Source: Caldithrix sp.
GTDB lineage: Bacteria; Zhuqueibacterota; Zhuqueibacteria; Oceanimicrobiales; Oceanimicrobiaceae
Assembly (NCBI GenBank): GCA_004356825.1
Contig: SMXC01000199.1
Coordinates: forward strand, 1-42,856
DNA length: 42,856 nucleotides
Direction: 5' to 3'
Shown: piece by piece, positions 1 through 42,856 of the stretch
Layout: each line of letters begins with the position of its first letter
How positions within the stretch are numbered: position 1 is the first letter of the stretch
Position numbers and translations under genes: made by a program
Notes under the pieces: generated by a model
The model's database searches: none
Told to the model about the DNA's origin: nothing
Seen by the model: only the letters and a program-made list of their open reading frames with translations

Positions 1-327
1 GCGGCACTAAGCCTGTCCTGATCGTAGCCGAAGGGACAGAGAGAATAAAAGATTTATAACGAGAGTGTGTTTAAAACAAAGTTTTTGAAATCGAATTGAT
101 TACGCTGATATATGTTCAATAGCTCCAATATAATCAAACCCTGGTGCTTTTGTGTCTCTGTGGTTCATGAATTATTCAAGCTAAAAAAGGTTAGGGGCAA
201 AGTCAGTAAAAGAATAGTAAAAATAAAATCAATTTTCTGTGATTTTTTGTGCTGCTCTGTGTCCATTTTATCTTTTGTCTTTTAATGTCTTTATGGCAGA
301 ATATTTATCATAGAATAGTAAATAAAA

Positions 328-1695
328 ATGAAAAATAGAATTCGCAAAATTTTATATTCAATCATTTTGTTTTTAATCTGCGCCGCCAACATCCTGGCGC
401 AGGACAAAGAAATCGGCCTTACGATTTACAACAACAATTTAGCTCTGGTCAGAGATGTCCGAACTTTGCAACTGACCAAGGGCATTTCCGAAATCAAGTT
501 TCAAGATGTTGCCGCTCAAATCGACCCGACTTCCGTTTATTTCGCATCCCTGACGGCTCCTGACAAAGTCGTAATCTTAGAGCAGAATTATGAGTACGAT
601 CTGGTCAACACTAGCAAGATTTTGCAAAAGTATATCGAACAGGAAATTAGACTTGAGACCAAAGAAGGTACGGCTTATTCCGGCACTCTGTTAAATGCTT
701 CAGGAAAAGATATTATTTTGCGGGAATCCGACGGCGGCATCAAAATAGTCAGGCGGGAAGCGGTCGAAAATATGGCGTTCCCGAAACTGCCGGATGGCTT
801 GATCACACGCCCGACTTTGGTTTGGTCGATCGATTGTCAACAAGCAGGAAAACACAAAACTGAGGTTGGGTATTTAACCAACGGAATTCAATGGCATGCT
901 GAGTACGTCGGGGTTGTGAACAAAGACGATACTGTTTTAGAACTCAGCGGTTGGGTTTCTCTTGATAACAAATCGGGCGCGACTTACGAGAACGCCAAAC
1001 TCAAACTGGTGGCCGGCGATGTACATCGAGCTCAGGATGTTAGACCTTTCAGAAGAGGTCGGGTGCAAACTGAGATGATGGTGTCGAGCGCGCCTCAATT
1101 CGCAGAAAAGGCATTTTTTGAATATCATATTTATACCTTGCAGCGGCCAGCGACGGTCGCCAATAATCAGATTAAGCAAATTTCCTTATTTTCTCCCGCT
1201 GAAACCAAAGTGAATAAAACCTACTCTTACGATGGCGCTCGCGATCGAAAAAAAGTCCGGGTGAATTTAGAGTTTGAAAATAAAAAAGCATCTGGTCTTG
1301 GCATGCCGCTGCCAAAAGGGAAAGTGCGGGTTTATAAACGCGATGATGATAAATCGCTCATTTTTATCGGTGAAGATTTTATCGACCACACACCCAAGGA
1401 TGAAAAAGTCCGGGTTTATGTTGGCAACGCTTTTGATATCGTCGGCGAGCGGACTCAGAAAGATCGTAAATCCGTGGGCAAAACTTCCTGGCAAGAAAGC
1501 TGGCAAATCAAGCTGAGAAATCACAAAGACAAAACTGTGCGAGTGACAGTAATCGAGCATCTCCGTTTTGGCTGGGAAATTCTGCAAAATACTCGCGCGT
1601 ACAAAAAGAAAGATGCTGCAACAATCGAATTTAGTATTGAGATTGCCAGAGATGCAGAAGTCGTTGTTGAGTATGTTGTGCGCTATAATAAATAA
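328..1695 (+). CDS. DUF4139 domain-containing secreted protein
   Basis: 455 aa ORF with signal peptide; 'LTIYNNNLALVRDVR' N-terminus and 'W..EY.. WVSLDNKSGATYENAKLKLVAGDV' resemble DUF4139 proteins. Confidence 0.85.
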   Translation: MKNRIRKILYSIILFLICAANILAQDKEIGLTIYNNNLALVRDVRTLQLTKGISEIKFQDVAAQIDPTSVYFASLTAPDKVVILEQNYEYDLVNTSKILQKYIEQEIRLETKEGTAYSGTLLNASGKDIILRESDGGIKIVRREAVENMAFPKLPDGLITRPTLVWSIDCQQAGKHKTEVGYLTNGIQWHAEYVGVVNKDDTVLELSGWVSLDNKSGATYENAKLKLVAGDVHRAQDVRPFRRGRVQTEMMVSSAPQFAEKAFFEYHIYTLQRPATVANNQIKQISLFSPAETKVNKTYSYDGARDRKKVRVNLEFENKKASGLGMPLPKGKVRVYKRDDDKSLIFIGEDFIDHTPKDEKVRVYVGNAFDIVGERTQKDRKSVGKTSWQESWQIKLRNHKDKTVRVTVIEHLRFGWEILQNTRAYKKKDAATIEFSIEIARDAEVVVEYVVRYNK

Positions 1696-1858
1696 TTGAA
1701 TATTACGGATAGCCTAAACTTTTTCTATCCTAGAACTAATTCCAAAAGAAACTTAAATGTAATCGGGAGCCGTCAGGCTTATAACGGCTATCTTTCAAAC
1801 GAGTGCATGATCAAGATTTTTCAATTAACTTCAATAATAAATAATCAATTTAAAAGAT

Positions 1859-3961
1859 GTGGTTGGAACTGACTCCAAAAATCTTAACACGTCAGTAAAG
1901 TTTTTAAAAGGAATAGGAGAAAAGCGTGCAGAACGTCTGCAAGAAGCAGGGGTGGAGTCGATTCATGACCTGCTTTATTATTTTCCCCGCCGCTATTTAG
2001 ATCGCAGTCACATCAACAAGATTAAAGATTTAAAAGAGAGCATGACCGCCACTGTGGTCGGCAAAGTGCAATCTTGCGGCATTAAACAGGGACGGCGGAA
2101 GCGTTTCGTTTTGGTGCTTTTCGACGGCACCGGTTTTTTAAGCGGTGTTTGGTTTCACCGGGCTGAGTATTGGAATAAAGTCTTTGAAAAGGGCGAGACC
2201 ATTGCATTCAGCGGGAAAGTCGGGTACTTTGGCGACTACCAAATGGTACACCCTGAATTCGACAAACTAAGTGACGAAGGCGACAGTGATTTTTTAAATA
2301 CCGGAAGAATTATTCCGTTATACCCTTCGACTGAGGTTCTCGGGAAAGTTGGAATGGACAGCCGTGGATTCCGCCGAGTGATTAAAGCCGCTTTAAAAAA
2401 TTACGCGCAGGAACTTTGCGAGTCACTACCCAGGGAGATTCTGAGAAGGCAAGAATTGATTGATTTGCGGCAGGCAATTGAAAACGTGCATTTCCCGAAA
2501 GATAAAGACCTCTTGAGAGCCGCACGCAAAAGGTTGAAATTCGACGAACTCTTTTATCTCGAACTAATACTGGCTTATCGGAAAAAAAGTGTTGCAATTA
2601 AACGAAAAGGTATTGAATTTCTTAAAGTGGGCGACCGCACTAAAAAGCTGATAAAGTCGCTGCCGTTTGAACTCACAGCCGCACAGAAGAAGGTCATTCG
2701 GGAAATTCGCGACGACATGAAAAAGGACTCGCCGATGAACCGGCTTTTGCAGGGAGATGTGGGCTCCGGGAAAACTATCGTTGCGTTGATTTGCATGATG
2801 ATGTCTGTTGAGAATGGCTATCAAGGTGCGCTGATGGCGCCAACAGAAATCCTGGCCGAGCAGCACTACCTGACCATTCACAAGTTTCTTGAAGAGTTGG
2901 GGATAAAGGTCGTTCTTTTGGTTGGCGCGCAAAGAAAAAGTGAACGTCAGGAAGTTTTGAGGTGTATTAAGGAGGGAGAAGCCGAAATCGTGGTCGGGAC
3001 CCATGCTTTGATTCAGGAGGGTGTCGAATTCAAGCAGCTTGGCCTGGTCGTGGTCGATGAACAGCACCGTTTTGGCGTTATGCAGCGCGCCACTCTGATC
3101 GAAAAAGGCTTGACCCCGGATGTTTTGGTTATGACAGCAACTCCCATCCCCAGAACGCTGTCGTTAACGCTTTACGGGGACCTCGATTTTTCAATCATCG
3201 ACGAACTGCCGCCAGGACGGAAGCCGATCAAGACTCACTGGCGTAGCGACAAAAAACGCAGCGAAATTTACAAATTTGTGAAAGAGAAAGTTGAAGCAGG
3301 CGCTCAGGTTTATATTGTTTTTCCACTCATTGAAGAATCTGAGAAAATTGATTTAAAAGCAGCGATTGAAAACTATGAAAATCTGAAAGAAGGGATTTTC
3401 TCGAATTTTTCAGTGGGTCTGTTGCACGGCCGGATGAAAAGCGCTGACAAAGAAGAGGTCATGTCGCAGTTTAAGGCCGGTGAGATTCAGATTTTAGTTA
3501 GCACAACGGTAATTGAAGTTGGGGTGGATGTTCCAAACGCGACCATCATGGTCGTCGAAAATGCCGAGCGTTTCGGTTTACCACAAATGCATCAATTACG
3601 CGGACGTGTCGGCCGTGGAGAAAAAGAATCTTATTGTTTTTTAATCGCCACCTACCCGATTTCCAGGGAGGCTAAAACGCGGTTAAGCACTTTAGCAGAA
3701 ACCAACGATGGCTTCAAAATAGCCGAAGTCGATTTGCAAATTCGTGGTCCAGGCGAGTTTTTTGGCACCCGACAACACGGCTTGCCGGAACTGCGGATTG
3801 CGGATATTGTTAAAGACACCGAGCTGTTGTTAAAAGCCCGCGACGAGGCGTTTGACCTTGCTCGAAGAAACAAACAAATTCTTAACACTGAAAATATGCC
3901 GAATCGAGTACAATTTTTTAAGAATTATCGGGATAAGATGGAGTTGTCCCGGGTGGGGTGA
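1859..3961 (+). CDS. recG: ATP-dependent DNA helicase RecG (GTG start)
   Basis: Walker A 'LLQGDVGSGKTIVA', 'DEQHRFGV', 'MTATPIPRTL', 'QLRGRVGRG' motifs. Confidence 0.97.
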   Translation: MVGTDSKNLNTSVKFLKGIGEKRAERLQEAGVESIHDLLYYFPRRYLDRSHINKIKDLKESMTATVVGKVQSCGIKQGRRKRFVLVLFDGTGFLSGVWFHRAEYWNKVFEKGETIAFSGKVGYFGDYQMVHPEFDKLSDEGDSDFLNTGRIIPLYPSTEVLGKVGMDSRGFRRVIKAALKNYAQELCESLPREILRRQELIDLRQAIENVHFPKDKDLLRAARKRLKFDELFYLELILAYRKKSVAIKRKGIEFLKVGDRTKKLIKSLPFELTAAQKKVIREIRDDMKKDSPMNRLLQGDVGSGKTIVALICMMMSVENGYQGALMAPTEILAEQHYLTIHKFLEELGIKVVLLVGAQRKSERQEVLRCIKEGEAEIVVGTHALIQEGVEFKQLGLVVVDEQHRFGVMQRATLIEKGLTPDVLVMTATPIPRTLSLTLYGDLDFSIIDELPPGRKPIKTHWRSDKKRSEIYKFVKEKVEAGAQVYIVFPLIEESEKIDLKAAIENYENLKEGIFSNFSVGLLHGRMKSADKEEVMSQFKAGEIQILVSTTVIEVGVDVPNATIMVVENAERFGLPQMHQLRGRVGRGEKESYCFLIATYPISREAKTRLSTLAETNDGFKIAEVDLQIRGPGEFFGTRQHGLPELRIADIVKDTELLLKARDEAFDLARRNKQILNTENMPNRVQFFKNYRDKMELSRVG

Positions 3962-3963
3962 AC

Positions 3964-4005
3964 TTGATGCTGGATGCTTGATGCTGGATGCTGGATGCTT
4001 GATGC
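3964..4005 (+). repeat. Six tandem copies of heptamer TKGATGC
   Basis: TTGATGC TGGATGC TTGATGC TGGATGC TGGATGC TTGATGC starting 3 nt after the recG stop codon. Confidence 0.95.
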
Positions 4006-4115
4006 TCTTTTTTATTTCCAGGCAACCAGCAATAGGTATCACGAAACCAGCGCCAGCATCCATTACAATATTAAACATCACTAATACAACCAGGATTTTG
4101 GAGGGACTTACCTAA

Positions 4116-6878
4116 ATGGAACATCAGAAACTTAATAAAATAATCGGATTCGCTGTATTTGTCATTTCATTGATCGTTTATGGGAAAACCGTTGCCCCGA
4201 CAACCTCCTATTGGGACTGCGGCGAATTTATTACCAGCTCATATATACTCGGCGTCCCACACCCACCCGGAGCGCCGCTTCATGTATTGGTTGGCCGAGT
4301 CTTCACCATGATTCCGGATTGGCTGATTTCAGACATCGGTTTGCGAGTAAATATGATTTCGGTTTTGTTGAGTGCTTTATCGGTGATGTTTGCTTATTTG
4401 ATCATCGTGCGCTTGATTCGAGAATTTAAAGGCATCCCCGAAACAATTGATCAGAAAATCAATATTTATACCGCCGGAGTCATTGGGGCCTTAGGTTTTG
4501 CCTTCACCGATTCGCAATGGTTTAACGCGGTCGAAGCTGAAGTTTATGCGGTTTCTATATTTTTTACAGCCATTGTTGTCTGGCTGATATTGGTCTGGTT
4601 GGAGAAAGCCGAAAACCCGGTGAATGACAAAATTTTAGTGTTTATCGCTTATTTAATCGGCTTGGCAACTGGCGTACATTTGCTCAATATTTTAGCCATC
4701 CCCACCTTGTTTTTGATTGTGTATTTTAAAAAAGCGGCGTTAAATATAAAAACATTCTCACTTTGGGCGGCGGGCGCTATCGCTGCTTTTGCAGCCATTT
4801 ATCCGGGTCTTGTCCAAGGAATTCCGTGGCTGCTGAATAAGTTCTCCTTTCTGACGATTGGATTGGTTACGCTGGGTGTCTTTTTTGCCATTGTTTATGC
4901 CGTCAAAAATCAAAAGCGATTATTAAGTCTGGGTTTAATGAGCATCCTACTTGTCTCTGTTGGCTATTCTACTTATACTGCTCTTTACATCCGTTCCGAC
5001 ATGCGGCCGGCGATCAACGAAAACCATCCGAATACCCCCCAAAAATTCGTAAGTTATCTAAACCGTGAACAATACGGTGACATTCCTTTGACGGATCGAA
5101 GATCGCCAATGTGGGAGTATCAAATCAAAAAAATGTATGTTCGTTACTTTGGCTGGCAATTCATCGGACAGGGGATGACCCTTGGACGTGATAATTATAT
5201 TGTTGAGACCCTGTCACTTCACGGCTTAATGGGACTGCCATTTATTATCGGATTAGTTGGAATGTTTTTTCACTTTAACCGGGATTGGAAGCGTGCGTCC
5301 TCGATTCTGACTTTGTTCATTATGACCGGGATAGCGATCACCATTTACTTAAATCAGGACGACCCGCAGCCGCGGGAACGAGATTATGCTTATGTCGGCT
5401 CGTTTTTCGCTTTCTCAATTTGGATCGGCATGGGAGCAAGCGCCATTCTGGAATTGGTGCAAAATGCATTTAGACAAAATTCTTCTTTGAGAAAAGTGGG
5501 CATTGGGCTGACTATTCTCCTGTTAATTGTGGCTGTACCGTCGAACCTCTATCAACATAACGCCCACTCACATGACCGAAGCGGGAATTACGTTGCCTTT
5601 GACTATTCTTACAATATTCTACAGTCCTGCGGACCCAATGCTATTCTTTTTACCAACGGGGATAACGATACCTTCCCATTGTGGTATTTGCAATATGTTG
5701 AAGGAATTCGCGATGATGTTCGTGTGGTCAATTTAAGCCTGTTAAACACCCCCTGGTATATTAAACAACTTCGTGATGAAGAACCTAAAGTACCGATTAC
5801 TTTTACCGATGCTCAAATCGATCAGCTGGGACCGGCCTTATGGTCTGAGCCAAAGATGGCGCGAGTCGAGGTGCCGCGCGACAAATTAATTAAAGAATTC
5901 GAAAAAGGCGAAGACAACGCCTCTATCTCGATTGAGGACGTTCCTCAAAACCCGGCTATCGAGTTTGAACTTGCGCATACCAAAATTATCCAGGGCCACC
6001 CGGTTCTCTTGGTGCAGGATCGCATGATTATTCATATTCTCGCTACCAATAAATTTAAGAAGCCGGTTTATTTTGCAGTAACAGTTTCACCGACCAATAT
6101 GCTCAACCTGGATAATCGGCGGAATGTCGAAGGTTCGAAAAACTATTTGCGCATGGATGGACTGGCTTTTCAGGTTATGCCTTATGGAGGTCCCCGCAAT
6201 GATTTTATTTCGCCAGTGAAGCTCAAGGCCAATTTATTCGAGAATTTTAAATATCGAAACTTAGACAATCCCGAAGTTTATTATAATAACAATATTCTTG
6301 GGCTCCTGCAAAATTACCGCTCTGCGTTTTTGCGCCTCACCAATTATTACCGGACTCAAGGTCTGACTCAAAGTAACAAAGAAAAGGCTTTAGCCGTTTT
6401 GCAAAAGATGGATGAAGTTATGCCTGAAGAAGTCATTCCGCTAAGGGACTTCCGTCTCTCGCTAAATTTTGGCCAGATGTATTCGGATTTCGGCAGCCGC
6501 GATGGTCTGATAAAGCGCCTTGATAAAATATCAGAAATTTACAACATGGGAACGGTTGACCAACTTTACATAGCTGAATTTTATGCCCAGATTTTGAAAA
6601 ACAATGCCAAGGCGGAATCACTTGCGGTTTCGTTGATGGATGAAAACCCGGAGACGAAAGAAATCTATCTCTGGCTGGCGAGCCATTATACCCGGGCCAG
6701 GCGCTTTGATGACGCGATTCAAACTTTACAGGAATGGATGAAAGATCACCCGGATGACTTTACTATGAAAAAGGAACTAACAGAATTGCAGGCTTTTACC
6801 AGTGCAAATGACAGTTTGAATATTTCGAATGGCAGCAGCGATTCCAGTTCTGTAAAAGATTCGAATAAGAACCCTTAA
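4116..6878 (+). CDS. DUF2723 family multi-TM GT-C-like protein with C-terminal TPR-like region
   Basis: N-terminal 'APTTSYWDCGEFITSSYILGVPHPPGAPLHVLVGRVF' typical of DUF2723; many hydrophobic helices. Confidence 0.9.
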   Translation: MEHQKLNKIIGFAVFVISLIVYGKTVAPTTSYWDCGEFITSSYILGVPHPPGAPLHVLVGRVFTMIPDWLISDIGLRVNMISVLLSALSVMFAYLIIVRLIREFKGIPETIDQKINIYTAGVIGALGFAFTDSQWFNAVEAEVYAVSIFFTAIVVWLILVWLEKAENPVNDKILVFIAYLIGLATGVHLLNILAIPTLFLIVYFKKAALNIKTFSLWAAGAIAAFAAIYPGLVQGIPWLLNKFSFLTIGLVTLGVFFAIVYAVKNQKRLLSLGLMSILLVSVGYSTYTALYIRSDMRPAINENHPNTPQKFVSYLNREQYGDIPLTDRRSPMWEYQIKKMYVRYFGWQFIGQGMTLGRDNYIVETLSLHGLMGLPFIIGLVGMFFHFNRDWKRASSILTLFIMTGIAITIYLNQDDPQPRERDYAYVGSFFAFSIWIGMGASAILELVQNAFRQNSSLRKVGIGLTILLLIVAVPSNLYQHNAHSHDRSGNYVAFDYSYNILQSCGPNAILFTNGDNDTFPLWYLQYVEGIRDDVRVVNLSLLNTPWYIKQLRDEEPKVPITFTDAQIDQLGPALWSEPKMARVEVPRDKLIKEFEKGEDNASISIEDVPQNPAIEFELAHTKIIQGHPVLLVQDRMIIHILATNKFKKPVYFAVTVSPTNMLNLDNRRNVEGSKNYLRMDGLAFQVMPYGGPRNDFISPVKLKANLFENFKYRNLDNPEVYYNNNILGLLQNYRSAFLRLTNYYRTQGLTQSNKEKALAVLQKMDEVMPEEVIPLRDFRLSLNFGQMYSDFGSRDGLIKRLDKISEIYNMGTVDQLYIAEFYAQILKNNAKAESLAVSLMDENPETKEIYLWLASHYTRARRFDDAIQTLQEWMKDHPDDFTMKKELTELQAFTSANDSLNISNGSSDSSSVKDSNKNP

Positions 6879-6898
6879 ATTGCTTTGAAGCTTTTTCT

Positions 6899-7939
6899 AT
6901 GACTGAGAAACCGCTGGTTTCTGTAATTATACCTCATTTTAATGGGAGGGAAATTCTTCGTAACTGTTTAGAAGCGTTAAAAAAAACGGAGTATCAAAAT
7001 AAAGAAGTAATTATTGTAAATAACGCTTCGACCGACGGTAGCGTTGATGATATTCATCACTTTTCCCCCGGGGCCCGAGTGGTCAATAATGAAAAAAACC
7101 TGGGGTATGCGGGCGGATGCAATTCGGGTCTGGCAAACGCTTCTGGCAAATATGTTCTTTTTCTAAATAACGACACAGTTTTTGGACGCAAGTGGCTTTC
7201 GATACTTGTCGAGGCTTGTGAGAAAGATGAAAAGATCGCCGCTTGCCAGCCGAAAATTCTTTCGCAGACGGATCGGGAAATGTTTGATTATGCCGGGGCT
7301 GCCGGCGGCCTGATCGATGTTTTAGGCTATCCGTTTGCAATGGGGAGACTTTTTTTCACTTTAGAAAAAGATGAAAAACAGTACGATGCCGGCGGTAATA
7401 TTTTTTGGGCATCCGGAACCGCAACTTTGATTCGGAAATCCGTGCTTGATGAGGCAGGTACTTTCGATGAAGATTTTTTCGCCCACATGGAGGAAATTGA
7501 TCTGAATTGGCGCATGCACCTTGCCGGTTACCGGGTTGTGGCGGTGCCAGAGGCTATTGTGTATCACAACGCAGGTTCGACGCTTAAGCCGGATTCCCCT
7601 GAAAAAATTTACTTGAATCATCGTAACAGTCTGGTCATGATTTTGAAGAATTATGAGCTGAAGAATTTGCTTTGGATTATTCCGGTGCGAGTCAGTCTTG
7701 AGTTTCTGACGTTAGTTTATGCTCTTCTAAAGTTAGACTTTGCCCGGCTTAAGGGCGGAATTCTCGCTCTGATTTATGTTTTCATCAATTTTTTTGGCAT
7801 TATCAAAAAACGCAAGCAAGTTCATCGGCTTCGAAAAGTGCCGGATTCCGACATCTTTAAGAAGATGTACCGTGGCAGCATTGCTTTTGAATATTTTGTT
7901 CGGGGTATTAGCAAAGCCAAAGACTTGAAACTTAAATAA
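6899..7939 (+). CDS. Glycosyltransferase family 2 (rhamnosyltransferase-like)
   Basis: 'VSVIIPHFNGREILRNCLEALKKTEYQNKEVIIVNNASTDGS', 'FLNNDT', 'GTFDEDFFAHMEEIDLNWR'. Confidence 0.92.
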   Translation: MTEKPLVSVIIPHFNGREILRNCLEALKKTEYQNKEVIIVNNASTDGSVDDIHHFSPGARVVNNEKNLGYAGGCNSGLANASGKYVLFLNNDTVFGRKWLSILVEACEKDEKIAACQPKILSQTDREMFDYAGAAGGLIDVLGYPFAMGRLFFTLEKDEKQYDAGGNIFWASGTATLIRKSVLDEAGTFDEDFFAHMEEIDLNWRMHLAGYRVVAVPEAIVYHNAGSTLKPDSPEKIYLNHRNSLVMILKNYELKNLLWIIPVRVSLEFLTLVYALLKLDFARLKGGILALIYVFINFFGIIKKRKQVHRLRKVPDSDIFKKMYRGSIAFEYFVRGISKAKDLKLK

Positions 7940-7942
7940 CGG

Positions 7943-8902
7943 TTGAGTTTAGAATTAGAAAAGATAAATTGTCCGCTTTGCGGCGCTGAGAAAAGTGAAT
8001 TGTTTCTCAAGACTCGGGATCGGTTTAACTTAAAGGGAGAATTCAAATTCGAAATCGTAACCTGCGCCGGGTGTAAGTTTACATTCTTAAATCCCAGACC
8101 AACTCCCGAATCGATTTCAGCGTTTTATGAAAGTGAGGATTACCAACCGTTTTTATCTACACAATCGGGTTTAACTTTCTGGGATAGAATTTACCTGACG
8201 GTTAGAAGTTTCACTTTAGCTGGTAAGCGTCGCAAAATTTCCAAGTTAAAATCTAGCGGCAGCATTTTGGATATGGGGTGCGGCACCGGAGAATTTTTAC
8301 ATGAAATGCAGCAACATGGCTGGCGGGTAGAAGGGTTGGAGATGGAGAAAAAAGCCGCTGAGTTTGCGAGAACCGAGTATAACCTGAGTGTCAGGACGCA
8401 GGAACTGCAAGATTGTTATTTTCCTGATAAAAGTTTTGATGTGATTACATTGTGGCATGTTTTAGAGCATCTTTATGAGCCGAAAGAAAGCTTGAAAAAA
8501 ATGCGGAATCTTTTAAAGGATGATGGATTTATCTTGATCGCGGTCCCGAATATTTCAAGTTTTGATGCTCGATTTTATAAAAAAAATTGGATCGCCCTGG
8601 ATGCGCCGAGACATCTTTTCCATTTCACTCCTGAAACGATGAGGGCTTTTTGCAAAACGGCCGGCTTGGTAATTAAAAAATTTTACCAGTTGCCCATGGA
8701 TGCATTTTTTAATTGTCTAATGAGCGAACGAATTATTCTAAAAAATAACGCTTTTGGAAAGCTGCTTTCCCCCTTGTATTTTCTCCGCGGGTTTTCAACT
8801 GCGAATATTTCAATTTTTGAATCGTTACGCCTGGGCAGGCAAAAAAAACGCTTGGGCTCTTCAATCTTATATTTTGTACAAAAACAGGAAGAATTATCAT
8901 GA
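7943..8902 (+). CDS. Class I SAM-dependent methyltransferase with N-terminal zinc-binding motif (TTG start)
   Basis: 'CPLCG...CAGC' zinc motif plus 'ILDMGCGTGEFLHEM' SAM motif. Confidence 0.88.
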   Translation: MSLELEKINCPLCGAEKSELFLKTRDRFNLKGEFKFEIVTCAGCKFTFLNPRPTPESISAFYESEDYQPFLSTQSGLTFWDRIYLTVRSFTLAGKRRKISKLKSSGSILDMGCGTGEFLHEMQQHGWRVEGLEMEKKAAEFARTEYNLSVRTQELQDCYFPDKSFDVITLWHVLEHLYEPKESLKKMRNLLKDDGFILIAVPNISSFDARFYKKNWIALDAPRHLFHFTPETMRAFCKTAGLVIKKFYQLPMDAFFNCLMSERIILKNNAFGKLLSPLYFLRGFSTANISIFESLRLGRQKKRLGSSILYFVQKQEELS

Positions 8903-9954
8903 CTTTAGTTAAGTACGCACAATTCTATTTGGTGCTCCTCCTCGTTATTTTACTTTTTGGGTGTTTTGGGAAACCTCCTGCCTCTGGGGAAGATAATCAA
9001 CTTTTTGTCGTGTCCGATCCGGATAATTGGCAAGCCCTGGAGTCATCGATAAAAGATGTTTTTGAAAGAGTGATCAAAACCCCTCAACCCGAAAAATTAT
9101 TTGAAGTACACTGGATTCCCCCCGAAAAATTTAGCCAGTTTGCCACAAAAAGAAATCTTGCTATAGTTGGAATTTTGAATGCGGAAGGTGAAATTAATAA
9201 GAAAGTCTCGAACATGCTGTCCGCTGAGGTTAAAGCTAAAGTCGCCGATGGTTCTGCATTTGTGTTTCCAAAAGAGAATCCTTGGGCAAAAAATCAATTG
9301 CTGGTAGTTCTTGCCAGTACCAGCTTTGCAGAGATGCGGGAGAAATTACAGGACAATAAGGATTACTTGTATCAGCTTTTCGAGAAAAAGGTTCTTGCCG
9401 AAACCGGCGCAAAAATGTTTAGTCAGTTAGAGCAAACAGAGATATCTGAGGAGTTGTTGGAGAATTATGGCTGGATGGTGCGAATTCAGCACGATTACAT
9501 CATAAACATTGAGCGACTACAAGATCGTTTTGTGATGATACGCAGGAGTTTGCCTGGCAGAGAACGTTGGTTGTTCGTGCATTGGATTGAAGACGGTGAT
9601 CCGGATATAATAAGTGAAAAATGGGCATTGAATACTCGTGATAAGTTAACCAGAAAGTTTTATGAAAACGATTTGATCGATCGGGAGCACACGGTGTCTG
9701 AAGAAGTGGATTTTTTGAATAGATCGGCACTCAAGCTGGAAGGCCTCTGGGGTAACGACGAGAAAGTCGCCGGCGGCCCATTTCGAAATTACACTTTTTA
9801 TGATGATCAGTCCGGCAGAATTTACATGATTGACGTTGCGGTTTGGTTCCCGAGGGGAAACAAAGAGCCCTTCCTCCGCCAATTGGATATCATCGCAAAT
9901 ACGTTTAAAACAGCGGATGAAGTGAGAAAAGAAACTGAGAAGGAGGTAAACTAA
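8899..9954 (+). CDS. DUF4837 family lipoprotein
   Basis: Lipobox-like 'LLFGC'; 'VVSDPDNWQALESSIKDVFE' and overall DUF4837 pattern; start overlaps the previous stop (ATGA). Confidence 0.8.
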   Translation: MTLVKYAQFYLVLLLVILLFGCFGKPPASGEDNQLFVVSDPDNWQALESSIKDVFERVIKTPQPEKLFEVHWIPPEKFSQFATKRNLAIVGILNAEGEINKKVSNMLSAEVKAKVADGSAFVFPKENPWAKNQLLVVLASTSFAEMREKLQDNKDYLYQLFEKKVLAETGAKMFSQLEQTEISEELLENYGWMVRIQHDYIINIERLQDRFVMIRRSLPGRERWLFVHWIEDGDPDIISEKWALNTRDKLTRKFYENDLIDREHTVSEEVDFLNRSALKLEGLWGNDEKVAGGPFRNYTFYDDQSGRIYMIDVAVWFPRGNKEPFLRQLDIIANTFKTADEVRKETEKEVN

Positions 9955-9955
9955 A

Positions 9956-10429
9956 GTGGCTTCAGGCAGACAACCGCAGGTGGCGATTTTAATGGGAAGT
10001 AAATCCGACAATAGCGCTGCCGAGGAATGCAAAAAATATTTGGACTATTTTAATATTCCGTTTGAAACACACATACTCTCGGCGCACCGAAATCCCAAAG
10101 AAACCGCAGAATTCGCGGATACTGCTGAAGAAAATGGATTTAAGATTATCATTGGCATTGCAGGAATGGCCGCCCATCTGCCCGGTGTTATTGCAGCGCA
10201 TACTAAGCTGCCGGTCATTGGTGTGCCAATGCCGGGTTCCCATCTAAACGGCGTTGATGCGCTATACTCAGTTGTACAAATGCCAAAGGGAGTGCCGGTT
10301 GCAACCGTGGCCATTGGTACGGCCGGCGCCGGCAACGCAGCGATTTTGTGTGCCCAGATTCTGGCGCTCAGCGAGCCGGCTCTCAAAGAAAAGTTGGCTG
10401 AATTTAAAAAGCAGGGATGCAAGCTTTAA
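9956..10429 (+). CDS. purE: 5-(carboxyamino)imidazole ribonucleotide mutase
   Basis: 'VAILMGSKSD', 'ILSAHRNPKET', 'AAHLPGVIAAHTKLPVIGVPM'; GTG start. Confidence 0.96.
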   Translation: MASGRQPQVAILMGSKSDNSAAEECKKYLDYFNIPFETHILSAHRNPKETAEFADTAEENGFKIIIGIAGMAAHLPGVIAAHTKLPVIGVPMPGSHLNGVDALYSVVQMPKGVPVATVAIGTAGAGNAAILCAQILALSEPALKEKLAEFKKQGCKL

Positions 10430-10467
10430 ATCCTTGGAGTTATTTGATTAAAAGTTGAAGTTTGGCT

Positions 10468-10861
10468 ATGAAAGAAACAGGTGTTTTACTCTTCAGTTTA
10501 ATGATTTTTATAACGTTATCATTTGCAACCACACAGCCTAAGGGCGGCGCTAATTTGGTTGGAACTCAACGGGCGCGTTTAAACGGGTTTGGTGAAATCA
10601 CCGGCCGGGTTTTCATTGCGGAATCGAAACACCTTTTTACCTGGTGCAAATGTTATCCTTTTGGGCACCAGGTCAGGGGCGGCGACTGATTATTCCGGAA
10701 TGTACAGAATTTCAAGTGTATCGCCCGGACTTTTTACGCTAAAGGCGGCTTATATCGGTCTTATTTCCCTTGAAGCTCAAGTTCAGGCCACTGTCTTAGA
10801 TTTTGGCCTTGCACCTGACCTTGATATTATATTCAATCACGTTCGCGTGCCGAAGCGCTAA
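10468..10861 (+). pseudogene. Small secreted CarboxypepD_reg-like domain protein interrupted by a frameshift
   Basis: Frame 1 'GEITGRVFIAESKH' followed in frame 2 by 'LPGANVILLGTRSGAATDYSGMYRISSVSPGLFTLKAAYIG'; together these form one continuous domain. Confidence 0.7.
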
Positions 10862-10889
10862 CCAGATACTTAAATCATAAAGATATCTC

Positions 10890-11816
10890 ATGAAAATTGG
10901 CGTCGTCGGCACATTTAATCGAGACATAATTTTACCCTGGCAGGGCGAAAAGGCCGAAAGTATCGGCGGGATTTATTTTTCAGTTTTATATTTGGCGAAT
11001 TTATTGCACCCCACGGCTGCGATCTATCCGATTGCAAATTTGGGGGAGGACTTTTATGATGTGGTCATTAACGGTCTGTCAGATTATAAAAATCTGCGTT
11101 TAGATGGCCTTAAACGGCTCGCAGAAAAAAATACCCAAGTCACCTTGACCTACACCAGTCAACATGAGCGGGATGAATTTATTTCAAAACCAATGCCGCC
11201 TTTGGGATTTTCAGAATTGGCAATATTACAAGAGGTTGATGCGGTTATCTTTAATTTAATAACCGGAACGGATGTCGGTTTAAATGCGTTGCGAAAATTT
11301 TGCCAATCAACAAATGCCTTGATTTACCTTGATTTCCATTCCCGCGCTTTGGGAATAAATGGCAACGGAAAAAGGTTTTACCGGCCTCCCGTTGACTGGC
11401 AGGATTGGATTGAATTAGTAGACGTTTTACAATTAAACGAAATGGAGGCTCGGACCCTTGCCGGGTATTCAACCGATCAGCCTGTAGAAATCCTCGTTGA
11501 ATTTGGTAAAGAGGTGTTGCAATTGAACCCATCCGTTTGCCATATTACGCTTGGGGACAAGGGCTCTTATTTGTTCTACTTTGAAGGAGAACAAATGAAA
11601 CATAAAAAGTTTAAGGCAATTTCGTTGACAAATGCTGTCGATGCAATTGGTTGTGGCGACGGGTTTGCCGCCGCATATTTAATGAAATATTTTTCTACTC
11701 GAGATGAAGTAAAGGCAACTGAATTTGCCAATCAAGTAGCTGCGTTGAACTGCACATTTGTTGGGAGTTCGCGGATTAATGAAATTCAAACACTAATCAA
11801 AGAAGCTAATTTCTGA
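10890..11816 (+). CDS. PfkB family carbohydrate kinase
   Basis: N-terminal 'GVVGTFNRDIILPW' and C-terminal 'NAVDAIGCGDGFAAAYL' motif. Confidence 0.85.
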   Translation: MKIGVVGTFNRDIILPWQGEKAESIGGIYFSVLYLANLLHPTAAIYPIANLGEDFYDVVINGLSDYKNLRLDGLKRLAEKNTQVTLTYTSQHERDEFISKPMPPLGFSELAILQEVDAVIFNLITGTDVGLNALRKFCQSTNALIYLDFHSRALGINGNGKRFYRPPVDWQDWIELVDVLQLNEMEARTLAGYSTDQPVEILVEFGKEVLQLNPSVCHITLGDKGSYLFYFEGEQMKHKKFKAISLTNAVDAIGCGDGFAAAYLMKYFSTRDEVKATEFANQVAALNCTFVGSSRINEIQTLIKEANF

Positions 11817-11821
11817 GACAA

Positions 11822-12754
11822 ATGGGAAATCTAAAGTTATTTAAACAGAAAGTGTTGGTCATCGGTGCAAACGGATTGCTGGGACAAAAGATTGTTGAAA
11901 CTTTTTTAGATGACTTTGAGGTTCATGGAATTGGCAGAAAGAACAAACCAAGTTTGGAATTCGATAAATTTAATTACACCGTTTGCGATATTACAAATCG
12001 GGAACAAATACTTGAATTAGTGCGAACGTTCGAACCACACTTTATTGTAAACTCAGCTGCTTATACCGATGTTGATGGCTGTGAAGATGAAAAAGAGGAT
12101 TGCTGGAAAATAAATGTTGTCGGTGTTGAGAATTTGGCAAAGGCGGCAAAAAGGTTCGGCATTCATGTCGTTCATATTTCAACAGATTATGTGTTTGATG
12201 GAGTTGAAGGGAATTATGACGAGGAATCCAGGCCGAAACCGCTTGGATACTACGGCCGTACAAAACTGGCGGCCGAGAATGCGCTGATCAGCAGCGGCAT
12301 TGACTGCGCAATCGTCCGGACCATGGTTCTTTTTGGAATGGGTATAGATTTGAATCATAATTTTGTTACCTGGATCATTGAAAAACTGACAAACGGCGAA
12401 AGTATTAAGATTGTCGACGATCAATTTGGGCATCCGACCCTTGTGGATGACTTAGCAAAGGCAATTCTGAAAATTGTTGACCTAAAAAAAACAGGAATCT
12501 ACAACATCGCTGGGTCTGAATGCATGAGTCGCTTTGAACTTGCTCAGAAAATCGCCGAAGTCTTCGATTTGAATTCCGCTCTTATTCATTCAATTAAAAC
12601 TAAAGATTTAAATCAAAAGGCGCCCCGCCCGTTAAATTCAAGCTTCGATTTAAACAAAACCCTCAAGGAAATCGGTTTCCAGTTGAGCGATGTCGAAAAA
12701 GGCCTTCAAACCCTCCGCCAGCAATTAGACAACTCAAAATTGCTTGCTTCCTAA
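11822..12754 (+). CDS. NAD-dependent sugar reductase, dTDP-4-dehydrorhamnose reductase (RmlD)-like
   Basis: 'VIGANGLLGQKIVETF', 'NSAAYTDVDGCE', 'STDYVFDGVEGNYDE', 'YGRTKLAAE'. Confidence 0.88.
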   Translation: MGNLKLFKQKVLVIGANGLLGQKIVETFLDDFEVHGIGRKNKPSLEFDKFNYTVCDITNREQILELVRTFEPHFIVNSAAYTDVDGCEDEKEDCWKINVVGVENLAKAAKRFGIHVVHISTDYVFDGVEGNYDEESRPKPLGYYGRTKLAAENALISSGIDCAIVRTMVLFGMGIDLNHNFVTWIIEKLTNGESIKIVDDQFGHPTLVDDLAKAILKIVDLKKTGIYNIAGSECMSRFELAQKIAEVFDLNSALIHSIKTKDLNQKAPRPLNSSFDLNKTLKEIGFQLSDVEKGLQTLRQQLDNSKLLAS

Positions 12755-12767
12755 CCTTCGGATTTTG

Positions 12768-13490
12768 ATGAAAAAAACGTTAATCATTATTCCAACTTAT
12801 AACGAAGCTGATAATATTAAAGGTATTATTTCTAAAGTTATCAATTTAAACGTTCCGGATCTTGCGATACTGGTTGTTGATGACAATTCTCCGGATGAAA
12901 CCGGAAAAATTGTGGCAAAAATTTCCGCGAAAGATTCACGGATTCGATTGATTCAAAGAGAGGGGAAACTTGGCCTTGGTACAGCCTACGTGGCCGGTTT
13001 TAAATATGCAATCAAAGAGAAGTTTGATTATGTTTTTGAGATCGATGCCGACTTTTCTCACGATCCCGACGAGATTCCGAAGTTTTTGGAGAAGGCAGAG
13101 TCGTATGATTTAATAATCGGCTCACGTTATATTGCAGGTGTGAATGTGGTGAACTGGCCGCTTTCTCGCCTTTTGCTGAGTTTGGGCGCGAACTGGTATA
13201 CCCGCATTATAACCGGGTTACCGGTCTATGACTGCACGGGAGGCTACCGATGTTTCAGGAGAGCAGTCCTGGAAAGCATTGATTTAGATGAAATCCACAG
13301 CGATGGATACTCATTTCAAATCGAGATGACTTTCAAAGTCTGGAAAAAAAACTTTCGCATACTTGAGCTGCCAATCGTGTTTACAGACCGTGTAAAAGGG
13401 AACTCAAAGATGACTCGAAAAATTATGCGTGAAGCCGCCTGGGTAGTTTGGAAACTCAGGTTTTTGAGCCTGGTGGGAAAAATAAACTGA
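12768..13490 (+). CDS. Polyprenol monophosphomannose synthase-like GT2 (Dpm1-like)
   Basis: 'IIPTYNEADNIKGII', 'VVDDNSPDETG', 'GLGTAYVAGFKYA', 'EIDADFSHDPDEIP', 'DCTGGYRCF'; start moved from 12744 to ATG 12768. Confidence 0.9.
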   Translation: MKKTLIIIPTYNEADNIKGIISKVINLNVPDLAILVVDDNSPDETGKIVAKISAKDSRIRLIQREGKLGLGTAYVAGFKYAIKEKFDYVFEIDADFSHDPDEIPKFLEKAESYDLIIGSRYIAGVNVVNWPLSRLLLSLGANWYTRIITGLPVYDCTGGYRCFRRAVLESIDLDEIHSDGYSFQIEMTFKVWKKNFRILELPIVFTDRVKGNSKMTRKIMREAAWVVWKLRFLSLVGKIN

Positions 13491-13542
13491 TCGATGTTTC
13501 AAGACGGTGTCAAAACTTTAGTTTGTAAGTAGCTTTAAAATT

Positions 13543-15690
13543 ATGAGTAAAGTGGTAAAAACAAAATCACCCCAGCGAACTTCTGAGAGACGAGCTGAAA
13601 TCGACCTCTCCCTAATCATCGTCAATTACAATGTTAAAGAATTCCTTGAACAGTGCCTGATTTCTGTGCAAAAGGCGCTTAAAGGAATCTCTGCTGAAAT
13701 TTTAGTTATTGATAATTCATCTGCCGATGGCAGCGCAGAACTGCTTCGACAAGAATTTCCGGATCTGCGGTTAACATTAAATTCCAGGAATGTTGGATTC
13801 GCAAAAGCCTCCAATCAGGGACTGCAGATTGCTCGCGGCAAGTTTATAGCATTATTGAATCCGGATACTCTTGTTCAGGAAAACACGTTCTCGAAAATGC
13901 TTGATTTTTTTAGAGACCGGCCAAAAATCGGCATGCTGGGCTGCAAAATTCTGAATCCGGATGGTTCTCTGCAACTGGCTTGCCGGAGAAGTTTCCCTAA
14001 ACCCTGGGTTGCGTTTACAAAACTCAGCGGCTTGAGTTATCTTTTTCCTAAGAGTAAGCTTTTCGGAAAGTATAATTTAACCTATCTGGATCCCGACGAT
14101 TCTCATGAAGTTGACGCGATTTCGGGGTCATTCATGATGATACGGCGCGAAGTATTGGAGGATGTTGGTGACCTCGATGAGTCCTTTTTTATGTACGGAG
14201 AGGATCTCGATTGGTGTTTTCGCACCCGTGAGAAGGGGTGGCAGGTCGTCTATTTCCCAGAGACTCAGATTATCCATTTTAAAGGTGAAAGTTCCAAACG
14301 GGCTCACTTTGACAACCTCAAACAATTTTACATCGCAATGGAACTATTCGTCAAGAAACATTTCAAGCAAAAATATTTTTTTATGCCGTATTGGCTCTTG
14401 AGAGGTGCGATTTGGTTCAGGGCGGGCATCTCCTTGTTTATAAAACTGACTGGCTATTTAGCAGTTCCTTTGCTTGATATTGTGTTGTTTGGGTTGAGCT
14501 TGATACTCGGCGTTTTGATCCGTTTTGGTAATTTGACTGATTTGCCACCTTTTATTCCAGTAATCATTTTTTACTCCTTAATATGGGTCATGTTTCTTAA
14601 GCTTTTCGGCTGTTATGATAGAGAAGAATTTTCATTTTCAAAAGCCGCCATAGCTGTGTTGGTCGGGTTTCTTGTAAATACGAGTTTGACGTTTTTCTTT
14701 AAACAATATGCTTTTTCACGAGTTGTGGTTCTTGTCGGTAGCGTTTTCAGTTTAATAATTGTGCCGGGGTGGAGGCTTTTGATCAAAGAGTTGTCACGAA
14801 CCCGGTTTTCCCTTTTTGGGGGCAGGTTCAGTGAAGCATTTTTTGCAAAAAATACGATTATCGTTGGCGACTTAAAGTCGGGGGAAAAGCTTGTTGAGAA
14901 ATTTAATTCACAAATCGACAGCGATTATAAGATTTCAGGATTGGTAAGTACCAACGGCAGGCACACGGGTAAAAATGTTGCCGGGGTGCCAGTTCTGGGT
15001 ACTTTCGAGGACATAAATTTTATTATCAGAGAACATGGTGTTCAAGAAGTGATTTTCTCGACGCATGATCTTTCCTATGACCAAATCCTTGGAGTTATGT
15101 CCAGAACCCGAAAACAGCGGGTGAATTTCAACTTAATCCCCAGCAACCTTGATGTCATTATCGGCAAGGCCTCAATCGACCGGATAAGTCATGTTCCACT
15201 TTTGGAGATTGATTATAAACTCCATCAAACTCCGTATCGGGTGCTAAAAAGGATGTTTGACTTTACGTTAGCATTTGTTATATTAACACTTAGTTTGCCC
15301 TTGTTTTTATATAAAAAATTTCTAACTTCTCAGAAAATACAAAAGAAATTTGTTTATGGAGAAAAGAACCAACGAGTTTTGTTGTATCAATTTGCAGGAT
15401 CTGAATCACAAACTTCAAATAAACTGCCGTATTTGTGGGCAATTTTAAAAGGTGATGTAAGTTTTGTTGGCAAGGAATTGATTGAAGTTTCGGACGATTT
15501 TTCACCAACCGAAGAAAAACCGGATTTGAAGCCGGGACTTACCGGCCTGCAGCAAATCAATCGACATAAACATATTACTGAGGAAGACAAAAGCAGGTAT
15601 CCACTGTATTATATAAAGAATTATTCACTTTTTTTGGACATGGAAATTCTTTTTAAAGCATTTTTTCAAAACCGGAACAGGCATGACTGA
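13543..15690 (+). CDS. Fusion: N-terminal GT2 + TM/nucleotide-binding-like region + C-terminal bacterial sugar transferase-like domain
   Basis: N-terminal '[24 protein letters not shown]'; middle '[17 protein letters not shown]'; C-terminal '[21 protein letters not shown]...[18 protein letters not shown]...[13 protein letters not shown]'. Confidence 0.88.
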
Positions 15691-16639
15691 GTACGTTTTA
15701 GAATTTGAAAAGCCGATAGTTGAGCTCGAAAAACGAATCAAGGGGATGAAAGAGTTATCGGAAAACGAAAGTGTTGAGCTCTCCGAGGAGATTGAGCGCT
15801 TAGAAGAAAAGGTCTCCAAACTTCGTGATGAAATATTTTCGAAGTTAACTCGATGGCAGCGCGTGCATTTAGCGCGTCACCCGCAACGCCCTTACACGCG
15901 CGACTACATTGAACGAATGACTGACACTTTTTTTGAGATACACGGTGATCGTGCTTTTGGGGACGATCCAGCAATCGTTGGTGGAATTGCGAGAATAGGC
16001 GGCAGAAAAGTGGTGATTATCGGTCAACAAAAAGGCCGGACCACAAAACAGAAGCTGCACCGGAATTTTGGCATGATGCATCCCGAAGGATATCGAAAAG
16101 CTTTACGAATTATGAACCTCGCAGCAAAGTTTAACCGCCCCATTATTTCGCTGATTGATACGCCAGGAGCCTTCCCGGGTATCGGTGCGGAAGAGAGAGG
16201 GCAGGCTGCAGCGATTGCTCGTAATTTATTGGAGATGTCTCAGCTACCGGTACCGATTGTCGTTGCAGTTATCGGTGAAGGCGCCTCCGGCGGCGCTTTA
16301 GGCATCGGCGTTGGCGACCGCATTTTGATGTTGGAAAATACCTGGTATTCTGTTATCTCACCAGAGGGTTGTGCCGCAATTCTGTGGCATGACAGCACCA
16401 AAGCGGAACAGGCAGCAGAAGCTCTAAAATTGACAGCGCCTGATTTATTGGAGTTGGGTGTCATCGATAAAGTTGTAAAGGAGCCGAACGGAGGTGCGCA
16501 TCGAAATTATGACGAAGCCGCTAAATTACTGCGTGAGTCGATCGAGGCTGAACTGACTGAATTAGAAAAATTATCCCCGGAACAACTTGTCGATGCGCGA
16601 ATTGAAAAATACACAAACATGGGTTTTTACGAAGAGTAA
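15683..16639 (+). CDS. accA: Acetyl-CoA carboxylase carboxyltransferase subunit alpha
   Basis: '[22 protein letters not shown]', '[16 protein letters not shown]', '[17 protein letters not shown]', '[15 protein letters not shown]'. Confidence 0.97.
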
Positions 16640-16656
16640 CTAAAGGGTAGATTGAG

Positions 16657-16821
16657 ATGCTCGATAAAGAACTGCTTGATATTTTAGCCTGTCCAAAATG
16701 TAAAGGCGATCTTGACTATGATAAGGAAAATCAAAAACTGATTTGTAATAATTGTCGTCTTAAGTACGATATCAAAGACGATATTCCAATTATGCTTATT
16801 GATGAAGCTGAAAACTTTTAG
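16657..16821 (+). CDS. Trm112/UPF0434-like small zinc protein, 54 aa (absent from ORF track)
   Basis: Manual translation: [54 protein letters not shown]. Confidence 0.88.
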
Positions 16822-16868
16822 TTTATTCAAACTTTATATCAGACCCTAGCTATCTTAATTAAAACAAC

Positions 16869-16897
16869 TTGACTCTTTTGAATTTTTATTGTAAATT
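16869..16897 (+). promoter_or_regulatory. Candidate sigma70-type promoter TTGACT-17 nt-TAAATT upstream of scpA
   Basis: -35-like TTGACT 16869-16874, -10-like TAAATT 16892-16897, 17 nt spacing, in a 209 bp intergenic gap. Confidence 0.4.
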
Positions 16898-16994
16898 GGC
16901 CAGAATTTTTCGAGCGGGGTTGAATGAAACGACGTCTAATTAGGAGTCAAGTCATCTTATTAGTTGACTTCAAAAAAATAAAGTTATTTAAAAT

Positions 16995-17029
16995 AAGCCC
17001 TATCTTGAATGAAAAACGAGGGCTTTTTT
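16995..17029 (+). terminator. Terminator-like hairpin with T-tract directly abutting the scpA start
   Basis: AAGCCCT (16995-17001) / AGGGCTT (17019-17025) then TTTTT; scpA ATG at 17031. Confidence 0.55.
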
Positions 17030-17030
17030 A

Positions 17031-17753
17031 ATGCCGTATCGTGTACAATTACAGAATTTTGAAGGCCCTTTAGATCTGCTTCTTTTTTTGATTAGGAAAA
17101 ACGAAGTTGAGATCTATGATATCCCGGTTGCGGATATTACCCAGCAATATCTTGAATATTTGACCATGATTGAACTCCTGGATTTGGACAATGCCAGTGA
17201 GTTCGTTTTGATGGCGGCAACTCTCATTCGGATCAAAGCGCAAATGCTGCTGCCAAAGCCGGAATTGGAGGACGATGAAGAAGCTGAAGATCCACGCGAA
17301 GAGCTGGTAAGAAGATTGCTGGAATACCAACGCTACAAAGAAGTGGCCTGGGAGATTTCGGATTTAGAAAAAGAGCAACGGCAGCATTTTCCACGAAGTG
17401 ATTTCACTTTTAATTTTGAAGACGATAAGGATGTTGATGAGGAAGAACTGCTGGGAAAGGAAGTCTCAATATTTGGTCTTATGTCGGTATTTGCTGAGAT
17501 AATGAAAAGGATTCCGCCTCGCACAGAGCATACTGTCGAACAAATTCCGGTAACGATTGAAGAACAGGCGGAAGTCATTATGTGCCTGGTAGACAAACAG
17601 GACCGTGTCTTATTAACCGAGATATTGCAGCAAATAAAAGAAAGAATTATTGTGATTGTTACTTTTGTAGCGCTGCTAGACTTAGTGAAAAATAAACGAG
17701 TACAATTGAATCAGAATAACCCATTCGCTGAAATTTGGATTAGAAAGATTTAA
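17031..17753 (+). CDS. scpA: Segregation and condensation protein A
   Basis: 'MPYRVQLQNFEGPLDLLLFLIRKNEVEIYDIPVADITQQYLEYL'. Confidence 0.95.
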   Translation: MPYRVQLQNFEGPLDLLLFLIRKNEVEIYDIPVADITQQYLEYLTMIELLDLDNASEFVLMAATLIRIKAQMLLPKPELEDDEEAEDPREELVRRLLEYQRYKEVAWEISDLEKEQRQHFPRSDFTFNFEDDKDVDEEELLGKEVSIFGLMSVFAEIMKRIPPRTEHTVEQIPVTIEEQAEVIMCLVDKQDRVLLTEILQQIKERIIVIVTFVALLDLVKNKRVQLNQNNPFAEIWIRKI

Positions 17754-18385
17754 TGGATCATGCTTTTCAAAAACAAATCGTTGAAGCGTTAATATTTGCA
17801 AGCGATGTCCCGATTTCAGCAAAAAAGATTGCCGATCTTGAAGAAGAGTTAGATTCGAGAAAGATCAAAAAAATAGTCGAAGAGCTTAATTCCGACTACC
17901 AAAAAAGTAAAAGAGCATTTTTTATAGCAAACGTCGCCGGCGGATTCCAATTAAATACAAGGAAGGATTTTACGCCCTGGCTTAAAAAGCTTTTCAAAGG
18001 CCGACTCAGGACGAGGTTAAGCCAGGCCAGTCTGGAATCTCTGGCGATTATTACGTTTAAGCAGCCCCTTAGCCGGGTAGAAGTAGACGCCATTCGCGGC
18101 GTAAACTCTGGCGGCGTGATTAAGAATCTCCTGGAAAGAAACTTGGTTTGTATTGCGGGGCGGTCAGAAGGTCCTGGCAAGCCGTTACTCTATGGCACAA
18201 CGAAAGAGTTTCTGCGCTATTTTGGCATCAATGATATTGCCGATTTACCTAAACCCAAGGAAATTGATGAGATTATGGGAAAATTGGATCAGGAAGAAGG
18301 AATTAGTGAAAGCATCATTGAGACTTTAACCGAAACCGAGTCCTTTGAGGACGAAAGCAATCATAAAGATGATTCGGCTCAATAA
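17753..18385 (+). CDS. scpB: Segregation and condensation protein B
   Basis: 'QIVEALIFASDVPISAKKIA', 'LSQASLESLAIITFKQPLSRVEVDAIRGVNSGGVIKNLLERNL'; adjacent to scpA. Confidence 0.95.
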   Translation: MDHAFQKQIVEALIFASDVPISAKKIADLEEELDSRKIKKIVEELNSDYQKSKRAFFIANVAGGFQLNTRKDFTPWLKKLFKGRLRTRLSQASLESLAIITFKQPLSRVEVDAIRGVNSGGVIKNLLERNLVCIAGRSEGPGKPLLYGTTKEFLRYFGINDIADLPKPKEIDEIMGKLDQEEGISESIIETLTETESFEDESNHKDDSAQ

Positions 18386-19076
18386 GTATTTGGCGGAGTG
18401 CGGAGTCGGCTCCCGGCGCAAATGCGACCAGTTTATTCTCGAAGGTAAAGTTTCTGTCAACGGCAGCATCGAAAACCGTCTCGGAGTCAAAATAGACGAA
18501 AACACTGACAGTGTGAAATTCGCCGACAATTTACTGAAGAAGGTTAACCGCTTTGAGTATATTCTTTTAAATAAACCAAAAGGATACGTAACCACCGCTG
18601 CTGATGAAAAAGGACGTAAGACCGTTTTAGATTTGGTGAATTCAAAAATGCGGTTGTTCCCGGTCGGTCGTTTGGATATCGATACAAACGGTCTGCTGCT
18701 TCTAACAAACGACGGAGACTTAACTTATAAATTGACCCATCCCAAGTTTGAAGTGGATAAGATTTACGATGTCAAGTTAGACCGTGATTTGAAATTAACG
18801 GACAAGAAGCAACTGGAATCCGGAATTGACCTGGAAGAAGGCAAAACCTCAAAGTGTACGATCCAATTTCAAAATCCGCAAGACAAAACTCGGGTCAAGA
18901 TGACTTTGCACCAGGGGTGGAAGCGTCAGGTACGTAGAATGTTTGATGAGTTGGATTACAAAGTTTTAATGCTGAGACGAATCAGTCTTGCTTTTTTGAA
19001 TCTCCAGGGTTTGAGGTCGGGTGCCTCACGCAGCCTGACCGTTAAAGAAATCGAGCACTTAAAGAGAGTCTGCTAA
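18369..19076 (+). CDS. RluB/RsuA-family rRNA pseudouridine synthase
   Basis: S4 domain 'MIRLNKYLAECGVGSRRKCDQFILEGKVSVNG', 'PVGRLDIDTNGLLLLTNDGDL'; start chosen at ATG 18369. Confidence 0.93.
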   Translation: MIRLNKYLAECGVGSRRKCDQFILEGKVSVNGSIENRLGVKIDENTDSVKFADNLLKKVNRFEYILLNKPKGYVTTAADEKGRKTVLDLVNSKMRLFPVGRLDIDTNGLLLLTNDGDLTYKLTHPKFEVDKIYDVKLDRDLKLTDKKQLESGIDLEEGKTSKCTIQFQNPQDKTRVKMTLHQGWKRQVRRMFDELDYKVLMLRRISLAFLNLQGLRSGASRSLTVKEIEHLKRVC

Positions 19077-20785
19077 TGGATATTAATGGCAAAAGAGTAA
19101 TGGTGCTCGGCGGTTGGGGATTAGTAGGATTTGCTATTTGCCGAGACATTTTGAAAGAAGAACCCGGTGAGCTTATCGTCCATTCTTTAAACGAATGGGA
19201 AGCAAAAGAGGCTTCTGAGAAACTAAGAAAAAACAGCTCCGCCAATTCAAAAATAACACCGAATTGGGGCAATATGTTCGTGCGGGATGCCATGCAAGGG
19301 TTGAGCCGCGCAGAAATCTTAGAGAATTCCGAATATCGTGCATGGTTGATTGAAGACGGTTTGGATGATTTGACCGAGGAAGTACTACAACGATCTTATC
19401 TTTTCCAGGTCGTAAGTAGCGTCCGTCCGGATATTTTAATTGACTGCGTTAATTCGGCAACTGCAGTCGCTTACCAGGACATCTTTACGGGCTACTACAA
19501 TTTAAAGGGCGAGTTGAAAAAATTTAAAGAAGAAAAGGTTTATTCTGACACGCTTGTTTCCGAAGTTGAGAAAATTCTGTGCACGCTTTACATACCGCAG
19601 CTAATCCGGCATGTGCAGATTCTGTACGAGGCCATGCGACGCTCGAAAACCGGATTCTACTTCAAAATCGGAACGAGCGGTACCGGTGGGATGGGTTTAA
19701 ATATCCCTTATACCCATTCTGAAGAGAAGCCATCCCGGACTTTGTTAAGTAAATCTTCCGTAGCCGGTGCCCATAGTTTGCTATTATTTCTCATGGCACG
19801 CACACCGGATGCACCCATTACAAAAGAAATTAAACCAACAGCTGCAATTGCCTGGAAAAAAATTGCTTACGGTGAAATTAAAAAGGACAATCAGAGTGTG
19901 GAACTATATGATTGTCCGCCTGAGAATGCCCTCAAGTTAGACGGGCACCTCGATAAAAATGAACCACGAAATTGGGTAAAACTCGACGACAAAGTTCTCA
20001 AATCAGTCTACGTTGATACGGGTGAAAACGGCACTTTTTCATACGGTGAGTTTGCCGCAATTTCTTCTTCGGGACAGATGGAACTTGTGACTCCTGAAGA
20101 GATTGCCAAAAGCGTCGTCTATGAAATCAAAGGCGGTAACACCGGGCATGACGTCATTAATGCCTTGGATAATGCTACTATGGGGCCTACGTATCGCGCC
20201 GGCCTTATGCGCCAACATGCTCTGAGCAAAATGCAGAAATTGATGGCGGAAAATAACTGCGACAGCATAGCTTTTGAACTCTTGGGACCACCGCGCTTAA
20301 GCAAACTTTTGTATGAGGCCCATTTATTTAAAAAAGTTTGCGGCAGCATGCAAAAATTACGTGACACTGATGCCGAAATAGTATCATGTCAGCTCGAAGA
20401 TTTGATATCAAATGACGAGGAACTGAGGTCGTCCATTTTATCAATTGGTATTCCAATTCTTTTGAAGGACGGAAAAAATTTACTGCGCGGGCCAACTATC
20501 AAAATTCCCGCGTACCGGGGAGAGAATAAATTCACGATTAATCCGGAAGCGATTGATACTTGGGCAAAGGATGGCTGGGTTGACTTAAGGCTCAGCAACG
20601 TCATTCAATGGCAGAAGAGAATGAATCAAATTTTTGATGAAATCGAATCCGTTCCGGCGGATGACACGAGCTCCCAATTTATTAGAGATCGTACTTACTG
20701 GCTTGAAGATGACGAGATAGATATTGGCAAGGTCGTAGGATGGATTTTCTCTCATGAAGAGCAGGGGTTGAGGATGAAAGACTAA
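19076..20785 (+). CDS. Uncharacterised 569 aa protein with N-terminal Rossmann-like NAD(P)-binding motif
   Basis: 'GKRVMVLGGWGLVGFAICRDI' Rossmann glycine motif; no further family recognised. Confidence 0.75.
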   Translation: MDINGKRVMVLGGWGLVGFAICRDILKEEPGELIVHSLNEWEAKEASEKLRKNSSANSKITPNWGNMFVRDAMQGLSRAEILENSEYRAWLIEDGLDDLTEEVLQRSYLFQVVSSVRPDILIDCVNSATAVAYQDIFTGYYNLKGELKKFKEEKVYSDTLVSEVEKILCTLYIPQLIRHVQILYEAMRRSKTGFYFKIGTSGTGGMGLNIPYTHSEEKPSRTLLSKSSVAGAHSLLLFLMARTPDAPITKEIKPTAAIAWKKIAYGEIKKDNQSVELYDCPPENALKLDGHLDKNEPRNWVKLDDKVLKSVYVDTGENGTFSYGEFAAISSSGQMELVTPEEIAKSVVYEIKGGNTGHDVINALDNATMGPTYRAGLMRQHALSKMQKLMAENNCDSIAFELLGPPRLSKLLYEAHLFKKVCGSMQKLRDTDAEIVSCQLEDLISNDEELRSSILSIGIPILLKDGKNLLRGPTIKIPAYRGENKFTINPEAIDTWAKDGWVDLRLSNVIQWQKRMNQIFDEIESVPADDTSSQFIRDRTYWLEDDEIDIGKVVGWIFSHEEQGLRMKD

Positions 20786-20799
20786 GTGAGATGCGTTAG

Positions 20800-21474
20800 T
20801 TGAAAAAAAAAATAGTTATTGCGATTGATGGGCCAGCGGGGTCGGGGAAGAGTACGATTGCAAGACTGGTTGCGAAAAAACTAAAAATATTATATATTGA
20901 TTCCGGGGCAATTTACAGAGCCTATACACTGCAATATTTGCGAGAAGAAATTAACCTCGAGGAGCAGGAAACCCTGGTTGAGTTTCTGGAACGAACGACA
21001 GTTAATCTGGAAAGCGGAAAAAATGGTGCACTCATTTTTGTAAATAGAGAGAACGTCACAAAAGAAATTCGATCGCTAGAAGTTACGGCAAATGTTTCTT
21101 TGATTTCCGAAAATAAGAATATTCGTGAGGTTGTCACCAAGAAATTAAGAAGTGAGGCCGAACATAATTCTTTAGTGATGGATGGCAGAGATATCGGCAC
21201 AGTGGTTTTTCCAGATGCGGCACTAAAAATTTTCTTAACAGCTTCGATCGAAGAACGTGCCCGGCGTAGAAAGGATGATTTAAAATCAGCAGGCGTTGAA
21301 ACTGATTTGGAAAAAATTAAAAACGATATTCAAAGAAGAGATAAACATGATTCTGAGCGCTATCTCGCGCCATTGCAGAAGCCGGATGATGCCATTCTCT
21401 TAGATACAACGAATTTAGCAATTGACGAATGTGTTGATTTTATCATAGAAAAGACTTTAGAAAAAAGTGTTTAA
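20800..21474 (+). CDS. cmk: (d)CMP kinase
   Basis: 'IAIDGPAGSGKSTIARLVAKKL', 'MDGRDIGTVVFPDA'; TTG start. Confidence 0.96.
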   Translation: MKKKIVIAIDGPAGSGKSTIARLVAKKLKILYIDSGAIYRAYTLQYLREEINLEEQETLVEFLERTTVNLESGKNGALIFVNRENVTKEIRSLEVTANVSLISENKNIREVVTKKLRSEAEHNSLVMDGRDIGTVVFPDAALKIFLTASIEERARRRKDDLKSAGVETDLEKIKNDIQRRDKHDSERYLAPLQKPDDAILLDTTNLAIDECVDFIIEKTLEKSV

Positions 21475-21498
21475 GTATTTGGGTGTTCAAGTGTTTAA
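21467..21498 (+). repeat. Four degenerate tandem octamers GTGTTTAA
   Basis: GTGTTTAA GTATTTGG GTGTTCAA GTGTTTAA, overlapping the cmk stop codon. Confidence 0.8.
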
Positions 21499-21590
21499 GA
21501 TGTTGACTCAATCGGAGATTTCAGGGTTACGTGAACACCAACCAACTTTGGTTATAGGCAAAAACAAAATACATAAGGAGGTACGTTTTC

Positions 21591-23672
21591 ATGTCAACTA
21601 ACACGGATCAATTTCCTGAAAAGGAAAACGAATCAAACCAAATGGAAGGAGGAGATACCGCGGTAGCGGAAAAGGTCGAAGACAATAAGACATCAGCTGA
21701 TTCTGAAAAATCTGCTGAGAAAATTTATACTTTTGAGGAGCTTGCGGATGAGCAAGAATACCCGGAAGATGAATTTAACGAAATGGTGGATCTCTACGAG
21801 CAAACACTCTCTGATTTTGTTGAAGGAGAAATGGTCGTTGGTAAGGTCCTTGCAGTCAACGATAAAGACGTGTGTGTGGATATTGGTTTTAAATCCGAAG
21901 GTATAATTCCAATCGAAGAATTTAACGATCCGAAAGCAATCCAGATTGGAGATGATATCGAGGTATTCCTTGACAATGTTGAAAATCAGGATGGTCAACT
22001 TGTCCTTTCCAAAAAGAAAGCCGATTTTCTACGAGTGTGGGAAAAAATTATCCAGTGTCATGAGGAAGATGAAATCCTTGAAGGCACTTGCATGCGTAGA
22101 ATTAAAGGCGGAATCGTGGTCGACTTGATGGGAGTTGACGCTTTTCTCCCAGGCTCTCAAATAGATGTAAAGCCAATTCGAGATTTTGATGCGATAATTG
22201 GCAAAACAATGGATTTTAAAATAGTTAAAGTCAACGAGCTCCGCAAAAATATCGTGGTTTCGCACCGGGCCCTGGTCGAAGAAGGCATGAAGGAGCAGCG
22301 CGCTCAGATCCTTGAAAATCTTGAGAAAGGACAGGTACTTGAAGGCACGGTTAAAAACATTACTGACTTCGGTGTCTTTATTGACCTGGGCGGAGTTGAT
22401 GGGCTACTCCACATTAACGATCTTGCCTGGGGTCGCGTAAGTCATCCTTCCGAAGTCGTTGCACTTGATGAACAAATAAGTATCCAGATTTTGGATTTTA
22501 ATGAAGAGAAAAACCGGATTTCTTTGGGATTGAAACAGCTTCTGCCTCATCCCTGGGATAATGTAAAAGATAAATATAACGAAGGCGATGTTATCAAGGG
22601 AAAAGTTGTGAATATTTCCGATTACGGTTCATTTATCGAGTTGGAAAAAGGAGTGGAAGGCTTAATTCACATTTCGGAGATGTCTTGGACGCAGCATATT
22701 AAACACCCTTCCAAAATTCTTTCTTTGGGTGAAACCGTCGAAGCCAAAATACTTAAGCTCGATTTCGAAGGCCGTAAGATTTCCTTAGGACTGAAGCAGC
22801 TTGAGCCTGATCCCTGGACTGATATTGACGTGAAGTATCCGGTTGCATCGAAGCAGAAAGGAATCGTTCGGAATTTAACCAATTTTGGCGCGTTCGTTGA
22901 GTTGGAAGAGGGGATAGACGGGCTGATTCATATTTCTGATCTTTCCTGGACAAAAAAGGTTAGGCATCCGGGCGAGGTGGTCAAGAAAGGTGACGAAGTC
23001 GAAGTCATGGTTCTAAAAATGGACAAAGATAATCGCAGAATTTCCCTCGGTTATAAACAGACAATGGAAAATCCGTGGGATAATTTTGAAAAAGCTTATA
23101 AGCTGGAGACATTAACCAAAGCCAAAATTGTACGCATGATTGAAAAAGGCGTTATTGTTGAGTTGCCGGAAATTGTTGATGGCTTTGTACCTCTATCGCA
23201 ATTAAAGAAAGAAGGGATTCAAAAGCCCTCTGATGCATATCAAGTTGATGATGAATTAGAGCTTTTTGTAATCGAATTCAACAAAGAGAACAAAAAAATT
23301 ATCCTGTCCGAAAAACATGCTGCGAAAGGTGAAGAAGGCAAACCCGAGCTTGCTATCGATGACAAAGAGGCAATCGCCGAATTTGAAAAGGAGGTTTTCA
23401 CAACTAAGCCAGTCGACGGAAAGAAGAAATATAAAGCAAAGCCTAGCCATGTAGGAGATGATAAAGCAGAGACAACAGAAGTTTTGGTTGAAACTCCGGA
23501 AGAAGTACCGGAAACAGCTGAAGAAACAAAAGCTGAGGCTTCGGAACAGGCCGTAGAGGCTGCGGATGAAGCAACGTCCGATGAGGCTGAATCTACCAAG
23601 GACGAAGCGGAAGCAAAGGCAGCGGCGAAATCCGCTGACTCAAAGAAAAAAGATTCAGAAGAAACGGATTAA
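21591..23672 (+). CDS. rpsA: 30S ribosomal protein S1 with Ala/Glu/Lys-rich C-terminal tail
   Basis: Multiple S1 repeats ('GTVKNITDFGVFIDLGGVDGLLHINDLAWGRVSHPSEV'); AAGGAGG upstream. Confidence 0.96.
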   Translation: MSTNTDQFPEKENESNQMEGGDTAVAEKVEDNKTSADSEKSAEKIYTFEELADEQEYPEDEFNEMVDLYEQTLSDFVEGEMVVGKVLAVNDKDVCVDIGFKSEGIIPIEEFNDPKAIQIGDDIEVFLDNVENQDGQLVLSKKKADFLRVWEKIIQCHEEDEILEGTCMRRIKGGIVVDLMGVDAFLPGSQIDVKPIRDFDAIIGKTMDFKIVKVNELRKNIVVSHRALVEEGMKEQRAQILENLEKGQVLEGTVKNITDFGVFIDLGGVDGLLHINDLAWGRVSHPSEVVALDEQISIQILDFNEEKNRISLGLKQLLPHPWDNVKDKYNEGDVIKGKVVNISDYGSFIELEKGVEGLIHISEMSWTQHIKHPSKILSLGETVEAKILKLDFEGRKISLGLKQLEPDPWTDIDVKYPVASKQKGIVRNLTNFGAFVELEEGIDGLIHISDLSWTKKVRHPGEVVKKGDEVEVMVLKMDKDNRRISLGYKQTMENPWDNFEKAYKLETLTKAKIVRMIEKGVIVELPEIVDGFVPLSQLKKEGIQKPSDAYQVDDELELFVIEFNKENKKIILSEKHAAKGEEGKPELAIDDKEAIAEFEKEVFTTKPVDGKKKYKAKPSHVGDDKAETTEVLVETPEEVPETAEETKAEASEQAVEAADEATSDEAESTKDEAEAKAAAKSADSKKKDSEETD

Positions 23673-23720
23673 CTTGGAAATAAATGCTAGCGCATTTGGC
23701 ACTGAAATAAGGAAATTGCA

Positions 23721-24050
23721 ATGTGGGCAGTTAAATGGTTTTTGGCCGTTATCCTGATTTTGATGGTTTTCGGATTTGCACTCCAAAATAATGATGTCAA
23801 CCAGAAAGTAACGGTAAGCTTCGTAACCTGGCAGTACAACGCTGTACCGTTATGGCTGGTGATTTATGCCTCTTTCGGGTTCGGGGTTTTATTCTGGCTG
23901 GTCGTTTCTGTGTTCCAGGTTCTGCAATTTAAAAGTGACATTCGCCGTCTGAATAAAAGCCAAAACGAATTGCAGATCGAGCTGGATAATCTCAGGAATC
24001 TTCCTATTGGGGAGGATGACACCGGTTTTAATATCAATGAAGAAACATAG
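23721..24050 (+). CDS. lapA: LapA family (DUF1049) membrane protein
   Basis: Two TM segments and small size; 'FALQNNDVNQKVTVSFVTWQYNAVPLWLVIYASFGFGVLFWLVV'; followed by lapB-like gene. Confidence 0.8.
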   Translation: MWAVKWFLAVILILMVFGFALQNNDVNQKVTVSFVTWQYNAVPLWLVIYASFGFGVLFWLVVSVFQVLQFKSDIRRLNKSQNELQIELDNLRNLPIGEDDTGFNINEET

Positions 24051-24059
24051 TCGTCTAAA

Positions 24060-25208
24060 ATGGATTTTACGGTAATTCTAATTTTTGTTGTTTTGAGCGC
24101 TATTACGGCGCTGATGATAATGTTTGTTTTCAGAAAGCGGCCAGCTGCTGGTCCTGAGGATGCATCTTTGGATTATGCTGAAGGCCTGAATTTACTTTTG
24201 GCAGGCGACACGGAAAAAGCTTTGAATAAATTAAAAGATGCCGTTACAAAGGATAGCCAAAATATTGACGCTTACTTAAAAATTGGTGATATTCTTCGGG
24301 AAACGGGTCAATTCGATCGCGCTGTAAATGTCCACAAGTATTTGACGGTTCGAACTACACTTACTGCGAAACAGAAGAGCGAAATCTATCGAAGCTTGGT
24401 AATCGATTATCAGGCTGCACAGGAATTCGATAAAGCATTTGATGTATTAAGCAAAATTATTTCTGAGGACAAGAGTAACACTTGGGCTCATGAAATGAAG
24501 TTAAAGCTTTACGAGCAAAAAGAAGAATGGGAGAATGCTTTTCAGGCTTACAAAAATCTCAAAAAAGTAAGTAAAGAATTTAAAAACGGTAGATTGGCGC
24601 TTTACAAAGTTCAGGAAGGGCTGCAGTTGAGTGAGAACGGCAAAGAAAAAGATGCTCAAGTTCGATTTCGCGATGCTATTAAAATTGATTCCGAAAGCCC
24701 GCCTGCTTATATTTATCTTGCCGACTCTTATCGAAATGAAGATCGAAAAGAAGATGCGCTTAAGGTCTTAAAGCAATTCGTGGAAAAGATACCTTCACAA
24801 TCTTTTCTTGCGTTTGAACTTATAAAAGAGTTACTCTATGAGGGTGGCGTGTATGGTGAAATCGAAAATTTTTATATGGAGATAATCGATAGCCAGCCGG
24901 ATAACTATGAAGCTAAATTAGCGCTAGCAGAAAATTATGAGAAAAAGGGTGAAATTGAAAAAGCCGTTAATCTTTGCGCGAATATACTGGAAAGCGATCC
25001 CCCAAATAAAGCAGCGAAAAAATATTTGATCCGGCTTTATCATCATACCGGGCAAAAAGATGAAGCTTTGAATTTAGCCTTAGAGATAATTGAGGCATCC
25101 TCAAAGCATAAGGAGAGGTTCAGGTGCAGTAAGTGTCGGCATGAATCTGACAAGCCGTTTTGGAGATGCCCCGGCTGTTCTGAGTGGGAGACGGCAATTC
25201 AAAATTAG
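24060..25208 (+). CDS. lapB: LapB-like TPR protein with C-terminal rubredoxin-like zinc motif
   Basis: N-terminal TM, TPRs, C-terminal 'FRCSKCRHESDKPFWRCPGCSEWET'. Confidence 0.85.
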   Translation: MDFTVILIFVVLSAITALMIMFVFRKRPAAGPEDASLDYAEGLNLLLAGDTEKALNKLKDAVTKDSQNIDAYLKIGDILRETGQFDRAVNVHKYLTVRTTLTAKQKSEIYRSLVIDYQAAQEFDKAFDVLSKIISEDKSNTWAHEMKLKLYEQKEEWENAFQAYKNLKKVSKEFKNGRLALYKVQEGLQLSENGKEKDAQVRFRDAIKIDSESPPAYIYLADSYRNEDRKEDALKVLKQFVEKIPSQSFLAFELIKELLYEGGVYGEIENFYMEIIDSQPDNYEAKLALAENYEKKGEIEKAVNLCANILESDPPNKAAKKYLIRLYHHTGQKDEALNLALEIIEASSKHKERFRCSKCRHESDKPFWRCPGCSEWETAIQN

Positions 25209-25355
25209 AATTATTAGGCTAGCCAGGAATTAAATTCTTTGACTCAAAGTTTAAGCAAATTGCAACTGACTATGAATCTCGAAGTCTTAGGTTAATTGAG
25301 TCGAGCCGCACCGCACTATTTGCCTTGATACTTATTTTGAGGCTGTGCAATTTCT

Positions 25356-26153
25356 ATGAAAAACGCACTTACTATTCTTCTATTCCCTCTACTTTTTGCA
25401 AACCCTCTGTTTGCGCAAAAAACTGAATTCGATTTAAATCGGACTCTGAAGTCTGATAAACCCGCTGAAATCAAACACAAGGTGGCAACATTTGTTAATG
25501 AGAATAAAGGCACGCCTCTGGCTCTTTATTTGGAAGCGCTTACCGAACCTAAGGCGCAACAAGCGGTTGATAAATATATAGAGCTTTTAACAAAGTTTCC
25601 AGATTCTTTACAGGCAGAGGATGCAACATTTAGAATCGGCCAGTATTATTTTTCCCGGGGATTATATATTGCTGCCAGAAAATATTTTTTGGGACTTGTT
25701 GAAAAGTACACTCAATCAGAATATGCAGATGATGCAATGTATTTAGCGGTCGCCTGCCTGATGGCGTCGAGAAAGTATGAATCCGCGAATACTGAATTGC
25801 TCAAGTTTTTAAGTAAGCATCCTGGATCGCCATTTGCCAAACTAGCGAAAAAAGACCTTAAGGAAATTAAATCGACCACAAACGGAAAATATGCTAAATT
25901 AAAGCCACGAGATTCAAAGGGTCGTTTCACTTTGCAAATCGGTGCGTTTTCGAAAATTAATAATGCTTTAAATTTCCGTACTAATTTTTCTAAATTAGGA
26001 GTTTCAACAAAGATTCGCGAGAAGAAACGAAACGGAGCCACCATTTACACGGTGACTGTCGGCTCATTTGATAACCGGGAATCCGCCGAGAAGTTTGGCA
26101 ACAGGTTCCAAAAACGGTATGCTGTGCCGTACCGCATCGTGAGTAAGAATTAA
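25356..26153 (+). CDS. Secreted TPR protein with C-terminal SPOR domain
   Basis: Signal peptide; TPR-like middle; 'GRFTLQIGAFSKINNALNFRTNF...YTVTVGSFDNRESAEKFGNRF'. Confidence 0.88.
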   Translation: MKNALTILLFPLLFANPLFAQKTEFDLNRTLKSDKPAEIKHKVATFVNENKGTPLALYLEALTEPKAQQAVDKYIELLTKFPDSLQAEDATFRIGQYYFSRGLYIAARKYFLGLVEKYTQSEYADDAMYLAVACLMASRKYESANTELLKFLSKHPGSPFAKLAKKDLKEIKSTTNGKYAKLKPRDSKGRFTLQIGAFSKINNALNFRTNFSKLGVSTKIREKKRNGATIYTVTVGSFDNRESAEKFGNRFQKRYAVPYRIVSKN

Positions 26154-26169
26154 CCCCGATTCTATTGCT

Positions 26170-27384
26170 ATGATCGCTGTAAAAGATGCAATTGAGATTA
26201 CTTTAGACGAAGCTGCTCCCCGTGGCGTCGAGGAAGTTGAGCTCAAAAACGCATCCGGCTATATTCTTGCCGAAGACATTTTTTCAGATATCGATGTGCC
26301 TCCCTTTGAAAAATCTTCCATGGATGGTTATGCGTTTAAGGCCGCTGATTGTCAAAATAAGTTGACAACCCTAGACGTTGTGGGATCTATCCCCGCTGGC
26401 GTTTATCCGGATTTTGAAGTAGAACATGGGCAAGCAGCCAAGATTATGACAGGCGCTCCTTTACCCCAAGGTGCAGACAGTGTCCAGATGGTCGAGAAAA
26501 CTCAAGCCATCGGCGAAAATAAGGTCAAAATTTTGGAACCGGTTTCGTTAGGAAAAAACGTAGCCAGGAAAAGTGAAGTTATCAAAGCAGACTCTAAGGT
26601 ACTCTCAAAAGGAGTCTTTATTAGTCCGGCGGTGGCCGGCGCTCTGGCAACTGTTGGTATGGCAAGGGTCAGCATTTTTAAAAGACCCGAAGTTGGCATT
26701 CTGGTGACAGGTGACGAATTAGTCGAAGTTGCCCAAAAGCCTAAGGCCGGTCAAATCAGAAGTAGCAACGGTTATTCGCTTTATAGTCAGGTGGTTGACT
26801 CAGGAGCTTTGCCTGAGCTCTTCGGAATAGTGCCGGACAATATTGAGTATTTAACTAAGAGCATTGAACTTGGACTGCAAAAGGATGTGCTGTTGATTTC
26901 CGGCGGTGTTTCTATGGGAGATTATGATTTTGTTGAGGAGGTTATGTTAGAACACGGTGTAAAAATATTTTATGACAAGGTTAATATCAAGCCGGGAAAG
27001 CCAACGGTTTTCGGCCGAACCTCCGAGGCGCTTGTTTTCGGTCTACCGGGAAACCCGGTTTCGGCCAGCACCATTTTCGAAATTATTGTCAGGCCTGCTC
27101 TTCGTAAGATGATGGGATTTTCAAATTATCATAGTGTGAAAATGGAGGCGACTTTAGAAAAAGATTATGCAACTAATACCAAAAGGGAAAACTATCATCC
27201 CGCCTGGACTTTTATGAAAGATAATTCTTTTTATACCTCTCCTATTCAATCACGAGGCTCTGCTGATGTGGTAGCGTTTGCGAATAGTAATTCTTATTTG
27301 ATTACCACTAAAGGCAAACAGGAATTTAACTCAGGTGAAACGATTGAGGTGATTTTGCGTCCCGAATTCTGGAAAACAATGTAA
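26170..27384 (+). CDS. moeA: Molybdopterin molybdenumtransferase
   Basis: 'PPFEKSSMDGYAFKA', 'KIMTGAPLPQGADSVQMVE', 'ISGGVSMGDYDFVEEV', 'VFGLPGNPVS'. Confidence 0.95.
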   Translation: MIAVKDAIEITLDEAAPRGVEEVELKNASGYILAEDIFSDIDVPPFEKSSMDGYAFKAADCQNKLTTLDVVGSIPAGVYPDFEVEHGQAAKIMTGAPLPQGADSVQMVEKTQAIGENKVKILEPVSLGKNVARKSEVIKADSKVLSKGVFISPAVAGALATVGMARVSIFKRPEVGILVTGDELVEVAQKPKAGQIRSSNGYSLYSQVVDSGALPELFGIVPDNIEYLTKSIELGLQKDVLLISGGVSMGDYDFVEEVMLEHGVKIFYDKVNIKPGKPTVFGRTSEALVFGLPGNPVSASTIFEIIVRPALRKMMGFSNYHSVKMEATLEKDYATNTKRENYHPAWTFMKDNSFYTSPIQSRGSADVVAFANSNSYLITTKGKQEFNSGETIEVILRPEFWKTM

Positions 27385-27404
27385 ATCAAAAACCGGTGAA
27401 TTAA

Positions 27405-29198
27405 TTGCCAAGTATAATATCCCTAATATTTTTTGTAATCCTCCTCCCTTTAAAAACAAATGCTCAACTGACAGTTGACGTTGTTTACCCCCGAGAAGAA
27501 CAAATTGTCAGTGCTTCAGACTCGACGTTTATTTTTGGCGCTGCGAATAATCCGGCGGCCCGGGTTTTTGTAAATGGTTTACCGATGAGGATGTATTCTA
27601 ATGGCGCTTTCATGGGTATGGTTCCGATTTCGACCGGTGACTTCTTGTTTAAATGCATTGCTCAAACGGAGTCGGATTCGGTAGAAGTTATCATTAATGT
27701 AGTTGTTGCTCCTTATTTAACCACGACCCGGAATGATACCATCGCAATTGACAGCACCTTTTTTTTGCCAGGTCAGAATATTGAACTACGCGCGGGTGAT
27801 TATCTTGAAATTGCATTTAAAGGCACACCTGGCCTGACTGCCTCTTTTAGCATTCCGGGTTTGATTGAAGACGCCGAAATGGTGGAAGCGCCCCCTCGGA
27901 AAGAATTCTATTGGGGCGAATCGGTATTTGGTGTCGGTAAAATTACACCGACACCGGACGTGGCCGGAATATACTGCGGTGGTCTCTTTATCAAGCAAGA
28001 TACAGAAATGGACACCGTTGAGATTGAGTTTGAACTACTTGGGGCGAACGGAATCAGTGCAACTGCGATTGCCCCTGGAAGATTGACGGTTCGAAATGAT
28101 AGCAGCCCAAGGATTGTTGAACTTACAGAAGAAATAACCGTGGCTCGAACCGGTTCGGGTTTGGGTTATCAAATGTTTTTACCCGAAGGCGTGAAGTTGT
28201 GGGTTACCGGAAAAAAAGGAACTTATTATCGTGCTCAACTAAATAGTTTGGAAGATATCTGGGTGCCAGAAAGCAACTTGAAATTTCTGCCAGCTGGGAC
28301 GCCGATTCCATCAAGCACAATCGAACTTGTTAGATCCCGAAATTTTGATAGAAAAGTCAGAATTACATTTCATTTGCGTGAACGACTACCGTTTAAGATT
28401 GCTCAACTGAATGATCCCTCTGCGTTGATTGTTTCAATTTATGGCGCTACTTCAAATACGGATTGGATAAGGTATGATTTCGAAGATCCCCTGCTCAGAG
28501 AAATGAGCTGGTCACAACCTGTTAATGGTGTATATGAAGTAAAAATCTTACTCGACCAAAAACAACAATGGGGGTATAATCCTTATTACGACGGGACGAA
28601 TTTAGAACTTGAAATAAAGAAACCTCCAAAAAAGTTTTCACTAAAGTACATGACCATCTGCATAGATCCCGGACATGGCCCGGATAACGGAGCTATCGGC
28701 CCAACCCGGTTGAAGGAAAAAGATGCAAATATGCAGTTATCTTTGACATTAAAAGAAAAATTAGAGAAAAAAGGAGCAAAAGTTTTTTTAACTCGAAAAG
28801 ATCATCATGGGGCAGCACTTGCGGTTAGAACAAAATTGGCTGCATTTGTGCAGGCGGACGTTTTACTCAGCATTCACCACAATGCTTTGCCGGATGGGGT
28901 GAACCCTTTCGCAAACAAGGGTAGCAGCACTTATTACTATCATCCGCAAAGTCATGCTTTGGCAGTTGCGATTCAAAAAAGGTTACAAACAAAATTAAAA
29001 TTAACAAATTTTGGCCTTTATTATGATAACTTATCGATATGTAGAATTCCGCAAATGCCGGCTGTACTAATAGAGCCCGCTTTTATTATGCATCCGGATG
29101 AAGAAATGCAAATTAGAACCCGGAAGTATAAAAAAAATGCAGCGGATGCTATTGTCAAAGGTTTAGAGGATTTTTTAAAAAAGGCAAAAAAGAATTAA
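27405..29198 (+). CDS. N-acetylmuramoyl-L-alanine amidase (Amidase_3) with N-terminal accessory region
   Basis: 'ICIDPGHGPDNGAIGPTRLKEKDANMQLSLTLKEKLEKKGAKVFLTRK', 'VLLSIHHNALPDGVNPF'; TTG start. Confidence 0.92.
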   Translation: MPSIISLIFFVILLPLKTNAQLTVDVVYPREEQIVSASDSTFIFGAANNPAARVFVNGLPMRMYSNGAFMGMVPISTGDFLFKCIAQTESDSVEVIINVVVAPYLTTTRNDTIAIDSTFFLPGQNIELRAGDYLEIAFKGTPGLTASFSIPGLIEDAEMVEAPPRKEFYWGESVFGVGKITPTPDVAGIYCGGLFIKQDTEMDTVEIEFELLGANGISATAIAPGRLTVRNDSSPRIVELTEEITVARTGSGLGYQMFLPEGVKLWVTGKKGTYYRAQLNSLEDIWVPESNLKFLPAGTPIPSSTIELVRSRNFDRKVRITFHLRERLPFKIAQLNDPSALIVSIYGATSNTDWIRYDFEDPLLREMSWSQPVNGVYEVKILLDQKQQWGYNPYYDGTNLELEIKKPPKKFSLKYMTICIDPGHGPDNGAIGPTRLKEKDANMQLSLTLKEKLEKKGAKVFLTRKDHHGAALAVRTKLAAFVQADVLLSIHHNALPDGVNPFANKGSSTYYYHPQSHALAVAIQKRLQTKLKLTNFGLYYDNLSICRIPQMPAVLIEPAFIMHPDEEMQIRTRKYKKNAADAIVKGLEDFLKKAKKN

Positions 29199-29213
29199 TA
29201 ATGAGGTGCTGCA

Positions 29214-29636
29214 ATGTTAAGTAGTAATTTAAATATAGGTCTGGTGTCATGCATTGCATTATTTGCAATATGCAGTTGTACAACATCAAAAAATGGTGGT
29301 GTGGTGCAAAATTCCGATGGGCTTGAAATGGTTTACGTGGACAAAGTTGATTCCGGCCAGAGCATTTTCGAGGCTGAAAAATTACAGGTTAACATCAGTG
29401 GAAACTTACCCTCTCCGGCCTACACATTTGAGCGCTTCGCCGTCAAATTAAAAGGAAAAGCCATCGAGATTATACCGCTGGCCAAATTTGATGCAACTAA
29501 AATGGTGGTTCAGGTCTTGGTGCCGTTTCAGGAGGTATGCTCTGTTGAAAACCTGAAACCTGGAACGTATAACATTCTAGTCCGCGGTCGTGGCGACACG
29601 GTTGTAAAAGCCGAAAGTATACAGGTTAAGAAGTAA
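29214..29636 (+). CDS. Hypothetical small lipoprotein
   Basis: 140 aa with signal/lipobox-like 'LFAICSC'; no family recognised. Confidence 0.6.
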   Translation: MLSSNLNIGLVSCIALFAICSCTTSKNGGVVQNSDGLEMVYVDKVDSGQSIFEAEKLQVNISGNLPSPAYTFERFAVKLKGKAIEIIPLAKFDATKMVVQVLVPFQEVCSVENLKPGTYNILVRGRGDTVVKAESIQVKK

Positions 29637-29663
29637 CGTTAAATCTAATAATGGGCTGCCTCT

Positions 29664-30602
29664 TTGAGTAAAGTAGGATTTTATTCCCACAATGATTACT
29701 TAAAACACAAAACAGGCCCCGGTCATCCCGAACGCCCTGAACGGCTGCAATATCTTACTCAGCATTTAAAAAAGACCGATGTTTTTGCAGGACTAACTTT
29801 TTTATCTCCCAGCCTCTGCGACATTAACCGAATTAAACAAATTCATCCCGGAAATTATGTTGAAAACATACAAAACGCTTGCAAAAACAGATCACATTCT
29901 TTAGATTCTGATACGGTCGTTTGCGAGGATTCTTATGAGACTGCGCTTTTGGCGGCGGGAGCGGTGGTAGATGCCTGTGATGCGATTGTTGAAGGAGCAT
30001 TGGAAAGTGCCTTCTGCGCTGTTCGGCCACCAGGTCATCACGCTGAACCTGCAAAAGCGATGGGGTTTTGTTTGTTCAACAATGTGGCGATTGCCGCCAG
30101 ATATTTACAGGCTCAGCATTCGATTAAAAAAGTCTGTATCATTGATTGGGATGTTCACCATGGTAACGGCACTCAAAGTGCCTTTTATGACGACCCGACG
30201 GTTTTTTACCTTAGTATCCATCAGCACCCGTTGTATCCCGGCACAGGATTAGCCGATGAGAAAGGTCAGGGCGAGGGAGCAGGAACGACGTTAAACTTTC
30301 CTTCTCCAGCCGGCTTTAGCGATAGAGAATACTTGCAGATGTTTGAAAATGATATCGCCCGGGCAGTCAGTAAATTTAAGCCCGAATTTATGTTGATTTC
30401 CGCAGGCTTTGATGCACACCAACATGATCCGCTGGCAAATATGAATGTCACTGAAGAGGGGTTTGCACGGATGACCCAGGTCGTGCATGATTTATCCAAA
30501 GAATTTTGTCAGGGAAGAATGATTTCGGTTTTGGAAGGCGGCTACGATTTGGATGCTCTGTCGCGAAGCGTGGAACATCACTTGCGAGTAATGTTAAAAT
30601 AA
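29664..30602 (+). CDS. Histone deacetylase / acetoin utilisation-like deacetylase family
   Basis: 'HPERPERLQYL', 'RPPGHHAEPAKAMGFCLFNNVAIAARYL', 'IIDWDVHHGNGTQSAFYDDP'; TTG start. Confidence 0.93.
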   Translation: MSKVGFYSHNDYLKHKTGPGHPERPERLQYLTQHLKKTDVFAGLTFLSPSLCDINRIKQIHPGNYVENIQNACKNRSHSLDSDTVVCEDSYETALLAAGAVVDACDAIVEGALESAFCAVRPPGHHAEPAKAMGFCLFNNVAIAARYLQAQHSIKKVCIIDWDVHHGNGTQSAFYDDPTVFYLSIHQHPLYPGTGLADEKGQGEGAGTTLNFPSPAGFSDREYLQMFENDIARAVSKFKPEFMLISAGFDAHQHDPLANMNVTEEGFARMTQVVHDLSKEFCQGRMISVLEGGYDLDALSRSVEHHLRVMLK

Positions 30603-30629
30603 AAATAATTTTTATGGGATACTTGAAGA

Positions 30630-31316
30630 GTGTTCGAATTTGAGAAAAATATTGGGTTAAAGCCGGGCGATACTTTTGCGCATCTCGAGGTAAGAAAAAA
30701 GATGATAAGGAGTCAAATTATCGCTCGAGGCGTAAAAAATCCGGCAGTACTCAAAGCCTTAGAAAAGGTGCCGCGCCATAGATTCGTGAACGAGAGTTTA
30801 GAAAACTCGGCTTATGATGATGCTCCGTTGCCGATTGGAGAGGGACAAACGATTTCACAGCCATTTATTATCGCATACATGACTGCCGCTTTAGAACTCA
30901 AGGGCGGCGAAAAAATTCTGGAGGTCGGCGCCGGGTCAGGCTATCAGGCGGCCGTTTTATCTGAAATTGTTGGGCAAGTTTATACGATTGAAATCAATGA
31001 AAATTTAGCGATAGATGTTGCTATGCGGTTAAAAAAAATAGGCTGCCATAATGTTTCACTGAAATTTGGGAACGGCTATAAAGGCTGGCCTGAACATGCA
31101 CCTTTTGACGGTATCATCGTCACGGCCGCACCGAATGCAATTCCACAGTCTTTAGTTGAGCAACTCAAAATAGGCGGGAAAATGGTCATTCCCGTAGGTA
31201 AGACCAACCAGGATTTGATTGTCGTCACAAAATTTCCGGACGGATCTGTTAAAAAAGAATCACGAATTCCGGTACGATTTGTCCCGATGATTCGTGAGAC
31301 CGAAAATGAAGAATAG
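30630..31316 (+). CDS. pcm: Protein-L-isoaspartate O-methyltransferase
   Basis: 'MIRSQIIARGVKNPAVLKALEKVPRHRFV', 'LEVGAGSGYQAAVLSEI'. Confidence 0.95.
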   Translation: MFEFEKNIGLKPGDTFAHLEVRKKMIRSQIIARGVKNPAVLKALEKVPRHRFVNESLENSAYDDAPLPIGEGQTISQPFIIAYMTAALELKGGEKILEVGAGSGYQAAVLSEIVGQVYTIEINENLAIDVAMRLKKIGCHNVSLKFGNGYKGWPEHAPFDGIIVTAAPNAIPQSLVEQLKIGGKMVIPVGKTNQDLIVVTKFPDGSVKKESRIPVRFVPMIRETENEE

Positions 31317-31322
31317 TGCTGA

Positions 31323-31961
31323 ATGAGAAAATTGATAACCGAGCACGATGTCATTGATGCCTCTAGAAAGCAGAAAACCGAGCTGACCGTTTCGCCTAAT
31401 TGTATTGTAACCCCTTCTGCTCGAGACGCAGCCGCTATTCGAGGGATCAGAATCCTTAAAAAAGAAATAACGGATACCTCCCCAACTCAGCAACTCTCCC
31501 CGAAAGTTCAATTCTCAGGCAAAATAATTATTGGTTCGGATCACGGCGGCTTTGAGTTAAAAGACATACTCAAAAACTATCTAACTGAATTGGGTTGGGA
31601 ATTCGATGATGTGGGCACGCATTCAACTGAGTCCGTGGACTACCCGGACTTTGCTTATGCAGTTGCTGAAAAAGTTACAAATGACGCAGGATTATTAGGT
31701 ATCATTATAGATGGAGCCGGTGTCGGCTCCGCGATGGCCGCAAATAAAGTTTGTGGAATTCGAGCGGCTTCGTGTCAGGATACTTACACTGCCAGAAATA
31801 GCCGACTTCATAATAATGCAAACGTTTTGACTCTCGGAAGTCGATCTCTTGGGATCGACGTTGCCAAAGAGATTGTAAAAACTTGGGTTGAGACTCGATT
31901 CGAGGGTGGTCGGCACCAAGCCAGGGTTAATAAAATCATGGCAATCGAAAAGAAGAAATAA
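31323..31961 (+). CDS. RpiB/LacA/LacB-family isomerase with N-terminal extension
   Basis: 'IIIGSDHGGFELKDILKNYL', 'GVGSAMAANKVCGIRAASCQDTYTARNSRLHNNANVLTLGSR', 'FEGGRHQARV'. Confidence 0.9.
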   Translation: MRKLITEHDVIDASRKQKTELTVSPNCIVTPSARDAAAIRGIRILKKEITDTSPTQQLSPKVQFSGKIIIGSDHGGFELKDILKNYLTELGWEFDDVGTHSTESVDYPDFAYAVAEKVTNDAGLLGIIIDGAGVGSAMAANKVCGIRAASCQDTYTARNSRLHNNANVLTLGSRSLGIDVAKEIVKTWVETRFEGGRHQARVNKIMAIEKKK

Positions 31962-32165
31962 GCTAAAGCAAGAGATTGAATATTCAGGGAATCCTTTTAT
32001 GGTCTCAGCGGCCATTGTAAATCTGTTTGATTGTTTAGCATAAAGAAGATATTTGCGGGTACCATTCTCAAACCGAAACCTTGTTACCGTTTTTACGTTA
32101 ACCCAGTTAGAGTGCAGCCCAGTTTTTGATAACCAAAAATTAAAAGGAATTAGCTGAGAAATAAT

Positions 32166-32954
32166 ATGGCAGATAAAAAAAAGACCGGGGGTAGTGTAAT
32201 AAAAGCAGGTGAGGCTAAAAGAGAGTCGCGAAAGAGAATTTATCGATCACAAAGTGATAAAGTGATCGGTGGGGTTTGCGGTGGCTTTGCAGAGTATTTT
32301 AATATCGATGCATTAATCATTCGGATTATTTGGGCTGTTGCGTTTTTTGTGGGCGGTGTCGGCTTTTTGGCTTACATAGCGTGCTGGATTATCATCCCTG
32401 AAAACCCATCTCAAGCAAAAGACAAAGAAAAGTCTGATGGCAAAACGACTAACACTTCTTTAGTTTGGGGTTTTGTCCTCATTCTTATCGGTGCATGTTT
32501 CTTGTTTAGGGAGTTTAATTGGTTTAATTTTTATCCTTTCCATTGGTCATGGCATGGGCCTGGTGGGTGGCTTTGGAATTTTCGATTTGATTTTCTTTTA
32601 CCAATCGCCCTTATCGTAATTGGAGTTATTTATCTTTTCAAGGTGAGTAAAAGTGATAAACAAACAAGCGAAGTTAAAAAGAAACAAACATCCGGAGGTG
32701 CGACAATGGCAAATAAATTGATGCGGTCAATAAATGATAAAATGATAGGTGGCGTGTGCGGAGGCCTCGCAGAACATTTTAATATCGACCCTTCCCTAGT
32801 AAGAGTTGGTTTTGTGCTGGTAACTTTTGCAAGTGGTATCCTTTTCGGCATTGTAGCCTATGTCGTCATGATGATAGTCGTACCAGAGGAAACCGTTATC
32901 GAAGCGTCCGGTACAGCTGCTAAAACAACTGCTGCTAAAACAAAAAGCAAATAA
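32166..32954 (+). CDS. Protein with two PspC domains
   Basis: 'RIYRSQSDKVIGGVCGGFAEYFNIDALIIRIIW' and 'LMRSINDKMIGGVCGGLAEHFNIDPSLVRVGFVL'. Confidence 0.92.
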   Translation: MADKKKTGGSVIKAGEAKRESRKRIYRSQSDKVIGGVCGGFAEYFNIDALIIRIIWAVAFFVGGVGFLAYIACWIIIPENPSQAKDKEKSDGKTTNTSLVWGFVLILIGACFLFREFNWFNFYPFHWSWHGPGGWLWNFRFDFLLPIALIVIGVIYLFKVSKSDKQTSEVKKKQTSGGATMANKLMRSINDKMIGGVCGGLAEHFNIDPSLVRVGFVLVTFASGILFGIVAYVVMMIVVPEETVIEASGTAAKTTAAKTKSK

Positions 32955-33025
32955 AACGTCTTCATGCAGGGCTTGGTCAGGCTGAGTAAAAGATAAATGG
33001 GCGATTAATTTTTACGGAGAACAAA

Positions 33026-33538
33026 ATGGCTGAGAGGGAGAAATCTTTTATTCCTGGTGCCGTGCTAATTATTATTGGTGTGGTTTTCTTATTCAATGAA
33101 CTCAATATTTTTAACTTTAGATGGCGATACCTGTATCCCATTTTAATGCTTGGCGGCAGTGCACTTTTTTTTGTTTCCATGTTTACTAAAAAGGAGAAGG
33201 GCGCTATTTTTCCCGCTACGGTTCTTCTGATATTAGGTTTGTTTTTTGCACTGCGCAATTTTGACATCTTTTCATTCGATTATTATTTTTATTACGTTCA
33301 AGACTTTTGGCCGATATTTTTAGTAGCCTTCGGCTCAGGATTTGTCGCCTTATTTTTTGTTAGGTCTGAGGATTGGGGAGTGCTGATTCCCGGAGGCGTA
33401 TTGCTTTTTCTGGGTATGGTTTTCTTTCTTAGGAACAGCGGATTTATTTATTGGCAAGATTTCGCTGACTATTGGCCTGTTGTGTTAATTATAATCGGGT
33501 TAAGTGTTGTTTTGAGCAGTTTAAGAAAAAAGACGTAA
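33026..33538 (+). CDS. Small multi-TM LiaF/DUF5668-like protein
   Basis: Repeated hydrophobic 'IPGAVLIIIGVVFLFNELNIF' / 'IPGGVLLFLGMVFFLRNSG' units; next to PspC gene. Confidence 0.7.
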   Translation: MAEREKSFIPGAVLIIIGVVFLFNELNIFNFRWRYLYPILMLGGSALFFVSMFTKKEKGAIFPATVLLILGLFFALRNFDIFSFDYYFYYVQDFWPIFLVAFGSGFVALFFVRSEDWGVLIPGGVLLFLGMVFFLRNSGFIYWQDFADYWPVVLIIIGLSVVLSSLRKKT

Positions 33539-33569
33539 TAGTTTTTGTTATTCTTATTGCAAGAGTTCA

Positions 33570-33593
33570 GGCTCCTTTTTAGGAGCCTTTTTT
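33570..33593 (+). terminator. Intrinsic terminator
   Basis: GGCTCCT-tttt-AGGAGCC stem (33570-33587) followed by TTTTTT. Confidence 0.9.
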
Positions 33594-33662
33594 GTTTTAA
33601 TTGTCTTGACTGGATCAGCAGTGCTGTTTATCTTGTGAAGAAATTAATAGAACGATTGAATT

Positions 33663-34616
33663 ATGAAGGCGCTTTATTTCCAAAATTCATTGGTTTTAAA
33701 AGAAATTTCCATTCCGGTTTTTCACGAAAATGAAGCCTTGGTTAAAGTGAAAATTGCCGGCATCTGTAACACCGACCTGGAATTGGTGAAGGGCTATATG
33801 GGATTTGAAGGAGTACTTGGCCATGAGTTCGTCGGCAGGGTTGAGAAAGCTGCAGAGCAAGAATGGGTTGGCAAACGTGTCTGTGGTGAGATAAATTTTG
33901 GCTGCGGGGAATGTTTCTATTGCAAAAGTGGCTTAAGCCGTCATTGTCCGAAGCGAACTGTATTGGGAATTCTTAATCAAAATGGCGCATTTGCCGAATA
34001 CGTCATTTTACCCATTAAAAATCTGCATGAAATTCCTCAAACCATTCCAGATTCTGCTGCGGTTTTTGTCGAACCGTTGGCAGCAGCTTTGGAAATTTTG
34101 GAGCAGATTCAAGTTGAGCGAAATCAGGATGTCGTTGTGATTGGTGATGGAAAATTAGGTCTACTGATTTGCCAGGTTCTTCAGTTGACCGGATGCGACC
34201 TCAGGCTTGTTGGTAAACACCCTAAAAAACTTTCTTTAGCACAATCCTGGGGAATCAAAACAGACAAGCTCAATGCGGCGGATGATCATAAAGTTGATAT
34301 TGTAGTTGAGGCTTCGGGTTCACCAAGCGGATTTTCGACCGCCATGCAGCTTGTGCGTCCGCGGGGCACACTTGTGTTGAAAAGCACTTACACTGATAAT
34401 TTGGAATTAGATGCGGCGCCAATCGTTATTGATGAAATCACAATTATTGGCTCCCGATGCGGTCCTTTTGACTCTGCAATCAAAACTTTAGAAAATAACT
34501 TGGTTAAAGTCGAAGGCTTAATCGATCAAACTTACCCATTTAGCCAGGCTTTGCAGGCATTTGAGCATGCAAAACAGCGAGATAGTATGAAAATTATTTT
34601 AGACTTCGATGAATAA
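33663..34616 (+). CDS. Zinc-dependent MDR alcohol dehydrogenase-like protein
   Basis: 'GICNTDLELVKGYMGFEGVLGHEFVG', 'CGECFYCKSGLSRHCPKR', 'VVIGDGKLGLLICQVL'. Confidence 0.9.
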   Translation: MKALYFQNSLVLKEISIPVFHENEALVKVKIAGICNTDLELVKGYMGFEGVLGHEFVGRVEKAAEQEWVGKRVCGEINFGCGECFYCKSGLSRHCPKRTVLGILNQNGAFAEYVILPIKNLHEIPQTIPDSAAVFVEPLAAALEILEQIQVERNQDVVVIGDGKLGLLICQVLQLTGCDLRLVGKHPKKLSLAQSWGIKTDKLNAADDHKVDIVVEASGSPSGFSTAMQLVRPRGTLVLKSTYTDNLELDAAPIVIDEITIIGSRCGPFDSAIKTLENNLVKVEGLIDQTYPFSQALQAFEHAKQRDSMKIILDFDE

Positions 34617-35691
34617 AATATTAGTCGAATTAGGCAAGAATGCTTATCCGGTATTTATCGGCGAAGGTATTCTGGAAAACCTGGGGGAGATGCTAAATCT
34701 ATATAACCTCTCCGGGCAAGTTGTGGTTATTTCGGATTTAAATGTTCATAAACATTATGGTGAAGCTCTCACTAAAAGTCTAAATTTCTCCAAAAAAGCC
34801 AGCCATTTGATATTTATTCATGGCGGTGAGAGGTCAAAATCATTCCGTACAATAGAAAAAATATTGACTCAAATGTTGGAGCTTGGATGTGATAGGAATA
34901 GCGTAGTGTTAGCTTTTGGTGGCGGTGTAGTTGGGGATATTGCCGGGTTTGTGGCCTCCGTTTATAAACGCGGTATACCCTATTTACAGGTTCCCACAAC
35001 GCTTTTAGCACAAGTAGATTCGAGTCTCGGGGGAAAGACCGGTGTAAACCATCCGCTCGGCAAAAATATGATTGGAACATTCTATCAACCTAAAATGGTA
35101 TGGACGGATTTGACGGTTTTACAAACGTTACCGAAGCGGGAAATTGTTTGTGGTCTTGGGGAAATTATCAAATATGGTGTAATAAAGGATGCGGAATTGT
35201 TCAAGTTGGTGGAAGACAGGCTGCACGAAATCGTTGCACTTGATTTAGAACTCTTGCAGGAAATTGTTCTGCGCTGCTGTCAAATTAAAGCTGGAATTGT
35301 TGCTGAGGACGAGAAAGAGACCGGCCCCAGGATGGTTCTGAATTTTGGCCACACAATCGGGCATGCACTGGAGGCGGAGATGGGATATAAAAAGATCTCT
35401 CACGGGGAGGCCGTGCTGCTGGGGATGTTGGCAGAAAGCAGAATGGCGTTGAATTTGAATATATTAGACATAGGTGACTTTCAACGCATCGAAAGATTGA
35501 TCTCAAGATTTGAGTTGAGCGGAAAACTAAACAGGGTCGAAGTTGGCAGACTTCTGAAATTTATTAAAGCTGACAAGAAATCCTCATCCGGCCACACAAA
35601 ATTTGTTTTGCCGCGGAAAATTGGTGAAGTTGAAATAGTAGATGAAGTAAGCGAGGATTTGATTAGATCGAGTCTGGCCCCGATTCTTTAG
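34609..35691 (+). CDS. aroB: 3-dehydroquinate synthase
   Basis: 'LAFGGGVVGDIAGFVASVYKRGIPYLQVPTTLLAQVDSSLGGKTGVNHPLGKNMIGTFYQP', 'LNFGHTIGHALEAEMGY'. Confidence 0.95.
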   Translation: MNKILVELGKNAYPVFIGEGILENLGEMLNLYNLSGQVVVISDLNVHKHYGEALTKSLNFSKKASHLIFIHGGERSKSFRTIEKILTQMLELGCDRNSVVLAFGGGVVGDIAGFVASVYKRGIPYLQVPTTLLAQVDSSLGGKTGVNHPLGKNMIGTFYQPKMVWTDLTVLQTLPKREIVCGLGEIIKYGVIKDAELFKLVEDRLHEIVALDLELLQEIVLRCCQIKAGIVAEDEKETGPRMVLNFGHTIGHALEAEMGYKKISHGEAVLLGMLAESRMALNLNILDIGDFQRIERLISRFELSGKLNRVEVGRLLKFIKADKKSSSGHTKFVLPRKIGEVEIVDEVSEDLIRSSLAPIL

Positions 35692-35703
35692 TCGGTTACA
35701 GGT

Positions 35704-35751
35704 CAATCTTTGCACAAAAGCAGGAAATTTCAGCGAGAGGCGCAAAGATTG
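35704..35751. repeat. 10 bp perfect inverted repeat downstream of aroB
   Basis: CAATCTTTGC (35704-35713) / GCAAAGATTG (35742-35751). Confidence 0.8.
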
Positions 35752-36008
35752 GGCAGAGAAAAGAGAGAAAATCCACTCAGCAAGAAAAAGATAATTTTGA
35801 TTTTTTAAGCATGCCGCATAAAGATATTATGCTTCCCGAAAAACTTTGCGTTTTCTTCGCGTCTCTGCGACTTTGCGTGCGTTGTCTTTTGGGTTGCGGC
35901 TTGTCCGCGTGAGGATTTTGAATGAATTGGGACTTATGTGTGGCAGGATCTGCGTCTCAGATTGTTCAAGTTGCATGAGCAAAGTTTAAAGGGCGCGAAC
36001 ATTTTTAG

Positions 36009-37258
36009 CTATCGCTGCAACTTTTTTATCTCGAGTTCTGCATGCAAAATTTGTTTGTAGTACTGCGTTGGCGCATTATTTAAGAAATTTTGAAAAGCAC
36101 GAACTGCCTGCTTTGGTTGCCGTAAGCTTTTGTGGGCGTACCCCTTCCAGTAGTAAGCCCAAAAATATCGCTGGTCCAGTTCAATGACTCTGTTAAATTC
36201 AATTATCGCCTTTTTATATTTGTCTGATAGCTCTCCGCTATTTTGAAGCTAAGTTTCGTATCTTTTGGACTGAGTTTGAGCGCCGCCCGAAAGTCAGTGG
36301 TGGCCTTAGTATAGTGACGTCTGGCACTATGCAGCAAAGCACGCTGATAATAAGCTTCTTTGAAATCAGGATTGCTTTCAATGCAATGTTTAAAGTCTTT
36401 CAACGCTTTTGTGTATGATTTGAGTTTTTTGTACGCCCGGGCACGACTCAAATATGAGTTCAAATACTCCGGATCGATTTCAATAGCTCGATCGAAATCC
36501 GCGATGGCTTTACGGTATGACTTCTTTTGTATCCTTTCAACGCCACGATTATGATAGGCCTCAATCACGACTGTGCTGTGCTCCCAGTCTGGATGGCGGC
36601 GAATGGCAATTTCAAAGTCCTTGATTGCTTTGTCATACTCTCTCTGCAAGCAGTAGGTGAATCCCCGCTCAAAGTAACCAAAGCCATAAGCCGGGTCCAG
36701 CGTGATCGCCCGGGTCATATCTGCGATTGCTTCCTCAGACCGAGAGAGTTTTGCATAAAACTTTGCCCGGAAGATGTATGGCAAAGCGATATCCGGTGCA
36801 AGATTTATAGCTTGTGTAAACGCTTTTTCGGCCTTTTCATAGTTTTCCCGGCTGACTAGAATGTCTGCGTGAATGATGTGAGCCGGGAAGTAGCCCTCGT
36901 TTTGTTTCACAACTTTGTTTATTTGCTTTAGGGCTTTCTTTGATTTGGCATTTAATTCCTCATGGACGGCTTTGAAAATATTTGCGGCATTCTTTTTTTT
37001 GAGCCGATTGTTAGTCACATCGTTGAGAATAGTCAAATATAGCGAGGATGTGTGATGGGCTTGCCAAAACCTTGAAGATTCCTCAAACTTTTTTCTGGCC
37101 GGGTCAAATTTTTTCTTTTTGGACAGTTTAACACCTTCACTTAACGCAGTATTGTTGGCAAAGGAATCAACTAAGCCGTTTGAGCCCGGGCTATAAATTG
37201 GTAAAAAGGCTAATAAGAAGAAGAATGGAGTTGCTGCAAGAGTTACTTTTAATTTCAT
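36009..37258 (-). pseudogene. Secreted TPR-repeat protein frameshifted near the C-terminus
   Basis: ORF 36203-37258 ends '...LSFKIAESYQTNIKRR*'; another - frame (36009 to about 36245) continues 'DKYKKAIIEFNRVIELDQRYFWAYYWKGYAHKSLRQPKQAVRAFQNFLNN'. Confidence 0.8.
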
Positions 37259-37987
37259 GTGCTGTCCTTTTTTCTCGCTGATTCTGTATTCAAGACCCGC
37301 CTGTTCCCCAATTTGCTATACCAATCCCTCCTATGATTAACGCTGGAAATGCTAAAGGGTGAGAATAGAGGTGAAGTTAAAAAAGTGGTGATTTTCCGAT
37401 AACTGCATTATTCCGTGCTTAAAAGCATGTTAACTCATTGAAACAATTTTATATTAAGGATTTCTGTTTTAAGAAGCAAGATTTTTTGGGGAAGGGTGGG
37501 TTAATCCTTGCGGTTTTCTTCTACGCTATGCTCTTTAACAATGTCTCAGGAGAGCAATGATTCGCGGATAAGTTCCCCGGAAGCAAAGACAATAATTAGG
37601 ATACCCAGGCAGGTCAAAATTAAAACATTTTCTCAGCCAGTTTGTGCCGCTGGAGAGTGAGGCCGCCCAGGAGACTTGCGAGAGAGAACAGGCCGAAACT
37701 GAAGTAGAGACAACCAGGACATTTCTAAAAAAACGGAACGCTTGAGGAGTTTATGCACGGCGAGTGCAGCAGACTTCCTTTGTGCTCTGATAATGATGGA
37801 ACTCGTCGTGAATTCTGCTATATCGAATCGATGTAGACATGATCAAATAACGCAACTCCAGGCAGGAGCAGGAGGGGCGTTATCCAGGTGGCTGCGTTTT
37901 CCATTTATCGTTGAAATTCAACAAAAGGACATTAGCAGGGAATCAGGCGCTTATGTTTTTTTATTGAGAATCAGTTGTGTCTAATTT

Positions 37988-38017
37988 GATTTAACGATTT
38001 ACGATCTCTGATTTACA
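37988..38017 (-). repeat. Short tandem word repeat GATTTAMS
   Basis: GATTTAAC GATTTACG ATCTCT GATTTACA, 2 nt from the trhO stop codon. Confidence 0.7.
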
Positions 38018-38019
38018 AG

Positions 38020-38874
38020 CTACTTTTCTGCACAATCCGGACACGAAACTCCTGGCACAAACTCCGGCGATTGCTGCTCTTCAACCGTGACCGGCTTAAA
38101 ACAGCGAGCGCATTGAGCCGTTCCGGTTTCTGCTAATTGACTGTTAAGTGAAATCCGTTCGTCAAAAACAAAGCATTCGCCTTCAAAATGAGACTCGCCG
38201 CACGCTTCAAAATATTTTAAGATGCCGCCCTCAAGTTGATACACCTGCTTGAAGCCCTGCTGCTGCAGCAAAGGCGTGGCTTTCTCACAGCGGATGCCGC
38301 CGGTGCAGAACATCACCAGCGGTTTTTCTTTCAGTTCAGGATCTAATTTTCCGGCGGCGTCCGGGAAAGAACGAAATGATTTGATATCTAAATGGCGCGC
38401 CTTTTTGAAAGTTCCGAAATCAACTTCAAACCTGTTTCTCGTGTCCAGCAGAGTAATATTCCGCCCTTCATCAAGCCATCTTTTCAGCTCTTGCGGGGAA
38501 AGATGGGTGCCGTTTGATTGCTTCGGCTGAAGGGTTGCATCCATGGGGATGAGTTCATCTTTGATTTTCACCCGCATCCGTTTGAACGGCTGGCGATCGC
38601 TTAGACTGGTTTTGTAAGTCAAACCCGAAAACTCTCTGTGATAGAGAAAGCATTGCCAGAATATTTCGATATCTTTTTTAGGTCCGGCGAGAAATAAATT
38701 GATTCCCTCTTTGCTGAGTAAAATCGTGCCTTTTAGATTGCTCTTTTTTGACAAAGCATTTAATTCTTTTTTTAATTGAATGGGACGCTTGCCGGTCAGC
38801 GCAACGAATTTGTAAGCTGCGATGTTTAGAATTTTTACCCGGTTTGTTGTCATGTTGAAAGAATTATTAGCCAC
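38020..38874 (-). CDS. trhO: tRNA uridine(34) hydroxylase TrhO-like rhodanese protein (UPF0176/YceA family)
   Basis: 'VALTGKRPIQLKKELNALSKKSNLKGTILLSKEGINLFLAG', rhodanese 'VMFCTGGIRCEKATPLLQQQGF', C-terminal CxxC pairs. Confidence 0.9.
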   Translation of the reverse strand: MANNSFNMTTNRVKILNIAAYKFVALTGKRPIQLKKELNALSKKSNLKGTILLSKEGINLFLAGPKKDIEIFWQCFLYHREFSGLTYKTSLSDRQPFKRMRVKIKDELIPMDATLQPKQSNGTHLSPQELKRWLDEGRNITLLDTRNRFEVDFGTFKKARHLDIKSFRSFPDAAGKLDPELKEKPLVMFCTGGIRCEKATPLLQQQGFKQVYQLEGGILKYFEACGESHFEGECFVFDERISLNSQLAETGTAQCARCFKPVTVEEQQSPEFVPGVSCPDCAEK

Positions 38875-39031
38875 AGATTCTCACGAATTCGCACCGATGA
38901 TTGTGAAACATTAAAGTTTTTTACTTATAACGACTAGCATCACAAGTTGCTGGCCCGATGCGAAAATTTAAAAAAATGCACCAGCTATCTTTTTGAATTC
39001 AATTGTTAGGTACTTTCTAAGTTCCACTTTT

Positions 39032-39952
39032 TTATTTGATAAATCTGTGAATCGCTTCGTTAGCGTTATCCTGAAATGTTTTGTTGTTCAAATCATCAAA
39101 AATTGTCCCCTGATCTATTGTTGGACCAGTGAGAACTGACTTTTTACTCCCGTAAAAAACACCGCTCTTATACGACTCATCATTTAGCCCGTCTACGTAT
39201 CGCTTGGCGCCTTCTTCCAACTTGTGCATTAAACCAAACATTGGCATCAATCTAAGACCAACATGGGTAAACATGAACTTCATAAAAGGAGGAAGATCGT
39301 TCATTACGCCGGTTCCACTGGTTCCCCCTGGACTCATGGTGACAAATCGAATGTCTGGATACTTACGAGCTATCGAGGACATCCACAAAGCGGCCATGTA
39401 TTTGACCGGTCCATATGCGACCATAGGGTCAATCTTTTTTCCAAAGAATGATCCGTCACATATAGACTCAAATTCGTTCACAGATGACGTTTTTAGTTCG
39501 GGTCGTTTCATGCCCATTTTGGGGACGCCTCTGGCCGCTTCCGATCCTGCATACAATGCCATTTTGGTCAACTTCTTGGCTTTCAAAAGCTCCTCTGCCA
39601 AAACCACGTGTCCCAGAACGTTTACGGCAAACAATTGCAGGACTCCGTCCACAGTCTTGTCACCGAAATTTTTTCCACCCATACCCCCTGCATTCATAAC
39701 TAGGGCTGCAACCGGTTCGTCCAATGACTCAACAGCAGATCTAACGGAATTCAAATTTGAGACATCCATAAGAACAATTTCGAACACTGATTTGCCCGTC
39801 GATTCCTCCAACGCCAGTTTGGCGGCCTTCGCTCTCTCTTCGTTTCTGCAAGCCAAGTAGATTCTTTCAGTTCCAGCCTGTAAAGCTAATTGCCTTGCGC
39901 ACTCTTTGCCTAACCCTCCATTTGCGCCTGTTATCAAAATACTTTTCATCAT
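39032..39952 (-). CDS. Short-chain dehydrogenase/reductase
   Basis: 'ILITGANGGLGKECARQLA', 'VMNAGG', 'YGPVK' YxxxK. Confidence 0.88.
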   Translation of the reverse strand: MMKSILITGANGGLGKECARQLALQAGTERIYLACRNEERAKAAKLALEESTGKSVFEIVLMDVSNLNSVRSAVESLDEPVAALVMNAGGMGGKNFGDKTVDGVLQLFAVNVLGHVVLAEELLKAKKLTKMALYAGSEAARGVPKMGMKRPELKTSSVNEFESICDGSFFGKKIDPMVAYGPVKYMAALWMSSIARKYPDIRFVTMSPGGTSGTGVMNDLPPFMKFMFTHVGLRLMPMFGLMHKLEEGAKRYVDGLNDESYKSGVFYGSKKSVLTGPTIDQGTIFDDLNNKTFQDNANEAIHRFIK

Positions 39953-40110
39953 TCGTAACTCCTTTTCTCAAAGCGCCATAGTAAGAGGTCGGGTCTCGTC
40001 TTCACTTGCCCACAAACTTGACTCCTTCGCCGGTGGTCTCCTCTTTAACAATACCCTCACCTTTCTATCCCAAAATTCTGCAAAAGCCCATATTCCCCAA
40101 AAGTGAGGTA

Positions 40111-40752
40111 CTAGTTCTTCGGATCGTCAAAGTTGTTAGACCAATGTGCGCCGTCACAAAATGGTTTGTTTTTTGAGCCGCCGCATCGGCACATTGTGAA
40201 ATGTTCTTTTGAGGCGCCTTCGCCACGTTCGGTATCGAGAAGATCCGGGCCACCGGAAACCACATAAGGTCCGTTCGGGGCAACAAAGATAGCCGGCTCG
40301 CCCTCCCGGTCGCGATTTTCGACACTGTCAATGGAATAGCTAATCGCCCCGGACGGGCACTGCTTAACCGTGGCGCTGATTTCATCAGGGCCGGCGCCGT
40401 GCGGATCGATAAAGGGTTCTTGTCGCAGCCGGAAAACCGCGGGCAGTCCATCCGTGCAGCGACCGGCATGTGCGCAAATGCCGCGATTGTCGTGAACGGT
40501 TATTTTAGCCCCTTCATAGTTCTCGCGTTTGTCCGCAAGGCGGCCATCAAGTTTGGCAGAGGAGAAGCCGATTTTTGCATGCGTTCCATCGCAGAAAGGT
40601 TTGTTGGCCGAGCCGCCGCACCGGCAAAGCGCTATCGACGCTTTGGTTGCAATTGAACCTTTTTGATTGGTAAAGTTCTCAAGGTCTTTTACCAGGTAAG
40701 GTCCATCAGGAGTCGGATTGATGCTTGGTTTGGATATGTTTTCTGAAGCCAT
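40111..40752 (-). CDS. Fe-S protein with two CDGSH domains flanking a ferredoxin-like (Fer4_19-type) segment
   Basis: 'CRCGGSANKPFCDGTH', 'ICAHAGRCTDGLPAVF...CPSGAISY', 'CRCGGSKNKPFCDGAH'. Confidence 0.92.
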   Translation of the reverse strand: MASENISKPSINPTPDGPYLVKDLENFTNQKGSIATKASIALCRCGGSANKPFCDGTHAKIGFSSAKLDGRLADKRENYEGAKITVHDNRGICAHAGRCTDGLPAVFRLRQEPFIDPHGAGPDEISATVKQCPSGAISYSIDSVENRDREGEPAIFVAPNGPYVVSGGPDLLDTERGEGASKEHFTMCRCGGSKNKPFCDGAHWSNNFDDPKN

Positions 40753-40811
40753 ATGAATCTCCTTTTACTTTTTAATTTTGAGGAGTCAGCAAGGTGGATT
40801 AAGCTATCAAG

Positions 40812-41033
40812 CTAATTGTCTTTTGAATTGGATTTTTTTAAATAATCGGGCAGATCAAGATGGGAGTCATCCTCCCCCCACTTTATCCACTCAAATGCAG
40901 ATTTGCAGTCAAGGCAAAAGTGGGGCGTCACCATAATAGAGGTGCCAAAATCGGATTGTTTTTCGGTATTCGTCGAGCCGCAGAACGTGCATTTTTTATT
41001 TTGGTTTTTCATTTTATTCAGTGTTTTTGCCAC
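40812..41033 (-). CDS. Stand-alone zinc-ribbon resembling the C-terminal domain of PaaD
   Basis: 'KCTFCGSTNTEKQSDFGTSIMVTPHFCLDCKSAFEWIKWG'; likely true start at the internal Met (41012). Confidence 0.75.
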   Translation of the reverse strand: MAKTLNKMKNQNKKCTFCGSTNTEKQSDFGTSIMVTPHFCLDCKSAFEWIKWGEDDSHLDLPDYLKKSNSKDN

Positions 41034-41149
41034 GGTAGCACAGAGAACTCAGAGCAAAATAATTACTGAGACTGATTTTTAAAGACGATTCAAAATGCGA
41101 ACTTATATTTCTTAATAATGCCTCTGAGATCTCTGCGCCTCTGTGGCGA
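41027..41149. repeat. 28 bp imperfect inverted repeat flanking about 67 bp
   Basis: TTGCCACGGTAGCACAGAGAACTCAGAG (41027-41054) vs reverse complement of 41122-41149 TCGCCACAGAGGCGCAGAGATCTCAGAG, 22/28 identical by eye. Confidence 0.75.
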
Positions 41150-41166
41150 TTCGCGTTAAATCTAAC

Positions 41167-42018
41167 TCAACTTAGTTTAAAAACTTTGTTCTTGCTGCCA
41201 CGCAGATGATAGAGGATTTCTGGGTCAGGGCCTGTTTTGGTTAGACGGCGAGTTTTAGGATCCCAGCTATCCCATTCAAAGGTTGTGTTCAGCCGCCACG
41301 TTCCATTGGCCTTTGACAGACCGAGATCAACTCCCAAACTAGCAGCCAGATTTCCTAATTCAGAAAGATATTTGTCTAAAATTTCCGAGCTGCTTTCGGA
41401 CTTAATTCCTGCTTGTACCAAAACCCGATCGTATTCTGAATCCGGCGGCCCAAACCACTCCACAACTTTAACCAGCGCATTTTGGGCGCTTTTTTGAATT
41501 GCCTGTTTGGTCTCAGCGCTTTTTTTAGACAGCGTTCGGAACCATCCTTGGCCGTGATGAATGTGGTACCTTTCTTCTTCGAGCATTTTCTCCAGGCTCA
41601 TGTGCAACGGTTTAAACGAGGAATTTCTCATTGAGAGGAGTAAGGTAGTCACGGCTAAATCAACGACGTAATTGACGGCGACAATGTCCGGCCAGCTTTT
41701 TATTTCATTATCAAGGTAAGAAATATTGGCGAATTCCTCGGGTTTAGCCGATTCAACCAATTTTTCAGGATCATCTTTATAGTGTTTGGTTAAAAGTGCA
41801 TGCAAAAGGCGGACGTGTCCTAACTCCGACTGGCATAAGGAGCAGAAGGCCACCGCAGCCTCAATTTCCGGTGGTCCGAAGGTCCATTCGCCGTAATGAT
41901 ATCCTAAAAGCAGCTTGGTATCGGCGCAGGCTAAAAGAAGATAGCGGAGAGCTTCTTTGCATTCGGGAGTCATGCCTTCGGTTGATTCAAAGATTGTCTG
42001 TGTTGTTGATTTCTTCAT
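41167..42018 (-). CDS. paaC: 1,2-phenylacetyl-CoA epoxidase subunit PaaC-like
   Basis: 'LRYLLLACADTKLLLGYHYGEWTFGPPEIEAAVAFCSLCQSELGHVRLLHALL', 'EEERYHIHHGQGWFRTL'. Confidence 0.85.
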   Translation of the reverse strand: MKKSTTQTIFESTEGMTPECKEALRYLLLACADTKLLLGYHYGEWTFGPPEIEAAVAFCSLCQSELGHVRLLHALLTKHYKDDPEKLVESAKPEEFANISYLDNEIKSWPDIVAVNYVVDLAVTTLLLSMRNSSFKPLHMSLEKMLEEERYHIHHGQGWFRTLSKKSAETKQAIQKSAQNALVKVVEWFGPPDSEYDRVLVQAGIKSESSSEILDKYLSELGNLAASLGVDLGLSKANGTWRLNTTFEWDSWDPKTRRLTKTGPDPEILYHLRGSKNKVFKLS

Positions 42019-42132
42019 TCTCTTAAGTTTGATAAAGTTATTTTAACATAATGGTAGCAAATGTATCGGGTACGAGGATATAAGGTAGGGGATACCTAGG
42101 TTAATCCTTATTTCCTTTTCACCTATTCCTCC

Positions 42133-42348
42133 TCAGTTCCCCCAGAGAGGAATTTTACTGTCATGAGTAACTTGAATTACGGATTTTCGCGGGATGACAC
42201 ACATCTCCACCCATTTTTCTTCGTCATACATCGTCCAGGCGTACACTTTGGCGAGTTCGTCATCGGAGGCATTTAAGCTGCCGACATGTTGCAGCGTTTC
42301 TTGGTGCGTTTTGCGGGCAAATACTTCATAAACCTGATCTTGATCCAT
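42133..42348 (-). CDS. paaB: 1,2-phenylacetyl-CoA epoxidase subunit PaaB-like
   Basis: 'VYEVFARKTHQETLQHVGSLNASDDELAKVYAWTMYDEEKWVEMCVIPR'; next to paaC. Confidence 0.8.
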   Translation of the reverse strand: MDQDQVYEVFARKTHQETLQHVGSLNASDDELAKVYAWTMYDEEKWVEMCVIPRKSVIQVTHDSKIPLWGN

Positions 42349-42579
42349 CTAATCTCCTAATTCTGGAAAATATCCGCAAATCTTTTACCTTTGTTCACCC
42401 ATTAACGCTGAAGTAATTATCAGCAGTCATAACGCTGCGCTGTCATTATCGTAGGCTGTTTTGCGACTCTCAATAATGACGCCGAAGGCAGAGAATCTTA
42501 TGACTTAATGACGTTTTTTGTCATTCACTTCGCTGTCATTTGGGTTGCTATTGCTCAAAAAATAAAAAAAACACATTGA

Positions 42580-42856
42580 TCAAACCCCCACACCGTAATA
42601 TTGCAAAATTTCACGGCCTGCAGGAGTAATCCTGTCCCTGGTCCAGGGGGGGCTCCAAACGATTTCTATATCGACATTTTTTACCCCGGAAATTTTTCTG
42701 ACCTCCTCATCAACGTCCAACAGAATCATATCAATCGCGGGACATCCCATGGCTGTAAACGTCATCTCAATTGCTACTATCGCGTGCAGTACCTCAACTT
42801 TATAGATTATCCCTAAATCGACGATACTGAGCGGGTATTCGGGATCATTAACTGCC
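42580..42856 (-). CDS. DUF59/MIP18 domain protein, PaaD N-terminal-like; 5' end truncated by the window edge
   Basis: Open frame continues beyond the track call to the edge: 'AVNDPEYPLSIVDLGIIYKVEVLHAIVAIEMTFTAMGCPAIDMILLDVDEEVRKISGVKNVDIEIVWSPPWTRDRITPAGREILQYYGVGV'. Confidence 0.85.
   Translation of the reverse strand, partial: AVNDPEYPLSIVDLGIIYKVEVLHAIVAIEMTFTAMGCPAIDMILLDVDEEVRKISGVKNVDIEIVWSPPWTRDRITPAGREILQYYGVGV

Follow-up and report, generated by a model that had tools for sequence, protein, structure and literature searches.

A two-gene PaaD arrangement in PaaABC-type operons of candidate division KSB1 and other phyla

Canonical PaaD (TIGR02159; Klebsiella, Paracoccus, Rhodococcus) is one chain, encoded after paaC in the order paaABCDE, in which a DUF59 domain with a CP motif is followed by a CxxC/CxxC zinc ribbon. 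PaaD is needed in vivo yet dispensable in vitro, and it has been proposed to act in maturation or iron insertion (PMC4498308, PMC9493321). In the DNA considered here the same domains, beside the same partners, are encoded by two genes, with DUF59 before paaB and the ribbon after paaC. This raises the question of whether the locus carries a broken PaaD or a distinct arrangement, and what kind of complex it serves. The stretch analyzed, hereafter the window, is an entire contig of 42,856 nt from a metagenome-derived genome of candidate division KSB1; its nearest named relatives are KSB1 genomes.

Gene content at the contig edge

Four minus-strand genes, each scoring above the curated cut-off of its Pfam family, lie at the end of the window in the order DUF59 (truncated where the contig ends), paaB, paaC and stand-alone PaaD-type zinc ribbon, just as the initial annotation had read them. 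The features are as follows.

42580..42856, minus strand: DUF59/MIP18-type gene, N-terminal half of PaaD; 5'-open at the contig edge with 91 aa seen; Pfam FeS_assembly_P, 53 bits
42133..42348, minus strand: paaB-like bridging subunit, short form, 71 aa; Pfam PaaB, 37.8 bits; 94% identity to the sister genome G001
41167..42018, minus strand: paaC-like ferritin-fold subunit; Pfam PaaA_PaaC, 125 bits; also identified by fold prediction and ligand positions
41013..41166, minus strand: 154-bp insertion separating paaC from the ribbon; its ends are imperfect 26-bp inverted repeats; lacking in the sister species
40812..41012, minus strand: stand-alone PaaD-type zinc ribbon, 66 aa, CxxC...CxxC; PF23451, 40.5 bits; NF041869, 34 bits

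No paaA was found in this genome's assembly (94.7% complete), because the contig ends where the window ends. The gene had been expected beyond that edge, and the relatives agree, as their paaA lies immediately upstream of DUF59. The operon is intact in the sister genome G001, where it reads paaA–DUF59–paaB–paaC–zinc ribbon, with paaA at 650-1603, DUF59 from a TTG at 1597 to 1908, paaC at 2391-3242 and the ribbon at 3243-3443. The genes there overlap (DUF59 TTG with the paaA stop) or abut (ribbon ATG at 3243 with the paaC stop). The window would thereby hold a five-gene operon, paaA-paaD' (DUF59)-paaB-paaC-Z (zinc ribbon), minus paaA and the very start of DUF59.

The gap between DUF59 and paaB spans about 230 bp in the window genus (window 42349-42579; L037:1909-2139) and contains repeat-like AATGACAGCG... 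sequence; in other KSB1 relatives it measures about 0.8-1 kb (L042, L049) or almost nothing (L038). Directly 3' of the ribbon gene, at 40111-40752 on the minus strand, lies a gene whose product combines a pair of CDGSH iron-binding domains with a divergent 4Fe-4S domain.

The ribbon had originally been called as its own gene at 40812-41033. Its separateness stands, with 40.5 bits to Pfam Zn_ribbon_PaaD (PF23451) against a cut-off of 27 and with its four cysteines kept across the alignment of ribbons, but its start does not. The most likely start in the sequence is ATG 41012, giving 66 aa, rather than GTG 41033, since the sister protein also runs 66 aa from the paaC stop and the GTG falls inside the insertion. 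The distance of the ribbon from paaC is thus partly an effect of the 154-bp insertion. Its 26-bp inverted ends match at 21 of 26 positions, a value reached by none of 500 shuffles. A dispersed repeat was considered and discarded, as no second copy was detected in the genome (BLAST) or in the window (pattern search). The predicted fold of the ribbon is weak (pLDDT 72.5); a fold search with it matched zinc-ribbon proteins, with no PDB match below E 0.1, and searching PDB sequences with the ribbon profile returned only chance matches to lysozymes. Elsewhere, plasmid gene tables either omit the ribbon gene or show a mis-started neighbor overlapping it (L072:8344-8541, L083:10329-10538, L073:8234-8470, L075:6139-6456). 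Annotation probably often misses this gene; the PLSDB table is known to be incomplete.

The two halves of PaaD

Inspection of the DUF59 protein reveals a complete C-terminus ending in ...YYGVGV, as the initial annotation had stated, with residues 2-91 covering positions 38-127 of the 127 in NCBIfam paad_haloarch. The last residue coincides with the last model position, and therefore the lack of a C-terminal ribbon is real and not a truncation effect. The conserved Cys-Pro (CP) motif is present and is kept throughout the DUF59 alignment. Against TIGR02159, the DUF59 protein scores 75 bits over model positions 1-88 and the ribbon 24 bits, such that neither half reaches the whole-protein cut-off of 108; the same-chain C-terminal four-cysteine ribbon of that family is absent, as the ribbon is a gene of its own and the DUF59 frame stops at the domain end. 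A full-length PaaD elsewhere in the genome, which would have spoken against a two-gene PaaD, was sought and none was found: the genome holds one Zn_ribbon_PaaD match and four DUF59 matches, with no DUF59 fused to a ribbon.

DUF59 proteins are widespread, and the DUF59 protein could instead be a general SufT-like Fe-S factor beside which the ribbon, an unrelated small protein, sits by chance. The SUF_assoc model does match it at 80 bits, but its best NCBIfam match is paad_haloarch at 98 bits, unlike the genome's separate short DUF59, for which SUF_assoc is the best model. The ribbon scores above the PaaD-ribbon cut-off and so does not fall in an unrelated family, and both proteins are constant members of the operon across phyla. 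We consider a chance pairing improbable. In Paracoccus, Azospirillum, Klebsiella, Rhodococcus and one genome of the KSB1 phylum the homologous halves form a single fused chain, which suggests that the DUF59 protein and the ribbon are functionally linked, and from these sequence relationships we infer a PaaD-like function for the pair. Acting together, the two proteins might supply the PaaA diiron site with iron or repair it, the task that a single fused PaaD would have elsewhere, with the conserved cysteine of DUF59 handling iron and the zinc ribbon serving as a docking or structural module. Overall, the five-gene operon probably encodes a diiron acyl-CoA oxygenase complex of the PaaABC type together with a two-subunit PaaD maturation factor.

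We surveyed related genomes for the same order, with paaA again upstream of DUF59, and it recurs widely. A PaaD-type ribbon occurs in 15 of 82 genomes of the phylum, where 14 are of the window type and one (G081) encodes a fused 160-aa PaaD. The A-DUF59-B-C-ribbon order, with two separate genes, is also seen in Gemmatimonadota and Chloroflexota (Ardenticatenia) and on plasmids of Agrobacterium tumefaciens, Thermus thermophilus, Haloterrigena turkmenica, Halobaculum and Halalkalicoccus; an Eisenbacteria contig reads A-DUF59-B-C and ends inside paaC. Among 43 ribbon-bearing ORFs, both domains share one frame only in the canonical-clade Klebsiella, Paracoccus, Azospirillum and Rhodococcus and in G081. 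Two apparent fusions of other kinds were rejected. A 345-aa PaaC-ribbon fusion in the KSB1 genome G004 (L039/L051) reads across a stretch of N and results from an assembly gap, and a Thermus ribbon-hydratase fusion arises from an annotated enoyl-CoA hydratase that lies in another frame and has a too-early start. In one further genome (G054; L050, 1-2400), paaA and DUF59 are present with no paaB, paaC or ribbon within 2 kb downstream, owing to either a contig misjoin or a rearranged operon.

Because the same order recurs as two genes across several phyla, the two-gene PaaD is a conserved layout rather than the remains of a broken gene. The first proposal, that PaaD-like functions are divided between two genes, is supported; the division should not be taken for a breakage, as separate genes are the rule in the clade. 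A canonical PaaD that broke in this lineage, within a decaying locus, would account for the 154-bp insertion that displaces the ribbon and for the absence of paaA from the assembly. That absence, however, reflects the contig end, and the sister has paaA; moreover, the two genes occupy different positions, before paaB and after paaC, in the same order in several phyla. Between the window and the sister genome, dN/dS values of 0.07 (ribbon), 0.17 (DUF59), 0.15 (paaB) and 0.11 (paaC) indicate purifying selection on both PaaD halves. Cross-phylum conservation and purifying selection already refute the decay of a broken PaaD, which we regard as highly improbable.

A division of PaaD itself has precedent, since NCBIfam models a haloarchaeal pair, paaD_haloarch and paaE_haloarch (NF041868 and NF041869; Haloferax gibbonsii plasmid pHGLR2), in which DUF59 and ribbon are likewise separate genes. 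The haloarchaeal genes are adjacent, stand in A-B-C-D-E order and accompany a canonical-clade PaaA, as in Haloferax and Natribaculum, whereas the halves in the window flank paaB-paaC and belong with another PaaA clade. The window proteins have these two models as their best NCBIfam matches but fall below the cut-offs, at 98 of 180 bits for the edge-truncated DUF59 and 34 of 100 bits for the ribbon; a complete DUF59 relative (L038) reaches 110 bits against the haloarchaeal PaaD model. The closest likeness is to operons of Thermus, Haloterrigena and Gemmatimonadota annotated as 'Phenylacetic acid catabolic protein' (A - metal-sulfur cluster assembly factor - B - C - ribbon), which share the gene order, the PaaA/PaaC clade and the two-gene PaaD. 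There is no clear difference in kind between them and the window, only varying neighbors and the 154-bp insertion before the ribbon in the window genome. Neither a split PaaD nor an operon of this type was found described in the literature searched, subscription papers lying mostly outside that search.

To assess the polarity of the fusion, a PaaA tree of 41 rows was built with PaaC as outgroup. The PaaA rows of the window's type form one group (94/89), and the fused canonical rows form another (100/100) that nests with the split haloarchaeal canonical rows (98/83). One change accounts for fused versus split PaaD on this tree, so the fused PaaD looks derived and the split arrangement is probably ancestral. 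The polarity is provisional because the outgroup branches are very long and the canonical rows few.

A second type of PaaABC complex

The relatives' PaaA proteins indicate that these complexes constitute a separate deep clade of PaaABC-type complexes, one that the initial annotation had overlooked. Residues of E. coli PaaA (PMC4498308) were mapped onto the PaaA alignment; the results describe the relatives' PaaA, as the window's own paaA lies off the contig. PaaA of this second type is about 30% identical to canonical PaaA. All six diiron ligands (E42, E72, H75, D126, E155, H158) are kept, in 33-35 of 35 rows per position and in the sister genome, as are two residues of the substrate pocket, Phe108 in 34 of 35 rows and Lys103 in 32 of 35. 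The lysine bridge K68–E49 is lost in every second-type row with residues there, K68 being replaced by I/V/A/T and E49 by Y/Q/L; in canonical PaaA both residues are kept (6/6 rows).

PaaC follows a pattern of its own. The window PaaC retains E65, H68, D120, E149 and H152 and carries Lys35 at the helix-A Glu position. Across second-type PaaC proteins, the E/H/D/E/H set is present in 33-34 of 35 rows and a lysine occupies the first Glu position in 35 of 35; canonical PaaC has lost most of the metal site. An AF2 model of the window PaaC (pLDDT 92.7) finds PaaC and PaaA structures among its PDB matches.

We regard this class as poorly described and as the more interesting part of the locus than the PaaD split. 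In its fullest form, our proposal is that bacteria and haloarchaea share a second, deep-branching class of PaaABC-type diiron oxygenases, so far undescribed, that acts on another acyl-CoA and has no lysine bridge, a vestigial PaaC site with an invariant lysine, and a two-protein maturation factor that is the ancestral, unfused PaaD; as a whole, we give it an even chance of being correct. The two-gene PaaD itself is the normal state in a widespread, little-described sister branch of the E. coli-type phenylacetate oxygenase operons. Within a clade having separate PaaD halves, each half can be removed or purified alone, making the proposed maturation role directly testable.

Pathway context and substrate

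No PaaK-like ligase above about 100 bits was found in the KSB1 or Gemmatimonadota genomes carrying the locus, and the KSB1 genomes with a strong PaaK-like ligase (490-616 bits) lack the locus. Given these missing ligases, phenylacetyl-CoA may not be the substrate. Nor does the window genome (94.7% complete assembly) contain PaaE, PaaZ or PaaK above cut-off. An aromatic acyl-CoA or one similar to it is the probable substrate, not necessarily phenylacetyl-CoA, and the annotation 'phenylacetic acid catabolic protein' in these phyla should not be read as a sign of phenylacetate degradation.

The complex could still be a true phenylacetyl-CoA epoxidase of an ordinary phenylacetate pathway in which the other enzymes are replaced by unrecognized ones. 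Retention by PaaA of the six iron ligands, Phe108 and Lys103 is compatible with this, as are the PaaK-like ligases (about 600 bits) of two Chloroflexota genomes that also carry the locus and the hydratase and dehydrogenase neighbors in several groups. The distribution of PaaK in KSB1 and Gemmatimonadota, the lack of PaaZ or PaaE above cut-off, the loss of the lysine bridge and the low identity to canonical PaaA all argue against it, and we judge such an epoxidase unlikely, though less so than either a chance pairing or a broken PaaD.

Genes for an enoyl-CoA hydratase, an aldehyde dehydrogenase and a 3-hydroxyacyl-CoA dehydrogenase neighbor the operon in Gemmatimonadota, Thermus and haloarchaea as well as in KSB1 family f6, and in the phyla other than KSB1 they follow it; these hydratase and dehydrogenase neighbors make oxidation of an acyl-CoA ring or chain likely. 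The operons of Thermus and KSB1 family f6 also contain a tandem pair of PaaB-like ORFs (L083:9187-9620, L072:7187-7626, L048:813-1608).
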